A stretch of 55,664 bases of DNA from a virus. This document shows positions 1 through 55,664 of the stretch, in pieces. Positions within the stretch are counted from its first letter, which is position 1; every line of letters starts with the position of its first letter. The stretch covers positions 1-55,664 of IMG/VR virus record IMGVR_UViG_3300020020_000035; one strand, written 5' to 3'. Both the position numbers and the translations under genes were made by a program. The notes beneath the pieces were generated by a model that made no database searches, was not told the DNA's origin, and was given only the letters and a program-made list of their open reading frames with translations.

Positions 1-480
1 CTCCGCACTCCGCCTCAGCGACTCAGCCGACGGGGCCCCGCAGTGGCCTGACGCATACGCCTGGAACCCGCGGGCCATCCGCTCGCGCCCCACGTAGCCG
101 CGCCCGCAGACGGTCAGCCCGTGGCGAAGGACACGGAGGCCAGCCGCGACGCAGCGGCGCGTGGCGGCGAGGTGCGTGCCCGTGATGGCATCCCAATCCG
201 GGATGAGCCGCGAGCGATGAACCTGAAGTCCGCAACGAGCTCGCCCGTGGTCTTGGTGCCAGAGCGGGTGCGGTTCGCCAGCGTGGATGAGCGGATCGAA
301 CTTCGACTCCGAGTGCCACAGCACCAGGACAGCCAACGCTTCGTCGGTCGAGTCCGATTCGGCGACGATGGCGCGCGCGATGGTGTCGAGGCGCACGACG
401 TAGTCCTCGGCGGATTCGCCGGTGCCGTGCGGCGAAGACAGCGACAGCGCGGCAACTAGGATCGATGCGACGGTCAGCAA
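1..480 (-). CDS. Lysozyme-like (SLT-type) secreted protein, cut by the left edge
   Basis: Reading leftward from a TTG at 480 the frame stays open to base 1 (160 residues). The first ~19 residues are hydrophobic and look like a signal peptide or anchor. The motif WHSESKFDP (catalytic Glu about residue 58), then GLQ at 84-86 and an AYASG stretch near 141, match the ES.fdp / GLMQ / AYNAG landmarks of soluble lytic transglycosylases, so it probably cleaves peptidoglycan. The TTG overlaps the stop of the HNH gene (TTGCTGA), which suggests coupled translation. If the window is circular it continues at 55664-55605 and ends at TAA, giving 180 residues. The motifs are seen; the enzyme class is inferred from them. 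Confidence 0.72.
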   Translation of the reverse strand, partial: MLTVASILVAALSLSSPHGTGESAEDYVVRLDTIARAIVAESDSTDEALAVLVLWHSESKFDPLIHAGEPHPLWHQDHGRARCGLQVHRSRLIPDWDAITGTHLAATRRCVAAGLRVLRHGLTVCGRGYVGRERMARGFQAYASGHCGAPSAESLRRSAE

Positions 481-1298
481 GCGACGTCCTCTTTCTCTTT
501 CTGGGGCCAGTCGAGGAACTCACTGACCTTCTTGGTGAGCGGGAAGGAGAGCGCGGCTTGCGCAGCGTCGTGCCTGGAGTGCGCCGTCTCGTGACACGAG
601 GCGCACAGCCAAATCACGTCCAGCGCCTTCGCGTAGTCGTCATGGTGCGCCTCGATGCGATGCGCGTTGCCGCCGCAGCATGAGCAGACATCGGGGCGCA
701 CGAGCTTGCCTCTGACGACCGCCATGTGGGTGCGCCAGCGCGCGGCGCGCTTGACGCGCAGCTCATCCGTTATCGGCGGCGGAGAATGCTTCTGCTTGTG
801 CTCGTGATATTTCGAGCGCCCGTAGGCGCGGGCCTTCGACAGGTCAGCCTGACGGCGCTCTTTGTTTCTGCGGGTGCGGCATGAGGGACAATAGGACTTA
901 GGGGCCCCGGTGCCAGGTCGACGCCCAAAGACACCGATCGGCTTGTTGTCCCCGCAATCGGCGCATCGCTTCAGCCCTAGGCGAGCCAGCTCCTCTCGCT
1001 CGGCAACAGGCTGTATCAACCCTTTGGCGCGACCGCGGCGCTCGTCGCGTTGCGACTGGCACCCGCGGCACCAGCTGGATATTTTGCCAGATCCGTTCCG
1101 TGTGAATTCGGTCAGCGGGAGAACACGCAGGCAGTCAGTACAGTTCTTCTGCCCTGCGGCGATTAGAGCGTCCCGACGAAGGATCCTGCTGTCCGGATGG
1201 TCCTTCGCGTAGCAGTCGGCGCAGTAGCTGCTTGGGCACCACTTGCCGCAGCGCGAACACGCGCGGGCCCAGCGGTCGGTCTTGCTGACGCGCCTCAC
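474..1298 (-). CDS. Multi-zinc-ribbon HNH-type protein
   Basis: This 274-residue protein is built from repeated CxxC pairs (CSRCGKWC and CADCYAKD near the N-terminus, CTDC, CRGC, CADCG and CPSC in the middle). It ends in a zinc-bound HNH-like module: CSCCGG, then HHDDYAKALDVIWLCASCHETAH. The HHDDY...WLC..CH signature is shared with 12361-12807 here and with many phage proteins annotated as HNH endonucleases. HNH proteins next to terminase genes assist DNA packaging in several phages. If the window is circular this gene lies two genes upstream of the small terminase, which fits that role. The start is GTG at 1298. Nuclease activity is inferred. Confidence 0.75.
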   Translation of the reverse strand: MRRVSKTDRWARACSRCGKWCPSSYCADCYAKDHPDSRILRRDALIAAGQKNCTDCLRVLPLTEFTRNGSGKISSWCRGCQSQRDERRGRAKGLIQPVAEREELARLGLKRCADCGDNKPIGVFGRRPGTGAPKSYCPSCRTRRNKERRQADLSKARAYGRSKYHEHKQKHSPPPITDELRVKRAARWRTHMAVVRGKLVRPDVCSCCGGNAHRIEAHHDDYAKALDVIWLCASCHETAHSRHDAAQAALSFPLTKKVSEFLDWPQKEKEDVAC

Positions 1299-1446
1299 AG
1301 CGCCACCGTCCCGCGTTGCACGGTCGTGGCACGGTCGGGTCGGATTTTGCGGGAATCGACCGGCTTAGCGGGAGTTAGCGGGAGCTGTTTCTCCGCGCAG
1401 GGAGGGCCGGGATAGATAGATGTAGGTGATCGCGAAGCGCTTCCAG
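1299..1446. other. Putative attP region downstream of the integrase
   Basis: This 148-bp gap between the integrase stop and the HNH start is the usual place for attP. It holds a perfect tandem direct repeat TTAGCGGGAG at 1365-1374 and 1375-1384, with a related TTTGCGGGAA at 1346-1355, and a GATA triplet run near 1413. Such short repeats resemble arm-type integrase or excisionase sites. No core sequence identical to a tRNA 3' end was recognised, so the crossover point is unknown. Confidence 0.4.
1365..1384. repeat. Perfect tandem repeat TTAGCGGGAG x2
   Basis: Two abutting 10-bp copies lie in the putative attP region, with a degenerate third copy about 10 bp upstream at 1346-1355. They are candidate recombinase or excisionase arm sites. 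Confidence 0.6.
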
Positions 1447-2520
1447 CTAGGCCTTTCGCGCCTTTTTCGAGGAGCGTTGCACGGCGCGTGGAGCGGTCGG
1501 CGTCACCGGCGGACCGATGTTCACCACGTTGATCGCGGTCGCCAAGTGGTCCGGCATCATGTGCGCGTAGAGCTCCGTGACCCGCTGGTGCGAGTGCCCG
1601 AGAATCCTGGCCAAGAGCGGTAGGTCCGGTTTCGCCTGCAGGAAGAACGACGCGAAGCAATGCCGGAGCGTGTGCGCGCCGCCCGAGACGCCCGCCTCGG
1701 TCTGGATCTCCTTGAAGATCGCATCCGGGAAGAGCGCCCAGCGATCCCCGTACTGATTCGGGAACACCCACTGCTCCGACTGCCGAGGCATCGCCAGAAT
1801 CTCGCGGCACGCATCGGACATCGGGACCTCGCGAGCTCGCCCGTTCTTCGGGCGCCACGCTTCGTTCGCCGGGATGCGGATGAGCCGCGACGCGAAGTCC
1901 ACCCAGCTCCACTCTGCCGCCAGCGCCTCGCCCTTGCGGCATCCCGTGTTGACCAGAAACACGATGAGCCGGAGCACCTCCGGTGAACGCTCGCGCGCCA
2001 CCTGCATGATCGCGTCGACCTGCGCCGGAGTCCAGAGACGCACCCGCCCGCGTGGCTCCTTGAGAAACTGGATCGGTGGCACCGTCACCGGGTAGCCCTG
2101 CTTCTCCGCCCAGCGAAGCACCCGCTGCAACGCCCGCAGCTCCGTGTTCATCGAGACCGCGCCGAGCTTCGACTCTTCGCGGCGATGCGCCTTGTACGCT
2201 TCCGTGTCCGCCGACGTGAAGTCCGTCAGCCGCTTCTCCCTGAAGAAGAGCTGCAGACTCACCAGGATGTTTGACCTTGCTCGCCATGTCGTTCTCGCGA
2301 AGTTAGCTTCCGCGAACGGGCGATACTTTTGGACGCATAACCAGGAGAAGCCTGGCGCGCTCCGGGTCGGGTGATCGTTTGCCTCGAGCTTGAGACGCTG
2401 CAGCGCTTCGAACCGGTCGCCGTCCGCCTTCGTCCCAGTCAGCCGCCACGAGCGGCGCTTGCCCTTGTGCCAGATGACGACTCGGCGCGTCCCCGGCCGT
2501 GGCCCCTTGTAGTTCGGCAT
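1447..2520 (-). CDS. int: Tyrosine recombinase (phage integrase)
   Basis: This 357-residue site-specific recombinase inserts the phage DNA into the host chromosome. The catalytic set is visible: Arg195 in NTGCRKGEALA, the HTLRH block (His283, Arg286), His309 in LGHSHQRV and nucleophile Tyr318 in ELYAH. An N-terminal core-binding domain covers about residues 50-145. The start is taken as ATG 2520 (MPNYKGPRPG) because upstream in-frame sequence overlaps the excisionase HTH and looks non-coding. That start has no clear ribosome binding site and lies inside the excisionase frame, so translation may be coupled to it. It is the last gene of the leftward lysogeny operon. Confidence 0.93.
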   Translation of the reverse strand: MPNYKGPRPGTRRVVIWHKGKRRSWRLTGTKADGDRFEALQRLKLEANDHPTRSAPGFSWLCVQKYRPFAEANFARTTWRARSNILVSLQLFFREKRLTDFTSADTEAYKAHRREESKLGAVSMNTELRALQRVLRWAEKQGYPVTVPPIQFLKEPRGRVRLWTPAQVDAIMQVARERSPEVLRLIVFLVNTGCRKGEALAAEWSWVDFASRLIRIPANEAWRPKNGRAREVPMSDACREILAMPRQSEQWVFPNQYGDRWALFPDAIFKEIQTEAGVSGGAHTLRHCFASFFLQAKPDLPLLARILGHSHQRVTELYAHMMPDHLATAINVVNIGPPVTPTAPRAVQRSSKKARKA

Positions 2521-2701
2521 CGACCGGGGCGAAGTAACGCACAATCGCGTCAGTCGGAATGCGCCAGCGACGCCCGACCTTGCGTGCACCCGGGAGCTTC
2601 CCGGCGGCGCACATGCCCACCACTGTTTTTGGCTTCACTTGCAGCTTATCCCCAGCCTGTTCGGGTGTGAGGTATTGCGTTGAATCGGTTGCCGTGCTCA
2701 C
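2303..2701 (-). CDS. Excisionase-like HTH protein (MerR/AlpA-type)
   Basis: Residues 1-62 form a small winged-helix excisionase fold: YLTPEQAGDKLQVKPKTVVGMC, then GKLPGARKVGRRWRIPTDAIVRYF, the typical HTH_17 pattern. The start is GTG 2701, overlapping the upstream TGA as GTGA. The frame stays open for another ~70 residues on top of the integrase frame. That Arg/Ala-rich tail looks like shadow coding, so either the tail is non-functional or a frameshift joins the HTH to the integrase. The probable role is to direct integrase toward excision or to regulate it. The HTH call is firm; the gene's 3' end is odd. Confidence 0.8.
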   Translation of the reverse strand: MSTATDSTQYLTPEQAGDKLQVKPKTVVGMCAAGKLPGARKVGRRWRIPTDAIVRYFAPVDAELQGATAGDAPSRHLAQGQAPLVAADWDEGGRRPVRSAAASQARGKRSPDPERARLLLVMRPKVSPVRGS

Positions 2702-2919
2702 GCCGCGTCTCCCCTCGTCGCCGCGCGCCGCTCGACCCACCGACGCACATGCGCGTCCTGGAAGTCGACGATGTTGGCGACCCTGGCATCGGCTCGCGCC
2801 ATCCGCTCCCTCTCCCGCCGCGCATTCTCCCGGATGACGAGCGCGCAGTAGAACGCCGCGGCGCCGAAGAGGGCTGAGGCGATGAGATAGAGGGCGAGCT
2901 CGGCGGGGTGGAGGGTCAT
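2698..2919 (-). CDS. Small membrane protein with one N-terminal helix
   Basis: This 73-residue protein has a transmembrane helix at about residues 7-28 (ALYLIASALFGAAAFYCALVI) and a basic, acidic-mixed C-terminal tail likely in the cytoplasm. The start ATG 2919 overlaps the upstream TGA (ATGA). It belongs to the lysogeny operon. Small membrane proteins made by prophages often block superinfection, but nothing in this sequence proves that. Confidence 0.7.
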   Translation of the reverse strand: MTLHPAELALYLIASALFGAAAFYCALVIRENARRERERMARADARVANIVDFQDAHVRRWVERRAATRGDAA

Positions 2920-3320
2920 CGGTCGGCCATCACTTTCACTTCCTCGCGCCGGAACTCGGTGCACATGTTTCGGGCGTCGCAGTCGAGGCGAACGAGCGTG
3001 ATGTCCAGCTCGATGCTGGAGCCGTGGTCGACGACGTTCCCCGTTCCGATCGGCGTGAGCACACGCGAGCCGATCCGGAGCGTGCCGGTGGTGGAAGGCC
3101 GGCGGCGTCGCTCGGTCTGGCGCATACACCACACCGCCATGTTCTTCTCGACGACTCCCCGGGTGTCTCGGTCGATGACTTTAACGTCCCACGGCAGACA
3201 CAGGCGCTTCGCCCCGCTGTCGGTGTCGACGAAGACGCAGCCCATCGGCGGGACGAGGGCGACCTTGCCAGTCCCGTACGGGGTCACGACACGATCGCCG
3301 GGCTGGATGGGGGCGGTCAT
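2916..3320 (-). CDS. Protein with two SH3/KOW-like repeats
   Basis: This 134-residue protein contains two copies of a small beta-barrel signature: PGDRVVTPYGTGKVALV at residues 6-22 and IGSRVLTPIGTGNVVDHG in the second half. Each copy is followed by strands that end in a short cysteine-containing stretch. Such GdrVxTPxGxGxV motifs occur in SH3/KOW-like and CarD-like nucleic-acid or RNA-polymerase-binding domains. The start ATG 3320 overlaps the upstream stop (ATGA), so it is coupled. The function is not recognised; a transcription-linked role is only a guess. Confidence 0.68.
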   Translation of the reverse strand: MTAPIQPGDRVVTPYGTGKVALVPPMGCVFVDTDSGAKRLCLPWDVKVIDRDTRGVVEKNMAVWCMRQTERRRRPSTTGTLRIGSRVLTPIGTGNVVDHGSSIELDITLVRLDCDARNMCTEFRREEVKVMADR

Positions 3321-3889
3321 TTCCGGCTCGTCCGTTTCGGCGCACCACGCAAAGCGGTCAACGCCTTGGCAAAGGATTGCCCGTTGCGCATTCTCTTGCG
3401 AAGACTCCACGCACATACACCGAAGTGGCGTGCCCACTCACCGATCGTCATGACCTCCCCGGCGAGCTCCACCAGGTGGACGTTGCGCCTGTTGCGCGTC
3501 TGGACGGTCACGGTCGCCCATCGACAATTGCCCGGTTCGTAGCCACGAGCGCCGTCGACGCGATCAATTGAGTGCTCGCTAGTTGGCTTCGCTCCCATGT
3601 CAGCGAGGAAGCGTTCAAACGAGAACCATTCCTTGGATACACGAATGCCGCGACCGCCATAGCGCGCGAAGCTCTTGTCGCGTGGGTCCTCGCACCGGCG
3701 AATCATCCCTCGCCATGTCTTGTATTCCGGGGTCCGTCCTTTGCGCGACGCATGGCCGTGTCGCGTGTTGGGCTGCACGCTCGACACTGAGCCGGGGCTC
3801 AGCGAGACTACGCTGTCACTGCGCACGGAGTAGTCGTCAGCACGGCTGTCCGCTTCGTTGTCAGCGCGGCAGAAGTTCAGCGTTCGCAT
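3317..3889 (-). CDS. AP2-like YGGRGI-family phage protein with C-terminal HTH
   Basis: This is one of three relatives in this window (also 6783-7232 and 16093-16929). After a ~55-residue N-terminal extension it carries the family core: TPEYKTWRGMIRRC, YGGRGIRVSKEW, FLADMGAKPTSEHSIDR and GYEPGNCRWATVTVQTRNRR. It ends with a helical module, WARHFGVCAWSLRKRM. Relatives are annotated in phages as AP2-domain or HNH-associated DNA-binding proteins and may be selfish homing genes. ATG 3889 is chosen because AGAGGTGAG lies at a suitable distance; a GTG at 3898 is also possible. Confidence 0.8.
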   Translation of the reverse strand: MRTLNFCRADNEADSRADDYSVRSDSVVSLSPGSVSSVQPNTRHGHASRKGRTPEYKTWRGMIRRCEDPRDKSFARYGGRGIRVSKEWFSFERFLADMGAKPTSEHSIDRVDGARGYEPGNCRWATVTVQTRNRRNVHLVELAGEVMTIGEWARHFGVCAWSLRKRMRNGQSFAKALTALRGAPKRTSRK

Positions 3890-3901
3890 CGTGCTCACCT
3901 C

Positions 3902-4237
3902 TCAGCCCCAGCTCACGCGAGAGGGCGGCTCGCTGTCGATCGCCTCGAGCCAACCGCGCGCGAGCGCCTTGCGGCTTTCACGCGGAAGGCCACGCATAAC
4001 CCAGTCGGGAATGTCGCGGCGGCCGTGCACCATGTCGTGCGCGTACTGGCGCGTGATGCCGAGCCGCTTCGCCAGATCGCTGATCGTCAGTCCACTGGCG
4101 ATGAACGCAGCGCAGAACGCGGCGTGGCTCTTGCTCTTGAGAGCGTTCCGAGATGCCTTCGCAATCCCAGGTCCACGATCGATCCGCTCCAGCTGAGCGC
4201 GCATCTCGGCGACGTCGTCATCCTTGCTGTCGAACAT
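3902..4237 (-). CDS. Cro/C1-type HTH regulator
   Basis: This 111-residue protein has a helix-turn-helix at about residues 40-75: FIASGLTISDLAKRLGITRQ followed by YAHDMVHGRRDIPDW, then a helical C-terminus. It may act with or against the 4957-5250 repressor. The start ATG 4237 overlaps the upstream TGA (TGATG). No peptidase S24 domain is present, so it is not a LexA-type self-cleaving repressor. Confidence 0.75.
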   Translation of the reverse strand: MFDSKDDDVAEMRAQLERIDRGPGIAKASRNALKSKSHAAFCAAFIASGLTISDLAKRLGITRQYAHDMVHGRRDIPDWVMRGLPRESRKALARGWLEAIDSEPPSRVSWG

Positions 4238-4476
4238 CAGAACAGGGCTCCTTTTGCGCTGTCGCAGCTGGGCGACGGCGCCTTGGCGCAACGCTCCAGG
4301 GCGTCCACGAGCCGATTCATTCGGCCCATCGCGACACGCTCGCCCAACGTCGAGGAGATGACGAGCAGCACCATCGCGATGTGCATCAGGTTGTTGTTGC
4401 GGCGCGCGAGCGCGAAGACCGAGAGGCACAGAGCCGCCGTGGACAGCCCGAGGCCGATGTAGCTGACCGCTTCCAT
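4237..4476 (-). CDS. Small two-helix membrane protein
   Basis: This 79-residue protein has two hydrophobic stretches, about residues 5-24 (YIGLGLSTAALCLSVFALA) and 30-45 (LMHIAMVLLVISSTLG), then a Cys-containing soluble tail. It lies in the lysogeny operon between regulator genes. Its function is unknown. Superinfection exclusion is a reasonable but untested idea for such proteins in a prophage-expressed operon. Confidence 0.68.
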   Translation of the reverse strand: MEAVSYIGLGLSTAALCLSVFALARRNNNLMHIAMVLLVISSTLGERVAMGRMNRLVDALERCAKAPSPSCDSAKGALF

Positions 4477-4674
4477 CTACGCAGCCCCCGGCGGCTTCGG
4501 CTCGGGCTTGACCTCGACCATCCCGAGCTCGTCGGGCGTCATCTCCTCCGAGCGCCGCGACTCGTACTCGCACTCGATGTCGTCGAGCGTCTGGGAGCGG
4601 CGAGCGGACCGGACCACGAACGCGATGGCCATGCCGGCGGCGAAGAGGAGGATGAGGGCTTCGGCGGGGGTCAT
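4477..4674 (-). CDS. Small single-helix membrane protein
   Basis: This 65-residue protein has one transmembrane helix at residues 4-21 (AEALILLFAAGMAIAFVV) followed by an acidic tail ending in Pro/Lys repeats (VEVKPEPKPPG). It abuts its neighbours with no gap, so it is co-translated in the lysogeny operon. Function unknown. Confidence 0.65.
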   Translation of the reverse strand: MTPAEALILLFAAGMAIAFVVRSARRSQTLDDIECEYESRRSEEMTPDELGMVEVKPEPKPPGAA

Positions 4675-4953
4675 TCAGTTACTCCGACCTATGAACGCCG
4701 CGTCCGGCTCGTCGTCGAAAGTCGCGTCCTCGAGATCCGAGATGCGGGCGCAGTGGTCCACGAGGATGTCGCTGTCCGCTTCCGAATCGATCTCCAGCTG
4801 CGCGAGGCGGTCGCGGATGGCCGCGTTCTCGGCGAGGATGTCGGCGGCGACGTGAAGCCCGCGCTTCAGGCGGGCAGAGTTGATGCCGTCGCGCAGGCAG
4901 ATGACGGTGCAGGCGAGGGAGATGGCGGCGAGGAGGAAGACGACGAAGAGCAC
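4675..4953 (-). CDS. Small membrane protein with coiled coil
   Basis: This 92-residue protein has an N-terminal transmembrane helix (LFVVFLLAAISLACTVICL) and then a predicted amphipathic coiled coil (about residues 35-75, AADILAENAAIRDRLAQLEI) with an acidic end. It is the first gene after the repressor in the leftward operon, three bases downstream. Function unknown. Confidence 0.68.
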   Translation of the reverse strand: MLFVVFLLAAISLACTVICLRDGINSARLKRGLHVAADILAENAAIRDRLAQLEIDSEADSDILVDHCARISDLEDATFDDEPDAAFIGRSN

Positions 4954-4956
4954 CGC

Positions 4957-5250
4957 TCAGCCCTCCGCCTCGGAGCCGAGCCGCTCGGCGCGCTTGGTCC
5001 TGGCGGTTTGCACCGCCGCCGCTATCGCCTTCTCCCCAGGAGGCTTGCCGGCACCGGTCAGAATCCAGTTCCCGGTGTCCCCGAGCACCGCGGCGAGCTT
5101 CGCCACGGTGGCCAAGTTAGGGTTCGGACTCTTGGCCGTTTCGATGGTGGTAACGGTGTAGTGCGAGAGCCCGGCAAGCAGACCGAGCTCGTTCGCAGAG
5201 ATGCCCGCGGTATCCCGGAGGGCAGCGAGGCGGGCGGGCAACGTGGACAT
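4957..5250 (-). CDS. XRE-family phage repressor
   Basis: This 97-residue protein has a clear helix-turn-helix at residues 5-60: LAALRDTAGISANELGLLAG, then LSHYTVTTIETAKSPNPNLA and TVAKLAAVLG. It lacks a self-cleavage domain. It starts at ATG 5250, next to two palindromes TGCAAT-CGGT-ATTGCA (5253-5287), so it probably binds them and controls its own leftward promoter plus the divergent gene. The same palindrome flanks the early operon start at 6478, so this is the leading candidate for the lysogeny repressor. The role is inferred from fold and site placement. Confidence 0.82.
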   Translation of the reverse strand: MSTLPARLAALRDTAGISANELGLLAGLSHYTVTTIETAKSPNPNLATVAKLAAVLGDTGNWILTGAGKPPGEKAIAAAVQTARTKRAERLGSEAEG

Positions 5251-5252
5251 GG

Positions 5253-5268
5253 TGCAATCGGTATTGCA
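5253..5268. promoter_or_regulatory. Operator palindrome, copy 1 (repressor side)
   Basis: TGCAAT-CGGT-ATTGCA is a perfect 6-bp inverted repeat with a 4-bp spacer. It lies 3 bp upstream of the repressor ATG and is paired with 5272-5287 at a 19-bp pitch. Confidence 0.75.
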
Positions 5269-5288
5269 GACTCCAATCGGTATTGCAA
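5261..5288 (-). promoter_or_regulatory. Leftward promoter of the repressor/lysogeny operon
   Basis: On the minus strand TTGCAA (5288-5283), a 16-bp spacer and CAATAC (5266-5261) resemble -35 and -10 boxes. The boxes sit inside the two operators, so the repressor could autoregulate. The ATG at 5250 is about 11 bases from the -10 box, leaving almost no leader. The same layout recurs at 6443-6470. Confidence 0.5.
5272..5287. promoter_or_regulatory. Operator palindrome, copy 2 (repressor side)
   Basis: TCCAAT-CGGT-ATTGCA matches copy 1 at 14 of 16 positions, with an identical right half and spacer. It lies 19 bp from copy 1 and overlaps the possible start region of the divergent regulator gene. 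Confidence 0.72.
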
Positions 5289-5894
5289 GTGGCCATCGTC
5301 TTGACGCGAGGCGACTACAACGGCTCACCTACATGCGTGCCCGCTGACACACCCTTCACGCGCCGGATTGAACAGCTCCTGAAGGACACGGGGCTCTCGA
5401 AGAGCCGGCTCGGCATCGAGGCCGATCTCTCTCCCTACACGATTGCCCTCTGGCTGAAGGAGTCCCGGGCTGGGAAGCCATTCGGGACCCGTGGCAACCT
5501 CGAGAAGCTCGCCAAGCGCTACAACAAGAGCGTCGAGTGGCTCCTTTCAGACCCCGACGCGGACGACAACGGGGCAGCGAAGCCAGGCGTCTTGTCGCTG
5601 AGCCAGGGCGACAACGTGATCGGTGCGCTTGTGGAGCTCGACGGTGTGCCGGTTGACGAAGCGCAGCGGCTCGTCCGCGAGGTGCACCGATCGGCGAATA
5701 CGGAGCTCGGGCTCTATCGCCGGGCTCGGCTCGAGTTGGGCCGGAAACTACTCCGGCCGCACCAAGCGACGCCCCCGGTCGGGTTCCGCGAGAAGGGGAG
5801 CAAGCTCGGGCGTGCCATCGCCAAGGATTCGGACGATCTCCTGGAGCGCAAGCCGCCCCGTCGCGCCCGGAACGCAGGCAAAAAACGCCAATAG
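5283..5894 (+). CDS. Divergent HTH regulator (Cro/antirepressor-like)
   Basis: Up to 203 residues. The N-terminal part has an HTH: FTRRIEQLLKDTGLSKSRLG, then IEADLSPYTIALWLKESRAG and LEKLAKRYNKSVEWLL. The second half is a charged helical domain ending in a very basic tail (RKPPRRARNAGKKRQ). The start is uncertain: TTG 5283 lies inside an operator, and GTG 5289, TTG 5301 and GTG 5337 are alternatives. The HTH begins about 5346. Transcribed divergently from the repressor across shared operators, it probably forms the other arm of the switch. Confidence 0.78.
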   Translation: MQVAIVLTRGDYNGSPTCVPADTPFTRRIEQLLKDTGLSKSRLGIEADLSPYTIALWLKESRAGKPFGTRGNLEKLAKRYNKSVEWLLSDPDADDNGAAKPGVLSLSQGDNVIGALVELDGVPVDEAQRLVREVHRSANTELGLYRRARLELGRKLLRPHQATPPVGFREKGSKLGRAIAKDSDDLLERKPPRRARNAGKKRQ

Positions 5895-6020
5895 ACGGCT
5901 TTTGTCGGCCGGATCTCGGACCCGAACGTACGTAGTGCCTTCGATGTCCTCGATCTCAGTCAGAAGAAACGTCATTCCCGGACCCTCATTGAGATAGAGC
6001 CTCCCGACGAAACACGTCAT
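5748..6020 (-). CDS. Possible small protein antisense to the regulator 3' end
   Basis: A 90-residue minus-strand frame. Its first 42 residues, outside the plus-strand gene, look protein-like (MTFLLTEIEDIEGTTYVRVR). The remainder overlaps the 3' end of the 5283-5894 gene by 147 bp. It has no recognised family. It could be a genuine small gene with a long antisense overlap, or a real N-terminus running into shadow sequence. Confidence 0.38.
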   Translation of the reverse strand: MTCFVGRLYLNEGPGMTFLLTEIEDIEGTTYVRVRDPADKSRLLAFFACVPGATGRLALQEIVRILGDGTPELAPLLAEPDRGRRLVRPE

Positions 6021-6065
6021 CGCATGTCGTGTTAGCGAACCTGTCTTTGTAATTGCATCTCGACG

Positions 6066-6338
6066 GTGAAGATAGCCGTCGACCCGCGGAAAGCGCTGCG
6101 CCTCGTGGGTCTTCGGCTCGTTGAACTACGTCAGTTGCGGAATTTCACTCAAGAGATACTCGCTGAGAGAGCGAACGTCTCTGTCAGACAACTTCAGCGC
6201 ATCGAAGCTGGCGCCGCCAACCCGACGGTGCTCCAGCTCGCAACACTCGCCGTCGCTCTGGACGTGGCGCTGAGCGCCCTCTTTGACTCCCCGTCCCGCA
6301 GCACCAGACGCCGCCCCGGACGACCACCGGCTTCCTAA
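6066..6338 (+). CDS. XRE-family HTH regulator with basic tail
   Basis: This 90-residue protein has a standard XRE fold: LVGLRLVELRQLRNFTQEIL, then LAERANVSVRQLQRIEAGAA and VLQLATLAVALDVALSALFD. It ends with an Arg/Pro-rich tail (RRRPGRPPAS) like an AT-hook. It starts at GTG 6066. It lies just upstream of the early operon promoter, so it is a likely early regulator. It is the fourth HTH regulator in the 3.9-6.4 kb interval. Confidence 0.8.
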   Translation: MKIAVDPRKALRLVGLRLVELRQLRNFTQEILAERANVSVRQLQRIEAGAANPTVLQLATLAVALDVALSALFDSPSRSTRRRPGRPPAS

Positions 6339-6360
6339 GCGTCCGGAGGAACCGGGACAG

Positions 6361-6414
6361 CTACGGGAACCCCGTAGGCCTGTCACTCGCATGAACATGT
6401 GACGGGGGTTTCCC
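6361..6414 (+). promoter_or_regulatory. Alternative hairpins before the early promoter
   Basis: CTACGGG-AAC-CCCGTAG (6361-6377) is a perfect 7-bp hairpin. Part of it, GGGAACCCC (6365-6373), can instead pair with GGGGTTTCCC (about 6405-6414), enclosing GTCAC/GTGAC (6382-6386, 6399-6403). The two folds exclude each other. No T-run follows, so it is not a standard terminator. Confidence 0.42.
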
Positions 6415-6442
6415 GGCCATGTCGATTTCTGCGCGACCCGGG

Positions 6443-6470
6443 TTGCAATCCGAATTGGGTTCTGCAATAA
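6443..6470 (+). promoter_or_regulatory. Early rightward promoter
   Basis: TTGCAA (6443-6448), a 16-bp spacer and CAATAA (6465-6470) form boxes interlocked with both operators, exactly as at the repressor promoter. The first gene starts at ATG 6478, about where transcription should begin, so the mRNA may be leaderless. Confidence 0.5.
6444..6459. promoter_or_regulatory. Operator palindrome, early side copy 1 (degenerate)
   Basis: TGCAAT-CCGA-ATTGGG keeps the left half-site and four bases of the right half. It is 19 bp upstream of the perfect copy at 6463-6478, the same pitch as the repressor-side pair. Confidence 0.6.
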
Positions 6471-6478
6471 AGATTGCA
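6463..6478. promoter_or_regulatory. Operator palindrome, early side copy 2 (perfect)
   Basis: TGCAAT-AAAG-ATTGCA has both half-sites identical to the repressor-side operator. Its last A is the first base of the ATG at 6478, so bound repressor would block both the promoter and the start. Confidence 0.72.
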
Positions 6479-6783
6479 TGAACACGACGCGCCCCGCCGT
6501 CATCGAGTTCCGCGGATCCGACCCCGAGCCGAACAGCCTGCTCGTGTTCGGGACGCCGGTCCCCGCCCCCACCCTGGCCGACCTCTGCGCCGCCGAGTGC
6601 TCCGCCTGCGAGCTCTGCGCCGGCACCGGCAAGGTCCTCTTCGACGCCGACGGCGACCCCATCCCGGGCGGCATCCTCCTGCCCGCGGGCGACGGCGCGT
6701 TCGAGCGGCGGGGGCTGGGGTGCCCCGATTGTTTGCGGCTCGTCGATGAGCTCGTGGCGGCGGAGTGCGGGGGGTCGGTCTGA
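6478..6783 (+). CDS. First early gene: small zinc-ribbon protein
   Basis: This 101-residue protein carries a DnaJ-like zinc-binding pattern, CSACELCAGTGKV at about residues 40-52, and a second pair CPDC near residue 82. It probably binds one zinc ion. The ATG sits at the edge of an operator with no Shine-Dalgarno sequence. It is the first gene of the rightward early operon and so is probably made at once on induction. Its function is not recognised. Confidence 0.72.
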   Translation: MNTTRPAVIEFRGSDPEPNSLLVFGTPVPAPTLADLCAAECSACELCAGTGKVLFDADGDPIPGGILLPAGDGAFERRGLGCPDCLRLVDELVAAECGGSV

Positions 6784-7232
6784 TGCCCGTGAATCACCCG
6801 CTCTACGGGCTGTGGCGCAGCATGAGGCACCGCTGCCACAACGCCGCCCGCGCAGACTACCCGCTGTACGGAGGTCGCGGCATCGAGGTTTGCGAGAAAT
6901 GGCGCTGGGACTTCCGCGCTTTCGTCTCTGACGTGGGCGAGCGCCCTTCTCCAAAACACACGCTCGACCGACTTCGCGGCGACGGGAACTACGAGCCCGG
7001 AAATGTTCGCTGGGCGACCGCTAAGGAGCAGTGCCGCAATCGACGCGGAAACCGCTTCATCGAATGGCGCGGCGCCCGTCGCACGGTGGCAGAGTGCGCC
7101 GAGCTAGCCGGTCTGCCCCAGGACACGGTTCACCATCGGCTCGACGCGGGATGGTCAGTTGACCGTGCTCTAACGACGCCTCTTGGCGCAACGAGCCACG
7201 GCCGGTCCCGGCTCGGTCTGGTGGCGCCGTGA
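6783..7232 (+). CDS. AP2-like YGGRGI-family protein
   Basis: This 149-residue family member has the core PLYGGRGIEVCEKWRWDF, then ERPSPKHTLDR and GNYEPGNVRWATAKEQ, ending NRRGN. It ends with the helical module TVAECAELAGLPQDTVHHRL. It lacks the N-terminal CxCDCGxE zinc part present in 16093-16929. Start ATG 6783 overlaps the upstream TGA (TGATG). It is probably DNA-binding and possibly a homing-type insertion in the operon. Confidence 0.8.
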   Translation: MPVNHPLYGLWRSMRHRCHNAARADYPLYGGRGIEVCEKWRWDFRAFVSDVGERPSPKHTLDRLRGDGNYEPGNVRWATAKEQCRNRRGNRFIEWRGARRTVAECAELAGLPQDTVHHRLDAGWSVDRALTTPLGATSHGRSRLGLVAP

Positions 7233-7531
7233 ACGCTCGCCCAGAGTTCGACCTGGACCGCGCCTCCTGCGGCCGTTGCAACGGAGACGGCGACATCCGC
7301 GGCAGCATCGGTGTCCAGACCTGCCCGGCCTGCCGTGGATCCGGCGAGGGATGCGGCCGGGCGCGCTTCACCTTCGACGACACCGACACCGCCGTCATGG
7401 ACGGCCACGTGATCGACGTCCTCTGCGACGCCTGCTTTTTCGACGAGGAGCCGACCGAGGACGTGACCGAGCACGCGGTGCCGGTTCCCGGCCTCGAGTG
7501 GGTCAACGCGAGCATCGGGAGGCAGGTCTGA
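7229..7531 (+). CDS. Small DnaJ-like zinc-ribbon protein
   Basis: This 100-residue protein has CGRCNGDGDI at about residues 14-23 and CPACRGSGEGCG at about 32-43, the CxxCxGxG pair of the DnaJ central zinc domain. An acidic C-terminal half follows with CDACF. Its start GTG 7229 overlaps the upstream stop as GTGA. It probably binds zinc, and a small chaperone or adaptor role is conceivable. Function not recognised. Confidence 0.7.
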   Translation: MNARPEFDLDRASCGRCNGDGDIRGSIGVQTCPACRGSGEGCGRARFTFDDTDTAVMDGHVIDVLCDACFFDEEPTEDVTEHAVPVPGLEWVNASIGRQV

Positions 7532-7767
7532 TGTCCTGGATCGCCGACGAAGCCCGCCGACAGCGCCGCCTGGCCAACGATCCGAACCTCTGTCCCTCGT
7601 GCGGCAAGTGGTGCGGCTGGGGAACGTCGAAGCGATGCGGGCAACGGGTTGAGATCCTCCGTCCCCCCGTCACGCCGCTCCTGATGCAGCGCTACGAGCT
7701 GGAGCGGCAGGCCCGACGCGCGCCGTACTCGGGGCGGAACCCGGGGCATCACGGGGGGATTCTCTAG
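7531..7767 (+). CDS. Small zinc-finger protein
   Basis: This 78-residue protein has CPSCGKWCGWGTSKRCG at about residues 21-37, a probable zinc site, and an Arg-rich C-terminus. Start ATG 7531 overlaps the previous TGA (TGATG). Its CxxCGKWC stretch resembles one in the HNH-type protein at 474-1298. Function not recognised. Confidence 0.62.
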   Translation: MSWIADEARRQRRLANDPNLCPSCGKWCGWGTSKRCGQRVEILRPPVTPLLMQRYELERQARRAPYSGRNPGHHGGIL

Positions 7768-7988
7768 TGCCCGCCGTCATGACCGCCCGCTCGAACCCCG
7801 AGACGACGGCCGAGCTGCTGGCGCACTTCGAGCACTGCCCCGTCCGCTTGGCCTGCGCCATCGCCGTGTTCGCCGAGGAGGGTGAGCTCGCGCTGAAGGC
7901 TCACGACCACCTGCTCGCGAGCCGCTGTCTCGACCGAATCACGAAGCTTACTGGCGCGCTGATCTATCTGAAAAGAAGGGCTCACTGA
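7767..7988 (+). CDS. Small helical hypothetical protein
   Basis: This 73-residue, probably all-helical protein starts at GTG 7767, overlapping the previous TAG by one base, with ATG 7779 as an alternative. Two Cys lie close together (HCPVRLAC). No family was recognised. It is coupled to both neighbours in the early operon. Confidence 0.6.
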   Translation: MPAVMTARSNPETTAELLAHFEHCPVRLACAIAVFAEEGELALKAHDHLLASRCLDRITKLTGALIYLKRRAH

Positions 7989-8494
7989 TGCCGACCGTCG
8001 AACTCCCCAACAAGCTGTCCGCCCTGCTCCGCATCGCCGTCGAGGACGCGCAGAAGATCGAGAAGACGCCGGGGTACGTGCTCGATATGTCCGTTTGGCA
8101 CTCGCCGGCAAATGGACCTTGCGCGGTCTGCCTCGCGGGCTCGGTAATGGCTTTGCGGCTACGTGCGCCCGTCGCCGACACGGTCGACCCGGAAGACTAC
8201 GTGACCGTCAGCGTCCACGACGAGGACGACGAGGACAACAGCACTAGGAATGCGCTCTGGGCTATCGATTCGATGCGGAGAGCTTGTCTCGATGATGCCG
8301 CCGATGAGCTGGACATAGACATTACCGACGAGCAGCGCGACGCACTCGGGGACATCATGTCCGTGTGGCACCGTGAATATAACGGGCGCGCGTTTCTGCC
8401 AGACGGAAGCATCAACCTAGAGTTCAAGCAGCTGCGTCTCGAGTGGTCTGAATACCTCGCCATCGCGGATCGCCTTGAGGGAGCTGGCCTGTGA
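7988..8494 (+). CDS. Conserved phage protein with CAVCLAG motif
   Basis: This 168-residue protein contains LDMSVWHSP and CAVCLAGSVMA at about residues 33-55, a pattern I recognise from uncharacterised phage proteins of similar size. The middle is strongly acidic (VHDEDDEDN), followed by a helical C-terminal region with a second SVWHREYNG. It overlaps its neighbours through TGATG and GTGA. No function is known for the family. Confidence 0.72.
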   Translation: MPTVELPNKLSALLRIAVEDAQKIEKTPGYVLDMSVWHSPANGPCAVCLAGSVMALRLRAPVADTVDPEDYVTVSVHDEDDEDNSTRNALWAIDSMRRACLDDAADELDIDITDEQRDALGDIMSVWHREYNGRAFLPDGSINLEFKQLRLEWSEYLAIADRLEGAGL

Positions 8495-8679
8495 TCCGCG
8501 ACACCCTGCCCGCGTTCCCCGCGCCGACCCGCGCGTGCCTTAAGAGCATCGACGAGCAGGTCCAGTGCGGGCGGGAGGCGCTGAGGCGGATGACGGAGAT
8601 GGGGGAGCGGCGGGAGGCGAGCGGGGTGCGGCGCTTGGCGGAGTACTCGTGGGTCGATTCGTCGAGGAGGGCCGGCTGA
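8491..8679 (+). CDS. Small charged hypothetical protein
   Basis: This 62-residue, Arg/Glu-rich helical protein starts at GTG 8491, overlapping the previous stop (GTGA). No motif was recognised. Coupling on both sides supports it as a real gene. Confidence 0.55.
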   Translation: MIRDTLPAFPAPTRACLKSIDEQVQCGREALRRMTEMGERREASGVRRLAEYSWVDSSRRAG

Positions 8680-8957
8680 TGCACCCGAACCCCGACACGG
8701 TGGCCAGGTACGTAGCTGCGCCGATCGAGCCGAAGAAGTCCTACTACGGCCCCGGCTCGTTCAAGAGGGAAAGCTACTGCGGCCACGAGCACGACGTCGC
8801 CTTCGCGTGGGCCGCCGGAGCTCTCCGCGCCATCCCGGGCGCCACCGCGTGGGTCTTCACCACTCGGGACCGGGAGTACGGGCCGCTCAAGACGATCGTC
8901 TGCATCACGCCGCCCGAAGGCCACGGGATCGGCTTCGTTGGAAGGTTCTTCCTGTGA
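8679..8957 (+). CDS. Small hypothetical protein
   Basis: This 92-residue protein starts at ATG 8679 (TGATG overlap). It has an alpha/beta look (HDVAFAWAAGALRAIPGATA, then WVFTTRDREYG and IVCITPPEGHG), consistent with a small mixed fold. No family was recognised. Confidence 0.6.
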   Translation: MHPNPDTVARYVAAPIEPKKSYYGPGSFKRESYCGHEHDVAFAWAAGALRAIPGATAWVFTTRDREYGPLKTIVCITPPEGHGIGFVGRFFL

Positions 8958-9106
8958 GCCCACGCAAGTGCGCCCCCGACAGCGCCTCATGGGCCCGCCT
9001 CGCCGTCGAGATGATCGCGGCTGAGCTCGAGAAGCGCGGGGAGCGGGACGCGGCAACGAAGGTCCGCGCCTTGGCTGTGCCGGCGGATGAAAGGCGGACC
9101 GCATGA
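8954..9106 (+). CDS. Short helical hypothetical protein
   Basis: This 50-residue protein starts at GTG 8954, overlapping the previous TGA (GTGA). It is one long amphipathic helical region (WARLAVEMIAAELEKRGERD). No function recognised. Confidence 0.55.
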   Translation: MSPRKCAPDSASWARLAVEMIAAELEKRGERDAATKVRALAVPADERRTA

Positions 9107-9375
9107 GCCTCGCCGATCGCTTCCTGAGCTACCTCGCCCTCCTCCTCGGCAAGCCCCGCCCCGGCCCCACGCCGCTGGCCGTGGCCCGCCTTCACCGGCT
9201 CGTGACGAAGCACGGCATCGAGGTACTGGCCGATTCGGTGCGCCACGTGGACCCGGCCAAGCGCGACGAGCTCGCCGAGGCGCTGAGGCAGCTCGCGGCA
9301 AGGCTGGAGCGTGAGGGGCGGGTCGAGCTGTCGGAAGAGGTCTTGTTTCTGTGGAAGCAGGTTTGGCGACCATGA
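9103..9375 (+). CDS. Small helical hypothetical protein
   Basis: This 90-residue protein starts at ATG 9103 (ATGA overlap). Predicted helices include a hydrophobic N-terminal segment (FLSYLALLLGK) and a charged coiled-coil-like stretch (RDELAEALRQLAARLEREGR). No family recognised. Confidence 0.6.
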   Translation: MSLADRFLSYLALLLGKPRPGPTPLAVARLHRLVTKHGIEVLADSVRHVDPAKRDELAEALRQLAARLEREGRVELSEEVLFLWKQVWRP

Positions 9376-9641
9376 GCAGCAACGTAATCAGAATCGAGTT
9401 CAGCAAGGGAGTCCCCCGCACGCCGCGCCCGGTGCCGGGAACGGTGGTGCCCATCAGGACGGACTGGCGGTCTCTGGTAGCGATGGCGGCCGAGCGGCGC
9501 ATGACGGCTCTCACGCGCAACGCGGAAGGCGACATGTCCGGGTACTGGCGTTTCATCGACGATGCGGTCGCGCTCGAGACTCACGCGCGGCGGCTGCGGT
9601 GCATTGAAGAAGCGGCGATGTGTGGGGAGCTTCCCTGGTGA
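9372..9641 (+). CDS. Small hypothetical protein
   Basis: This 89-residue protein starts at ATG 9372 (ATGA overlap). The N-terminus is basic and extended; the C-terminal half is helical (RRMTALTRNAEGDMSGYWRF). No family recognised. Confidence 0.58.
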   Translation: MSSNVIRIEFSKGVPRTPRPVPGTVVPIRTDWRSLVAMAAERRMTALTRNAEGDMSGYWRFIDDAVALETHARRLRCIEEAAMCGELPW

Positions 9642-9832
9642 CCGTCGTCGAACTCATCAGGCAAACCGCGTCCGACCTGGCGAAGTCGGGCGAGTTGCTC
9701 GAGTACCGGGCAGACCGCGCGAAGGGCACGCCAGACGGGATCCGAATCGCGAAGGATGCCGTCACGTATTTCAAGACCGCAGCGCTCCTGCAGCGCTTCG
9801 CGGGCACGGCTGCAGCGAGGGCCGCGAAGTGA
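9638..9832 (+). CDS. Small helical protein before the nuclease
   Basis: This 64-residue protein starts at GTG 9638 (GTGA). It is all-helical (VVELIRQTASDLAKSGELLE), and its stop overlaps the start of the nuclease gene. It may be co-produced with the recombination module. No function recognised. Confidence 0.58.
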   Translation: MTVVELIRQTASDLAKSGELLEYRADRAKGTPDGIRIAKDAVTYFKTAALLQRFAGTAAARAAK

Positions 9833-10812
9833 TCCGCCGGTTGCCAGTGATCACGACGTCACAGGTCAAGTGCTTCCAGCGATGCCAGCGCCTGCATGAA
9901 TTGAAGTACATCCTCGGTTACAAGCCCATCCAGCGCGCCCACGCGCTGGACTTCGGCACGCTGGTCCACAAGGGGCTCGAGACCTGGTGGGCCACGGCTG
10001 GCCAGCTCGCGCTCGCGTCCGCCGCCATGGCCGCCGAGCACGCGGGCTCCGAGACGCTCTCGGGCTACGACCTGATCCGCGCGGACGTCATGCTCGCGGG
10101 CTACCACGCTCGGTGGATCGACGAGTCGATCACGGTGCTATCCGTGGAGCACGAGTTCCGGGTTCCGATCTGGCACGACGGGCGCGAGCATCACGTGGAG
10201 CTCGTTGGCAAGTTCGACGCGCTCTGCGAGATCGACGGACGCGCGTACGTGCCAGAGCACAAGACGCGCTCCGACAAGGTCGACTCCACGAGCTACTTCG
10301 AGGCGCTCCGCTCGGACATGCAGGTGTCGAACTACCTCATCGCCGCCGAGGCGCTGGGCTACGAGCCCGGGGGCGCACTCTACGACGTCCTGGTGAAGCC
10401 CGGCGAGCCGAAGCTGGCGACCCCCGAGGAGTCTCGGAAGTACACCAAGGCGGGCGTGCTCTACGCCAAGCAGCGCGACCGCGACGAGGAGCCCGAGGAG
10501 TACCGGGCGCGGCTGCTCGAGGACATCGCCGAGCATCCCGAGGAGTACTACCAGCGGGCCACAGTGGTCCGCTTCGACACGGAGCTCGACGCGGCACGCG
10601 CGGACCTGTGGGCGCTCGCGGATGCGATCTGGGCCAGCTACTCGCGGGCGTTTCACCCCCGCTCTCCCGGGGCTTGTCGCGACTTCGCGCGGCCGTGCGA
10701 GTTCGCGCCTGTCTGCTGGGAAGGCGCGAGCCTCAAAGATTCAGAAAAGTACGAGCAACTGGAAAACCCACATCAGGAGATCAGCCATGCAATTAGCAAA
10801 GCAGCCGAGTGA
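9829..10812 (+). CDS. PD-(D/E)XK exonuclease, Cas4/RecB-like, probable Fe-S
   Basis: This 327-residue nuclease has the PD-(D/E)XK core: Asp130 in GKFDAL, Glu143-His-Lys145 in PEHKT, then a QVSNYLIAAEAL helix (QxxxY motif). One Cys near the N-terminus (KCFQRCQRL) and a C-terminal cluster, CRDFARPCEFAPVC, match the 4Fe-4S staple of Cas4/AddB-type nucleases. It probably resects DNA ends for recombination with the next two genes. Start GTG 9829 overlaps the previous stop (GTGA). Its 3' end overlaps the ATPase start by 26 bp. Confidence 0.87.
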   Translation: MIRRLPVITTSQVKCFQRCQRLHELKYILGYKPIQRAHALDFGTLVHKGLETWWATAGQLALASAAMAAEHAGSETLSGYDLIRADVMLAGYHARWIDESITVLSVEHEFRVPIWHDGREHHVELVGKFDALCEIDGRAYVPEHKTRSDKVDSTSYFEALRSDMQVSNYLIAAEALGYEPGGALYDVLVKPGEPKLATPEESRKYTKAGVLYAKQRDRDEEPEEYRARLLEDIAEHPEEYYQRATVVRFDTELDAARADLWALADAIWASYSRAFHPRSPGACRDFARPCEFAPVCWEGASLKDSEKYEQLENPHQEISHAISKAAE

Positions 10813-11761
10813 CAAGGCGGCAGAGAAACCCGCCGCCGCAGCACCCAAACGGATGAGCCTTGGCGCGGTGCGCCGCGGGCGCATCGAGAAGCCGTATCGG
10901 ATCGTCGTCTTCGGGCCGGAAGGCGTGGGCAAGTCCACGTTCGCTGCCGGCGCACCCAACACCATCTTCCTCGGCGCCGAGGACGGGACGTCGGAGCTCG
11001 ACGTCGCGCGGCTCCCGCAGCCGACGAACTGGGAGGACGCAATCGACGCTGTCGAACTCCTCCGGAACGACAAGCACGACTTCGGCGCGCTCGCCATCGA
11101 CACGCTCGACTGGCTCGAGCCGCTCTGCTGGGAGAAGGTCTGCCGCGACGGCAAGAAGAAGGACATCGAGGATTTCGGATACGGGCGCGGCTACACGGCG
11201 GCGCTCGACCACTGGCGCGAGTTCCTCCATCGCCTGACCGGGCTCCGCGACGAGCGGAACATGTACATCGTGCTGCTCGCGCACTCGATGGTGCGGACGT
11301 TCCGGAACCCGCAAGGGGAGGACTTCGACAGGTACGAGATGAAGATGCACGCCAAGACGGCGGGGCTCGTCCGGGAGTGGTGCGACGCGCTCCTGTTCGC
11401 CAACTACGAGACGCTCGCCTACGAGTCGAAGGGACGCACGCGCGGCGTCAGCGACGGCGCCCGCTTCATCCACACCGAGCACAACGCGGCCTTCGACGCG
11501 AAGAACCGGCAAGCGCTCCCGGCTCGGCTCCCGCTCTCGTGGGACGAGTTCGCGGGTGCCGCTAAAGCGGGCGCGCCGATCGCCGAGGACCGCGTCAGGC
11601 GGGAGATCGCGGACCTCCTGCCACACGTGCCCCGGGACATCGCCGAGAAGGCCGTGACCGCCATGGAAGGCGCCGACGTGCGGAAGCTCGCTGTCATCGC
11701 CGACAGACTCAGAGCAAGAGCAGCAGACAACAACAGCAACAACACCAAGGAGAACGAGTAA
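10787..11761 (+). CDS. Sak4-like RecA-fold ATPase (AAA_24)
   Basis: This 324-residue ATPase has Walker A GPEGVGKST at residues 43-51 and Walker B ALAIDTLDW near 101-109. A sensor-like stretch, YIVLLAHSMVRTF, follows. The build matches the AAA_24/Sak4 family of phage proteins that promote single-strand annealing with a partner SSB. The downstream SSB-like gene, two bases on, fits this. ATG 10787 is chosen because CAGGAGA lies just upstream. The tail is Asn/Lys-rich. Confidence 0.87.
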   Translation: MQLAKQPSDKAAEKPAAAAPKRMSLGAVRRGRIEKPYRIVVFGPEGVGKSTFAAGAPNTIFLGAEDGTSELDVARLPQPTNWEDAIDAVELLRNDKHDFGALAIDTLDWLEPLCWEKVCRDGKKKDIEDFGYGRGYTAALDHWREFLHRLTGLRDERNMYIVLLAHSMVRTFRNPQGEDFDRYEMKMHAKTAGLVREWCDALLFANYETLAYESKGRTRGVSDGARFIHTEHNAAFDAKNRQALPARLPLSWDEFAGAAKAGAPIAEDRVRREIADLLPHVPRDIAEKAVTAMEGADVRKLAVIADRLRARAADNNSNNTKENE

Positions 11762-11763
11762 AC

Positions 11764-12354
11764 ATGTCACTACTAGAACCAGGAATCTACCGAGCCCGCG
11801 CCGTCACTGGCGAGCTCGGCTACACCAACAAGGGCGACGAGCAGATCGCCGTCTCGTTCGAGATTCTCGACCAGGCCGGTTTCCGGATCACCTGGTACGG
11901 GAGCTTCTCGACCGAGATCACGGGACAGGCCAAGAAGTCGCCCGTGGAGCGCACGTTCGAAACGCTCCGCGTCTGCGGGTGGTCGGGTGACGACGTCTCG
12001 GACCTGACCGGCCTCGAGCAGAACGAGGTGGAGGTCGTCATCGAGATCAACGAGTGGGAGGGCAAGGAGAGCAACCGCGTCAAGTGGGTCAACGCTCTCG
12101 GCGGTGGCCTCGCGCTCAAGAATGTCATGCCACCCGACGCGAAGAAGGCGTTCGCGGCCCGCATGAAGGGGCAGGCCATCGCCTCCCGCAAGAAGCTCGA
12201 GGGCCAGGGCGGTGGCACCAGTGCTGGGCAGCAGACCCAGCAGCGGAACGGCGGCGGCAACCAGCAGCGATCGCAGCAGCCGCAGAACCGTCAGCAGCCG
12301 GGGCGGCGGAATGAGCCAGCGACTCCGGAAGACGACGACCAAATCCCGTTCTAG
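11764..12354 (+). CDS. SSB-like single-stranded DNA-binding protein
   Basis: This 196-residue protein has a beta-rich N-terminal domain (residues 1-105) like DUF669 phage SSBs. A Gln/Asn/Gly-rich linker (about 140-185) leads to the acidic tip DDDQIPF, the hallmark of bacterial SSB C-termini that recruit partner proteins. It likely coats ssDNA and loads the Sak4-like protein. The gene has two bases between it and the ATPase gene. Confidence 0.86.
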   Translation: MSLLEPGIYRARAVTGELGYTNKGDEQIAVSFEILDQAGFRITWYGSFSTEITGQAKKSPVERTFETLRVCGWSGDDVSDLTGLEQNEVEVVIEINEWEGKESNRVKWVNALGGGLALKNVMPPDAKKAFAARMKGQAIASRKKLEGQGGGTSAGQQTQQRNGGGNQQRSQQPQNRQQPGRRNEPATPEDDDQIPF

Positions 12355-12360
12355 AGAAAC

Positions 12361-12807
12361 ATGAAGAACTGCACGAAGTGCGGCGCGCTCAAGGAGCTAG
12401 CCGAGTTCTATGAGCGCGCCGCGGCGTGCAAGGTCTGCACCCGAGCGAAAGTGACAGCCCATCGCGCTGCCAACATCGAGAAGATTCGGCAGTACGACAT
12501 CCGGCGCGCCAAGACGCCGGCACGGAGAGCGCGCGTCAGCAAGTATCTCCAGCGACACTTTGCGGAGTTCCCGAAGATGCGATCCGCTCAGATCGCTGTC
12601 GGGAACGCGGTCCGAGACAAGAAACTGAAGAAGGAACCGTGTGAGCGCTGCGGAGCCCCCAAGGCCCACGCTCATCACGACGACTACAACAAGCCGTTGA
12701 CCGTTCGGTGGCTTTGCCCGGTGCATCACAACGAATGGCACCAGAAGAACGGTCCTGGGAAGAACATCGAAGGGCCCGCCCCATCTCAGGAGAAGAAGAC
12801 CGCATGA
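12361..12807 (+). CDS. HNH-type zinc protein (HHDDY family)
   Basis: This 148-residue protein begins with two CxxC pairs (CTKCGALK, CKVCTRAK), has a basic helical middle, and ends with CERCGAPKAHAHHDDYNKPL followed by WLCPVHHNEWH. The HHDDY...WLC..HH signature matches the C-terminal part of 474-1298, so the two are relatives. It is probably a zinc-bound HNH-like nuclease; activity is inferred. A lone early copy after the SSB gene could be a homing-type insertion. Confidence 0.78.
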   Translation: MKNCTKCGALKELAEFYERAAACKVCTRAKVTAHRAANIEKIRQYDIRRAKTPARRARVSKYLQRHFAEFPKMRSAQIAVGNAVRDKKLKKEPCERCGAPKAHAHHDDYNKPLTVRWLCPVHHNEWHQKNGPGKNIEGPAPSQEKKTA

Positions 12808-12811
12808 CCCC

Positions 12812-12837
12812 CGCTCCGCTCACCACAGGGCGGAGCG
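12812..12837 (+). terminator. Perfect 8-bp hairpin between early genes
   Basis: CGCTCCGC (12812-12819) pairs perfectly with GCGGAGCG (12830-12837) around a 10-base loop, just after the HNH gene stop. No T-run follows, so it may be an attenuator, processing site or stabilising structure rather than a full terminator. Confidence 0.45.
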
Positions 12838-12935
12838 AATGGGCCGGCGAGAGACGCTGGCACAAGGACCCGCACGGTTCGCCGGGGTCCTCGTCACGGT
12901 GGGGCAGATCCACCGCGGCCCGCGAAGGAGACGAG

Positions 12936-13250
12936 ATGAAACGCCACGAAATGTGCGAGAATCAAGCCGTCGCGCTGATGGCGTCGAACTGGTGGACGCT
13001 GTTCCCGCCGGCTGCCGTAGCGCAATTCCAGCTATCGGAGGAGCGGCTCTGCATGCCCTGGGCTGAGATCCGTCGGCTCACCGCGGAAGGCCTTGGCCAG
13101 GACGGCGACATGTCGGACGCGGCGCTGGCCGACTTCCGGGAGCTCTTCGCGCTCCAGTGCGAGACGCGGTGTCGGCAAGAGCGGATTCCCATGCTCGAAC
13201 TCGAGACGATCAAGGCCATCCTGGCGACGCGCGGCGTGGTGATTCCATGA
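12936..13250 (+). CDS. Small hypothetical protein
   Basis: This 104-residue helical protein has several Cys. The start ATG 12936 is preferred because GAAGGAGA lies 5-12 bases upstream and a hairpin sits in the gap. An in-frame ATG at 12804 overlapping the previous stop would add 44 low-complexity residues. No family recognised. Confidence 0.62.
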   Translation: MKRHEMCENQAVALMASNWWTLFPPAAVAQFQLSEERLCMPWAEIRRLTAEGLGQDGDMSDAALADFRELFALQCETRCRQERIPMLELETIKAILATRGVVIP

Positions 13251-13879
13251 GTTCCTCCGGCCACCGCCCCATCCCCGCGAGTGGAACGTGCGTCCACTAC
13301 TTCAGCGCCGCCACGGGCACCTGCCACCGGTGCGGGGTCTCGTTGATGGCGTCGGAGCATCGCATCGAGGCGCCGAGCCCCGCCGAGCCCCGGTGGTGCT
13401 CCCCCCTCGGCGACGAGGAGCTCCTGGAGATGTTCCTCGAGATGCGCGGGAGAGACGCCGTTCGTGAAGAGCTCCTCCGCCGCATGTCGCGCGGCAAGGA
13501 GCAGGTGAAGGCGCTTTGCGCCATCTGCCAGTGCCTGCCGTGCATCTGTCGAGACGCGCGGCAACCTCGCGAGCAGGTCGAGGAATGCCCGGGTGCGATG
13601 ATCCGCCCCGGCGACATCGTCGTCTGGTGGCGCACGCGCGCGGACTATCCGCTCGTGTTCGGTCCAGGGCGCCCCGTGGTCGGGGTCGTGACGGATGTCC
13701 GCGAAGGGCTGGTCACCATCGACGAGAACGGCACTACCGCTCTGCTGCCGACGGGCGACAGCTACCACCCCGCCCTTGGCCCACACGTGATCGGCCGAGT
13801 CGACGCGGCCGGTCTGCCGGTGTGGCGCGATTCGCGACCAACTCAGCCGAGCCTCGCGCTCGGGAAGGAAACCACATGA
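13247..13879 (+). CDS. Zinc-finger protein with C-terminal SH3-like part
   Basis: This 210-residue protein has three parts. They are an N-terminal zinc pattern (CVHYFSAATGTCHRCG), a middle Cys knot (CAICQCLPCIC at about residues 88-98), and a C-terminal beta-rich segment beginning IRPGDIVVWWRTRADYP with GVVTDVREGLVTI. The last part resembles small SH3-like barrels. Start ATG 13247 overlaps the previous stop (ATGA). Function unknown. Confidence 0.65.
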   Translation: MSSSGHRPIPASGTCVHYFSAATGTCHRCGVSLMASEHRIEAPSPAEPRWCSPLGDEELLEMFLEMRGRDAVREELLRRMSRGKEQVKALCAICQCLPCICRDARQPREQVEECPGAMIRPGDIVVWWRTRADYPLVFGPGRPVVGVVTDVREGLVTIDENGTTALLPTGDSYHPALGPHVIGRVDAAGLPVWRDSRPTQPSLALGKETT

Positions 13880-14727
13880 TCACGAAAGAGACCGAGACCC
13901 CAACCTGCCGCGAACTCCCCCCCGATTTCGTCCTGCTCACCGGCAAGCACGAGACCGCCGAGAAAGGCCTGTGCCTCCTCGAGGCGACCGCATACCTGGC
14001 CGGCGAGCCACACACGGACCACCCGCTGTGCGCCTGCCCCGTCGTGGCCGCGTTCGGGCGCAGGCTCAACGATGCGATCACCGACGACGCCATCCGGACG
14101 CGGCTGCTCGGTTGGCGCGCGGCGCGACTGATCGGGACGAGGTCGACACGTGCCGTGGAGCGGCGGCGCGCGTGGGTCGCGGTCGACTGGGCGACCCGTG
14201 TTCATGCTCCGCTGTGGCTCGATGCGTCGCCGGAGTTGGCTGAGCACGCGGCTGCACTCAGGGCGCTCCCGGAAATCGTCGACAGGGCCAGCGCGGAACG
14301 GTCTGCCAAGGTCCGCGACGCGGCAAGATCCGCGGCGTGGGCCCTCCGAGCCGCGAAGCGCGAAGCGCTGAGCGGGAGCAAGCTAGCCTACGCCGCCGCC
14401 TACGCCGCCGCCTACGCCGCCGCCTACGCCGCCGCCGCCGCCGACGCCGACGCCGACGCCGCCTACGCCGCCGCCGCCGCCTACGCCGCCGCCTACGCCG
14501 CCGCCGCCGCCGCCGCCGACGCCGACGCCGACGCCGCCTACGCCGCCTACGCCGCCGACGCCGCCGCCTACGCCGCCGCCTACGCCGCCGCCGACGCCGC
14601 CGCCGACGCCGACGCCTACGCGCTGCGCTCGGCGGTGAAGGCGCGTCTCCGTGAGACGACAGAGCGCTCCTGGGCATCGGGTGCGGAGTGCATCGAGCGG
14701 ATGATCGCGGTCACGGGGACGCCATGA
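13876..14727 (+). CDS. Phage protein with Tyr/Ala/Asp repeat tract
   Basis: This 283-residue protein has a conserved N-terminal module, KGLCLLEATAYLAGEPHTDH then PLCACPVVAAFGRRLND, that I recognise from uncharacterised phage and actinobacterial proteins. A helical middle follows. Residues 172-248 are made only of Tyr, Ala and Asp in YAAA/DA units. The C-terminal 35 residues are normal and helical (LRSAVKARLRETTERSW). Relatives often carry similar alanine-rich periodic tracts. The tract probably forms a long helix with aromatic residues on one face. Function unknown. Confidence 0.8.
   Translation: MITKETETPTCRELPPDFVLLTGKHETAEKGLCLLEATAYLAGEPHTDHPLCACPVVAAFGRRLNDAITDDAIRTRLLGWRAARLIGTRSTRAVERRRAWVAVDWATRVHAPLWLDASPELAEHAAALRALPEIVDRASAERSAKVRDAARSAAWALRAAKREALSGSKLAYAAAYAAAYAAAYAAAAADADADAAYAAAAAYAAAYAAAAAAADADADAAYAAYAADAAAYAAAYAAADAAADADAYALRSAVKARLRETTERSWASGAECIERMIAVTGTP
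14389..14619 (+). repeat. TAC/GCC/GAC low-complexity repeat inside a gene
   Basis: Over 231 bases essentially only three codons occur: TAC, GCC and GAC. The recurrent unit is TACGCCGCCGCC, mixed with GACGCC. Exclusive use of one codon per amino acid points to recent growth by slippage or unequal exchange. All shifts keep the frame open. Confidence 0.9.
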
Positions 14728-15890
14728 TCTGCGCGCTCCGATTCGCCGCGGTCTTCGCCGTCCTGCTGCTGCCCCAGCTGGCGAGAGCGACGCCGATCGC
14801 GACCTACTACCAAACTACCGATGGCGACGACTGGAGCTCCGCCATTCACCGCGCTCAGGCACAGGGAGCCGTCCAGCTCGAGCTTGAGGCCAAGGCTTAC
14901 AACCTCGCGAAGACCGTCGAAATCTGCCGCCCGCTCCGCATCGTTGGCCAGGGCATCGGGGCCGCGCTCGCGAGCTCGTCGTTCCGCATCGCGAGGAAGA
15001 CGGCTTTCCGCGCCTGGTTCAAGAATCACGGATGCCCGATCGCTGGTCTCACCGCGGGCAACGGTGCGCTCGCGATGGAACACGTCGTCGTCTTCAACAC
15101 CGGCGGGCTGTCGCTCGAAGGCGAGGAGCCGTTCTATGGCCTCGATGCTCGCACGGCGCCGCGGCTCCACGACGTGTGGTTCCGCGGGTTCGTCCAGGGG
15201 ATCCGAATGGTGTGCGACGCCGCTAGCTCGGGAACCAATTGCAACACGTTCAGCATCACGCACAGCGGCACCGACCAGAACGAACACGCCGGGATCTATC
15301 TGCAGGGTGGCGACGTCAACGCGGGCCACCTGTTCGACGTGTCGGTGATCTCAAGTTGCTCGAAGGCCACGAAGTGGAAGCATCTCACGCACGCATGGTG
15401 CGCCAAGTACGCGACGCATCCGATCTGCACGGACCCGCATCTCCAGTGCGCCGGGTTTCTCGATCTGAGCTTCCTCGGGAACACCTACCTCGCGTGCTCC
15501 GCGGCATCGATGAACGGGAAAGCCGGGTACGCTTTCGGCGGCGCAAACCAGACGAACGCCGCGATCGGCATCTACGCCGAGAACGACACGATGCCTCAGT
15601 GGGCCGACGGGAGGAGCAACGTGGTGGGCGGCACGAACACGTTCTCGGGGTCAGCAGGCCAGTGGCATGGCGACGTGATGCCGTCGCTGCGGCTCGTGTA
15701 CTGGGATATCGAGTACAAGCTCGGCGCCGCAGCTGGCCAGGGCGTCGTGTGGTCGCTCAGCACGGCGGCAACGCGGACATGGCCGTGGCGGTACAAGGTC
15801 GACGCGCCGGGGAACATGTTTTTGGACGTCGGGAACCTGCCGCCGTTGAGGGGATATCTGCCATACGATCCGACGAAGGTGGCGCCGTGA
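14724..15890 (+). CDS. Secreted parallel beta-helix (pectate-lyase-like) protein
   Basis: This 388-residue protein has a signal peptide (residues 1-22, ALRFAAVFAVLLLPQLARA then TP). A repeat-like beta-helix body follows, with rungs such as PLRIVGQGIGAALASSSFRI, MEHVVVFNTGGLSLEG and GIYLQGGDVNAGHLFDVSVI. Several Cys pairs suggest disulfides in the cell envelope or outside. Such folds occur in polysaccharide lyases and tail spikes. Unlike the spikes, it is in the early operon and carries its own export signal. Start ATG 14724 overlaps the previous stop (ATGA). Enzyme activity is not shown. Confidence 0.78.
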   Translation: MICALRFAAVFAVLLLPQLARATPIATYYQTTDGDDWSSAIHRAQAQGAVQLELEAKAYNLAKTVEICRPLRIVGQGIGAALASSSFRIARKTAFRAWFKNHGCPIAGLTAGNGALAMEHVVVFNTGGLSLEGEEPFYGLDARTAPRLHDVWFRGFVQGIRMVCDAASSGTNCNTFSITHSGTDQNEHAGIYLQGGDVNAGHLFDVSVISSCSKATKWKHLTHAWCAKYATHPICTDPHLQCAGFLDLSFLGNTYLACSAASMNGKAGYAFGGANQTNAAIGIYAENDTMPQWADGRSNVVGGTNTFSGSAGQWHGDVMPSLRLVYWDIEYKLGAAAGQGVVWSLSTAATRTWPWRYKVDAPGNMFLDVGNLPPLRGYLPYDPTKVAP

Positions 15891-16111
15891 CGGAGCAGCT
15901 CTTCGATCTCTGCGTCATGCGCGGCGTGCGCGTGATGGGTACCTGGTGCTCACGGAGAGCGGAAGACCATGACCCGCCTCCTCATCTGGGCCGGCTCCTC
16001 GCCGTGGGTCGCGCTTCCGCTGGCCTACGCCGTCTGCCTCCCGCTGGTGCCGTGGATAGCGGCGTATCGGGTCACGTGCTGGATGGTGGGACATGCCTAG
16101 AAACCCGTTGA
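15887..16111 (+). CDS. Doubtful short gene overlapping a membrane peptide gene
   Basis: Starting at GTG 15887 (GTGA with the previous stop) this frame gives 74 residues. The first ~28 look plausible (TEQLFDLCVMRGVRVMGTWC) and the rest Arg/Pro-rich. It overlaps 15969-16100 in another frame. The pattern of operon overlaps favours a start here, but composition does not favour the 3' half. Confidence 0.3.
   Translation: MTEQLFDLCVMRGVRVMGTWCSRRAEDHDPPPHLGRLLAVGRASAGLRRLPPAGAVDSGVSGHVLDGGTCLETR
15969..16100 (+). CDS. 43-residue membrane protein
   Basis: ATG 15969, preceded by GGAGAG, opens a 43-residue frame that is almost wholly hydrophobic (LLIWAGSSPWVALPLAYAVC, then LPLVPWIAAY). This would be one or two membrane helices. 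The stop TAG overlaps the next gene start at 16093. Function unknown. Confidence 0.5.
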   Translation: MTRLLIWAGSSPWVALPLAYAVCLPLVPWIAAYRVTCWMVGHA

Positions 16112-16929
16112 ACCCGAGGCCGCGATACGCGGTGACCCCCGGCACGAGATTTCACCGTCTCCTGGTGACGCCCAGAACGGCGCGGCTACCCGGTGGCCAC
16201 AAGGCGTGGGTCTGCGAATGCGACTGCGGCAACGAGTGCCTGCGCAGACCTAGAGAGCTTCTCACCGGAGACAGTCGTTCGTGCGGATGCTCACGGACAG
16301 AATCTTTCTCGCGGACGTGGCGAGAAAAGATGGCAAGTCGTCCCCCTGTGAAACGCAAAAAGACGCCGGAGTACCAGGTGTGGACGTCCGCCAAGGGGCG
16401 ATGCTCCCGGAAGAACGGCAAGTACTGGAACCGCTACGGAGGCCGCGGCATCGCCATGTGTGACAAGTGGCGAAGGTCGTTCGGCGCTTTTCTCGCCGAC
16501 ATGGGGCGCCGCCCATCTCCGCAACACTCACTCGATCGCATCAACAACGATGGCAACTACGAGCCTGGGAATTGTCGCTGGGCGACACGGCGCGAACAGA
16601 TGCAGAATCGGTCAGACAACTCCAGGGTGACCATCGGTGGCGAGACACTCGTGGTCACCGAGTGGACGCGACGGCTTGGTATCTACGAGCATCTCGCCGC
16701 GGTGTATCGCCGCATTCACCACGGATGGGACCCGGTCAAGGCCCTGAAAACTCCGTTCCAAATCTCCCGGCCCAGGACACAATTTGTTCACGACGGGATA
16801 GTTGGCTTGCCGGCGATTGCCGAGGCGAAAGGAATGAGTATGTGCACGCTTCGTGTGCGACTGAGGCGCGGCTGGAGTCTAGATCGCGCGGCGACCACAC
16901 CGGTTGCCAGAAAGAAGAGGGCAGCGTGA
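16093..16929 (+). CDS. Full-length AP2-like YGGRGI-family protein
   Basis: This is the longest of the three relatives, at 278 residues. It has an N-terminal zinc part (WVCECDCGNECLRRPREL, then SRSCGC), typical of phage AP2-type proteins. The core is TPEYQVWTSAKGRC, NRYGGRGIAMCDKW, ADMGRRPSPQHSLDRI and GNYEPGNCRWATRREQ. Two helical modules follow (TEWTRRLGIYEHLAAVYRRI and IAEAKGMSMCTLRVRLRRGW). It is probably a sequence-specific DNA-binding, perhaps homing, protein. It starts at ATG 16093 and overlaps the previous gene. Confidence 0.83.
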   Translation: MPRNPLNPRPRYAVTPGTRFHRLLVTPRTARLPGGHKAWVCECDCGNECLRRPRELLTGDSRSCGCSRTESFSRTWREKMASRPPVKRKKTPEYQVWTSAKGRCSRKNGKYWNRYGGRGIAMCDKWRRSFGAFLADMGRRPSPQHSLDRINNDGNYEPGNCRWATRREQMQNRSDNSRVTIGGETLVVTEWTRRLGIYEHLAAVYRRIHHGWDPVKALKTPFQISRPRTQFVHDGIVGLPAIAEAKGMSMCTLRVRLRRGWSLDRAATTPVARKKRAA

Positions 16930-17393
16930 GAACGAGGATCATCTCGCCGCGCGTCGAGCCGCCGAAGGACAGGGCTGTGTTTTGGATGTCTGAACAGGGC
17001 CCGTTCGAGCAAGGGCAGGTCGCTATCGAGCGCCCCGAATGGGCGACACACTGGTGTACTTTGCCGAGTATCGACGGCACCCAATCCGGTCCCGTCCACT
17101 CGCTGGAGGCGCAGGAGCTGCCGGAGGATAGCGTGGACATCGATATCCGCATTCGCGGCCGATGGTTCGAGGGTTTCTACGACGCGCCCAAAAAGCAGTG
17201 GTTCGTCCACAAGCCGTGCGGCGGCGTCGAGGAGCGTCACCCCGACGCCTGGCGCCCTCTCGACGAGCCGGGGGATGCGGAGCTGCTGGATGCGGCGAGG
17301 GCGCATCTGGAAGATGAGCGCCGAAGGAACCGCGACACGTCGCCGTCTTTTCACGCGCTAGCTGAGTTGGTTGCGCGAAGGAGCGGCAAGTGA
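16926..17393 (+). CDS. Hypothetical early protein
   Basis: This 155-residue protein starts at GTG 16926 (GTGA). It has a beta-rich first half (VDIDIRIRGRWFEGFYDAPK) and a helical, charged C-terminus. No family recognised. Confidence 0.65.
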   Translation: MRTRIISPRVEPPKDRAVFWMSEQGPFEQGQVAIERPEWATHWCTLPSIDGTQSGPVHSLEAQELPEDSVDIDIRIRGRWFEGFYDAPKKQWFVHKPCGGVEERHPDAWRPLDEPGDAELLDAARAHLEDERRRNRDTSPSFHALAELVARRSGK

Positions 17394-17527
17394 CCTGGCT
17401 CACCCGCATGCGCTGCTGGTTCGGGTTCCACGAGACACGTTCGCGCCACATCTACGCGCCGCGCACAATCAAGTGCCGCTACTGCGATCACTGGGTGGCG
17501 AATCGACCTGAAAGGAGCGGCAAGTGA
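17390..17527 (+). CDS. 45-residue zinc-ribbon-like protein
   Basis: GTG 17390 overlaps the previous stop (GTGA), and the frame ends at TGA 17525-17527, overlapping the next GTG. It holds one visible CxxC pair (IKCRYCDHW) and a His/Trp-rich N-terminal half. The perfect fit between overlapping neighbours supports it. Confidence 0.6.
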   Translation: MTWLTRMRCWFGFHETRSRHIYAPRTIKCRYCDHWVANRPERSGK

Positions 17528-17964
17528 CGGACGCGAAGACAGCGGAAGCGGACCGAGATGACCGAAAGCGCGCGCGCGAGATTGTCGACTCGGAGGACCT
17601 TGAGCCGCTGGAGGACAGGGCCATTTGGGCACTCGTGGACCGGGTGCAGGCTGCCCTCGCGGCCGAGCGGGAGGCGTGCCGTCTGGATGTCGAGGCCGTG
17701 GCGTGTCAGCCGCGGTGGAGCGACGAGGGGCTGGAAGCACTCGGAGAGGCTGAATTCCGCATCCGTTCCCGCGGCACCGCGACGCCGGCTCGAGGCATTC
17801 CCACCGGCGGCGGAACGCGGAACTGCATGCCCGTCGAACCCGCTCCCGATGCGCTGCTCGATGCTGCTCGCGAAGCGGTCGACGTCTGGAAGCGGAGCGG
17901 GTACTGGGATGCCGACGCAATGGATCGGCTCGCCGACGCCGTCGCCGCCAGGGGGTCACGGTGA
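17524..17964 (+). CDS. Hypothetical helical early protein
   Basis: This 146-residue acidic helical protein (LEDRAIWALVDRVQAALAAE) starts at GTG 17524. Its C-terminal helix repeats a DAAREAVDVWKRSGYW pattern. No family recognised. It is coupled to both neighbours by GTGA overlaps. Confidence 0.62.
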   Translation: MTDAKTAEADRDDRKRAREIVDSEDLEPLEDRAIWALVDRVQAALAAEREACRLDVEAVACQPRWSDEGLEALGEAEFRIRSRGTATPARGIPTGGGTRNCMPVEPAPDALLDAAREAVDVWKRSGYWDADAMDRLADAVAARGSR

Positions 17965-18161
17965 TGCCAGTCTACGCCGGAGCCACGAACGAACACGGGG
18001 CGAAGTGGGCTTGCATCGTCGCGTCACTCGATGCGTCGGTTGTGCTCCACTACCTGTTCCGTCCGCGCGGGCACTTGTCGCGCAAAGAGGAGCGGCGCCT
18101 CGTGTCGGCAATCAACGCCGTGCAGTTGTTCGCGCGTAAGGTCGCCAGGGGGTCACGGTGA
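17961..18161 (+). CDS. Small hypothetical protein
   Basis: This 66-residue basic protein starts at GTG 17961 (ATG at 17964 is an alternative). It has a beta-then-helix look (KWACIVASLDASVVLHYLF). No family recognised. Confidence 0.58.
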   Translation: MMPVYAGATNEHGAKWACIVASLDASVVLHYLFRPRGHLSRKEERRLVSAINAVQLFARKVARGSR

Positions 18162-18346
18162 GCGACTCCCGCGACGGATGGTGGCGTGTCAGCGGCCCCA
18201 AGTGGACCTTCGGCGTTCGCGTGCGCTCTGCCGTAGTGGTCGACGCGGCGAACATCTCCAGGACGTGGATCGGTAAGCCGGCGGGAGATTGCCTCAGATG
18301 GTGGAAAGCGAAGGGCGGCGACAGTTTCATCAAGGTGGCACCATGA
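18158..18346 (+). CDS. Small Trp-rich hypothetical protein
   Basis: This 62-residue protein starts at GTG 18158 (GTGA). It has five Trp residues and a basic, beta-rich pattern (WTFGVRVRSAVVVDAANI). No family recognised. Confidence 0.57.
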   Translation: MSDSRDGWWRVSGPKWTFGVRVRSAVVVDAANISRTWIGKPAGDCLRWWKAKGGDSFIKVAP

Positions 18347-18759
18347 CCGCCCCCATCTGCCCCCATCGCCGCTGGACCCGCGAGGCCACGCAATACCGCT
18401 GCGTCTACTGCGGGGAGACGATGGCGCTGGGGGAGGCGGAGACGGAGCCGGTAGTGGATATGACAGGACAGCAAGGAGTGGGACGCATGCCGGAAGTGAA
18501 GTTGCCGACAACGGAAGAGCTGGACCGCATCGCGTGGCACGTGGCGGATTGGGCCGCCGACTCGATGCCGCGAGAGTTCGTGGAGAGGCTCTTGCCAGCC
18601 GCGAGGGAGGCCATCCGGCTCAAGGAAGAGCATGCGCTGCTCGGGCGCCTCTGGACGCGCATCGGCGGGGTAAACGGTGACCCGCGCAGCTCGGAAAACT
18701 TGGCGCTGATTGCGTTGCTCGACGCCATCGCCGAAGAGGCGGGGAAGGGGGCGAGGTGA
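18343..18759 (+). CDS. Hypothetical protein with N-terminal zinc site
   Basis: This 138-residue protein starts at ATG 18343 (ATGA). Residues 6-24 (CPHRRW...YRCVYCG) form a likely CxxH/CxxC zinc ribbon; the rest is helical. No family recognised. Confidence 0.6.
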   Translation: MTAPICPHRRWTREATQYRCVYCGETMALGEAETEPVVDMTGQQGVGRMPEVKLPTTEELDRIAWHVADWAADSMPREFVERLLPAAREAIRLKEEHALLGRLWTRIGGVNGDPRSSENLALIALLDAIAEEAGKGAR

Positions 18760-19115
18760 CCCACTACGCCAAACGCGACGCCATCGACCTCGAGCCGCAT
18801 TATTCGAAACACGTCGGGGCGATGACTCGGGAGGCGCTGCACAGCAAGGCGGACATCGCGGCGGAGCTGGCGTGGAGGGATGCGCGGATTGCCGACTTGG
18901 AGACGAAGCTCCGGGTCTGCTCCGAGCAGTTCGACGCTGTCGCGGGGATGAACGACGAGAACGTGCGGCTGGCGGGGATGGTGGCGGAGCTTCGTGGCTC
19001 CCTGCTCAAGGCAACGTCGATAGTGACCAGCTTTGACTCGATGGGCTCGTACATAGACGAACGCCTCGAGTGGGGAGAGCGTCTCCGCGAGACGGCGCCG
19101 AAGGAGACCCCATGA
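18756..19115 (+). CDS. Coiled-coil early protein
   Basis: This 119-residue protein starts at GTG 18756 (GTGA). Residues 30-90 form a coiled coil (ADIAAELAWRDARIADLETK). The end ETAPKETP resembles the AAPKETE near the end of the next gene product, suggesting shared ancestry. No function recognised. Confidence 0.6.
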   Translation: MTHYAKRDAIDLEPHYSKHVGAMTREALHSKADIAAELAWRDARIADLETKLRVCSEQFDAVAGMNDENVRLAGMVAELRGSLLKATSIVTSFDSMGSYIDERLEWGERLRETAPKETP

Positions 19116-20122
19116 CTATCCCCTGCCCACACGACGACTGCGAGGGCATCCTGCTTGCGAGCCAGGACGGCCACCACTACTGCGGCCGGTGCATGCGCTG
19201 TGTCGGCGTGGATACGGTGCACTGCGCCGCGCAGAAGCGGGAAGCCTCCCTCACCGCCGAACGCGACGCGCTGAAAACAGAATTGGCCGCCACCAAGACG
19301 AAGGGCTCCGGAGCCGCTGGGTACGTAGCAGGCCTCGAGGCGGACCGACGGAAGCTTGGTCACATTCGAGACGCGCTCACTAGTGCCGGTCGATTCGCTG
19401 GCTTCAGTGGTGTGGTTGACGACTGTCGCGGAATCATCGCCGAACGCGACGCGCTTGCTGCCCGCTTCGACAGCGAAGGAACGTCGCTGGACATGATTGG
19501 GTCGAACCTGAAATGGCAGGAGAGGTGCGACGAACTCAGCCAGCGGTGCGGTGACCTGAAGCGCGAGCTCGCCTCCGCCGAATCCGCCCGCGACCTGGCC
19601 GTGGCGAAGTTGGGAGAGGTAATTCAGCGTCGTGACCGAGGCCTGGAGCGCAATGCTCTCCTGGAGCAGGCCGTCGCGTGGCTACGGAAGCGGGGCAACG
19701 TGCTCGAGAACGAGGCAACGGAGTGGGTTCAGCGGTACCGGTCCCTGCATTTCGCCTACGACCGCAGGGTCAAGCAGCTAACAGCCGCCGAGCAAGCCCT
19801 TCGCGCGCTGAGGGGGGCGTGTCGCGAGGCCGTCAAGTACGCCCAGCCCGCCGTGTCGGGCGCGTGCTCGAACCACAACGGCAACAGGTGCGGCTCGTGC
19901 GAGTTATGCGTGGCGGACGACGCGCTCGACACGCTGTCGGAAGTGCTCGCCGACGCTGCGCCGAAGGAGACGGAGAACAAGATAACGCCGTGCCCGAAGT
20001 GCGGCGTTCCTGGCGAGTCGTGCCGCGAAGACACGGAGCTCGAATGCCCGGAATGCAGATGCGAATGGACGGAGATCGAGCCTTCACTCGACTCCTATCG
20101 CGACGGGGGTGGAGAGCCGTGA
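19112..20122 (+). CDS. Long coiled-coil protein flanked by zinc fingers
   Basis: This 336-residue protein starts at ATG 19112 (ATGA). An N-terminal zinc part (CPHDDCEGILL, then YCGRCMRC) is followed by a coiled coil over about residues 45-250. Then come a Cys cluster (CSNHNGNRCGSCELC) and a C-terminal zinc ribbon (CPKCGVPGESC ... CPECRCEW). It looks like a zinc-tethered rod or scaffold. No known family was identified. Confidence 0.68.
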   Translation: MTIPCPHDDCEGILLASQDGHHYCGRCMRCVGVDTVHCAAQKREASLTAERDALKTELAATKTKGSGAAGYVAGLEADRRKLGHIRDALTSAGRFAGFSGVVDDCRGIIAERDALAARFDSEGTSLDMIGSNLKWQERCDELSQRCGDLKRELASAESARDLAVAKLGEVIQRRDRGLERNALLEQAVAWLRKRGNVLENEATEWVQRYRSLHFAYDRRVKQLTAAEQALRALRGACREAVKYAQPAVSGACSNHNGNRCGSCELCVADDALDTLSEVLADAAPKETENKITPCPKCGVPGESCREDTELECPECRCEWTEIEPSLDSYRDGGGEP

Positions 20123-20550
20123 AGACCAAACCCCGCCGCTACGCCGAAGGGACGAGCGTCTCCGTCGCGTCGACCCGCGAGGAACTGGAGCGACTCGTCC
20201 GCACCCACGGCGCCAGCGGCTTCGCGTCCTCGTGGGACCGCGACAGATATACGATCATGTTCGAGCTACGTGGCCGCCGAGTCCGGTTCGACGTCCAGGC
20301 CCCGAGCGCGAAGGAGTACCGCGAGCAGAAGAAGTGGGAGGCCGAGGAGCGGCGACGATGGCGCGCGTTGCTGCTCATCCTGAAGGCCAAGCTCGAACTG
20401 GTCTCAAGCGGTGACACGGACTTCGAGGCGGAGTTCCTCGCGAACCTCGTGATCGCGGGTGGGCAGACGGTGGGCTCGCGGCTGCTCCCGACGCTGACCG
20501 AGGTGCTCGACACGGGGAAGATGCCGCTGATGCTGGGCGGCGGCGCTTGA
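20119..20550 (+). CDS. Conserved phage protein (YAEGTSVxV family)
   Basis: This 143-residue protein begins RRYAEGTSVSVASTREELER then LVRTHGASGF, a pattern I recognise from uncharacterised phage proteins of this size. A beta hairpin (YTIMFELRGRRVRFDVQAP) and a long charged helix follow. Start GTG 20119 (GTGA). No function is known. Confidence 0.75.
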   Translation: MKTKPRRYAEGTSVSVASTREELERLVRTHGASGFASSWDRDRYTIMFELRGRRVRFDVQAPSAKEYREQKKWEAEERRRWRALLLILKAKLELVSSGDTDFEAEFLANLVIAGGQTVGSRLLPTLTEVLDTGKMPLMLGGGA

Positions 20551-20633
20551 CCGACTGGCCCCTCATCGCGCTCGGGTTCGTGCCGCTGGGGGTGGTGGCG
20601 ATGTGGATCGCCGTGATGATGGGAGACAAGTGA
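20547..20633 (+). CDS. 28-residue membrane peptide
   Basis: TTG 20547 overlaps the previous TGA. The peptide is one hydrophobic helix (WPLIALGFVPLGVVAMWIAV) ending MMGDK, and its stop overlaps the GTG of the next membrane gene. The fit between two overlapping genes supports it despite its size. Confidence 0.5.
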   Translation: MTDWPLIALGFVPLGVVAMWIAVMMGDK

Positions 20634-20881
20634 CCGCCGTCCTCACCGTCTATTGCGTCGTCACCGCGACCATCTTCGGGCTCTACGTCCTAGCGCAGAC
20701 CGTCGACCCGCCTGAGCGGCCGTGGCTGGCCGCGCTGATCGTCGGGGTCGTCGCGGTGCTGTGGGGGCCGATCGCCGTGGTGGGCGTCGTGGTGCTCGTG
20801 CTCGCCGGTGGCGTCGAGGCGTGGCTTCGGTGGGATGAGAGGCGACGGGGTTTCCCGCAATCGACCGAGCGTCGCGAATAA
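20630..20881 (+). CDS. Small two-helix membrane protein
   Basis: This 83-residue protein starts at GTG 20630 (GTGA). Two strongly hydrophobic helices (VLTVYCVVTATIFGLYVLA and LAALIVGVVAVLWGPIAVVG continuing) are followed by a basic tail. It is the last gene of the long early operon. Function unknown; a holin-like or exclusion role is possible. Confidence 0.65.
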   Translation: MTAVLTVYCVVTATIFGLYVLAQTVDPPERPWLAALIVGVVAVLWGPIAVVGVVVLVLAGGVEAWLRWDERRRGFPQSTERRE

Positions 20882-20890
20882 ACGTGGACA

Positions 20891-20896
20891 TATAAT
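20891..20896 (+). promoter_or_regulatory. Consensus -10 box TATAAT
   Basis: A perfect TATAAT in this GC-rich sequence sits 10 bp after the early operon's last stop. No good -35 box was seen, so an activator may be needed. It would drive the small 20984-21725 unit. Confidence 0.45.
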
Positions 20897-20913
20897 GCCC
20901 ATCGGCTAGAGTC

Positions 20914-20920
20914 AGGAGGT
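20914..20920 (+). promoter_or_regulatory. Orphan Shine-Dalgarno AGGAGGT
   Basis: A perfect ribosome binding sequence with no start codon in the next 15 bases; the nearest ATG is about 30 bases on, inside a hairpin. It may bind ribosomes for control of the leader. Confidence 0.35.
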
Positions 20921-20931
20921 CGCAACGAAAC

Positions 20932-20961
20932 GGCCCCGCGACACGGCAAATGTCCGGGGCC
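20932..20961 (+). promoter_or_regulatory. Strong leader hairpin
   Basis: GGCCCCG pairs with CGGGGCC and GACA with TGTC (one bulged C, 7-base loop). It is either a terminator for the upstream operon lacking a T-run or a leader structure for the 20984 gene, whose own SD (AGAGAGGA) lies after it. Confidence 0.5.
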
Positions 20962-20983
20962 AGACCACAGAGAGGATTCTCCG

Positions 20984-21241
20984 ATGGCAACCAAGACGTA
21001 CCAGATCACGCAGTCCGAAGCTCGCGCCCAGTTCATCGCCGCAAACAACGCGGGCCGGGGCTACGCGCCGTACCGGGATGCCCCGGGCGTCGACACGATC
21101 GACGCCGCGATCGTCGCGTTCGAAGCCGACGACTGGAACGTCCTTGAGCGCGGCGAGGTGACCGTGCTGCAGAGCGAGGATGGCGACGTCGTGCTGCTCG
21201 GCGACGCGAACGGGCCGTGGGCTGTCGAGGCCACGTCGTGA
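20984..21241 (+). CDS. Small hypothetical protein
   Basis: This 85-residue acidic alpha/beta protein has a clear SD (AGAGAGGA) before ATG 20984. It heads a three-gene unit after a TATAAT box and hairpin. No family recognised (QSEARAQFIAANNAGRGYAP). Confidence 0.65.
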   Translation: MATKTYQITQSEARAQFIAANNAGRGYAPYRDAPGVDTIDAAIVAFEADDWNVLERGEVTVLQSEDGDVVLLGDANGPWAVEATS

Positions 21242-21513
21242 GCCGCAGCGTCACGGTCACCGTCACCGCGAACCCAGACGAGGACGACTGCCTCGCCGCC
21301 GCTGAACGGGAGTACATCTCCGAGCATCCCGAGCTCCGCGGCTACGACCTCTCGCCTCGCTGGACGGACGAGGACGACCGCGAGACGGTGGACCTCACCG
21401 TGCCGGCGTGGGTCGTCGAGCCGCGCGATCTCGCCGATGAAGCCGCCTGCCGCGCGGATCACGAGTACGACCAGCGGCGGGATGACGAGCGGATGGGCCT
21501 GTGGGACGAGTGA
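21238..21513 (+). CDS. Small acidic hypothetical protein
   Basis: This 91-residue protein starts at GTG 21238 (GTGA). Strands at the start (VTVTVTANPDEDD) and a very acidic body suggest a nucleic-acid-mimic or protein-binding role, but nothing is recognised. Confidence 0.58.
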   Translation: MSRSVTVTVTANPDEDDCLAAAEREYISEHPELRGYDLSPRWTDEDDRETVDLTVPAWVVEPRDLADEAACRADHEYDQRRDDERMGLWDE

Positions 21514-21725
21514 GCGTCGCGAAGAAGCTCCGCCCTGCTCCCGAGACCGCCAAGCGCGGCCGGGGGCGGCCCCGCGTCGACAACGCCACGACGACGCACA
21601 TCACGCTGAAGGTGTCGGAGGCGGACAGGGAGGCGTGCGAGCGGGCCGCCCGCGTCGAGGGCAAGACGCTCTCCCGCTGGGCCCGCGACGCGCTGCTCCT
21701 CCGGGCTGCGGCCCACGGCGAGTAG
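21510..21725 (+). CDS. Ribbon-helix-helix DNA-binding protein
   Basis: This 71-residue protein starts at GTG 21510 (GTGA). A basic AT-hook-like KRGRGRPRV at about residues 14-22 precedes an Arc/CopG-type fold: THITLKVSEADREACERAAR, then VEGKTLSRWARDAL. It probably acts as a dimeric transcription regulator. It sits beside the end of the late operon. Confidence 0.74.
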   Translation: MSVAKKLRPAPETAKRGRGRPRVDNATTTHITLKVSEADREACERAARVEGKTLSRWARDALLLRAAAHGE

Positions 21726-21741
21726 GCCCAAATGGCGAAAA

Positions 21742-21778
21742 GCCCCGCCTCCTCCGGGTAGCACGGAGAAGACGGGGC
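21742..21778 (-). terminator. Rho-independent terminator of the late operon
   Basis: Read on the minus strand, GCCCCG and CGGGGC enclose a second stem (CTCCG/CGGAG) and are followed at once by TTTT. It lies about 50 bp past the last late gene. From the plus strand the hairpin lacks a T-run but could still slow early transcription. Confidence 0.7.
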
Positions 21779-21827
21779 CTATGGCCGCCCGGGAAGGAGT
21801 GGCCCGGACGGAGCTATGTGGATGGGC

Positions 21828-22325
21828 TCACCGCGGCTTGCGCGGCGGCCTGGGGTCGTTGATCTCGACCAGTGGCCTGGACTGCTGGCGCGGGCGGTAG
21901 GCGGGCTCAGGCGGGCGATTTGGGGGCAAGGCGGCCCGCTTCACGATCTCGTGTGCCACGCCGGTCGGAATGTCCCGGTAGTCGTCGTCGTCCGCCTCGG
22001 GATGCTCGGACGGCGGGCGCGCCCGCTCGTTGCGCAGGAGGATGTCGGCCATGGCCCGGTTGTCCACGGCGCGCTTGCGCTCGTCGGTCAGCCGCTGCTC
22101 CTGGAGCTCCTCGATGCGGCGGCGCAACGACTCGACGCGGACCTCGTCGGCGGCGTGCTCGGCTTTCAGATCGGCGAGCTGGCTGGCTCGGTCCCGCTCA
22201 CGGAGGCGCCAGATCAGGATGCCGCCCACGAGCGCCATGGCCACGACCCAGCCGAGCACCGAGACCACCGAGTCAGTCGGCGGCGTCGTGGATGGCAGAG
22301 GAAGCTGGCTGAGGTGCGTTTGCAC
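21828..22325 (-). CDS. Membrane-anchored coiled-coil protein, possible i-spanin
   Basis: This 165-residue protein has one N-terminal transmembrane helix (about residues 19-40, SVVSVLGWVVAMALVGGILI). A coiled coil follows (ADLKAEHAADEVRVESLRRR and onward) with a Pro/Arg-rich tail. This layout resembles Rz-type inner-membrane spanins, and it is near the endolysin. The proline-rich end is atypical, so the spanin idea is tentative. It is the last gene of the late operon. Confidence 0.6.
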   Translation of the reverse strand: MQTHLSQLPLPSTTPPTDSVVSVLGWVVAMALVGGILIWRLRERDRASQLADLKAEHAADEVRVESLRRRIEELQEQRLTDERKRAVDNRAMADILLRNERARPPSEHPEADDDDYRDIPTGVAHEIVKRAALPPNRPPEPAYRPRQQSRPLVEINDPRPPRKPR

Positions 22326-22331
22326 GGTCGC

Positions 22332-22652
22332 TCACTGCGCGCCCGGCTGAGTCGTCTCGCGGTCCTCGTCGGTGTACGGCGGCAGGAGGCTCACGCGGCC
22401 AGCGCGCAGCGCGTCGGCCTCGGCGTCCTCGCCGCGCTTGCGCAGGAGGCGCTCGAGCGCCTTGCCCTGGACGACGAGGAGCTCCACGACGCGCGACTTC
22501 CAGGCGCTGTCAGCGAGGAGCGTGGTGCCTATCTTGCCAAGCTGGTCGCCGATGTCTTGGAGCCTGACCATCACGGCGGCTTCCGATGCGGTGAGGTGAG
22601 ACCAGTCCACGCTCGGAGGTGACGGGGCTTCGGTGTCGCGGCTATCGGTCAT
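22332..22652 (-). CDS. Hypothetical late protein
   Basis: This 106-residue helical protein (ASEAAVMVRLQDIGDQLGKI) begins at ATG 22652, overlapping the endolysin stop (ATGA). It is probably part of the lysis cassette by position. No family recognised. Confidence 0.6.
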   Translation of the reverse strand: MTDSRDTEAPSPPSVDWSHLTASEAAVMVRLQDIGDQLGKIGTTLLADSAWKSRVVELLVVQGKALERLLRKRGEDAEADALRAGRVSLLPPYTDEDRETTQPGAQ

Positions 22653-23218
22653 GAATTCTCCAGCGGGAACTCTTCGGGCTCGGCGTAGGGGCCGTTGTGC
22701 GGGCGCTTGCCGGCGCGGAGGTCGTGGATCGTGAGACCGCCGGTCCACTCAAAATGAGGCCAGTCGGTGATTGATTTGAAGTCGGCGCCGGCCGTCATGC
22801 CGACAGCGCGACCACAGCGAGCGATTGCCTCCCAGAGACCGCGCTTGCGCCCAACCGGCGCGGGCCAGCTCACCTTGCCATCAACGAGCGCTTCCTCAGG
22901 GGTGAGCCCGTACTCGTTGATCGTGACGCCATCGGGAGCGAGATCATACGCCAGCCTGTACTCATGCACCGAGAAGCCGGGCGGCGCGCGCGTGACGATC
23001 TTGCTCTCGTCCACGATGCGCCCAGCGTTGTCGCGGCCCTTGAGCCAGAGCGTCTTCTGGTATCCGGAGTCCCGGTACGCCTCGACGACCTTCACCCAGA
23101 TGCCCTCGCAGGCGAGCCGGTAGATGTGGTCGCGACACGGGAGATGGATCAGCGGGTCGAGCTGGAGGATCTTCGCCTCGCTCTTCGTCCACTGGTCGAG
23201 TGCGGCTCGGTCGTTCAT
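22649..23218 (-). CDS. Endolysin, M15 (VanY-like) peptidase
   Basis: This 189-residue peptidoglycan peptidase has the zinc site of the M15 family: His85 and Asp92 in SVHEYRLAYDLAPDG, and Asp152/His155 in DWPHFEW. It likely cuts between L-Ala and D-Glu or within the stem peptide to lyse the host. It has no signal peptide, so it needs the holin-like protein at 24391-24624 for release. Genes on either side overlap it by ATGA. Confidence 0.85.
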   Translation of the reverse strand: MNDRAALDQWTKSEAKILQLDPLIHLPCRDHIYRLACEGIWVKVVEAYRDSGYQKTLWLKGRDNAGRIVDESKIVTRAPPGFSVHEYRLAYDLAPDGVTINEYGLTPEEALVDGKVSWPAPVGRKRGLWEAIARCGRAVGMTAGADFKSITDWPHFEWTGGLTIHDLRAGKRPHNGPYAEPEEFPLENS

Positions 23219-23391
23219 TGGTCGCTCGCCTTCAGCCGTTCGATGTACTTGCGAGCATCCGCGATGTGGCCGATCGCCAGTCGCGCGAGCGCTCGTTGCT
23301 CGTCGGGTAGCTGCGGATCGTCGTACTCACCGATCGAATCGGCAACGCGCGTCAGGTAGTCGATGCAGGTCGCCAGGCTAAGCAGAGTCAT
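23215..23391 (-). CDS. 58-residue helical protein
   Basis: ATG 23391 opens a 58-residue frame (SLATCIDYLTRVADSIGEYD ... LARLAIGHIADARKYIERLK). Its stop overlaps the endolysin ATG (ATGA), and its start overlaps the previous gene by 3 bases in another frame (the shared region is short). No function recognised. Confidence 0.58.
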   Translation of the reverse strand: MTLLSLATCIDYLTRVADSIGEYDDPQLPDEQRALARLAIGHIADARKYIERLKASDQ

Positions 23392-23575
23392 TCTTCTCTT
23401 TCGCGAGCCGAGTCTTGACCATCCCGTCGAGTCGCTTCACGGACTCGAGCCGGTCCTCGATGTCGCACATGAGCTCGTACAGGATCGTCTGTTCCATGGG
23501 CGTCAGCGCAAGCGACTCGAGCCGCCCGACGATCTCCGAGAACTCCGCGCAGAGCGGACTCGTGGGCGGATTCAT
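23378..23575 (-). CDS. Small helical late protein
   Basis: This 65-residue helical protein (SEIVGRLESLALTPMEQTIL) overlaps the next gene by 14 bp and the previous one by 4 bp. No family recognised. Confidence 0.58.
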   Translation of the reverse strand: MNPPTSPLCAEFSEIVGRLESLALTPMEQTILYELMCDIEDRLESVKRLDGMVKTRLAKEKNDSA

Positions 23576-23898
23576 CTCTTGCGCGGCGGGAGCGGAGGCG
23601 GCTTGGAGCGTGGCGGTGGGCGGGAGTTCTTCGATCTGGTCAGGTCGGCTTGCCTCGACGGAAGCGGCGTGTGCTCGGGGTCCTTGGCCAGGATGTTCTT
23701 CAGCCGCGTGATGACCCGGTGGAGCTCGACGCGCTTCTTGTGCGAGTGCGAGCGATGCTCCTCGAGAAGCGCCTCGAGAACCTTCAGCTGAGCGAGCAGC
23801 TCGACGCCGCGAGTCGCCGCGCCTTCTGCGAGCGAGTACTCGGCGATCAGGAGCCCGAGTAGCTCGTCGAAGTCGGCTTGGTCGACACGGACGCTCAC
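23572..23898 (-). CDS. Helical late protein with basic Pro-rich tail
   Basis: This 108-residue protein has a long amphipathic helix (GVELLAQLKVLEALLEEHRS) and an Arg/Pro tail (RPPPRSKPPPLPPRKR). GTG 23898 is preferred, as it overlaps the upstream TGA; an in-frame start at 23919 is possible. No family recognised. Confidence 0.6.
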   Translation of the reverse strand: MSVRVDQADFDELLGLLIAEYSLAEGAATRGVELLAQLKVLEALLEEHRSHSHKKRVELHRVITRLKNILAKDPEHTPLPSRQADLTRSKNSRPPPRSKPPPLPPRKR

Positions 23899-24023
23899 CC
23901 GAGCGGCTCCGTGAGCCACTCCCAGATCGCGCCCGGGAGCACGCGCAGGAGCCGAACGCCGAGGACCACGCCGCCCGCGATGACGGCCAGCTTCCCCGCG
24001 TACTTGTTCGAGGCGATGCTCAC
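23895..24023 (-). CDS. 42-residue membrane peptide in the lysis cassette
   Basis: GTG 24023 overlaps the lipoprotein stop (GTGA). The frame gives 42 residues with one hydrophobic helix (KLAVIAGGVVLGVRLLRVLP) and ends WEWLTEPLG. It may be a small holin or antiholin; this is inferred only from size, helix and position. Confidence 0.52.
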   Translation of the reverse strand: MSIASNKYAGKLAVIAGGVVLGVRLLRVLPGAIWEWLTEPLG

Positions 24024-24394
24024 GGCTTCGGCGACCCGTCTGGGTTGCGTCCGCTCACCGCGCGCGTACCCTGCTCGATGCTCGTCGCGATGGCCGCGCC
24101 GGTGGCAAGCTGCGCAGCGATGTCCCGCGGCACGTCCTCGCCGCCCGCGGCAATCTGCTCGAGCAGCGGCTTGGCGAGATCGAAGAACGCCGCGAAGTCC
24201 TTGGCGCCCTTTGCCGCGGCGAGCGCGGCCACCTTCGCGTCACCCTCGGGGAGGTTCGGCGCGATGAAGCCGAGCACGTTCGCCGCCTGCGTGTCGACCG
24301 CGTCTATCAGGTCGAGCGTCGCGGGCCCGTGGGTGCGGACCGTGGCGCAGCCGGAGATCAGGAGCGCCGCGATCAGGATCGTGATGCGGATCAC
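24020..24394 (-). CDS. Lipoprotein of the lysis cassette
   Basis: This 124-residue protein has a signal sequence and lipobox (ITILIAALLISGC, Cys16), so it is lipid-anchored. The mature part is Ala-rich and helical. Its place between the holin-like gene and the endolysin suggests an outer-membrane spanin role, although o-spanins are usually shorter and Pro-rich. Start ATG 24394 overlaps the holin-like stop (ATGA). Confidence 0.7.
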   Translation of the reverse strand: MIRITILIAALLISGCATVRTHGPATLDLIDAVDTQAANVLGFIAPNLPEGDAKVAALAAAKGAKDFAAFFDLAKPLLEQIAAGGEDVPRDIAAQLATGAAIATSIEQGTRAVSGRNPDGSPKP

Positions 24395-24624
24395 AGTTCG
24401 TTCCCGGCTTTTGGGGAAGCGGCCGCTTTCGCCGCGGCTTTCTCGGGCCCGGGGATGTCGCCCGGTGCCGTCATGTACTTCTGGATCAGCCCGTTGATCG
24501 TGCCGAGCGAGGTGATGATGCCGAGCAGGACGACCGCAGTGGACGGGGCCAGCTGCGCGATGGTGGTCAGGACCACGCCGATGATCGCGAAGATCAGGTT
24601 CAGCTTGTTGTCGTTGAGCTTCAT
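24391..24624 (-). CDS. Holin-like membrane protein
   Basis: This 77-residue protein has two hydrophobic segments (LNLIFAIIGVVLTTIAQLA and TAVVLLGIITSLGTINGLI) and a charged Ala/Lys C-terminus. This is the size and shape of a class II-like holin that would release the endolysin. ATG 24624 is chosen because AAGGAAAA precedes it. It starts the lysis cassette. Confidence 0.7.
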   Translation of the reverse strand: MKLNDNKLNLIFAIIGVVLTTIAQLAPSTAVVLLGIITSLGTINGLIQKYMTAPGDIPGPEKAAAKAAASPKAGNEL

Positions 24625-24673
24625 GTTGGATTTTCCTTGCAGACCACGCGCAAACCAGCCGAGCCTCGGCGCC

Positions 24674-24772
24674 ATGGACCGATGGTTGCTGGCCGGAATG
24701 GCCGTCGGGTGCGTCGCCGTGGCCGTCGCGATTGCGATCGGCTGGTGGCTCGGACTCGTGACTTACGGCTAG
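24674..24772 (+). CDS. Possible 32-residue membrane peptide on the opposite strand
   Basis: ATG 24674 to TAG 24772 encodes a nearly pure membrane helix (LLAGMAVGCVAVAVAIAIGW). It fills the gap between the holin-like gene and the esterase gene. No Shine-Dalgarno sequence was seen. Such a peptide could act as an antiholin, but it could also be chance. Confidence 0.32.
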   Translation: MDRWLLAGMAVGCVAVAVAIAIGWWLGLVTYG

Positions 24773-25803
24773 AGCCCGTCGAGCAGCCCGAGCACGAGCT
24801 GCGCGTAGACGCGATGCATGTAGTCGCTCGGGTGATTGTAGTTGTTGCCGCTCTGGTCGACGTAGTTCTTCGCCGTGAGCAGCGCCTGAGATGCCGCCGT
24901 CACGTCGATCGATTCGCAGTGTCCGTCACCCGCCGCGATGGTCGCGAGCTGCGCGCCGTAGAGCGCGTGCTTGCCCGTGTGTGGCGGGTTCGTCAGCTGC
25001 GTCGGCAGCATCGACGAAAGCATGATCGCGTCCGCCGTGGCGTGAGTCCCGCGGAGGTCCGCGAGCTGCGCGGCCATGTTGGCGGCGTACGTTGCGGCGG
25101 CCACGTTCGCGGCCCCGTCGTTCATTCCCCATCCGTAGATGACGAGGTCAGGATTCTCCGGGAGAACCTGCGCGGCGTGGTTCGTTGAGCCGTAGCTCGA
25201 TTGCTGCCCGCCGACGCTCTTGTTCGCGAGCGTGACGACGGACCCGAACTTGGCCGTGAGCCGCCGCGTGACGAGCTCCGCCCACACGGGCATGTACGGC
25301 GAAATGATGTCGTACGCGCTCCCGTTCGGGAATCCGCTCGCGTTCGCGCCGACGCTGATCGAGTCACCCCATACGACGATCTTCACCGGGTTGCCGGCGA
25401 TGAGCTTCGTTCGGATCGTCGTGAGCTTCGCGGAAGCGCTCGTGGTCGGTCCTGACCACCCGCCGGCAGAGTGCGTGTACGTGACCGCGAGCTGCGCCTC
25501 GTGTAGCAGACGATTCTCGTGGACGACCGGCACACCGCCGGGCGCGAGAATCTCCGCGACGAGAGACGGCGCGATGCCGCCCGCGACCTTCTCGATCGAC
25601 TGCGTGGCCGAGTTGTACGTCCAGTCGATGCCAGCTATCAGGACGACGTCACGCCGCGCGGTCCGCACCTCCTGGATCCCAGAGATGCCGCCGGTCGGTG
25701 CGCGCAGGAGCTTTCCCTGCGCCGTCCCGCCGCTCGTGGAGAGGAGCACGACGCTCTCTCCGTAGGTCTGTGTCCCCGACCAAATCGGCGGCACGACCGC
25801 CAC
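24769..25803 (-). CDS. SGNH/GDSL esterase associated with the tail
   Basis: This 344-residue protein has an N-terminal ~135-residue domain and then an SGNH hydrolase fold. The blocks are Ser148 in VVWGDSIS, Gly199 in NKSVGGQ, Asn228 in GWGMNDG and Asp327/His330 in PSDYMHR. All four catalytic blocks are intact. It probably removes acetyl or other ester groups from host surface polysaccharide during adsorption. It starts at GTG 25803 after AAGGG and lies right after a tail-fibre gene. Confidence 0.83.
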   Translation of the reverse strand: MAVVPPIWSGTQTYGESVVLLSTSGGTAQGKLLRAPTGGISGIQEVRTARRDVVLIAGIDWTYNSATQSIEKVAGGIAPSLVAEILAPGGVPVVHENRLLHEAQLAVTYTHSAGGWSGPTTSASAKLTTIRTKLIAGNPVKIVVWGDSISVGANASGFPNGSAYDIISPYMPVWAELVTRRLTAKFGSVVTLANKSVGGQQSSYGSTNHAAQVLPENPDLVIYGWGMNDGAANVAAATYAANMAAQLADLRGTHATADAIMLSSMLPTQLTNPPHTGKHALYGAQLATIAAGDGHCESIDVTAASQALLTAKNYVDQSGNNYNHPSDYMHRVYAQLVLGLLDGL

Positions 25804-25826
25804 GCTGAGCCCTTGCGGGTTCGGGA

Positions 25827-27377
25827 TCAGCGGCGCCCGAAAGGGCGGTAATACTCGTAGCAGATGTAGTCGACGTCGACCGTCCGCGCCGTGGTCCCGC
25901 CGCTGCCTCCGCCCTTCATCTCCATGTACTCGGTGATGTTGACCGAAGTCGCGTAGCCGGTGAGCGTGCCGATGAGGATGCCATTCACGTAGGCCGAGAC
26001 GGACGAGCTACCGGACATCGAGACCAGGACGACCTCGTACCAGGTGGCCGCGCTGATCGCTGGTAGGGCCAACGTCTGCACGACGCCGCCCGTCTTCCCG
26101 CGGACCTCGAGCGTCGTCGCGCCAGACGCCACCGTGACGACGATGCCGAGACCGTCGCCGCCGGCGGTGACGTTGTCACTCCAGCCAGCCTGCCACGTGT
26201 AGATGTTCGAAGCGTCGTGAAGGTTGTTGGCCCTGAACTTGACCGCGAACCGCTGCTTGCCAAGCGTTGAAAGGCGCTCGCTCCTGCCGGCGAAGTTGAC
26301 CAACCCGGTGGTGGTCGTCCCCTTCGTCATCGTCAGGAAACCGCGCTCGGTGAGCGTGTCTCCTGTGCCGCCGTTGTTGACCGCCGCGACGGACCCGGCT
26401 CCTGAGTAGGCGTAGAGGAACGCACCGCGACCGGCGATCGTTCCCGTCGTGATATTCGCCGCCGCTGCCGGGTGGCTGTAGTCCTCGAAGATGCGCTCGA
26501 CGAGACCAGCCGCGAATCCGTGGAGCGAGGTCGGCTCAAAGACGATCGGCGTCGTGCCGAGCGTGATGCCCGCCTCGTAGCGCGGAAGCGAGAACTCGGC
26601 ACCCGCCCACACTGCGCCGTCTCCGACCTTCACGGAGAGGCCAGCGAGCGCGGCCGCGGTGGCCAGTCCAGCGACCGGCGTGAAGGCGAACGCCGACGAT
26701 GCGCCGCCGTTGGTGAAGTCGTAGACGCCCGCCTGCGTGGGGTCGCTGCCGTTCAGCGCGAGCAGGACGCGGATCGTCGCGCCTTCAGCGACCGTGACGC
26801 CGTCGAGGAGGCCGGCGGGGAGAGCTCCGTTCGCGTTGGCGGTGAGGACAGCGGCGGGGCCTGAGCCGACCGTCGCCGTGTATGCCGGCAGAGTCGCGGC
26901 GAGGATGGCCACGCGGACCTGGGGGACGAGGACGTAGTCGACGGCGCGGAGCGTGGTCTCGAGCTGAGACGCCGACGGGTTGCCCGCGTTCGCTAGGACG
27001 TACTGACGATTCGCGATCTGGAGCGCCGTCGTCGGGTCGTCGACGGTCGCGCCGATCACCTTCCCGGTGTCGTCGATCTCGACCGCGGAGCCCTGAGCAG
27101 TAGCGCCGCCTGCACCGTCGGATCGCAGGACACGGTTGTCGGAAGCGCCGAGAGCGCCGCCGATGCCGCCCGCGTCACCGGACCCGATGAGCCGCCAGCT
27201 TCCAGAGCCGGCGCCCGTCGCAATCGCAACGTAGTCTCGCAGCGTGTCGGTCTGCCGCCAGACGCGGCCCTGCGCGAGATCCGTCGCGGTCACGACGTAC
27301 GCGATACGCGCCGCCGAATTGGCGAACGCTCCGCGTAGGATCCCGTGCGTCTTGTTTGGTGTCTCGTGCTCGCTCAT
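25827..27377 (-). CDS. Tail fibre / receptor-binding protein
   Basis: This 516-residue protein has an N-terminal attachment-like part (about 1-110), a beta-rich middle, and a C-terminal jelly-roll-like domain with LamG-type features (YTWQAGWSDNVTAGGDGLGI, then WYEVVLVSMSG and YVNGILIGTLTGY). Such domains bind sugars or proteins on the host surface. The start is ATG 27377 (MSEHETPNK); a start at 27404 would add nine residues. It lies beside the esterase gene. Confidence 0.75.
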   Translation of the reverse strand: MSEHETPNKTHGILRGAFANSAARIAYVVTATDLAQGRVWRQTDTLRDYVAIATGAGSGSWRLIGSGDAGGIGGALGASDNRVLRSDGAGGATAQGSAVEIDDTGKVIGATVDDPTTALQIANRQYVLANAGNPSASQLETTLRAVDYVLVPQVRVAILAATLPAYTATVGSGPAAVLTANANGALPAGLLDGVTVAEGATIRVLLALNGSDPTQAGVYDFTNGGASSAFAFTPVAGLATAAALAGLSVKVGDGAVWAGAEFSLPRYEAGITLGTTPIVFEPTSLHGFAAGLVERIFEDYSHPAAAANITTGTIAGRGAFLYAYSGAGSVAAVNNGGTGDTLTERGFLTMTKGTTTTGLVNFAGRSERLSTLGKQRFAVKFRANNLHDASNIYTWQAGWSDNVTAGGDGLGIVVTVASGATTLEVRGKTGGVVQTLALPAISAATWYEVVLVSMSGSSSVSAYVNGILIGTLTGYATSVNITEYMEMKGGGSGGTTARTVDVDYICYEYYRPFGRR

Positions 27378-27453
27378 GGAATTGCACCTGCGGCGCTCCG
27401 GCATGGCCGGGCACCAGTGACGGTGTCGCTGGGATCTCGGAAGGAGCGCGCCG

Positions 27454-27903
27454 CTACGGCGTGTCCGTCATGGGCTCGCCGTCGTCGTTCATGGCCTCGC
27501 CGTCATCGAGCATCGCGAACGGGTTCGATCCGCCGCCGCCTGGGAACGGGTTCGTGAAGTTCGACGGACGCACTTTGATTCGTTGCTCACTCGCCGACGC
27601 GAACAGGCCTTCGGAGATGAACCGCAAGAACCAATCACGCGCGAACGGTTGAGGCGGCGTCGCGCCTGGGGCCGCCGGCAAACTCGGCTCACTGAATTGA
27701 ACGTTCAAGGCGTAGACGCCGGTGCTGATTCGCAGGAGCTCGGCGTCTGTGCCGTAGACGTACTCGGTCTCAACGCCGAGCGGCGTCCGCACCATGAAGA
27801 CGACCGTTGCCGGATCGTACATCTGCGGCGGCGCCGTGCCGGGGATACTGAAGGTAGCAGCGAAGCGCGCTTCGTCGCCGACGATGTATGACGAGCAGCT
27901 CAC
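27454..27903 (-). CDS. Small beta-sandwich tail protein with repeated acidic tail
   Basis: This 149-residue protein has an Ig-like beta domain (YDPATVVFMVRTPLGVETEY then VYGTDAELLRISTGVYAL), common in short phage tail accessory proteins. The C-terminus is MLDDGEAMNDDGEPMTDTP, a run of 7-residue units. Almost the same tail ends the gp46-like protein at 37355-37885. The start overlaps the stop of the repeat protein gene (4 bp). Function unknown. Confidence 0.65.
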   Translation of the reverse strand: MSCSSYIVGDEARFAATFSIPGTAPPQMYDPATVVFMVRTPLGVETEYVYGTDAELLRISTGVYALNVQFSEPSLPAAPGATPPQPFARDWFLRFISEGLFASASEQRIKVRPSNFTNPFPGGGGSNPFAMLDDGEAMNDDGEPMTDTP

Positions 27904-29762
27904 CCGTTGTTGTTCCTACGATGCGTGACCGAGATCGATCCAAGCGAACCGCCCCACGAAGACGTCGACGCGGCAGGCCCGTGCATCAACGTGATCGGTG
28001 CTGAGCCGACGTATCCAACCGGCGCTACAACCGTGACGACTGCCCCGGCGCGTTCACCGGATGCCGCGCCCGATACCGAGCAGGTGATCGCGAGGAACGT
28101 GCCGGCGCGTACGGACCCGGACCGTTCACCGCTTCCGCCGCTGGCAGGAAATGACCCGAACAGCGTCCGAGCCGCTCCGCTCCGCTCCTGAGACTTGGCC
28201 CCGGCTGGGGCGCACACGATCCCGACAAGCAGCGTCGTCGAGCCGCGACGCTCCGCCGAGGAGCCCGCCGCGAGCGTGAGCCGACAGAGCGTCGTCGCGG
28301 CCCCGGCTTCCGCGCCCGAGCGGGCGCCAGCCTGCGCGAGGTTCGCCCGGGTCGTGACGGAGCCGCTGCGCTCTTGGCTGGCCGCGCCCGCTGGAGAGAC
28401 TAGGACGACGTTCCCGACCAGGACCGCGCCGCGCTCTTCGGCGCTGCTGCCCCCAGCCACGGAGTGGCGCTCGAGGATTGTGCTTGCCCCGTGCCGCTCC
28501 TCCGAGCCGCGAGAGCTCGGGGAGATGGTCAGGAGGTTCAACGCGGTGATGCGCCCGCGGGATTCCTCGGAGCTTCGCCGCGCGACGGAGACGGTCAAGA
28601 TCTCGCTGGGGATACCGTGACCCTCGTCGCTCGAGGCACCAGCCTGCACCAGCCTGGCCTGGGCTGCCTCTGCGCCGGCCCGCTCTTGCCCCCGGGCGCC
28701 CGGGAGAACGGTCCTGGCGGCCAGGTTAGCGCTGCCGCCACGGGTCTCGCTGGAGCGCCCAGAGAGGGCCGCAGTGAGGCGCGTTGTCGATGCCCCGCGG
28801 CGCTCCTCGGAGGCGCGCCCTGCCGGAGCCAGGATGAGCGCCGTGGTCCGGGTGACCGCTCCTCGAGATTCCGAGGACCGAGCCCCGGATTGAAGCAGCG
28901 TCGCCCTCGAGTTCGCCGCCCCGGATTTGGCGTCGGAAGAACGGCCGGAGAGAGCGAGCGTAGCGCGCTCCGCCGTGGCTCCGCGACGCTCGCCGGCCCG
29001 TGCGCCTGATTGGGAAAACCGAATTGCCGCGCCGGCCGCGCCGCCGCGCTGCGCAGACGAAGAAGCCGCGACGGACTGGCGATTGGATAGCCCCGCCGCG
29101 CCGGAGCTGCCGCCGGAGCTGCCGCTGGCAAGGATGAGTGTCGTGCCACCGCCGCCTCCACCCGCCGCACGAATCGAGATGAGCGCGAATGCCTGGTAGC
29201 TCGCGCCGACCGTCGTCGTGCTCGAGCCAGGCGAGTCGACTACCGCGAAGTCGCACTCCTCGGCGCTCTGGACCGGATTCGGCGAGTTGTTGAGCGAGTA
29301 CGAGACGCCGCTGTCGAAAGACGGGCTGCCGATGTCCGGCACCCATCCACACGCAATACCGCCGACCCACGCATCGGACTCGGAGTCGAGCGTGATGTCC
29401 GGGCCCTGGTCGTGCTCGGCGCCGGCATCGATGACCGGGCTGCCGGTGTCGATCCCCTTGAGGAAACACACCGCGTACGCGCGCATGTCGGTGGTCCCAC
29501 CGAACGTGATGCTCAGCGTCTGCGAACCGGTAGGCGGAGAGACCAGGTACGCCACGCCGGCGTAATTCAGCGCCGCTGCCGGAGCAGTCCCAGCAGCAAA
29601 CGTGAGCGCGTTGCCGCCGAGAGTTGCTGCTGTGGCCTCGGCGCCTGCTGCACTCCAGAGGTCGAAGAAGACGAGTGCGATCTCCGCGTCGCCCGGGACC
29701 GTGATCGATGCTGGCCCGTCCCAGTGCAGCCAACTGACGGAGCCCGTGATCTCGATGGCCAT
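27900..29762 (-). CDS. Tail protein with 18 tandem ~20-residue repeats
   Basis: This 620-residue protein has three parts. An N-terminal beta-sandwich (residues 1-200: TVPGDAEIALVFFDLWSA, AYAVCFLKGIDTGSPVID) resembles fibre-base domains. A Gly-run linker (201-206) leads to about 18 tandem repeats (207-580). Their consensus is G-A-x-S-S-x-E-R-x-G-A followed by ~10 alternating hydrophobic residues, at a spacing of 19-24 residues. A short C-terminal cap follows (HGPAASTSSWGGSLGS). The pattern suggests a beta-solenoid or trimeric fibre shaft. It lies among tail-fibre genes, so it is probably a host-contact fibre. The repeat fold was not matched to a known family. Confidence 0.72.
   Translation of the reverse strand: MAIEITGSVSWLHWDGPASITVPGDAEIALVFFDLWSAAGAEATAATLGGNALTFAAGTAPAAALNYAGVAYLVSPPTGSQTLSITFGGTTDMRAYAVCFLKGIDTGSPVIDAGAEHDQGPDITLDSESDAWVGGIACGWVPDIGSPSFDSGVSYSLNNSPNPVQSAEECDFAVVDSPGSSTTTVGASYQAFALISIRAAGGGGGGTTLILASGSSGGSSGAAGLSNRQSVAASSSAQRGGAAGAAIRFSQSGARAGERRGATAERATLALSGRSSDAKSGAANSRATLLQSGARSSESRGAVTRTTALILAPAGRASEERRGASTTRLTAALSGRSSETRGGSANLAARTVLPGARGQERAGAEAAQARLVQAGASSDEGHGIPSEILTVSVARRSSEESRGRITALNLLTISPSSRGSEERHGASTILERHSVAGGSSAEERGAVLVGNVVLVSPAGAASQERSGSVTTRANLAQAGARSGAEAGAATTLCRLTLAAGSSAERRGSTTLLVGIVCAPAGAKSQERSGAARTLFGSFPASGGSGERSGSVRAGTFLAITCSVSGAASGERAGAVVTVVAPVGYVGSAPITLMHGPAASTSSWGGSLGSISVTHRRNNNG
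28023..29144 (-). repeat. Coding tandem repeats, about 18 units of ~60-66 bp
   Basis: The Glu-Arg or equivalent pair recurs at residues 258, 278, 298, 319, 339, 360, 380, 399, 421, 442, 464, 484, 504, 526, 546 and 570, a mean step of about 21. Units are diverged, so the array is old or under diversifying change. Confidence 0.75.
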
Positions 29763-29765
29763 CGT

Positions 29766-30065
29766 CTACCGTCTGACTGAGCGGACTCCGTCGACCAGCG
29801 GTCGGAACTCTTCGATCACCACTGCTGTCACGATGCGCCCACCGGCTCCGAGTGGCCTGGGCTCCGCGTACCGGCAGATGCGCTGCTCACGGGTGCCGAC
29901 GATCTTCAACCCAGTCACCTCGCCGCGAGACCTGCGACCGTCGAGCGTCACCGCCTCCGCATCCGAATCAGCGGCAGGCGATTCGGAGCGACGGGTCACG
30001 CGAACGATCGGGTACGTGACGCCGTACCTCGTCGCCCAGGTTACGGTTTCAGAGACGTCGGCCAT
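29766..30065 (-). CDS. Small tail-region protein
   Basis: This 99-residue beta-rich protein (TWATRYGVTYPIVRVTRRSE) starts at ATG 30065, nine bases after the previous gene. No family recognised. It is likely a structural or assembly factor by position. Confidence 0.6.
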   Translation of the reverse strand: MADVSETVTWATRYGVTYPIVRVTRRSESPAADSDAEAVTLDGRRSRGEVTGLKIVGTREQRICRYAEPRPLGAGGRIVTAVVIEEFRPLVDGVRSVRR

Positions 30066-30074
30066 CGGCCGCTC

Positions 30075-30929
30075 CTACAGCCGCACGATCTTGTCGGGGC
30101 CGTTGTCGAACTGGAACGTCACGTCGCCGCCGCTCGGAGTAAACGGAATGCCAGCGCTCGTGGTGGCGACGTCGGCTGTGTGACCCGCGGCGATGGCGCC
30201 GGAAATGGCAGATACCGCGATCGACCGCGCGCCAGCCGCTGCTGTAGATGTCGTAGTGGCCGTGATACCGTTCGAGAAGATCATGGCGACGCCGCTCGCG
30301 ATCGGTCCCTCTAGCTTCTCCACCCAAAGAGTAGTGGCCGAGCTCGCCGCGTCTGCGGCAACGATGACCTGAGTCTTCCCGTCGATCCATACGGCGAGGC
30401 GGTCCGTCGCCGCTGAGCCGGTATCCTTGTAGATCGCCAACCCGATTACCTCGGAGCCGGACAGCGCCGTGTAGGAAACGTCGGCAGCGTCGAGGACGCC
30501 GTTCGTGACCGTCTTGGACCCGAGCGTCTGATCGGTTCCGACTGCACCGGCGTTGATGTCGTCTCGGTTGTCGGAGGTCGTCAGGTTCACCGCGACGCCG
30601 CCGCTCGTGTAGGAGCCATTGCCGACGCTCGCGAGGTTGTCTTTGACGGTGCGGAGTTCGACGGTGTTCGTTGCCTGGTTTGCAACCTGCCACGTGCCGT
30701 TGGCTGACGTGTTCCCGCCGACCTTCGAGACGACGATGATATCGCCGTTTGCCCATCCGTGCGCGGTCACCGTCAGGACGATCGGTGATGCGTTCGTTGC
30801 GCCAGAGACCGTCTTGATGCCAACGTCTGCGGTCGCCGCCGTGAGTTGAGACTTGATGGTGTTGGTGTCCCAGTCGATCGAGCCGTCCGCGAAACCCTCG
30901 CGGCCCTTGTCAAATAGCCTAGTACTCAC
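30075..30929 (-). CDS. Tail structural protein (GREGF family)
   Basis: This 284-residue protein opens with LFDKGREGFADGSIDWDTNT, a start I recognise from uncharacterised phage structural proteins. A long Thr/Ser/Ala-rich beta body follows (TVTAHGWANGDIIVVSKVGG). GTG 30929 is preceded by a strong AAGGAGAG. It is probably a tail or fibre-associated component. Confidence 0.7.
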   Translation of the reverse strand: MSTRLFDKGREGFADGSIDWDTNTIKSQLTAATADVGIKTVSGATNASPIVLTVTAHGWANGDIIVVSKVGGNTSANGTWQVANQATNTVELRTVKDNLASVGNGSYTSGGVAVNLTTSDNRDDINAGAVGTDQTLGSKTVTNGVLDAADVSYTALSGSEVIGLAIYKDTGSAATDRLAVWIDGKTQVIVAADAASSATTLWVEKLEGPIASGVAMIFSNGITATTTSTAAAGARSIAVSAISGAIAAGHTADVATTSAGIPFTPSGGDVTFQFDNGPDKIVRL

Positions 30930-31011
30930 GTTCTCTCCTTAGCGGCGTGGCCGCGACGCCTCATGCGCCAGCGGGATGCGGGCGCGGATGGCGCGGGTGA
31001 TGTTCAGTTCT

Positions 31012-31410
31012 TCACGCCTGCGCGGTTGCGCCAGCGGTGCCGGTGTCGGTCTTGCCGTTGAGCTCCGCGCGCGGCTTCTCATCCGGCGCTTCCTCGGCGC
31101 CCCACACGGCATCGAGGCACCGAGTGAAGAACTTGAGGAACAGCGGGTTCAGGCGCATGGCCTTGTCGTCGAGCCCGACGTTCACGCCCTGCATCTCCGA
31201 TAGTAGCGACTCGACGGCCTTGTCGGTCAGGTCCCATGGCCCCATCGGGGCGCGCTCGAGTTCGTCGAGGATCTCGCCCAGGTGAGCGTTCCTCTCGCGC
31301 GACGACTGCCAGCCGGCGCGGTAGATGACGAACGCGCCGAGGATGTCGGCCATAGACGTGGTCGGCAGACCCTTCTTCGGGGCGTGGACCGGGGGGTTGA
31401 TTCGCTTCAT
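31012..31410 (-). CDS. Small helical late protein
   Basis: This 132-residue helical protein (ADILGAFVIYRAGWQSSRER) has an acidic, Thr/Ala-rich C-terminus. It lies between two tail-fibre genes, so it may be an assembly chaperone. No family recognised. Confidence 0.62.
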   Translation of the reverse strand: MKRINPPVHAPKKGLPTTSMADILGAFVIYRAGWQSSRERNAHLGEILDELERAPMGPWDLTDKAVESLLSEMQGVNVGLDDKAMRLNPLFLKFFTRCLDAVWGAEEAPDEKPRAELNGKTDTGTAGATAQA

Positions 31411-31419
31411 GAGATTCTT

Positions 31420-33306
31420 TCAGGCGGCAGCGAGCACGGTCACGGTGCCGCCGGATCCTCGGTACTTGAGCGCGCCGGCCTCGACGTATCGGATGCCGCC
31501 GCCAACCGGGTTCGCCGACGGGACCACGGCGCAGTTTTTCATGTACTCGACGAGGTCACCGGTTCCAGCCGGCATCTCCGTTGCGGTCACGTCGCCGAAG
31601 AGTGCGAAGACCCGCTGATTCGCCGCGACCTCGGTCACATGGACCATGGTCTCGAGAGCGCCCGCGTTCGTGCGCAGTGCCATCTTCGCGCCTGCGCGCT
31701 TCGCGGATCCTCCCGGCTGCCCGCCGGCAAGATACGGCTCACCACCGAGCGCGTTCGTCGATACGTCGCCGGCCTGGCCGAGGTAGTTCAGCGCGGCCCC
31801 TGCACCACCGCCCGAAGATGCCGTGATCGACCCGTTCGGCTGCATGAGCAGCGTCGTCGGGCCGATGAGCACGCCAGTAGACGTCACCGTCAGCCGCGGA
31901 CTTCCCGCAGCGAAGAGCCGCACGGTTGTCCCTGAGCGGACATCCGTTGCGATCGTGCTGTCGTTGGCGAACGTGATCCCGTTGCCAGCTGCGCCCGAGC
32001 AGAGGATGGCAACCAGGTCTGGAGATGCGCTGACGAAGTTGCGATAGAAGATCGACATCCCAGCGGGGCCGCGGATGTGCCCCACAGCGGCGACCGGCAC
32101 GCCGGATCCTGAACCATGAACGGTTATTGTCCCCTCGGCGACCAGCAGCGTCGTGGCCGTGACGGTGGCTCCCGTGACACTACCGGACGCGACGAGCGTC
32201 GCCGCATTCGCGATCGTCGTGACGCTCAGCGAGTTGGCTTGCACGGAACTTGTGGCGGTGATTGGAGCCGACAGCGTGATCGCGGCGTTGTTGAACGTGG
32301 CGAGCGATGTCACTCCGTCGGTCTGGAAGATGTCGACTCCCCCGACCGCGCCGCCACCGAGAGGCGCCGTGCCGGAGAAGTTTACGCGCCCGCCCGCCTG
32401 AGCGCCCGCGCCACCGGGTGCGCCCGCTCGGAGGCTGAGCGTGACACCTGGACCGCTCGCGGTTGCAAGCGCTCCGATACGCGCCGTCGGCTGAACCGCC
32501 GCGAATAGCATCTCGCTCTGAACGCCAGCGGTCTCGTTGAAGAGCGCGATGTCGTTCGCGCCCTTGCGCAGCACGATCGCGGCTGACTGCGACCGGAGGA
32601 TCGTGGTCCCGCTCGCGGTGCGCAGAATATCGTTCGCGGCCTGGCGGACCGTGAGCTCGCCGGAGCTCGAGAAGATCCCGACGTCCGCGACGTTCAGGCC
32701 GCCGGCGGAAGGACCAGCCGACAGCGTCGCGAAGAGCGTACCCGCGCCTCCGCCACCGGTGCCGGCGACCTGGACGATCCACCGATCGTCGATGACGTCG
32801 TACGTGACCCAAACAGCGGTCCCTGCCGCGAGGACGAAGTCGCCGCCCGTCGAGATCGCGAAGCGATTGGCCGCCGTCGAACTCCCGTTCTGGTGCTTCA
32901 GCGTGATCGGCTGAGCGCCACGGTTCCGGATGCGCCGAAGAAGCGGAGTCTCCGGAGACGGCGCGACGATGCCCGTGAGGTCGAATGCACCCGTGGCGGT
33001 GACGAGGAGCTCCGTCGCGCCAGCGTAGAAGTCGGTGCCCGCGTTGAGGTTGTTCGTGTTCGCCGCGAAAGCAGCGACGGTCGCCGTCTTCGTGAGACAC
33101 GCGACCTCGTCGGTGTACTGCTGCCACTGCGCGATCTGCGCGAAGAGGTAGTTGTACTTCTGCGGGTCCGGCGCGACGCCTTCAATGGCGCCGTCGGCGA
33201 GGAGCCCGGCGTCGAGCGCAACCTTCGTCGGCTGGCCCGCGTCGGGCCCCGTCGAGTAGTTCGCGTTCGTCGCCCACGCGAGCGCTAGTGATGGTCTTGC
33301 GGTCAT
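31420..33306 (-). CDS. Long tail fibre protein
   Basis: This 628-residue protein begins with a typical fibre N-terminal region (WATNANYSTGPDAGQPTKVA, then NYLFAQIAQWQQYTDEVACL). It continues with Gly/Ala/Ser/Thr-rich beta repeats (SSSGELTVRQAANDILRTAS) typical of trimeric fibres. The C-terminal part is less repetitive (MVHVTEVAANQRVFALFGDV). It probably contacts the host surface. It starts at ATG 33306, eight bases after the gp48-like gene. Confidence 0.78.
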   Translation of the reverse strand: MTARPSLALAWATNANYSTGPDAGQPTKVALDAGLLADGAIEGVAPDPQKYNYLFAQIAQWQQYTDEVACLTKTATVAAFAANTNNLNAGTDFYAGATELLVTATGAFDLTGIVAPSPETPLLRRIRNRGAQPITLKHQNGSSTAANRFAISTGGDFVLAAGTAVWVTYDVIDDRWIVQVAGTGGGGAGTLFATLSAGPSAGGLNVADVGIFSSSGELTVRQAANDILRTASGTTILRSQSAAIVLRKGANDIALFNETAGVQSEMLFAAVQPTARIGALATASGPGVTLSLRAGAPGGAGAQAGGRVNFSGTAPLGGGAVGGVDIFQTDGVTSLATFNNAAITLSAPITATSSVQANSLSVTTIANAATLVASGSVTGATVTATTLLVAEGTITVHGSGSGVPVAAVGHIRGPAGMSIFYRNFVSASPDLVAILCSGAAGNGITFANDSTIATDVRSGTTVRLFAAGSPRLTVTSTGVLIGPTTLLMQPNGSITASSGGGAGAALNYLGQAGDVSTNALGGEPYLAGGQPGGSAKRAGAKMALRTNAGALETMVHVTEVAANQRVFALFGDVTATEMPAGTGDLVEYMKNCAVVPSANPVGGGIRYVEAGALKYRGSGGTVTVLAAA

Positions 33307-33314
33307 TCAGATCC

Positions 33315-34118
33315 TCAGGTCCACGTGCCCACGCCCCAGCCGGAGCCGGTGCCCCACATGAAGTCGCCGCCGGGGACGCCGTCGTCGACGTAGTCGATGA
33401 GCGTCACGACCCAGAGGTGAAGAGGCCGTAGCTTCATCAGAAGCCGTTCGAACTCCGCCTTCCGCGAGAGCGGGACCGTTGCGTGATCGGGGAACGTCTC
33501 CGCTCCCACGTAGAAAAACTTTGGATAGACGTCCGGGTCGTTCGGGATCGGTGGCGGCGCTTCTTGCGTCAGAAGCTTGTTCACCAGGTAGTGCGGATCG
33601 TTCACCAGGAAGGCGTTGCACTGGTACTGGGTGATGATGAAGCCATCGACATCGGGTCGACCATCGCTGCACTGAGGTTGCCCAGTGGTCTCCCAACCAG
33701 GGCCCGTGCATTGCACCGTCCCGATCTGCGGGATGTCGGTGTAGTCGTGCGGGTCGCGAGCGACGTACGGCGGACCGCTCGCCCACCACTCGTGGATGTA
33801 GACGTCGAAGCCCGCGGTCTGGAGAACGTCCTGGACGTAGTGCGGCGACTGCCCGCCGGTCGCGCGCCACTCGGCGGCGAGGTTCAGGCGGCGGATCGAG
33901 TCGCTCGGATTTGGTCGAAGCCCGAACTGCCGTTCCCACTCGTCAAGCTCAGTGGTCGTTTCGGGTGAGAGCTGCTCCCACGCCTCATCGATTACAGCCT
34001 TACCGCTATCGAAGGCAGGAGCGAGGCCCTCAATGAACCGCCGGAGATCGGTTTTGTGGGTGACGCGCCAGGCCCAAGCCCGCGGAATTAGGTGAACGAG
34101 GGTGGCGAAAAACCCCAT
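33315..34118 (-). CDS. Mu gp48-like (YmfQ/DUF2313) baseplate protein
   Basis: This 267-residue protein matches the YmfQ/DUF2313 build. A helical N-terminal half has FDSGKAVIDEAWEQLSPETT and WERQFGL. A beta-rich half follows, with MLKLRP-type LRPLHLWVVTLIDYVDDG. In Mu-like phages it follows baseplate J and connects to the tail fibres. Here two plus-strand lipoprotein genes and a fibre gene separate it from baseplate J, so the module has been interrupted. Confidence 0.78.
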   Translation of the reverse strand: MGFFATLVHLIPRAWAWRVTHKTDLRRFIEGLAPAFDSGKAVIDEAWEQLSPETTTELDEWERQFGLRPNPSDSIRRLNLAAEWRATGGQSPHYVQDVLQTAGFDVYIHEWWASGPPYVARDPHDYTDIPQIGTVQCTGPGWETTGQPQCSDGRPDVDGFIITQYQCNAFLVNDPHYLVNKLLTQEAPPPIPNDPDVYPKFFYVGAETFPDHATVPLSRKAEFERLLMKLRPLHLWVVTLIDYVDDGVPGGDFMWGTGSGWGVGTWT

Positions 34119-34134
34119 GGAATCAGCTGTTCAG

Positions 34135-34163
34135 TTGACGGATCGGGAAACAGGCCGTTCCAT
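34135..34163 (+). promoter_or_regulatory. Possible promoter of the lipoprotein pair
   Basis: TTGACG (34135-34140), a 17-bp spacer and TTCCAT (34158-34163) give a good -35 and a weak -10. The ATG at 34171 is only seven bases further, so the message would be nearly leaderless. An own promoter would fit a moron expressed from the prophage. Confidence 0.4.
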
Positions 34164-34170
34164 TTGTCAG

Positions 34171-34500
34171 ATGGGAAAGCTCTGGGGCGTGGTTGTGGGC
34201 GCGGCGCTGACCGCACTTGGGTGCGACAGCAACGAAGGTTCGTCGTCCGCGAAAGCAGCGGTAGCCGAAGCCGTTGTCGCTCCCGGTGCCCTCGTGATGG
34301 GCGCGATCGAGGCCAAGGTGGCCACGGACTCCGTCGCTCAATACGACATGGTCAAACGCAACAACGGGTCCGCCGTGGATCTGTGTGTGCACGCCGGGCT
34401 GGTCTCTGCCGCCTATCTGCAGGCGAAGAACGAACCCGAGTTCAAGAAGTGGAAAGGCGTCGAAAAGTCTGATTGCGCCAGCGCCGGGATGCCGCAGTGA
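34171..34500 (+). CDS. Lipoprotein in a moron cassette
   Basis: This 109-residue protein has a signal sequence and lipobox (LWGVVVGAALTALGC, then DSNEGSSS). The mature part is Ala-rich with two Cys (VDLCVHAGLVSAAYLQAKNE). It is on the plus strand inside the leftward late operon. ATG 34171 is chosen because upstream in-frame codons overlap the start of the gp48-like gene. Function unknown. Confidence 0.68.
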   Translation: MGKLWGVVVGAALTALGCDSNEGSSSAKAAVAEAVVAPGALVMGAIEAKVATDSVAQYDMVKRNNGSAVDLCVHAGLVSAAYLQAKNEPEFKKWKGVEKSDCASAGMPQ

Positions 34501-35261
34501 AGCGATGGGCCATTCTTGGGATCCTGCTCGCCTCGGCGTGCGGCGGTGACGGCGGCGAGCCTGTCGAGGTAGTTGCGACCGGCGGGGCGCTGTCCACAGG
34601 CGGCGCCCCTGGGACGGGCGGGAGCGCGAGCACGGGCGGAGTTCAGGAGACCGGCGGCGAGCCCGGCACGGGCGGCCTGGCGTCGACTGGAGGCGTCCCC
34701 GTCGGCGGGAGCGCGGCTACCGGAGGCCTTGCCACGGGCGGCACGGAGGCCACGGGCGGGGCAGCGACGAGCGACGATGCTGGGCCCACGGAAACGGACG
34801 GCGGCGCGGGCGAGGACGATGGGGGAAGCGGGTCAGGTGGATCTCCCGGTACCGGCGGAGCTTCGAGCGGTGGCGCGGCCACCGGCGGGGCCGTTGCGAC
34901 GGGAGGCGCGGTTGCGACCGGAGGAGTCGCGGCCACCGGCGGCGCGCCCGCGTGCGAGTGTTCGAGCGGGCCGTGCTGCGACGGGTGTCACTTCCGAGAA
35001 GTGAGTCACCGTTGCCTCGTTGCCGAGTGGGCCGCGACGGAGTGCGAAGGAACCGTGCTCACCCAGCCGGGATGCGCCGGCATGACGAACCGCATCGGAG
35101 TGGACCGTCGGAACCGTTTCTGCTCCGGCGAGTCCGCCGCGTGCGACGGTCGCTACACGTACCTGTCCACGTCCTATTCCGAGGCGTGTCCGTCCGGCAC
35201 CGCGTGCACGACCGTCGGCACGGGGCCGACCGCCGCTCAGTGCGTCCCCTGCGGCAACTAG
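34497..35261 (+). CDS. Myxobacterial-type TGG-repeat lipoprotein with Cys-rich domain
   Basis: This 254-residue protein has a lipobox (ILGILLASAC) followed by a long low-complexity stalk (about residues 25-155) rich in Thr-Gly-Gly and Ala-Thr-Gly-Gly units. It ends with a Cys-rich domain (CECSSGPCCDGCHF; about 14 Cys) likely held by disulfides. TGG-stalk lipoproteins are frequent in Polyangiales genomes, so this gene looks host-derived. GTG 34497 overlaps the previous stop (GTGA), so the pair is co-translated. It probably alters the lysogen's surface. Its stop shares CTAG with the convergent fibre gene stop. Confidence 0.75.
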   Translation: MKRWAILGILLASACGGDGGEPVEVVATGGALSTGGAPGTGGSASTGGVQETGGEPGTGGLASTGGVPVGGSAATGGLATGGTEATGGAATSDDAGPTETDGGAGEDDGGSGSGGSPGTGGASSGGAATGGAVATGGAVATGGVAATGGAPACECSSGPCCDGCHFREVSHRCLVAEWAATECEGTVLTQPGCAGMTNRIGVDRRNRFCSGESAACDGRYTYLSTSYSEACPSGTACTTVGTGPTAAQCVPCGN

Positions 35262-36154
35262 CCGAGCGTCACGGGACCCGGTAGCCAGCGGCTCACGAGT
35301 CCGTTTGAGTGAAACAGGAAATCCACGGACGCAGGTCTCCACGTGTTCGGCAGCGCCGAACCGTTGTCGGGCGGCATGATCAGAACCGGCGTGCCGCCGC
35401 TCTGAATCGTGTGCGTGTAGATCGACCAGTTGATGACGCGGAGTTCCGCGCCGCTCTCCGCGTCGCTCTCGGACAAGTTGTAGATGTGGCCGCCGCTGAC
35501 CGACGCCGGGATGATGATCCGGTCGCCGTTGCTCACTGAGAGTGTCGCGTCCGAGTTCGGAACCGTCTGCGGTTGCCGAATGAGCCGCCCGCCAGTCGCC
35601 AGCCGAAATGGCTCGCGCATCGCCACGGGCAGCTGGAGATCGATGTCCCCGAGCGTGCCGATCGACGTGCCGGCAGCTGTCGCGGTGATGCCGCGCTGAT
35701 TGACCAGCATTCCGAACGGTGACGGAATCTGAATGCCCTGCGCGGTGAGGGCAGCCAGGACATTTATAGGTGAACGAAACGTCGAAACTCCGGTGACATC
35801 CAAACCGGTCAGGAGCGTGACCAAAGAGTGGAACTTCGCGAAGTCGGTCGTTTCAAGACGCCCGTCTACCGTCAGGTTTCCGTCGATAAAAACGTTCTGA
35901 TTCGGATGCGATACGAAATACAGGATCGCGTCGAGGATCTGCGAACTCAGCGCCGTTTCCGCCGCACCGTTCGGCGTGATGCCGGCTGCGACGAGCAGTG
36001 CTTGGAACGCGCCAAAGACGTCGTTGAGCCACTTCTCCTCGAGCGGGGTGCCGGTCCCGTCGTTCAGGACGAGGACGTTGCGCGCCTTTCCGTGCGGGTA
36101 GCCTGGGTCACCGGAGATGACCTGCGCTGGATAGAGATCGATCGGGCGACGCAT
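35258..36154 (-). CDS. Short tail fibre protein
   Basis: This 298-residue protein starts MRRPIDLYPAQVISGDPGYP, with WLNDVFGAFQALLVAAGITP and PNGAAETALSSQIL, a fibre N-terminus found after baseplate J in Mu-like phages. The rest is beta-rich (DGNLTVDGRLETTDF) and ends in a small jelly-roll-like part. It is probably a baseplate-attached fibre. It starts at ATG 36154, adjoining the baseplate J stop. Confidence 0.76.
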   Translation of the reverse strand: MRRPIDLYPAQVISGDPGYPHGKARNVLVLNDGTGTPLEEKWLNDVFGAFQALLVAAGITPNGAAETALSSQILDAILYFVSHPNQNVFIDGNLTVDGRLETTDFAKFHSLVTLLTGLDVTGVSTFRSPINVLAALTAQGIQIPSPFGMLVNQRGITATAAGTSIGTLGDIDLQLPVAMREPFRLATGGRLIRQPQTVPNSDATLSVSNGDRIIIPASVSGGHIYNLSESDAESGAELRVINWSIYTHTIQSGGTPVLIMPPDNGSALPNTWRPASVDFLFHSNGLVSRWLPGPVTLG

Positions 36155-37347
36155 TATCCGAAGTCCTTCAGGCCGAGCTTTACCTTCTCGCCTTTGCCCA
36201 GCGTGTAGGCGGTTTGCGGGGCGCCCGAGATCTCGAGCTCCACCACGGTGACGGTCCCGCCGTATGCGGCGACGACGGTGCTCACCACTCCGCCGAGCTC
36301 GGCCACGGTCACGCGGTCCTCACGTGGTAGCGCGTCGAGTCCTTCGATGAAGGGGCGACGAGAGAGGAGGTGCTCCTCGATGGCGTCAGTCATGTCGTCC
36401 TCAGCCTGAGGACGAACCGAGACGTCCACGTTCAGGCCGCGAACGAAGACGTCGATGGGGGTGCGCGTGATCGGCTTCGTCTCAACCGCTGCGCCGATGG
36501 GGCGTCGACTCGCGGTGCCGTCCACGTTCAGCTGGATCACGTCATAAACGGCGGTGAGGTACCCAGGCGGCGCGATGCCATCGATCTCGATACTGGTTTC
36601 GACCTCGACGTACACGTCGACTACGCCAGGAGTGTCGGCGGCGTAGGGGAAGATCTCGACGACGCCTGAGACGTCCTTGCCCCAGATGCGATAGTCCGCG
36701 TAGGCGCCGCCCTGCGGCTTGGCCTGGGAGCGGCGGAAGATCTTCGAGCGGTAGGCGTCGATGGACTCGGCATCCGCGCCCTGGGCGACGGTGCTCGTGA
36801 CGGTCGTGACGCGCGAGACGTTCGGGAGCGGGTTCGTGAACTCGAGCTCCTCGCCCGGGTTCATGTTCCCGATGATGCCCGACCCGTCGCCGCCGTTCGG
36901 TGAGCCGCTGGCCCGTACCGTTGCGGCGACCTCCGCAGCGTTCAGCGGGACCGCGGAAACGACGGTGTAGAGGACCTGCGTATCGGGGTTCAGGAGCTGC
37001 GCGCCGCCCGCGAGCTCGCCGACCTGGTTCGTGACCAGGACGTTGATAAGCAGCTGCGCTTGGAGCGCCGGTGTCGGATCGCCGACGCCGATCAGGCGGC
37101 CCCACTCCGTGAGCGGGCGGACGACCTTGCCGTTAATGGTGGTCGGCTCGTTCGTCGCGTGAGCAACGAAGAGCTGGAGGAAGATGAACCCCGCGTACTT
37201 GTAGATGATGACGATCGCGCCCGCGAGCACGATGGACAGAACGGGGATGAAGGCTTTCGCGAACGCCGGGATCGTTTGCCCGAGGGCAGACCCGATCTGC
37301 GCCTCGATCGTCTCCGCCAGATTTTGCGTGGTGGGCGCTGTGATCAT
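36154..37347 (-). CDS. Baseplate J-like protein (Mu gp47)
   Basis: This 397-residue protein matches the Baseplate_J family: DAYRSKIFRRSQAKPQGGAY, YRIWGKDVSGVVEIFPYA, GVVDVYVEV and a C-terminal IDVFVRGLNVDVSVRPQ region. It forms the wedge of the contractile baseplate. A hydrophobic segment near residues 30-60 (FIPVLSIVLAGAIVIIYKYA) is unusually strong. The order gp46-like, then J, matches Mu. Confidence 0.9.
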   Translation of the reverse strand: MITAPTTQNLAETIEAQIGSALGQTIPAFAKAFIPVLSIVLAGAIVIIYKYAGFIFLQLFVAHATNEPTTINGKVVRPLTEWGRLIGVGDPTPALQAQLLINVLVTNQVGELAGGAQLLNPDTQVLYTVVSAVPLNAAEVAATVRASGSPNGGDGSGIIGNMNPGEELEFTNPLPNVSRVTTVTSTVAQGADAESIDAYRSKIFRRSQAKPQGGAYADYRIWGKDVSGVVEIFPYAADTPGVVDVYVEVETSIEIDGIAPPGYLTAVYDVIQLNVDGTASRRPIGAAVETKPITRTPIDVFVRGLNVDVSVRPQAEDDMTDAIEEHLLSRRPFIEGLDALPREDRVTVAELGGVVSTVVAAYGGTVTVVELEISGAPQTAYTLGKGEKVKLGLKDFG

Positions 37348-37354
37348 CGGGGCA

Positions 37355-37885
37355 TCAGTCGGTCATGGGCTCGCCGTCGTCCATCATCGGATCGCCGTCG
37401 TCGAGCATCTGCGAACCCACGGAACCGGGGCCCGCGCCACCGGTGGCAAGGAACAGCTGCGGCTGATCGCGCTTCTCGAACTTGAAGGTCAGGACGTTGC
37501 CGTCGACTTCGATGAAATACTCGAGCTTGACCCGGTTCAGTCCCGGCATCGTCGCGCGGACGCGGACGAAGGTCGCGATCTTCGACGTCAGGAGCCACGC
37601 GAGGTCGCGGACTCCGGCATCCTCGAGTCGCTTCAGGAGCGAAGGGACGAGCGGCTGCGAGTTGATGAGGAATTGCGTCTCGCTGCGCTGACGACGGGCG
37701 AGGTCGGCGAAAGCATGGTTGCCCCACCAGGACCGGGACAGCGTCGCGTCACTGCCGTCGTCGTCTTCGTTGCCCCCGAAGAGGGACAGCATCACGGCCG
37801 TGTCGAGCGCGTCGGTGAGCTCGATGACGCCGTTCTTGACCGAGAGCTCGGCACCGTCAGGCGTATTCAGAAGAACGACATCCAC
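37355..37885 (-). CDS. Mu gp46-like baseplate protein
   Basis: This 176-residue protein has the gp46 landmarks: VVLLNTPDGAELSVKNGVIE, DALDTAVMLSLFGG and SRSWWGNHAF, then a beta-rich half. It is a wedge component next to J. Its C-terminus MLDDGDPMMDDGEPMTD is an added acidic heptad tail, shared with the 27454-27903 protein and not typical of gp46. Confidence 0.83.
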   Translation of the reverse strand: MDVVLLNTPDGAELSVKNGVIELTDALDTAVMLSLFGGNEDDDGSDATLSRSWWGNHAFADLARRQRSETQFLINSQPLVPSLLKRLEDAGVRDLAWLLTSKIATFVRVRATMPGLNRVKLEYFIEVDGNVLTFKFEKRDQPQLFLATGGAGPGSVGSQMLDDGDPMMDDGEPMTD

Positions 37886-37891
37886 GGGCGG

Positions 37892-38332
37892 TCATGACCA
37901 GGGGATCGGGGTATTGGGCGGCGCGAGCATCGTGCTGATTCCGGTGCGGAGCCACGCATCGATGCGTGCGCCAATCTGCTGGGCCGCGTCCGCATGCGTT
38001 GCCGGCTTGGGGCCGGCGAACTGCGGGTCGAACCCAACGGGACCCGGCGGGGGAACGGGAACAAAACCCGCCATGCCGAGTCCGACCGCCGCGGCGAACT
38101 GAGCGAACGCGGACTCCATTGCGGGCGCTGCGTTCGGGGAATCGAATGCTGTCGTGAGCGCGGCGGCGAGCGCGTCTCCGGCGGTCGTCACGGTCGTGGA
38201 CGGGGGAACGATCCCGATCGCGTGCGCCGTGCATGCGTCCGCCCACGCGCGTGCGCACGCGAGGCGCGTTGCCGGCGGGGAGGCGAAGAGGCTCTGCAGC
38301 TGAGACGTGAGCGCGGGGAGAGCAAGCGGCAT
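37892..38332 (-). CDS. Baseplate-region hypothetical protein
   Basis: This 146-residue helical, Ala-rich protein (PALTSQLQSLFASPPATRLA) ends with a helical region (ATHADAAQQIGARIDAWLRT). It sits between the spike gene and the gp46-like gene, a slot that often holds small baseplate factors. No family recognised. Confidence 0.65.
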   Translation of the reverse strand: MPLALPALTSQLQSLFASPPATRLACARAWADACTAHAIGIVPPSTTVTTAGDALAAALTTAFDSPNAAPAMESAFAQFAAAVGLGMAGFVPVPPPGPVGFDPQFAGPKPATHADAAQQIGARIDAWLRTGISTMLAPPNTPIPWS

Positions 38333-38333
38333 C

Positions 38334-38816
38334 TCACGTGCCCGGAGTTGGAGCCCCGGAGGGGCCGGTGGATGTCGGGTGCAAATGCGAACTGAGTTTG
38401 ACCGGAGCCGTGGCCGACTTTGCCGTCACCTCGCCGCTCACCGTGAGGTCCCCGGTGATCGTGACATCCGCGACGATCTTGACGTCGTTCGCCTCGATCT
38501 CGATCTCGCCGTTCGCTCTCACGAAGATCGAACAGGAGACCTCGCCAGGCCCTGCGCGAGAGACGATTCGGATCTCGCCCTTCTGCGCCTTGCGCTCGAG
38601 CTTCGGGTCGAAGTACCCGACGACGACCTTCGAGCCGCTACCGTCGCTGATGTAGACAGCGAAGTCACCGTCGAGCGGGATGGCTTCGATGCCTGCTTCC
38701 CCGGTGTGCTGCGCCGTCTCGGTGGCGCTGCCTCCTGGGTCGACCTTGACGTCGACGATCTTCGCCCCCTGAGACTCGACGCTATCGGAGTCGAGGACGA
38801 CTCCTACTCGTCCCAC
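38334..38816 (-). CDS. Baseplate spike (gpV/Mu gp45-like)
   Basis: This 160-residue protein has an OB-fold N-terminal half. A run of short beta strands follows (IEIEANDVKIVADVTITGDL, then TVSGEVTAKS), typical of a spike beta-helix. It ends VKLSSHLHPTSTGPSGAPTP, the His-x-His tip pattern that can bind iron. It pierces the outer membrane on sheath contraction. The start overlaps the hub gene by 13 bp. Confidence 0.84.
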   Translation of the reverse strand: MGRVGVVLDSDSVESQGAKIVDVKVDPGGSATETAQHTGEAGIEAIPLDGDFAVYISDGSGSKVVVGYFDPKLERKAQKGEIRIVSRAGPGEVSCSIFVRANGEIEIEANDVKIVADVTITGDLTVSGEVTAKSATAPVKLSSHLHPTSTGPSGAPTPGT

Positions 38817-39910
38817 GGGAGCCTCTTCGGCACCTCGCCGGAAAACGCGCCCGGGAGCACCAGTTCGAGCGCGGCCTTCTCGACCTCGCCGTCCTGGAAA
38901 AAGTTTGCCGCTCGGATCATGAGCTCGGTCTTCTCGTAGATCATGACGCTCGGCGCGAGCACGGTCACCGTCGTGTTCGGCGCCCAGAGCTTTCCCTTCG
39001 GGTCACGCCACGACGGGATGTCCGAGATCGTGTAGCTCGCCATGTTGGCGAACATGCGACCCAGTGCAGCGCGTGCCGCCTCCGGTCCCTCCGACTTCTC
39101 GGCCTGGTCCACCTTGAAGTTCAGCGGGCGCAGCGCCGTCTGGAGCCAGGGGTTCGGCTCCGTGAACTTCGACCCCTTGCGCCCGCGACGCGCGCCCGTG
39201 AATGCGGTGATCTCGGAGTGGTAGTCCTGAGGCGAGAACATCGCCTCGATCTTCGAGAGCGGCTGCTGCCCCTCGACGAAGTCGAAGACCGGGCTACCCG
39301 TCGGGGCCGCGCGCCAGACCTTGATGGCCCCGCGTGGCGTGTTCGTGATGACGCGGTTTCGGAGCTGCGCGAAGTGCGCAATGAAGTGCTGGAGCTTCTC
39401 GCCCTCGTCGAGCTTCACGCGCTCGAAGGGACCGCCGTCGTCGCCCTGGAAGTCGACGTCGAGCCGGAACATCTTCCCGACCCGCTCGATAATGGCCTTC
39501 AGCGGAAGCTTGTTGAACTCGAACGGAAGTTCCGAAGGTGGAGCGCAGCAGTCCTCGAGGACGCCGGGCAGTGAGTACGCCGAGACGTGGACGATCTTCG
39601 ACTCCGGACCGACCTCCGGCGAGACGCCAACGATCGTGCCGGTGAATAGGTCGTCTCCGCCGAGCGTGACCTTCAGCGGGTAGAACGAGAACGGGCGAAA
39701 GGTGTCGCGGAACTCTTTGCGGTCCTTCTCGAATGGGGCCTTGAGCTCCACCGTCGAGTAGGCATCCATCGCGAGACGGATGTTGATCTCCGACCAGAAC
39801 CGGAACTCCGGACCGCCGAACCGGATGATGTCGACGAAGCCGGCGAGCAAAGCGGCCGGGTCGGCGAGGCCCTTCGTCCGGCGCTCGATGACGACGCCGA
39901 CTTGTTCCAT
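38804..39910 (-). CDS. Baseplate hub protein (gpD/Mu gp44-like)
   Basis: This 368-residue protein resembles late control gpD/gp44 hub proteins: beta domains early (VDIIRFGGPEFRFWSEINI), FYPLKVTLGGDDLFTGTIVG, then VLEDCCAPPSELPFEFNKLP and a helical LKAIIERVGKMF. It forms the hub that carries the spike. It sits between the gpN-like and spike genes as in Mu. Confidence 0.85.
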   Translation of the reverse strand: MEQVGVVIERRTKGLADPAALLAGFVDIIRFGGPEFRFWSEINIRLAMDAYSTVELKAPFEKDRKEFRDTFRPFSFYPLKVTLGGDDLFTGTIVGVSPEVGPESKIVHVSAYSLPGVLEDCCAPPSELPFEFNKLPLKAIIERVGKMFRLDVDFQGDDGGPFERVKLDEGEKLQHFIAHFAQLRNRVITNTPRGAIKVWRAAPTGSPVFDFVEGQQPLSKIEAMFSPQDYHSEITAFTGARRGRKGSKFTEPNPWLQTALRPLNFKVDQAEKSEGPEAARAALGRMFANMASYTISDIPSWRDPKGKLWAPNTTVTVLAPSVMIYEKTELMIRAANFFQDGEVEKAALELVLPGAFSGEVPKRLPWDE

Positions 39911-39913
39911 GGG

Positions 39914-41278
39914 TTACGCAGCTTCCCGATAGAAGCGCAATCTCGTGCCGCGCTTCAGCTCCAGGATCTGCGACCCGGAAAGGTTGTTCGACTCGATCAA
40001 GAGGTCGAGCCGCGAGTCCACGGCGCCGTAGAGTTCGGACGCGATATCGAGCAGCGACCGATCCCGGTCGAGCGTGTAGATGCGTTCAGGCGCGAGCGAG
40101 AACGACGTCTCGAGGAGGAACCGGACCGCCTGAGCGACCGCGTTCCGAAGCGCCTGATGGGTAGCGCCAGGGTCGACCTGGTACGCGCCCACCGTGGGGA
40201 CCGCGCCAAGGCTCGTGAAGCCACCGTCACGCCACTCGACGACCGCTTCGTGGATCGCCGCGAGCGCGACCGCCGTGGCTGCCGCTTCCGGCCTGGTGCT
40301 GAACGTGGCGTTCTGCGCGGCGACAACTCCGCCCGTTACGGCGCTCGTTGCGACCATATCCGAGGTGTGGAAGTCGTTGGAAATCTTCGTCCGCCTGAGC
40401 GGGAGCGAAGAGCCGCCGACGCCGAGCGCGTTTCCCGGTTGCGCCTGGGGCGACAGGAAGATCGCTTGCGCGAGGCGTCCGTACGATTCGATCTGCGCCG
40501 CGATACCGGCAATCGCTCGGCCGGGCGCCTGAATCAGATTCATCATCTGCTGGGCGAGCAGCAGCGGGCGCCCGACGAATGTGTCGAGGCTCTCCTGAAT
40601 GAGCGCCTGCCCGTCCGCGAACTCGCGCCGCACGTCGGCCGTCGTGTTCGATACGGCCTGAAGCTCGGCGTTGATGGTGCGCAGGAACTTCCGGATCGTG
40701 GCCTTGATGTTCGCCTTTGCGATCGTGCTCCGGAAGTCGGTCGCCGCATTGAACTGCTGCGCCATCTGGACACTGAAGCCAGAGAGCGCCGTCGTCAGCT
40801 CGTTCTGCCCGTTCGTCGCCGCGTTCGGGTAGACGGCGGCCGTCGTCGTCGAGAAGACCGTGGACACGACCGAGACCCCGCGGCCTCCGACCATGTCGTT
40901 CGTGCGGTCGATGGCCGTGATCGGAACGACGTTGATCGTCCCGTACATCGGGTGCTCGAGCTTCCCGATCCCAGGCTCGCAGAGCGCCGCCTCGTACGCG
41001 GTCGCGACGAGGTCGTGGTCCTTCTCGGGGAATATGGCGCGGATCGGATACTGCCGCGCGCCGAAGCCGCCCTGCTGGACGTAAGCGTCGTTGACCCCTG
41101 GGAACTGGAAGATCGTTCCCCGGAGCGGGATGGTACGCGCGAGATCCTCGTACAGGAACTTGATGCGCGTGCCCTTCGGCGAGGTAAACGCCGCCTCTCG
41201 GAGCCGACTCTCCCAGGACGAGCCGGGAGCGTTCAGGCCAAGGAGACCGGCGACGCCGGGCGGAACGAAGTTAGCCAT
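39914..41278 (-). CDS. Mu gpN-like (DNA circularization N-terminal) tail protein
   Basis: This 454-residue protein has the DNA_circ_N pattern: SSWESRLREAAFTSPKGTRI, TIFQFPGVNDAYVQQGGFGA and ARQYPIRAIFPEKDHDLVAT. A C-terminal LysM-like segment follows (YTLDRDRSLLDIASELYGAV). In Mu this protein sits on the baseplate hub. Start ATG 41278 overlaps the tape-measure stop. Confidence 0.86.
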   Translation of the reverse strand: MANFVPPGVAGLLGLNAPGSSWESRLREAAFTSPKGTRIKFLYEDLARTIPLRGTIFQFPGVNDAYVQQGGFGARQYPIRAIFPEKDHDLVATAYEAALCEPGIGKLEHPMYGTINVVPITAIDRTNDMVGGRGVSVVSTVFSTTTAAVYPNAATNGQNELTTALSGFSVQMAQQFNAATDFRSTIAKANIKATIRKFLRTINAELQAVSNTTADVRREFADGQALIQESLDTFVGRPLLLAQQMMNLIQAPGRAIAGIAAQIESYGRLAQAIFLSPQAQPGNALGVGGSSLPLRRTKISNDFHTSDMVATSAVTGGVVAAQNATFSTRPEAAATAVALAAIHEAVVEWRDGGFTSLGAVPTVGAYQVDPGATHQALRNAVAQAVRFLLETSFSLAPERIYTLDRDRSLLDIASELYGAVDSRLDLLIESNNLSGSQILELKRGTRLRFYREAA

Positions 41279-43517
41279 GTGCTGGGATCGGCGCGACGCC
41301 TGCGCCGCTGTTCGAGACCTTCACGGAAACGTTCTTGCCGCCTCCGCCCTTGGCCTCGGCGCTGACCCCTTGCGGGACCTTCACCTCGAGTTCGACCTTG
41401 TTGGTCGTGGTCGATTCCTGGATGGCGTGCGAGACGCCGGCCATCGGTGACGTCGTGTTCGGCTGCATGGCCGCGCTGTCGAGGTCCATGCGGAACGGCT
41501 GGGCACTACCGGGAAGCGGCTCCTCGCCCGGGATCGGGATCCCGAGGTTGTCACCCGTGAGCGATCCGAGCGCCTCCGCGGTTTTAGAGACGAACCCGAA
41601 GAGCGCTTTCACCTTCGACACGACGGGGTCGATGTAGCTCATCGCCCACGTGCCGAATTTCTTCACGGCTTCCGAGACGAGGTCCCATCCGCCGAGGAGC
41701 TTGAAGAGGTAGCCGATCAGGGCAACGACAGCGATGCCGATCAGGACGTACGGGTTCGCCAGGAGCACGATGTTCAGGGCCGCGCTGGCGGCGTTGACGA
41801 GCCAAGTGACGGCGGCGAGCGCGCCCATGCGAATCGTCGAAAGCAGCGTGCCGGCGTTGTACGCGGCCAGCGCCGCAGTGCCCAAACCGGTGATCGCGGT
41901 CCACGCCGTGCGCGCCGCGCTTGCGAGCCACGTGACTGCGGTGTTCGCAGCGGTGCTGATGGTACCCGCGTTCGTGGCCGCACCGAGTGCGGCGACAGCC
42001 GCCAGACCGATCCACTGGAGCCCGTTCCAGATCCCCTTGGCTGCAGCGCTTGCGTAGGTCGCCGCCGTGTCCAGCCAGAGCGCGGCCGTCATCAGGCCGT
42101 ACATGATCCACGAGCGAGAGGTCGCGATGGACAGGACGGTCGTGATCGCGGCGGCGATCCTGCTCGCGACCTGAAAGGCCGTGAGCGCAATCGTCGCTGC
42201 CCGGATGGCAAGAGACATCGCGTAGAAAACGACGATCCCTTTTCCGATCGTCTTCAGCCACACGACGATGAGCGGCAGGTTCTTGATCGTCCAGGCGATG
42301 TATTCCTTCGCCTTCGATCCGACGAGCTTCGTGTTCGCCGTGACCCACGCCGTGGTGCCCTGGACGATGTTGCGGATGGGCGCACGCGCGACCTTGAAGA
42401 TCTCGATGCTCACACCCTCGAGCGACGACGTGAATCCGTCGATGTCGCCCTTCGTGGCGTCGCGCATGATCGCGGCCATCTTGGCCGTCGCGCCGCCGGC
42501 CTGCTGGAGCTTCCCCTGCAGATCGCCGACCTTGTCGATCCCGTTGTCGAGGAGCGCCGAGATGCCCGCGATCGGGATCTTCCCGAAGATGCCCTCGAGC
42601 GCGCCTGCCCGGTCGGCGCCGCCCATTCCGGCGGTGGCCGCCTGGAGCTGCTGGAGGATCGTGACGGTGTCGAGGAGGTTCCCCTTCGCGTCCTTCGTCT
42701 TCACTCCGAGCTTGGCCAGACCTGCCGCAGCCTCCTTCGTGGGAGCGGACAGCGTCAGGAACATGTTCTTGAGTGTGGTGCCGGCGACGGAGCCCTCGAT
42801 GCCGGCGTTCGCCAGCTGGCCCGCGAGGGCCATGAAGGTATCCATGCTGGCGCCGGCCGTCGTCGCGACGGGGCCACCTTCCTTGATGCTCTCGAACAGG
42901 CCTTCCATCGACGCGCTTGTGGCGTCGGCGGTGCGGGCCATGACGTCGGTCACTCGCTCAAGATTCTTCGAGAGCTGGATCGCGTCCTCGGTCTTCAGGT
43001 TGAATGCGCCGAGAGACTTTCCGGCGATGTCCGCCGCGGTGCCGAGGTCGATCTCCGCCGCTGTCGCCAGGTCGACCACGCGCGGGAGCGCGGAGATCGC
43101 TTGCGTGGCGCCGAAGCCAGCGGAGGCCAGAGACTTCAGCGCCTCGGCGCTCTGCTGCGCATTGAATTCGGTGGTCGCGCCCACGCGCGCCGCGGTCTCC
43201 TCGAGCTCAGCGAACGCCTTCGTTCCCTGTCGTATGCTCGGGTCGAACTTCGCCGCCGCCCCGATCATCGTCTTCTCGAACTCGGCACCGACGGAGACCA
43301 TCTTCGCCATGCCGGCGGCACCGATGACTCCAGCCGTTGCCGTGACCGCCGCAGCTTTTTTTATGCCGTTGTGGACGCCTCCCAACGTGGAATTCACGGC
43401 GCCGAACTGGCTCTTCAGCGACCGCGCCAGGCGCGCCCCACCAGTTTCCATCTTGCGCATCGAAGCCGTGAAGCCGTCGATCGCGCGGAAGGATGTGTCG
43501 ACTGAGAAGCGGGACAT
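41271..43517 (-). CDS. Tape measure protein (TP901 family)
   Basis: This 748-residue protein has a TP901-type core: EFEKTMIGAAAKFDPSIRQG, VGATTEFNAQQSAEALKSLA and ALPRVVDLATAAEIDLGTAA. A long middle with many hydrophobic helices follows (VVWLKTIGKGIVVFYAMSLA and others), then a Gly-rich end. It sets tail length; at about 1.5 A per residue a tail near 110 nm is expected. The start overlaps the chaperone stop (TGATG). Confidence 0.92.
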   Translation of the reverse strand: MSRFSVDTSFRAIDGFTASMRKMETGGARLARSLKSQFGAVNSTLGGVHNGIKKAAAVTATAGVIGAAGMAKMVSVGAEFEKTMIGAAAKFDPSIRQGTKAFAELEETAARVGATTEFNAQQSAEALKSLASAGFGATQAISALPRVVDLATAAEIDLGTAADIAGKSLGAFNLKTEDAIQLSKNLERVTDVMARTADATSASMEGLFESIKEGGPVATTAGASMDTFMALAGQLANAGIEGSVAGTTLKNMFLTLSAPTKEAAAGLAKLGVKTKDAKGNLLDTVTILQQLQAATAGMGGADRAGALEGIFGKIPIAGISALLDNGIDKVGDLQGKLQQAGGATAKMAAIMRDATKGDIDGFTSSLEGVSIEIFKVARAPIRNIVQGTTAWVTANTKLVGSKAKEYIAWTIKNLPLIVVWLKTIGKGIVVFYAMSLAIRAATIALTAFQVASRIAAAITTVLSIATSRSWIMYGLMTAALWLDTAATYASAAAKGIWNGLQWIGLAAVAALGAATNAGTISTAANTAVTWLASAARTAWTAITGLGTAALAAYNAGTLLSTIRMGALAAVTWLVNAASAALNIVLLANPYVLIGIAVVALIGYLFKLLGGWDLVSEAVKKFGTWAMSYIDPVVSKVKALFGFVSKTAEALGSLTGDNLGIPIPGEEPLPGSAQPFRMDLDSAAMQPNTTSPMAGVSHAIQESTTTNKVELEVKVPQGVSAEAKGGGGKNVSVKVSNSGAGVAPIPAHG

Positions 43518-44220
43518 CAGGGCGACTTCGGCTTCGTTCTGTCTCTGAGGATCTGGCGCAGGCCGTCGTAGAAGTAGACGACCTGTTTGAAGGTCAGCGT
43601 CCTCGGGTCCGGAAGCGTCCGGTAGTCGAGAAGGATCTGCGTGAGCATCGTTCGCGCCACGGGCAGGAACGTGTGGGGCGAGTCCTCACGCAGGACCGGA
43701 GGAGCGCCGCGCTCTGCAGCGTCTACGTTCTTCGGCAGCAGCCACCCGTCGCGCCCGTCGATTACGAGCGGAGTGGTGACTACGAGGCCAAAAAAAGATT
43801 CGCGACCGCCTGACAGACCTGGCCGTGCCGGAGCTTCAGAGCTCTGAAGAACGTGACCGGTTTGCCTGTCATCTTGGCCATGATGAAGAACATTCGCTTC
43901 GCGTTGTCGGTCTCGCGGTGTCCGTCGATGGCCATCATGACTTCCATCGTCGGCTCGGGCCACGCGATCGTCTGGCCGCCGGTCGGCGTGAACTCGAAGC
44001 ATCCTTCGTCGTTCACCACTAGTTCGCCGCGTTCGATCGCATCCGTGATGACTCGCTTCTGGTCTAGCAGCGACTTCCGATCCTCGCCGTCGAGGCGCGA
44101 CGGGTCGAGCTTCTGGGACATGCCCATCGCTCGCACCCACTTCTGAAACTCCGCCTCGGCCACATCGGCCGCGACAGGTAGATCGCTTCCGTGTAGAGGC
44201 ACCACGTTCGACACGCTCAC
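43517..44220 (-). CDS. Tail assembly chaperone, frameshift fusion product
   Basis: A -1 slip at 43789-43795 joins the upstream frame (43789-44220, 144 codons) to a downstream frame (43517-43789, 90 codons) to give about 234 residues. The downstream part (TTPLVIDGRDGWLLPKNVDA ... RTLTFKQVVYFYDGLRQIL) has no start or SD of its own and ends exactly at the tape-measure ATG. Such G/GT-type pairs are near-universal just before tape-measure genes, so this is a confident reading. Efficiency is unknown. Confidence 0.8.
43780..44220 (-). CDS. Tail assembly chaperone, unshifted product (Mu gp41-like)
   Basis: This 146-residue protein resembles Mu gp41-type chaperones, with EPTMEVMMAIDGHRETDNAK, RMFFIMAKMTGK and LKLRHGQVCQAVANLFLAS. 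It binds the tape measure during tail building. The last codons contain the slippery site. The start ATG 44220 overlaps the tube gene stop (ATGA). Confidence 0.82.
   Translation of the reverse strand: MSVSNVVPLHGSDLPVAADVAEAEFQKWVRAMGMSQKLDPSRLDGEDRKSLLDQKRVITDAIERGELVVNDEGCFEFTPTGGQTIAWPEPTMEVMMAIDGHRETDNAKRMFFIMAKMTGKPVTFFRALKLRHGQVCQAVANLFLAS
43789..43795 (-). promoter_or_regulatory. Programmed -1 frameshift site U UUU UUG
   Basis: On the minus strand, codons CTT TTT TTG contain the heptamer T TTT TTG within a T7 run. Slipping back one base moves reading into the downstream frame, which is open for 90 codons. Stop TAG follows in the zero frame two codons later. Confidence 0.82.
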
Positions 44221-44600
44221 TGGAGCTCCATCGGTGCGCCCTGGAGCTTGATCGTCGCCGTGCCTTCTGCGGTGTTGTAGGCCGGCTTATCACCGAACTG
44301 CATCTGACCGCCCTGGTAGGTGCGGCCGTCGGCGAGCGTGATGGTCGCTGGCCAGAAGTCGCCTCGCGCCGCGAGCGTGTCGAGGTGCTTCATCGACTCC
44401 TGGACGTTGTCGATCAGGATGACGATCCCGTCGACATCGGACGGCTCCACCTTCTTCAAAAGGTAGGGCTGCCCGCCGCCGCTGATCTTCACCTCGTTCG
44501 AATAGATCCCGGGCTTCAGCGTCGCGCCGGCCTCGGAGGTGCACTGATAGATTCTGCCGTCGAGAGACACCTCTCGGATGGGCCCGCCTACTGCTGACAT
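44217..44600 (-). CDS. Tail tube protein (Mu gpM-like)
   Basis: This 127-residue protein matches the Mu-like tail tube: ATLKPGIYSNEVKISGGGQP, VDGIVILIDNVQESMKHLD, WPATITLADGRTYQG and ending TATIKLQGAPMELQ. It forms the inner tube. A 110-bp gap separates it from the sheath gene. Confidence 0.86.
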   Translation of the reverse strand: MSAVGGPIREVSLDGRIYQCTSEAGATLKPGIYSNEVKISGGGQPYLLKKVEPSDVDGIVILIDNVQESMKHLDTLAARGDFWPATITLADGRTYQGGQMQFGDKPAYNTAEGTATIKLQGAPMELQ

Positions 44601-44710
44601 GCGTGGGGTTCCTTCGTGGAAAACGGGCGCACCTCACCCGCCGCGCCCCGCTCGATTGCGAGGCACGTCAGGAGGCGTGCGCGGACTTCAGGTGTGGGAG
44701 CTCGCGCGCA

Positions 44711-46486
44711 TCACGCGGCGAGCGGCGCGGCTCCGAGGAAGAAGCTGAACAGGATCTCCGCGTCCTTGATCTCGGTGTTTCCCGAGAGGAACGCAGGGAT
44801 CTTCAGGTCGAGCCGATTCGGATTCTGCGGGCTGATGTTCGCCGTCGTGCCGGCCTTGGCCGACTCGGGATCCGCGATGATGGCTGACAGCCCGAGCTGG
44901 TCGAGCATGCGCCCGACCGCAGCCTTCGCGTTCTTCGGCTTCTTCGCCTTCGGGTTGTCCGTCAGCTGATCGTCCGGCAAGAGCGGCGCGCTGGCCCACT
45001 CCTCGGACTCGAAGATCCGCGTCACGTTGTAGACGATGTTCTGGATCTTCACGATGTTCACCACGTAGCGATACGCGGGGTCCGCCTCTCCTGCCGGGTG
45101 GTACATCGTGACGATGTCCGCGAGCTTCACGACGGCGTCTCCGACCGTGATGGTCGAGCAGCCCGCCTTCATGGCGTAGTCGCGCGTTGGGTAGTTCCAC
45201 TGCGAGGCGTCGGCGCCGGAGACGAGTGTCGGGCACGCCTTCGCGCTGTAGCCCGTGGCAGGGTTGTTGTTCGCCTCGAGGATGATCTTCGCCAGCTGAG
45301 CCGACGCAATCACGCACGGGAGATTGGGTGAGCCGGGCGCCACGAGCTGCACGTTGATGCGGTCCGACGGGCGAGCGTTCGGTACGGCGATCGCGTCTGC
45401 CATCGCGGGCTTATTGTCGCCCACGAACGCCATGAGCTGCTTGCGCTCGAGCGCGCCCCAGCGACCTTCGCCGAAGGTCTGGAGGCGTGTGAGGTTCGTG
45501 GTGTCGCCGGGGTTCAGCGCGTTGACGATCATCGTCTCCCACGAGGAACCGACCTGGTCGATCGCCGTCGTGAGGTCCGGATTGATGGTGCCGCCCGCGG
45601 GCTGCGTGAAGACGAAGGTCGCGCCGTTCAGGTCGCCGATGACCTCGAGCTTCAGGTCCATCGCCGACACGCCCTTCCAGGCGGAGGTCATAACGATGGC
45701 CGTGGCCGGGACGGTGATCACGAAGTAGGCGCCGAGACCGAAGTCCGTGGCTCCGTCCGTGACCGTGAACTGGATGCCCGCGACGTTGAAGACCGTGGCT
45801 CCGCCGGCTCCAGGGGTCTGCGTGAGACCGGTCGCGACGACGACGCCGTTGGGGTCGGCGAGCTGCCAGACGCCGCCGTTCGTGACGGCCGATGTGTTCG
45901 TGAGGCGCCAGTCGCCTGGGCGAGGGGTACCGGTCACACTGAGAGCCGTCACGGTACCGTTGCCGGTGCCCGTGATCGCGCCCACCGTCACGGTGCCGTA
46001 CGTGTACGTGACGACGTACGGGAAGTGAGACACGGCCTTCATGGCCTCGCCCGCCTGGCCGCGCACGTAGTTCGCGCTGACCGCTCCCACCGGGAGAGTG
46101 AACTCCGCGGACTCGATGCCACCTGCGCGGACCTTGAACGGGCTCGCCTTGGTGAGCGTGCCCGTGATGTCCACCGCGGCCACCGCAGCAGTTGAGCCCG
46201 GGCCGTCGAGGAGCGGATAGACCGTCAGCGGGATCGACCCGATGCCGCCGCTCTGAGCCAGGAGCTCGCGAGCGCACAGGTACGCGGGCGACTTGAACCC
46301 GAGCTTCGTTCCCACGTCCGTCGCCGAGGTGGCCACGAACTTGGTCGTCGGATACGAGCTTGCCGTCGCGCCCTGGGCGAAGAGGGCGCACTTCTGCGGC
46401 AGGAAGACGACGCTTCCAGGACGCGCGTTCTGATACTTCGCCTCGACGCCGAGGCCTGCCGCTCTCGCGGATACATCGATACTCAT
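44711..46486 (-). CDS. Tail sheath protein (Mu gpL-like) with inserted domain
   Basis: This 591-residue protein has the typical sheath N-terminal (YQNARPGSVVFLPQKCALFA), a core region (MDLKLEVIGDLNGATFVFTQ) and a C-terminal part (LDLKIPAFLSGNTEIKDAEI). Residues about 163-265 look like an inserted beta-sandwich (GTGNGTVTALSVTGTPRPGD, WRLTNTSAVTNGGVWQLADP, GIQFTVTDGATDFGLGAYFV). Such GNGT-type inserts decorate many phage tail proteins. It contracts to drive the tube into the host. Confidence 0.9.
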   Translation of the reverse strand: MSIDVSARAAGLGVEAKYQNARPGSVVFLPQKCALFAQGATASSYPTTKFVATSATDVGTKLGFKSPAYLCARELLAQSGGIGSIPLTVYPLLDGPGSTAAVAAVDITGTLTKASPFKVRAGGIESAEFTLPVGAVSANYVRGQAGEAMKAVSHFPYVVTYTYGTVTVGAITGTGNGTVTALSVTGTPRPGDWRLTNTSAVTNGGVWQLADPNGVVVATGLTQTPGAGGATVFNVAGIQFTVTDGATDFGLGAYFVITVPATAIVMTSAWKGVSAMDLKLEVIGDLNGATFVFTQPAGGTINPDLTTAIDQVGSSWETMIVNALNPGDTTNLTRLQTFGEGRWGALERKQLMAFVGDNKPAMADAIAVPNARPSDRINVQLVAPGSPNLPCVIASAQLAKIILEANNNPATGYSAKACPTLVSGADASQWNYPTRDYAMKAGCSTITVGDAVVKLADIVTMYHPAGEADPAYRYVVNIVKIQNIVYNVTRIFESEEWASAPLLPDDQLTDNPKAKKPKNAKAAVGRMLDQLGLSAIIADPESAKAGTTANISPQNPNRLDLKIPAFLSGNTEIKDAEILFSFFLGAAPLAA

Positions 46487-46502
46487 GGTTCTGCCTCACT
46501 CC

Positions 46503-47204
46503 TCAGGGGGGTGGTGGAAAGTCGATCTGAGCGGCGACGAGGAGCTCTCCTCCGGGGCCGCGGGTGACCTCTGTCAGGACGGACTGCAGCGGCACCGGGA
46601 CCCACTGCGGGGAGAACTCGAGGAAGTCGACGCGGAACGCGATACGCATCGATGCGACGTGCTGCCGCGGTCGCTCGTTGATGGGCGGGCTCTGCGCCTC
46701 GCGGCCATCCCACATGCGCTTCGCGACCGTGCCCGTCATGAGCAGGTCGACGTACTGAGCCGACATCAGGATGTTTCGCGCGAGGAAGCTGGCGCGCTCC
46801 GCCTGCCTCACCGCGAACTCGTCGCCGGGGTCGTGGCCGCCGTCACCGCGTGCGCGCGAGACCGCGTGCCCGTAGCAATCGACGACGAACACGGCGCTCG
46901 TCATCTGCTGATTGACGGTGTTCGACCGTCGACCGTCGACCGCGTCGCTCTGAAACCAGACGTTCACGATGCGCGGCTCGTCCTCGCATCCGGAGTCGTC
47001 CTCCTCCTGCCCCATCCAAAACTGGAACGGGTTGGCGCGCTCCGTGTAGACGCGGAGAGACCAGCCCTCAGCCTCGCGGCCCACCGCCTTCGCGAGCGTT
47101 TCCCAGTTCGCCGACTCGAGCTTGATGATCGCCGCGATGGCGTCGCGGATGATCGTCAAGTTGTCCGACGGCTTCGTCGGGAGCTCGGTGATGATGGCCG
47201 GCAC
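46503..47204 (-). CDS. Tail terminator / completion-like protein
   Basis: This 233-residue protein has the shape of Mu-like gp37/tail-terminator neighbours: a helical start (IIRDAIAAIIKLESANWETL) and then strands (NVWFQSDAVDGRRSNTVNQQ; SAVFVVDCYGHAVS). It lies between the connector and sheath genes. The name is inferred from position and build. Confidence 0.65.
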   Translation of the reverse strand: MPAIITELPTKPSDNLTIIRDAIAAIIKLESANWETLAKAVGREAEGWSLRVYTERANPFQFWMGQEEDDSGCEDEPRIVNVWFQSDAVDGRRSNTVNQQMTSAVFVVDCYGHAVSRARGDGGHDPGDEFAVRQAERASFLARNILMSAQYVDLLMTGTVAKRMWDGREAQSPPINERPRQHVASMRIAFRVDFLEFSPQWVPVPLQSVLTEVTRGPGGELLVAAQIDFPPPP

Positions 47205-47213
47205 GGAGGATGG

Positions 47214-47594
47214 TCAGCGCTTGAAGGCTTCGAGTGTGCAGGTCACGATCCCGAGGCTGCGATCGGGCATCGCCTCGGAGACCTTCGCCGTCGTCGGTCG
47301 ACCGTTGATGTCGTTGAACTCGACGGTCCACGGCTCGCGCTCGGAGTCAGCGATCCCCTTCGGGATCTCGAGCCCGGCCGCGATGAGGTCCCGGATCGAG
47401 ATCGCGATCGTCGCCTTGCGGTTCGTGATCGCGAGTCCCGTCTCCGGGTCGAGCGACACCGCTACGTCGTTCGCGAAGCCGAGGAGCTGCGCCTGCTGGC
47501 CGTCCGGATCGAGGATCCGGATCGGCCAGCTGAAGCCGTTGGCGTCGTGCAGGATCGCGCGAGCATCCGCCTCGGCTTGAACGCGGAGGCTCAC
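47214..47594 (-). CDS. Head-tail connector-like protein (Mu-like)
   Basis: This 126-residue protein has a pattern common in Mu-like phages (FSWPIRILDPDGQQAQLLGF, VSLDPETGLAITNRKATIAI, ending DRSLGIVTCTLEAFKR). It is a probable head-tail joining factor next to the capsid block. It overlaps the next gene by 4 bp. Confidence 0.75.
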   Translation of the reverse strand: MSLRVQAEADARAILHDANGFSWPIRILDPDGQQAQLLGFANDVAVSLDPETGLAITNRKATIAISIRDLIAAGLEIPKGIADSEREPWTVEFNDINGRPTTAKVSEAMPDRSLGIVTCTLEAFKR

Positions 47595-47875
47595 GACTTG
47601 ACGATGGCGCCGCGGGCGACGAGGTCGTCGAATGCGGCCTTGCCCTTGTCGCCGACGCCGAAGTCCGTGGGGGCGATGGGATGGTTTTCCTCGATCACGC
47701 CGCGAGCGCAGGTGACCGAGATCCCCTTCGCGATCACGAACCCAGCCTTCACCTTCGAGCCGTCAGCAACGGCGAGCGCATGGGCCTTCTCGGCTTCCAC
47801 TCGCTCCTTCGCGGCGATGGCCTCGGGTGATTCGGTCGGCGGGGTCGCCTTCTTCTCGTCCTTTTCGCTTGCCAT
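47591..47875 (-). CDS. Small late protein after the capsid gene
   Basis: This 94-residue protein has a charged helical first half (EAIAAKERVEAEKAHALAVA) and a second half with a small-domain pattern (GFVIAKGISVTCARGVIEEN). It starts at ATG 47875, overlapping the capsid stop (TGATG). It is probably a head completion factor by position. Confidence 0.65.
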   Translation of the reverse strand: MASEKDEKKATPPTESPEAIAAKERVEAEKAHALAVADGSKVKAGFVIAKGISVTCARGVIEENHPIAPTDFGVGDKGKAAFDDLVARGAIVKS

Positions 47876-48963
47876 CAGAACACCGTCAGGCAGGCGTAGG
47901 TGTCGATCGCCGTCGGGATCGTCAACGGGCGCGTTCCCGCCGAGACCTTCAAGTGCTTGTTGTCCGGCGTGAACCAGGCGTTGGTCGTGAGGTCGAGACC
48001 ACGCGACGTGGACGACATGCGGCCCGGGAGGAACGCCAGGGCGCGCTGCTCGGGCTGTACCATCATCGGGATGGCGCCGAACGTCAGATCGAGGCGGCCG
48101 TCCGAGAGGAGCAGCACCTTGTTGTCCGGCACGAACGGCGTGAGCACGCTGGTCTGCGGGTGCTTGTAGTAGCCGTCGTACAGCCAAAGCTCGTACTTGT
48201 ACGTGCCCACCACCATCTCGCCGACCATCGTCGCGCCGCTTTCGCTGTTGTCGACGATCGAGCTCTGGTTGAGCTGCCCGAGTCGCAGCGAGTGCGTGTC
48301 GAGCATCTTCGTAACGATCGGGTTCGCCAGGAACCGGGGCCACGCGCCGGCACCGAAGACGAGGCGTCGCGGAACCTTCTTGCCGTTCCTACGAACCAGC
48401 GTCGCTGCGGCGGAGATGTCAGCCACCGGGGCTCCGGTAGTTCCGTCCACGGCCCACGCCGTAGTCGTGATCTTGTGAGCGGCACGCATGCCGAAGTCGA
48501 GCGTGTATAGAGTCACGCCCGCGCTGTCGGCCAGCGTCAGGATGCCGGTTTGGAAGACCTGCGACGCCATGAGCTCGATGGCTCGGCGAATCTTTTCCTC
48601 GAGCTTTCGGAAGATGCCAAAGGCCTGTCCGAGCGCCGCGGAACCGTAGTCCGGATCGCTGAACGGGTTTACCCCAGGCTGGCGCTTGATCTGGTCGTAC
48701 GCAGTGATGGTCCCGACCTCGTCGAAGATCGGAGGGGTGAAGCCCTTGTTCTGGTACAGCGTCGCTTCGTTCTCGCGAGCTCCCGCGGTCAGATCCTGGA
48801 CGACGATGGCGACGTCTTCGTTGTCGCGCATCACATCCAGCTCGACCTTTTCGGACGTGTGGAAGTTGCGGGGAGGGCTCTTGAAAAAGCCTGACAGGAA
48901 GAGAGGCGCGCTCGCCTCCTCCATGTAGGCATCGACCATGTGGATCGTGGACTTGTCGGACAT
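47875..48963 (-). CDS. Major capsid protein E (lambda type)
   Basis: This 362-residue protein matches the Phage_cap_E family: MVDAYMEEASAPLFLSGFFK, VQDLTAGARENEATLYQNK, FTPPIFDEVGTITAYDQIKR and PGVNPFSDPDYGS, with an HK97-fold body. ATG 48963 (MSDKSTIHM) is chosen over an upstream in-frame start at 49023 because GGAAAG precedes it. The scaffold, decoration and protease genes sit just upstream. Confidence 0.92.
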   Translation of the reverse strand: MSDKSTIHMVDAYMEEASAPLFLSGFFKSPPRNFHTSEKVELDVMRDNEDVAIVVQDLTAGARENEATLYQNKGFTPPIFDEVGTITAYDQIKRQPGVNPFSDPDYGSAALGQAFGIFRKLEEKIRRAIELMASQVFQTGILTLADSAGVTLYTLDFGMRAAHKITTTAWAVDGTTGAPVADISAAATLVRRNGKKVPRRLVFGAGAWPRFLANPIVTKMLDTHSLRLGQLNQSSIVDNSESGATMVGEMVVGTYKYELWLYDGYYKHPQTSVLTPFVPDNKVLLLSDGRLDLTFGAIPMMVQPEQRALAFLPGRMSSTSRGLDLTTNAWFTPDNKHLKVSAGTRPLTIPTAIDTYACLTVF

Positions 48964-49066
48964 ATTGTTTGGCTGCTTTCCGGTGAGCGGGGCACACCTC
49001 CGCCTCACCGGGCCCCGCGCCAAAGCGCGGCCAGTGACGGATCAGTGAGCCAGGTGGCTTGTGTGC

Positions 49067-49102
49067 AGCGCGGCGTCTCTCCGTTGCCGGGGACGCCGCG
49101 CT
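49067..49102 (-). promoter_or_regulatory. Perfect 11-bp hairpin before the capsid gene
   Basis: AGCGCGGCGTC (49067-49077) pairs perfectly with GACGCCGCGCT (49092-49102) around 14 bases. It lies between decoration and capsid genes. No T-run follows, so an mRNA processing or stability element that sets decoration-to-capsid ratio is as likely as a terminator. Confidence 0.55.
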
Positions 49103-49108
49103 ATGGGT

Positions 49109-49498
49109 TCACGTGCTGAGTTGCTGGACGTCGACGGGGACGATCCCGTACGCGCGAAGCTGGTCGAGAACGGCTGCGTCGACGTTTGCGCCGGTGCCGT
49201 CGGCGTTGATGATCAGGCGGGTCTTGTTGACCTTGCCGGACACGAGCGCCTTTTCCTTCAGGTCTCCTGCACCCGTAGCGGTCACCGGGTAGGTGAGCAC
49301 GGCCTTGGGTATGCCGTTCTGGTTGGTCGAGCCGCCCTTCACGAACGGCACGAGCTTCAGCGAGACGCTGTCACGCGCCAGGATGCAGCCCGCGAGCAGG
49401 GTCGCGGCACCGCCGAAGGTGATGAGTTCGTCTCGGTGCACCTCGTCGCCGAGGGCGATGCTCCCGAGGTCCACATTGGTCAAAACTTGCGCGGGCAT
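49109..49498 (-). CDS. Head decoration protein (gpD-like)
   Basis: This 129-residue protein has the gpD/HDPD pattern: a beta-rich body (ILARDSVSLKLVPFVKGGST), VLTYPVTATGAG and the C-terminal DAAVLDQLRAYGIVPVDVQQ. It trims the capsid exterior. The same order of protease, decoration and capsid occurs in lambda. Confidence 0.85.
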   Translation of the reverse strand: MPAQVLTNVDLGSIALGDEVHRDELITFGGAATLLAGCILARDSVSLKLVPFVKGGSTNQNGIPKAVLTYPVTATGAGDLKEKALVSGKVNKTRLIINADGTGANVDAAVLDQLRAYGIVPVDVQQLST

Positions 49499-49520
49499 GT
49501 TCTCTGGTTCCCTTCAGAAT

Positions 49521-49946
49521 TCAGGAGTGGATGTAGTGACCGCTCCGGGGCATGGTCCGCTCGGAGGTTTCCTTCTTCGCGGGACCGAACGCGCGATACG
49601 CGACCTGATCCCCGATGTCTTCGGTCGTGCCTGGCACGCCACCGGCAGCGAGAGCCGGAACCGCTCCCGTGAGCGCGCCAGTGGTCTGGTCGGCCTCGCC
49701 CTGACGATCGGTCACCGCGCGGCGATTGATGCCGGCGGAGAGGTATTCTGCGTGCACCTCTTCGTCGATCACGGATGCGCCGCTATCGATGCACTTGAAC
49801 GCGAACTCCGTCGCTCCCGTGGACTTCGCGAGCTTGAGGTGCGCGGTCACACGCTTCCGCTCGGTGGTCTGGCCCTGCGTGGCCCCCTTGGCGAGCATCG
49901 CGGCGTGAAGCTGCGGAAACTGTGCGAGCAACTCTTCTTCGGTCAT
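49521..49946 (-). CDS. Nested scaffold protein (Nu3-like) within the protease gene
   Basis: An in-frame ATG at 49946, preceded by GAGGAAAG, would give the last 141 residues of the protease as a separate product (TEEELLAQFPQLHAAMLAKG). This mirrors lambda C/Nu3, where the scaffold is made from an internal start. The linker before it (Pro/Gly-rich) is a natural domain boundary. Dual use is inferred. Confidence 0.65.
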   Translation of the reverse strand: MTEEELLAQFPQLHAAMLAKGATQGQTTERKRVTAHLKLAKSTGATEFAFKCIDSGASVIDEEVHAEYLSAGINRRAVTDRQGEADQTTGALTGAVPALAAGGVPGTTEDIGDQVAYRAFGPAKKETSERTMPRSGHYIHS

Positions 49947-50912
49947 GGTGTTTTCTTTCCTCGGTTGCCCCGTGATCCGAGGCGGTTGGTTGACGGAGCC
50001 CGCGGCCGTGCCGGTGGGCATCAGGGTGTCTTTCTGGTTCGGACCAGGGACGACGAGCGTCGCTCGGTCGATCGGCTCGATCTCGTCGTCCGCCGATGCC
50101 TTCGCGGAGCCGCGCTTCGCAGCCTTCGGGATCCGGTCGATCATGCCGGCGGCCTTCGCCGCGTCCGCGATTACCGTGCCGCCTCGCCCGAAGTCCGCGT
50201 TGACCTGGGCGACGGTGAACCGCTGCCCGGTCGCGTTCGTGCGACCGCGAGCGATCGCGTCCACGAAGATTTCGTGGAAGGCGTCGAGCTCGGCTCGAAC
50301 GACCGCCTTCCCCTCTTCGGTAGTCACATTCGGGCGCTTGTTGGGCGCCTCGGTGCTCGTGATGTCGACCTGTTCAGGGTCGACGAAGAACGTCTTGCAA
50401 ACGCCGACGCTCCCGAACTCCGAGGCGGGCCCGACCGCTTGAATCGGACCAGCCATCGCCGCGAGCGCGTACGCCGCCGAGCAGGCCAGCGAGGCCACGA
50501 CCTTGATCGGCTTGGAGAACGACTCGATTGCCGCCAACGTCTCGAAGAGGCCATCGACGTATCCGCCAGGGCTGCTCACCACCATGACGACGTTCGTCAC
50601 CGTGGGGTTCGCGGCGGCCAGAGCAAACCCGTCCCGGATGTCCGAGTAGCAGGTCTGGTCGATCCCCAGGAGCCACGCCCAGAAGTCGGGCTCCTCGGAG
50701 AGGACGCCGCAAACGCGGATCTCGGCGGTGTTACCGACGACCGTGTAGCCGTCTGGCTCACTCGACGCGCCCGCCCCGGTGCCGCCACGAGCGACCTTGC
50801 CGGCGCGAGCCGCGCGGAGCTCCTCGAGCTGCGCCACAGTCGGAACTACGCCCGTGTTGAACAGGCGCCCGATCGTTTGCGCGACGTCGTGTCGCATGAA
50901 CATTCTGAGCAT
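49521..50912 (-). CDS. S49 (SppA/ClpP-fold) head maturation protease with C-terminal scaffold
   Basis: This 463-residue protein has an S49 protease domain (about 55-270): VVMVVSSPGGYVDGLFETLA with the oxyanion loop, VASLACSAAYALAAMAG with nucleophile Ser145, and FGSVGVCKTFF. A linker (about 280-320) and a helical scaffold-like domain follow. It degrades the scaffold during capsid maturation. Type and order match lambda gpC. Confidence 0.88.
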   Translation of the reverse strand: MLRMFMRHDVAQTIGRLFNTGVVPTVAQLEELRAARAGKVARGGTGAGASSEPDGYTVVGNTAEIRVCGVLSEEPDFWAWLLGIDQTCYSDIRDGFALAAANPTVTNVVMVVSSPGGYVDGLFETLAAIESFSKPIKVVASLACSAAYALAAMAGPIQAVGPASEFGSVGVCKTFFVDPEQVDITSTEAPNKRPNVTTEEGKAVVRAELDAFHEIFVDAIARGRTNATGQRFTVAQVNADFGRGGTVIADAAKAAGMIDRIPKAAKRGSAKASADDEIEPIDRATLVVPGPNQKDTLMPTGTAAGSVNQPPRITGQPRKENTMTEEELLAQFPQLHAAMLAKGATQGQTTERKRVTAHLKLAKSTGATEFAFKCIDSGASVIDEEVHAEYLSAGINRRAVTDRQGEADQTTGALTGAVPALAAGGVPGTTEDIGDQVAYRAFGPAKKETSERTMPRSGHYIHS

Positions 50913-50920
50913 GGTCGTCT

Positions 50921-52609
50921 TTACTTGTGCTCGAGCAACGACAGCCGCGGCCTCGGCGAGGCGCTGATCCCCTCAGGAGAACCGTCTTCGGTGTCGTCGC
51001 TCGGTGGTGCCGCGTCGTCCGGACCCGGTTGCTCCGGTGGCGTCGGCTTCTCCGCCGCCTTCAGTTCAGCGAGCGGCTGATTCGCCTCGGCGACTTGCTT
51101 GTTCTCGAGCGCGAGCTTCTGCACGTTCTTCGAGAACTTCGTGCCGGTGAGCTCGCGTGAAGCTCGGTCTCGAGTGATGAACCCCTCTTCGACCATCGCC
51201 TTGTATCCGGCAACGAGCTTGGTCAGGTCGACGGCGGGCTTGATGTGCCCCGCCCAGTCGCTCGCGACCCACGCGCCGTATATGTCGTGCTGGTGCGCGT
51301 CGCGCCACGCCTCCAGGAGTCCTGGCGCCTTGATCTTGCCGGCGAGCACCTGCGAGAGCAGCCAGTCCTCGTAGAACGGCTTGCAGAAGTCGGATCCGAA
51401 GTCGGTCCGGATCCGGTTCAAGTACATCTTGAACTCGTTGATCGCCGCCTGGCTCGCCGAGTAGTTGTTCGAGAACGCGAGCCGCAGGATCTCCGGTGGC
51501 ATCTCGTGGCACCACGCCACCGCTTGGATGATCGCTTCCTCGAAGTCGCCGAACTTCTCGTCGGTGCCATGGCTCGGGAACGCGACCGGCTCCTCGCCCT
51601 GTTGCAGTTCCTCGATCACCCATCCGGGGATCATCTCCGCGGAGCGGAACCGGCGCTGAGTGCCATCCGAAGAGGTAACGGATTCGACGCTCCTGCGGAC
51701 GGCGCCGCCCGTGACCGGGCTCGAGCCTTTCTTGGCCTCGCCCTTCTTGACGAACATGGCCAGCATCGAGTTGATGACGGCCTTCCGCTGCGTACTGTCC
51801 CGGTACCGATCGATCTCCTTCAGCGACTGGAGAACGATGCCGAGGAGCGGCTTTCCGCGCACCTCCCCGAGGCGGTGGTCGAGCCCGTAGTAGAGCCAGG
51901 CGAGCCTACGCCCGCTCTTCTCGCCCCACGCCGGAAGCCTCCGGTATTCCGTGTCCCCGGTGGCGTAGTTCTCTTGGCGAATCCAGAACGCCGTGTGACG
52001 GCCCTGCTCGTCGAGCTCGACGCCGTCAACGACCCGCTTGCTGCTTCGAAGCAGATTCGGCGGCGTCTGGACGCAGGCTCCGGACACCAGGCGGCATCTC
52101 GGCAGCCCGTTGGCAGGATTCTGGACCGGGACACAAAGCACGTCCCCGGCAACGATCGCCTCGCGGCGCGCGGCGGCCTGCTGCTGCCCGAACGTCTCGC
52201 GCTCGTAGAAGTCGCAGAGGTATGGCGAATCCGCGTAGAGCTTGAACCTGTTCTCGACGTCTTCTGACCACTCCGAGAGTGCGTCTTCCTGGAGCCCGAG
52301 GATCTTTTCCTCCGGGTCGCACTCGAGATGCAGGCCGACGTTGATCTCGTTCGTGACGAGCCGTCGAACCAGCCCACGGGCGTAAAGGTTTTGCTCGAAC
52401 AGCTCCGACGATCGGGCCCGCAGCGTCCAGTAGTCCGGCGCCAGGACTCGCGTGAGCCCGTAGCCTCCAGGGAACTTGTCGCCGGTGTCCCAGTCGACCG
52501 TGTAGGGCGGGAGCTGCGAGTAGGCAACCGCTGGGGGAGGCTCTACCGTGACCGGGACCAGCTCCGTCGCTGTCTCGCGCTGGCGGCGTTTCTTGGCGCG
52601 TCGAGACAT
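50921..52609 (-). CDS. Portal protein (lambda gpB type)
   Basis: This 562-residue protein has the lambda_portal pattern: LRARSSELFEQNLYARGLVR, LVTNEINVGLHLECDPEE, AGDVLCVPVQNPANGLPRCR, IVLQSLKEIDRYRDSTQRKA and PPEILRLAFSNNYSASQAAI. It forms the 12-fold vertex for DNA entry. The C-terminus is Pro/Glu-rich. It lies between the gpW-like connector and the protease. Confidence 0.92.
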   Translation of the reverse strand: MSRRAKKRRQRETATELVPVTVEPPPAVAYSQLPPYTVDWDTGDKFPGGYGLTRVLAPDYWTLRARSSELFEQNLYARGLVRRLVTNEINVGLHLECDPEEKILGLQEDALSEWSEDVENRFKLYADSPYLCDFYERETFGQQQAAARREAIVAGDVLCVPVQNPANGLPRCRLVSGACVQTPPNLLRSSKRVVDGVELDEQGRHTAFWIRQENYATGDTEYRRLPAWGEKSGRRLAWLYYGLDHRLGEVRGKPLLGIVLQSLKEIDRYRDSTQRKAVINSMLAMFVKKGEAKKGSSPVTGGAVRRSVESVTSSDGTQRRFRSAEMIPGWVIEELQQGEEPVAFPSHGTDEKFGDFEEAIIQAVAWCHEMPPEILRLAFSNNYSASQAAINEFKMYLNRIRTDFGSDFCKPFYEDWLLSQVLAGKIKAPGLLEAWRDAHQHDIYGAWVASDWAGHIKPAVDLTKLVAGYKAMVEEGFITRDRASRELTGTKFSKNVQKLALENKQVAEANQPLAELKAAEKPTPPEQPGPDDAAPPSDDTEDGSPEGISASPRPRLSLLEHK

Positions 52610-52616
52610 GTCGTTT

Positions 52617-52880
52617 TTAGAAAGCCGGGCGCACGTACACTGAGCCGCTGTTGCCGGAGCAGCGGTCCTTCAGCGGACCGATCTCATCTTGGATCTCGCT
52701 CCGTAGGGTTCGGAGCTTGTCGAGGTCCGCCTTCTTGACGTTTTGGCGGCTCTGCCCTGTGTCCAAAAGATACTCTTGGGCACCGCTGAGAATGGCCAGG
52801 ATCGCGGCGTTGATTGCCGCGTACATCGTCTCGAGCGTCGCGAGTTCCGCGAGCTCTTCTGCTGTGCATCCGCAAGCCAT
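52617..52880 (-). CDS. gpW-like head-tail joining protein
   Basis: This 87-residue helical protein resembles lambda-type connector gpW: MYAAINAAILAILSGAQEY, then LDTGQSRQNVKKADLDKLRT. It sits between large terminase and portal, as W does in lambda. Two Cys near the N-terminus are extra. Confidence 0.78.
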   Translation of the reverse strand: MACGCTAEELAELATLETMYAAINAAILAILSGAQEYLLDTGQSRQNVKKADLDKLRTLRSEIQDEIGPLKDRCSGNSGSVYVRPAF

Positions 52881-54875
52881 CTACGCCGCTTCGAAGTAGG
52901 AACGCTCTCGCTCGATCAGGTCGAAGAACTCGAGCCAGTTCACCGCCTCAAGCTCCAGCTGCGCCACGCAAACGTCCTGCGCGACGATGTCGAGCGCGGC
53001 GTTGTTGTAGACGAGCAAATCCCAGAGCTCGTTGTTCGAGCCGGAGGGGCGGTGCCACTCGTGACCGATCCGCTTGCGCGTCCCGGCTTCGATCTTCTCG
53101 CGTCGGATCTCGACAGTGAGTTCCTTCAGCTGCTCGTCGGTCGCGTTCCCCGGCGCGTTGAAGTGACCCGTCGGCTGCTCGCCGATACCCTTCCACTCGC
53201 GCTTCAGGGCGGCGCTCCATCGGTCCTTGTAGAGGTCGACCGTGATGCCGTACGCCGTCGTCCCCATCGACGTTTCGATGTTCGACCACTCCTTGAGTCG
53301 GGCCCCCTTCATGGGAGCCGGCAGGCCCTTCGACGGAAAAACGCCAGACCCGTAGCTCTCACAGAACCGATAGACGTGGTCCGCGCGATAGCCGGAGTCG
53401 ATGAGCGTCAGCTGGATCTTGTACCGCTTTCCGTCGTCGGCGACGTAGAGCTCTGGGTCCTCGATGAGCTTCCGGAGCTCTCCCCACGTGGCCGCGTCGT
53501 CAAGCTGCTCGGTGTCTCCGGCAAGGCGCCGGTAGTCGAGCAGGAAGGCTCGCCGGTCCCGCGCCCAGCCGAAGACGGCCACCGCGAGGTTGTCTCCGTG
53601 CACGTCGACCGCGCACGTGACGAGGAGGATCGGGCTCCCGCACACCTCCTTCGCGAAGGCGTTCGGGACCTGACCAAACAGGTAGTCGTGCCGGCGGTGC
53701 CCCGAGACGGCCTCGAATCGGACCTTCTCGCCCCGGATCTGGAACGGCTCGCCGAGGACGTTGTTGTAGAAGACCTGGAGCGCCGCGTTGTCGCGCGAGC
53801 GACCCTGCTCGGGGTCCCAGGCCTCGAGCCACTTCTCGACGCAGCCGGCCCACGTCTGCATGCCCACGGGGGAGTACAGGGCGGACAGGTGGTAGGAGCG
53901 GTGGCGCGGGTTCGACGGCTTCGCGGTCGGGCGCCACTCGCCCTGAGCCAGGAGGCGCGTCTTGTCGTCGTTGACGTGCGCGTGCCCGCAGCCCGGGACC
54001 TTGCACAGGTACCGCACCGAGTCGTGGACGAGACGCCCGTTCTCGGTCTCCCAGACGATGCCGGTGCGCTCACCGGTCTCCCGGTTGAAGCGCTCCCATC
54101 GGAGCCGCTGCGGCGTCCCACAGGAGAGGCACGAGACGTAGAAGTATCGCTGGTCCCCTTGCAGGAACAGCTGGGAGATCTTCGACTGCCCGACGATGGT
54201 CGGCGTCGAGATGTTCAGGATCTTGCGGCTGCCCTCGTAGGCCGCCGTGCGGTCCCGGACGAGCTTCAGCGGATCGCCGTCCTTGCCGACCAGGTACGGC
54301 CAGCCGTCGATCTCGTCGTTCAGGAGCACCTGAATCGAGAGCGACCGAAGCTTGTTCGCGTTCTGAGCGCCGAACGGGACGAGGTAGCCGCCACCGGCCC
54401 ACTCGATCTTCTTGTCGGTGCGGCCGGTCTTGCGGGCGTTCTTCTCGTCCGCGGACTTGATGAGATGCTCGAGCCCGGAGTGCTGGAGCATCGGGACGAT
54501 GTTCGACTCAAGCCTGAGCTTCGCGAGCTCGGCGTCTGCCGTGACCATCATCATCGGCGCGGTCTTGATGTGGTCGATCTCGTAGCCGACGACGTTCTCC
54601 AAAACGCCGACGGTGAAACCGAGCTGCGCGCCCTTTTGCGCCGTGACCTCGCTGATCGGCGAGGCCGCGTGGAAGCAGTCCAGGATCTCCCGGAGGTACG
54701 GGGTGACGTCGAAGCTGTAGTAGCCGGGGAGGGCGGTAAGCGCGGGCGGGAGATACCGCCGGGACTCCGCCCACTCGGACGGCGTCAGCGACTTGGCCGC
54801 GACCGTGACCTCGTCGATGGCGCCGGCGAGCCAGCGGCGCTGGTCGACCTCGAAGGCCGTGAGGGCCTGCGTCAT
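52881..54875 (-). CDS. terL: Large terminase subunit (GpA type)
   Basis: This 664-residue ATPase-nuclease packages DNA. An atypical Walker A region (VTAQKGAQLGFTVG, residues 77-90) resembles the GpA loop. Walker B is LLNDEID (184-190), followed by a zinc site (CLSCGTPQ ... CKVPGCGHAH). The nuclease part has CAVDVHGDNLAVAVFGW and TLIDSGYRADH. GpA terminases usually cut at cos, making single-copy genomes with cohesive ends. It overlaps the small terminase gene by 4 bp. Confidence 0.93.
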   Translation of the reverse strand: MTQALTAFEVDQRRWLAGAIDEVTVAAKSLTPSEWAESRRYLPPALTALPGYYSFDVTPYLREILDCFHAASPISEVTAQKGAQLGFTVGVLENVVGYEIDHIKTAPMMMVTADAELAKLRLESNIVPMLQHSGLEHLIKSADEKNARKTGRTDKKIEWAGGGYLVPFGAQNANKLRSLSIQVLLNDEIDGWPYLVGKDGDPLKLVRDRTAAYEGSRKILNISTPTIVGQSKISQLFLQGDQRYFYVSCLSCGTPQRLRWERFNRETGERTGIVWETENGRLVHDSVRYLCKVPGCGHAHVNDDKTRLLAQGEWRPTAKPSNPRHRSYHLSALYSPVGMQTWAGCVEKWLEAWDPEQGRSRDNAALQVFYNNVLGEPFQIRGEKVRFEAVSGHRRHDYLFGQVPNAFAKEVCGSPILLVTCAVDVHGDNLAVAVFGWARDRRAFLLDYRRLAGDTEQLDDAATWGELRKLIEDPELYVADDGKRYKIQLTLIDSGYRADHVYRFCESYGSGVFPSKGLPAPMKGARLKEWSNIETSMGTTAYGITVDLYKDRWSAALKREWKGIGEQPTGHFNAPGNATDEQLKELTVEIRREKIEAGTRKRIGHEWHRPSGSNNELWDLLVYNNAALDIVAQDVCVAQLELEAVNWLEFFDLIERERSYFEAA

Positions 54876-55546
54876 ATGCCTTCCTCGAGGAGCCGGACAG
54901 CGTTCTTCTTCACGGGCCCGAGGTGCGACTCGATGACCTCGCGGACGGATTCCTCGGACGCCTCGACGGACTCTCCCGCTTTCGACGCGGCGAGCAGGCG
55001 GCGGGCGATGGTCTTCGGAGCGTCGTCGATCAGCCGGCGGTTGCCGGCGTCGATGAGCCCGAGGACGTGCGTTTTGACGAGGTCGCGGCTCACGAGACGC
55101 CCCTGGCGCTCCTCGTTGGCGAGCCGCTTCTCGACGATGGCCTCGATGTCCTTCAGCGACTGCAGCCAGTCGCGGAAACGGCGGTCGGTGCCGAACCGCT
55201 CGACCAGTGGCCGCAGGAGATCCGCGTAGGCATCGAGCTCCGCCGTGGGAGCCGGAGCCTCCTCGACGAGGGGAACCGGGCGGACCTCGGGCGGAGCCGG
55301 CGGCGCCTTTCGGGCGGCTCTAGCCTTGGGCGTCGGAGCGGCAGGCGTAGACTTGGGCGCTTTTGGCGCGGGCGTCGGAGAGCGGTCGGAGCGGGCAAGC
55401 CACGCCCTGACGAGCGGATGGTTGGCGTCGACCCGATCCCCGTGGCACGCGGCCGCTCCCTTGCCCTGGAGGAACAAGGTGACCGCCGCACGAGACACGG
55501 AGCGCCGCCGTGCCAGGTCGGCACGCGAGATGAGTTTTTGGGCCAT
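54872..55546 (-). CDS. Small terminase subunit-like protein (Nu1-like)
   Basis: This 224-residue protein has an N-terminal HTH (ISRADLARRRSVSRAAVTLF) for binding the packaging site. An Ala/Pro-rich linker (55-100) and a helical C-terminal half (LKDIEAIVEKRLANEERQGR) follow. Position just before the GpA gene supports the Nu1-type call. ATG 55546 has no strong SD. Confidence 0.8.
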   Translation of the reverse strand: MAQKLISRADLARRRSVSRAAVTLFLQGKGAAACHGDRVDANHPLVRAWLARSDRSPTPAPKAPKSTPAAPTPKARAARKAPPAPPEVRPVPLVEEAPAPTAELDAYADLLRPLVERFGTDRRFRDWLQSLKDIEAIVEKRLANEERQGRLVSRDLVKTHVLGLIDAGNRRLIDDAPKTIARRLLAASKAGESVEASEESVREVIESHLGPVKKNAVRLLEEGI

Positions 55547-55664
55547 TGCAGCGGGCCCGGAAAGGCCCTGCGGCGCCGCCTGCTCCTAACGAGCGGGGCG
55601 CTTAACGCTTAACAGCGGTCGGGAGATCACTCTTTGCTCGAGGGCCGCGGGTCGCAACCAACAG
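55547..55664. other. Right-end region; possible cos and joining site
   Basis: This region is non-coding if linear. Read on the minus strand, 55664-55605 continues the left-edge lysozyme-like gene in frame, with a TAA stop at 55604-55602. The remaining 55 bases before the small terminase start contain GGGCCC and GCGGCGCCGC palindromes, a possible terminase-binding or cos neighbourhood. No separate gene was seen. Confidence 0.5.

Follow-up and report, generated by a model that had tools for sequence, protein, structure and literature searches.

A charged tandem repeat beside a tail wing arm-like phage gene is probably a diverged variant of the GIASAEAFG repeats of minor tail proteins

A tandem repeat with the canonical unit G-I-A-S-A-E-A-F-G-x-x-x-V followed by 7 to 10 further residues matches 33 Mycobacterium phage records, and in mycobacteriophages the proteins that contain it carry the annotation minor tail protein. 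Among the loci collected here, L007 (E=2e-41) and L003 (E=9e-41) match the PHROGs family phrog_13352, "minor tail protein." A second described system bears on the same proteins through a neighboring gene. This is the tail wing of phage Bxb1, whose structure has been deposited as 9D93 (PMC13148394; PMC13243192) and in which gp31 is named the tail wing arm.

The window that we analyzed is the whole of a 55,664-base IMG/VR virus record. Matches on its minus strand to a GpA-type terminase, portal, head maturation protease, tail sheath, tape measure, baseplate hub and wedge, and a Gp48-like wedge protein mark it as a contractile-tail type of phage. The repeat gene lies 3′ of the baseplate genes and 5′ of a GDSL esterase gene and a lysis-like group that includes an M15 peptidase. 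The features of this region are as follows.

33315-34118, minus strand: Mu Gp48-like baseplate wedge protein (PF10076, phrog_203)
30075-30929, minus strand: 284-aa gene, related to gp31, the Bxb1 "tail wing arm"
29766-30065, minus strand: 99-aa ORF (ORF list) separating the arm-like gene from the repeat gene; none of the fetched loci held a relative
27900-29762, minus strand: 620-aa repeat protein (ORF, repeat analysis, third-position GC)
29148-29762, minus strand: its nonrepeat N-terminal region, aa 1-205, a possible beta-sandwich; no library or tblastn match
28011-29126, minus strand: its 18 repeat units, aa 213-584, G1 x x S4 x E6 R7 x G9 A/S10, spacing 20/22/24 (unit analysis)
27903-28010, minus strand: its C-terminal tail, aa 585-620 (from the sequence)
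27454-27903, minus strand: 149-aa ORF (ORF list) directly downstream of the repeat gene, without a match in Pfam or PHROGs library searches; likeness to a BppU-like N-terminal domain by eye only
25827-27404, minus strand: 525-aa protein with a C-terminal LamG/concanavalin-like stretch, putative glycan binder (PF13385, E=4.4e-5, below the Pfam cutoff)
24769-25803, minus strand: 344-aa GDSL esterase, putative surface-glycan deacylase (PF13472, E=5.5e-13)

Two other places in the window drew our attention. At 34102-35261, two plus-strand genes without a Pfam match oppose the tail operon and resemble an acquired (moron) pair; the second has TGGA..TGG repeats, a style that we take to resemble myxobacterial secreted proteins, and a Cys-rich end. 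Within the plus-strand ORF 13516-14727, also without a Pfam match, a 12-bp array of about 20 copies at 14386-14621 encodes Ala/Tyr/Asp low complexity (AYAAAYAA...DADADA).

The tandem repeat is genuine and lies far above chance expectation. The preliminary description had reported 18 diverged copies at 28023-29144, which corresponds to aa 207 to 580 of the 620-aa ORF on the minus strand, and we located all 18, including a degenerate first unit, starting at residues 213, 233, 253, 273, 293, 315, 335, 355, 375, 395, 417, 437, 459, 479, 499, 521, 541, and 565. The spacing is regular, as had been said, but the unit length of about 21 residues is corrected to 20, 22, or 24, every value even. The column consensus of the last 17 units is G1 (71%), S4 (88%), E6 (76%), R7 (65%), and G9 (100%), with A or S at position 10 in about 88%. 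The unit can thus be written G-A/R-x-S-x-E-R-x-G-A, with a hydrophilic first strand and greater hydrophobicity toward the end of the unit, at positions 17 to 19. Self-similarity peaked at lags of 62, 20, 82, 102, and 42, reaching 0.71 at lag 62, whereas no shuffle out of 200 exceeded 0.10. There were 9 occurrences of the strict skeleton [GA]..S.[EQ]..G, against a mean of 0.23 and a maximum of 3 in 5,000 shuffled sequences. The earlier view was right in that the repeat is regular, diverged, and of beta type and is encoded in a cluster of virion genes. The beta-sandwich base proposed for aa 1-205 found no confirmation in sequence: the region ranked first against a mycobacteriophage domain profile, with a nonsignificant E of 0.059.

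The third-position GC of the repeat gene is 0.79, which supports the coding frame. Identity between units averages 31% for amino acids and 43% for DNA, with maxima of 55% and 63%. The units are therefore old, and the array bears no sign of recent slippage. Tandem Repeats Finder detected no 60-bp array in the repeat region, only a 27-bp run at 29099-29125. A collagen- or polyproline II-type fiber, with Gly-X-Y or GGX periodicity, was rejected, as there were 7 Gly pairs at lag 3 versus 21 at lag 20.

AlphaFold2 gave the whole protein, modeled as a monomer from six alignment rows, a mean pLDDT of 31, with values of about 22 to 49 over the repeat. Five units of L007, modeled from sixteen rows, three of which were fragments of the 620-aa protein, reached a pLDDT of 57 with two strands per unit. 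The fold matches of this L007 model included solenoids such as SRRP (TM 0.62), none with a significant E value. A Foldseek search with the low-confidence model returned no match at E<0.001 and was not taken as evidence. Since AlphaFold2 overpredicts beta-solenoids for repeats (PMC11795689), we claim no fold for the window's protein; the rigid solenoid and the trimeric shaft of the preliminary description are both candidates. The even spacing and the low-confidence model of the whole protein suggest two short strands per unit.

Such low pLDDT values would also be expected if the repeat were an intrinsically disordered Ala/Ser/Gly/Arg-rich linker or brush, perhaps adhering to charged or lipid material on the cell surface. 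The composition fits this idea (19% Ala, 16% Ser, 14% Gly, and 11% Arg, almost no aromatics, and a net charge of +18), and there is a precedent in mycobacteriophage Mysterious, whose minor tail proteins have predicted polyglycine-rich domains that are absent from the cryo-EM map (PMC13252515). However, an invariant G9, strongly kept S4 and E6, even spacings, and hydrophobic positions 17 to 19 are expected of a structured beta repeat, and the glycines lack the Gly-X-Y or GGX periodicity. We therefore regard disorder as possible but unlikely.

The preliminary description had called the repeat unrecognized and unmatched. Direct searches with the 620-aa protein against Pfam, PHROGs, PDB, phages, plasmids, and viral contigs found no relative. 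There was no PHROGs match even at E<=1 and no match to the chains of 9D93. A PDB sequence search found no structure of the repeat, and literature searches for the motif found no paper describing it. Scanning bacterial genomes for neighbors of Gp48 found nothing. Viral contigs were also scanned for runs of three ERxxG units placed 60/66 bases apart; of the 109 stretches retrieved, none resembled the 620-aa protein when its translation was read. This negative is weak, because the pattern is also absent from the window itself. The absence of a Pfam, PHROGs, or PDB match thus stands, but the skeleton, the period, and the gene neighborhood of the repeat turned out to be shared with the GIASAEAFG repeats of phage minor tail proteins.

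The link came through the 284-aa gene at 30075-30929. Its family matches the PDB entry 9d93 "Tail wing arm, gp31," with E=7.8e-21 for L002 and 2.4e-19 for McProf gp73. The window's own product matches gp31 weakly when compared directly (E=0.007) and strongly with the family HMM (E=4.7e-33), and on these matches we place it in the family of the Bxb1 tail wing arm. It is 284 aa long, compared with the usual ~135, and its C-terminal half is also longer. Since the 9d93 match begins at residue 113, an additional segment seems to lie near the N terminus.

With the 284-aa product as the only query, we retrieved nine viral-contig loci, representing five distinct phages. A GIASAEAFG-repeat protein, with units of 20 to 25 residues, was encoded just downstream of the arm-like gene in all nine. 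The single locus found in a scan of bacterial genomes with the same query, L150 (in a genome bin), likewise had a repeat protein, with four units. Conversely, an arm-like gene lay within a few kilobases of repeat genes found by other routes, namely, those of L035 and L036, which were retrieved through the repeat protein, and those of McProf (gp72), Cosmo (gp45), Marvin (gp88), and Rctr197k_090. The gene order of L035 (terminase, arm-like gene, repeat gene, GDSL esterase, a further protein, portal) echoes the window's series of arm-like, repeat, 149-aa, LamG-like, and GDSL genes.

In Island3, KSSJEB, and phiCbK, by contrast, the arm-like gene is not accompanied by canonical repeats. The window resembles Bxb1 in having a gp31-type arm gene, but near the arm relative of KSSJEB there is no canonical repeat gene. 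In Pseudomonas phage Baskent_P6, the arm-like gene lies near a gene for a 987-aa protein (L146:9717-12680) in which loose GxxxxxFGxAxVxxxxRxxxPxG repeats can be seen by eye; this protein has no score with the canonical matrix.

We then compared the units themselves. The window's protein and the GIASAEAFG family (phrog_13352; McProf gp72, Cosmo gp45, Marvin gp88, and others) share a period of about 20 to 25 residues, the positions G1, S4, E6, and G9 in register, the arm-like neighbor, and an architecture of tandem diverged units joined to nonrepeat domains. They differ in that I2, A7, and F8 are missing from the window's units, which have A, R, or G at position 2, mostly R at position 7, R, S, A, G, or H at the polar position 8, and more hydrophobic residues at 17 to 19. 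MAFFT, which was not given the register, aligned the two sets of units in register, with G1, E6, and G9 sharing columns. The profile-profile score was 1.65 in register, and none of the 19 other registers scored above 0.21 (p<1/3000); the in-register position was the best for each of four canonical sets (p=0.0055, 0.001, 0.056, and 0.0015). The canonical matrix gave only six positions above zero in the 620-aa protein, all of them true unit starts, and in a phmmer search of 844 ORFs its repeats matched L007 with E=6.8e-6. Because the units had been cut by their own motif, the register tests partly depend on that choice and are not fully independent.

Other comparisons failed. A profile HMM of canonical double units did not place the 620-aa protein above shuffled decoys, hhalign of the two unit alignments gave only P=0.017, and the mean canonical log-odds score of the window's units was negative; the HMM miss and the negative mean follow from the loss of I2, A7, and F8. 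The support for homology from sequence comparison (p of about 0.001 to 0.06) is therefore moderate, and the claim leans on synteny, given which homology with the GIASAEAFG repeats is likely. The 620-aa protein is probably a diverged variant of that family rather than a standard member.

An independent repeat could instead have converged on the G-x-x-S-x-E-x-x-G skeleton in the same gene slot, without being a GIASAEAFG homolog. The failure of the canonical HMM, the differences at hydrophobic positions 2 and 8, and the lack of sequence relationship between the N-terminal regions are what such convergence would leave. However, it would have to account for a shared skeleton and period with in-register support and for the same neighbor gene in all of the loci fetched with that neighbor, and we think it distinctly improbable.

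The number of units differs among relatives, bearing out the suggestion that copy number may vary. It ranges from 4 to 17: 17 in L003, 16 in L009, 14 in L007 and L035, 8 in McProf gp72, about 6 in L010, 5 in Rctr197k_090 and Marvin gp88, 5+5 in L002, and 4 in L150. At L035:4317-4610 there are 4.9 copies of a 60-base unit with a 97% match, and this array is a recent tandem expansion. A change in copy number may, as the preliminary description also proposed, alter reach or specificity.

Taking these results together, we consider it probable that the 620-aa protein is a diverged, charged member of an unnamed repeat family of the phage adsorption apparatus, acting as a beta-rich spacer. The repeat protein would be a peripheral part of that apparatus, attached to the tail through its arm-like neighbor. 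Its repeat would form a beta-rich, extended spacer setting the distance from the tail to the sugar-binding or sugar-cleaving proteins, and the number of units would fix the spacer's length. The genes may travel from one genome position to another as an adsorption cassette, in which the repeat protein would be the spacer or adhesin.

In L002, L008, L009, and L035, the arm-repeat pair lies among head and packaging genes (terminase, portal, protease, and major capsid), and position does not, therefore, prove the virion location. A head decoration or head fiber would suit those four loci but is the most doubtful reading, given that the window's gene follows baseplate wedge genes and the mycobacteriophage gene follows minor tail genes, that the neighbor is a tail wing arm relative, and that a GDSL esterase sits within the same L035 cassette.

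A more detailed version of the spacer model can be offered only tentatively, and we think it unlikely to hold as a whole. In this charge-swapped repeat, stacked Glu-Arg ladders would stand in for the hydrophobic contacts of positions 2 and 8, and packing would be taken over by the second strand. The resulting spacer would have a hydrophilic core and would belong to a mobile cassette for adsorption, made up of arm, repeat, and esterase genes and common to mycobacteriophages and contractile-tail phages.

If the favored reading, a diverged family member acting as a spacer, is right, an orphan repeat is linked to a recurring, still unnamed phage tail protein repeat. That repeat would also be paired with a family of solved structure, that of the tail wing arm, which would provide a structural handle on many proteins now annotated simply as minor tail proteins. 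The 620-aa protein would then be a natural test of how well the repeat tolerates the loss of its hydrophobic positions.
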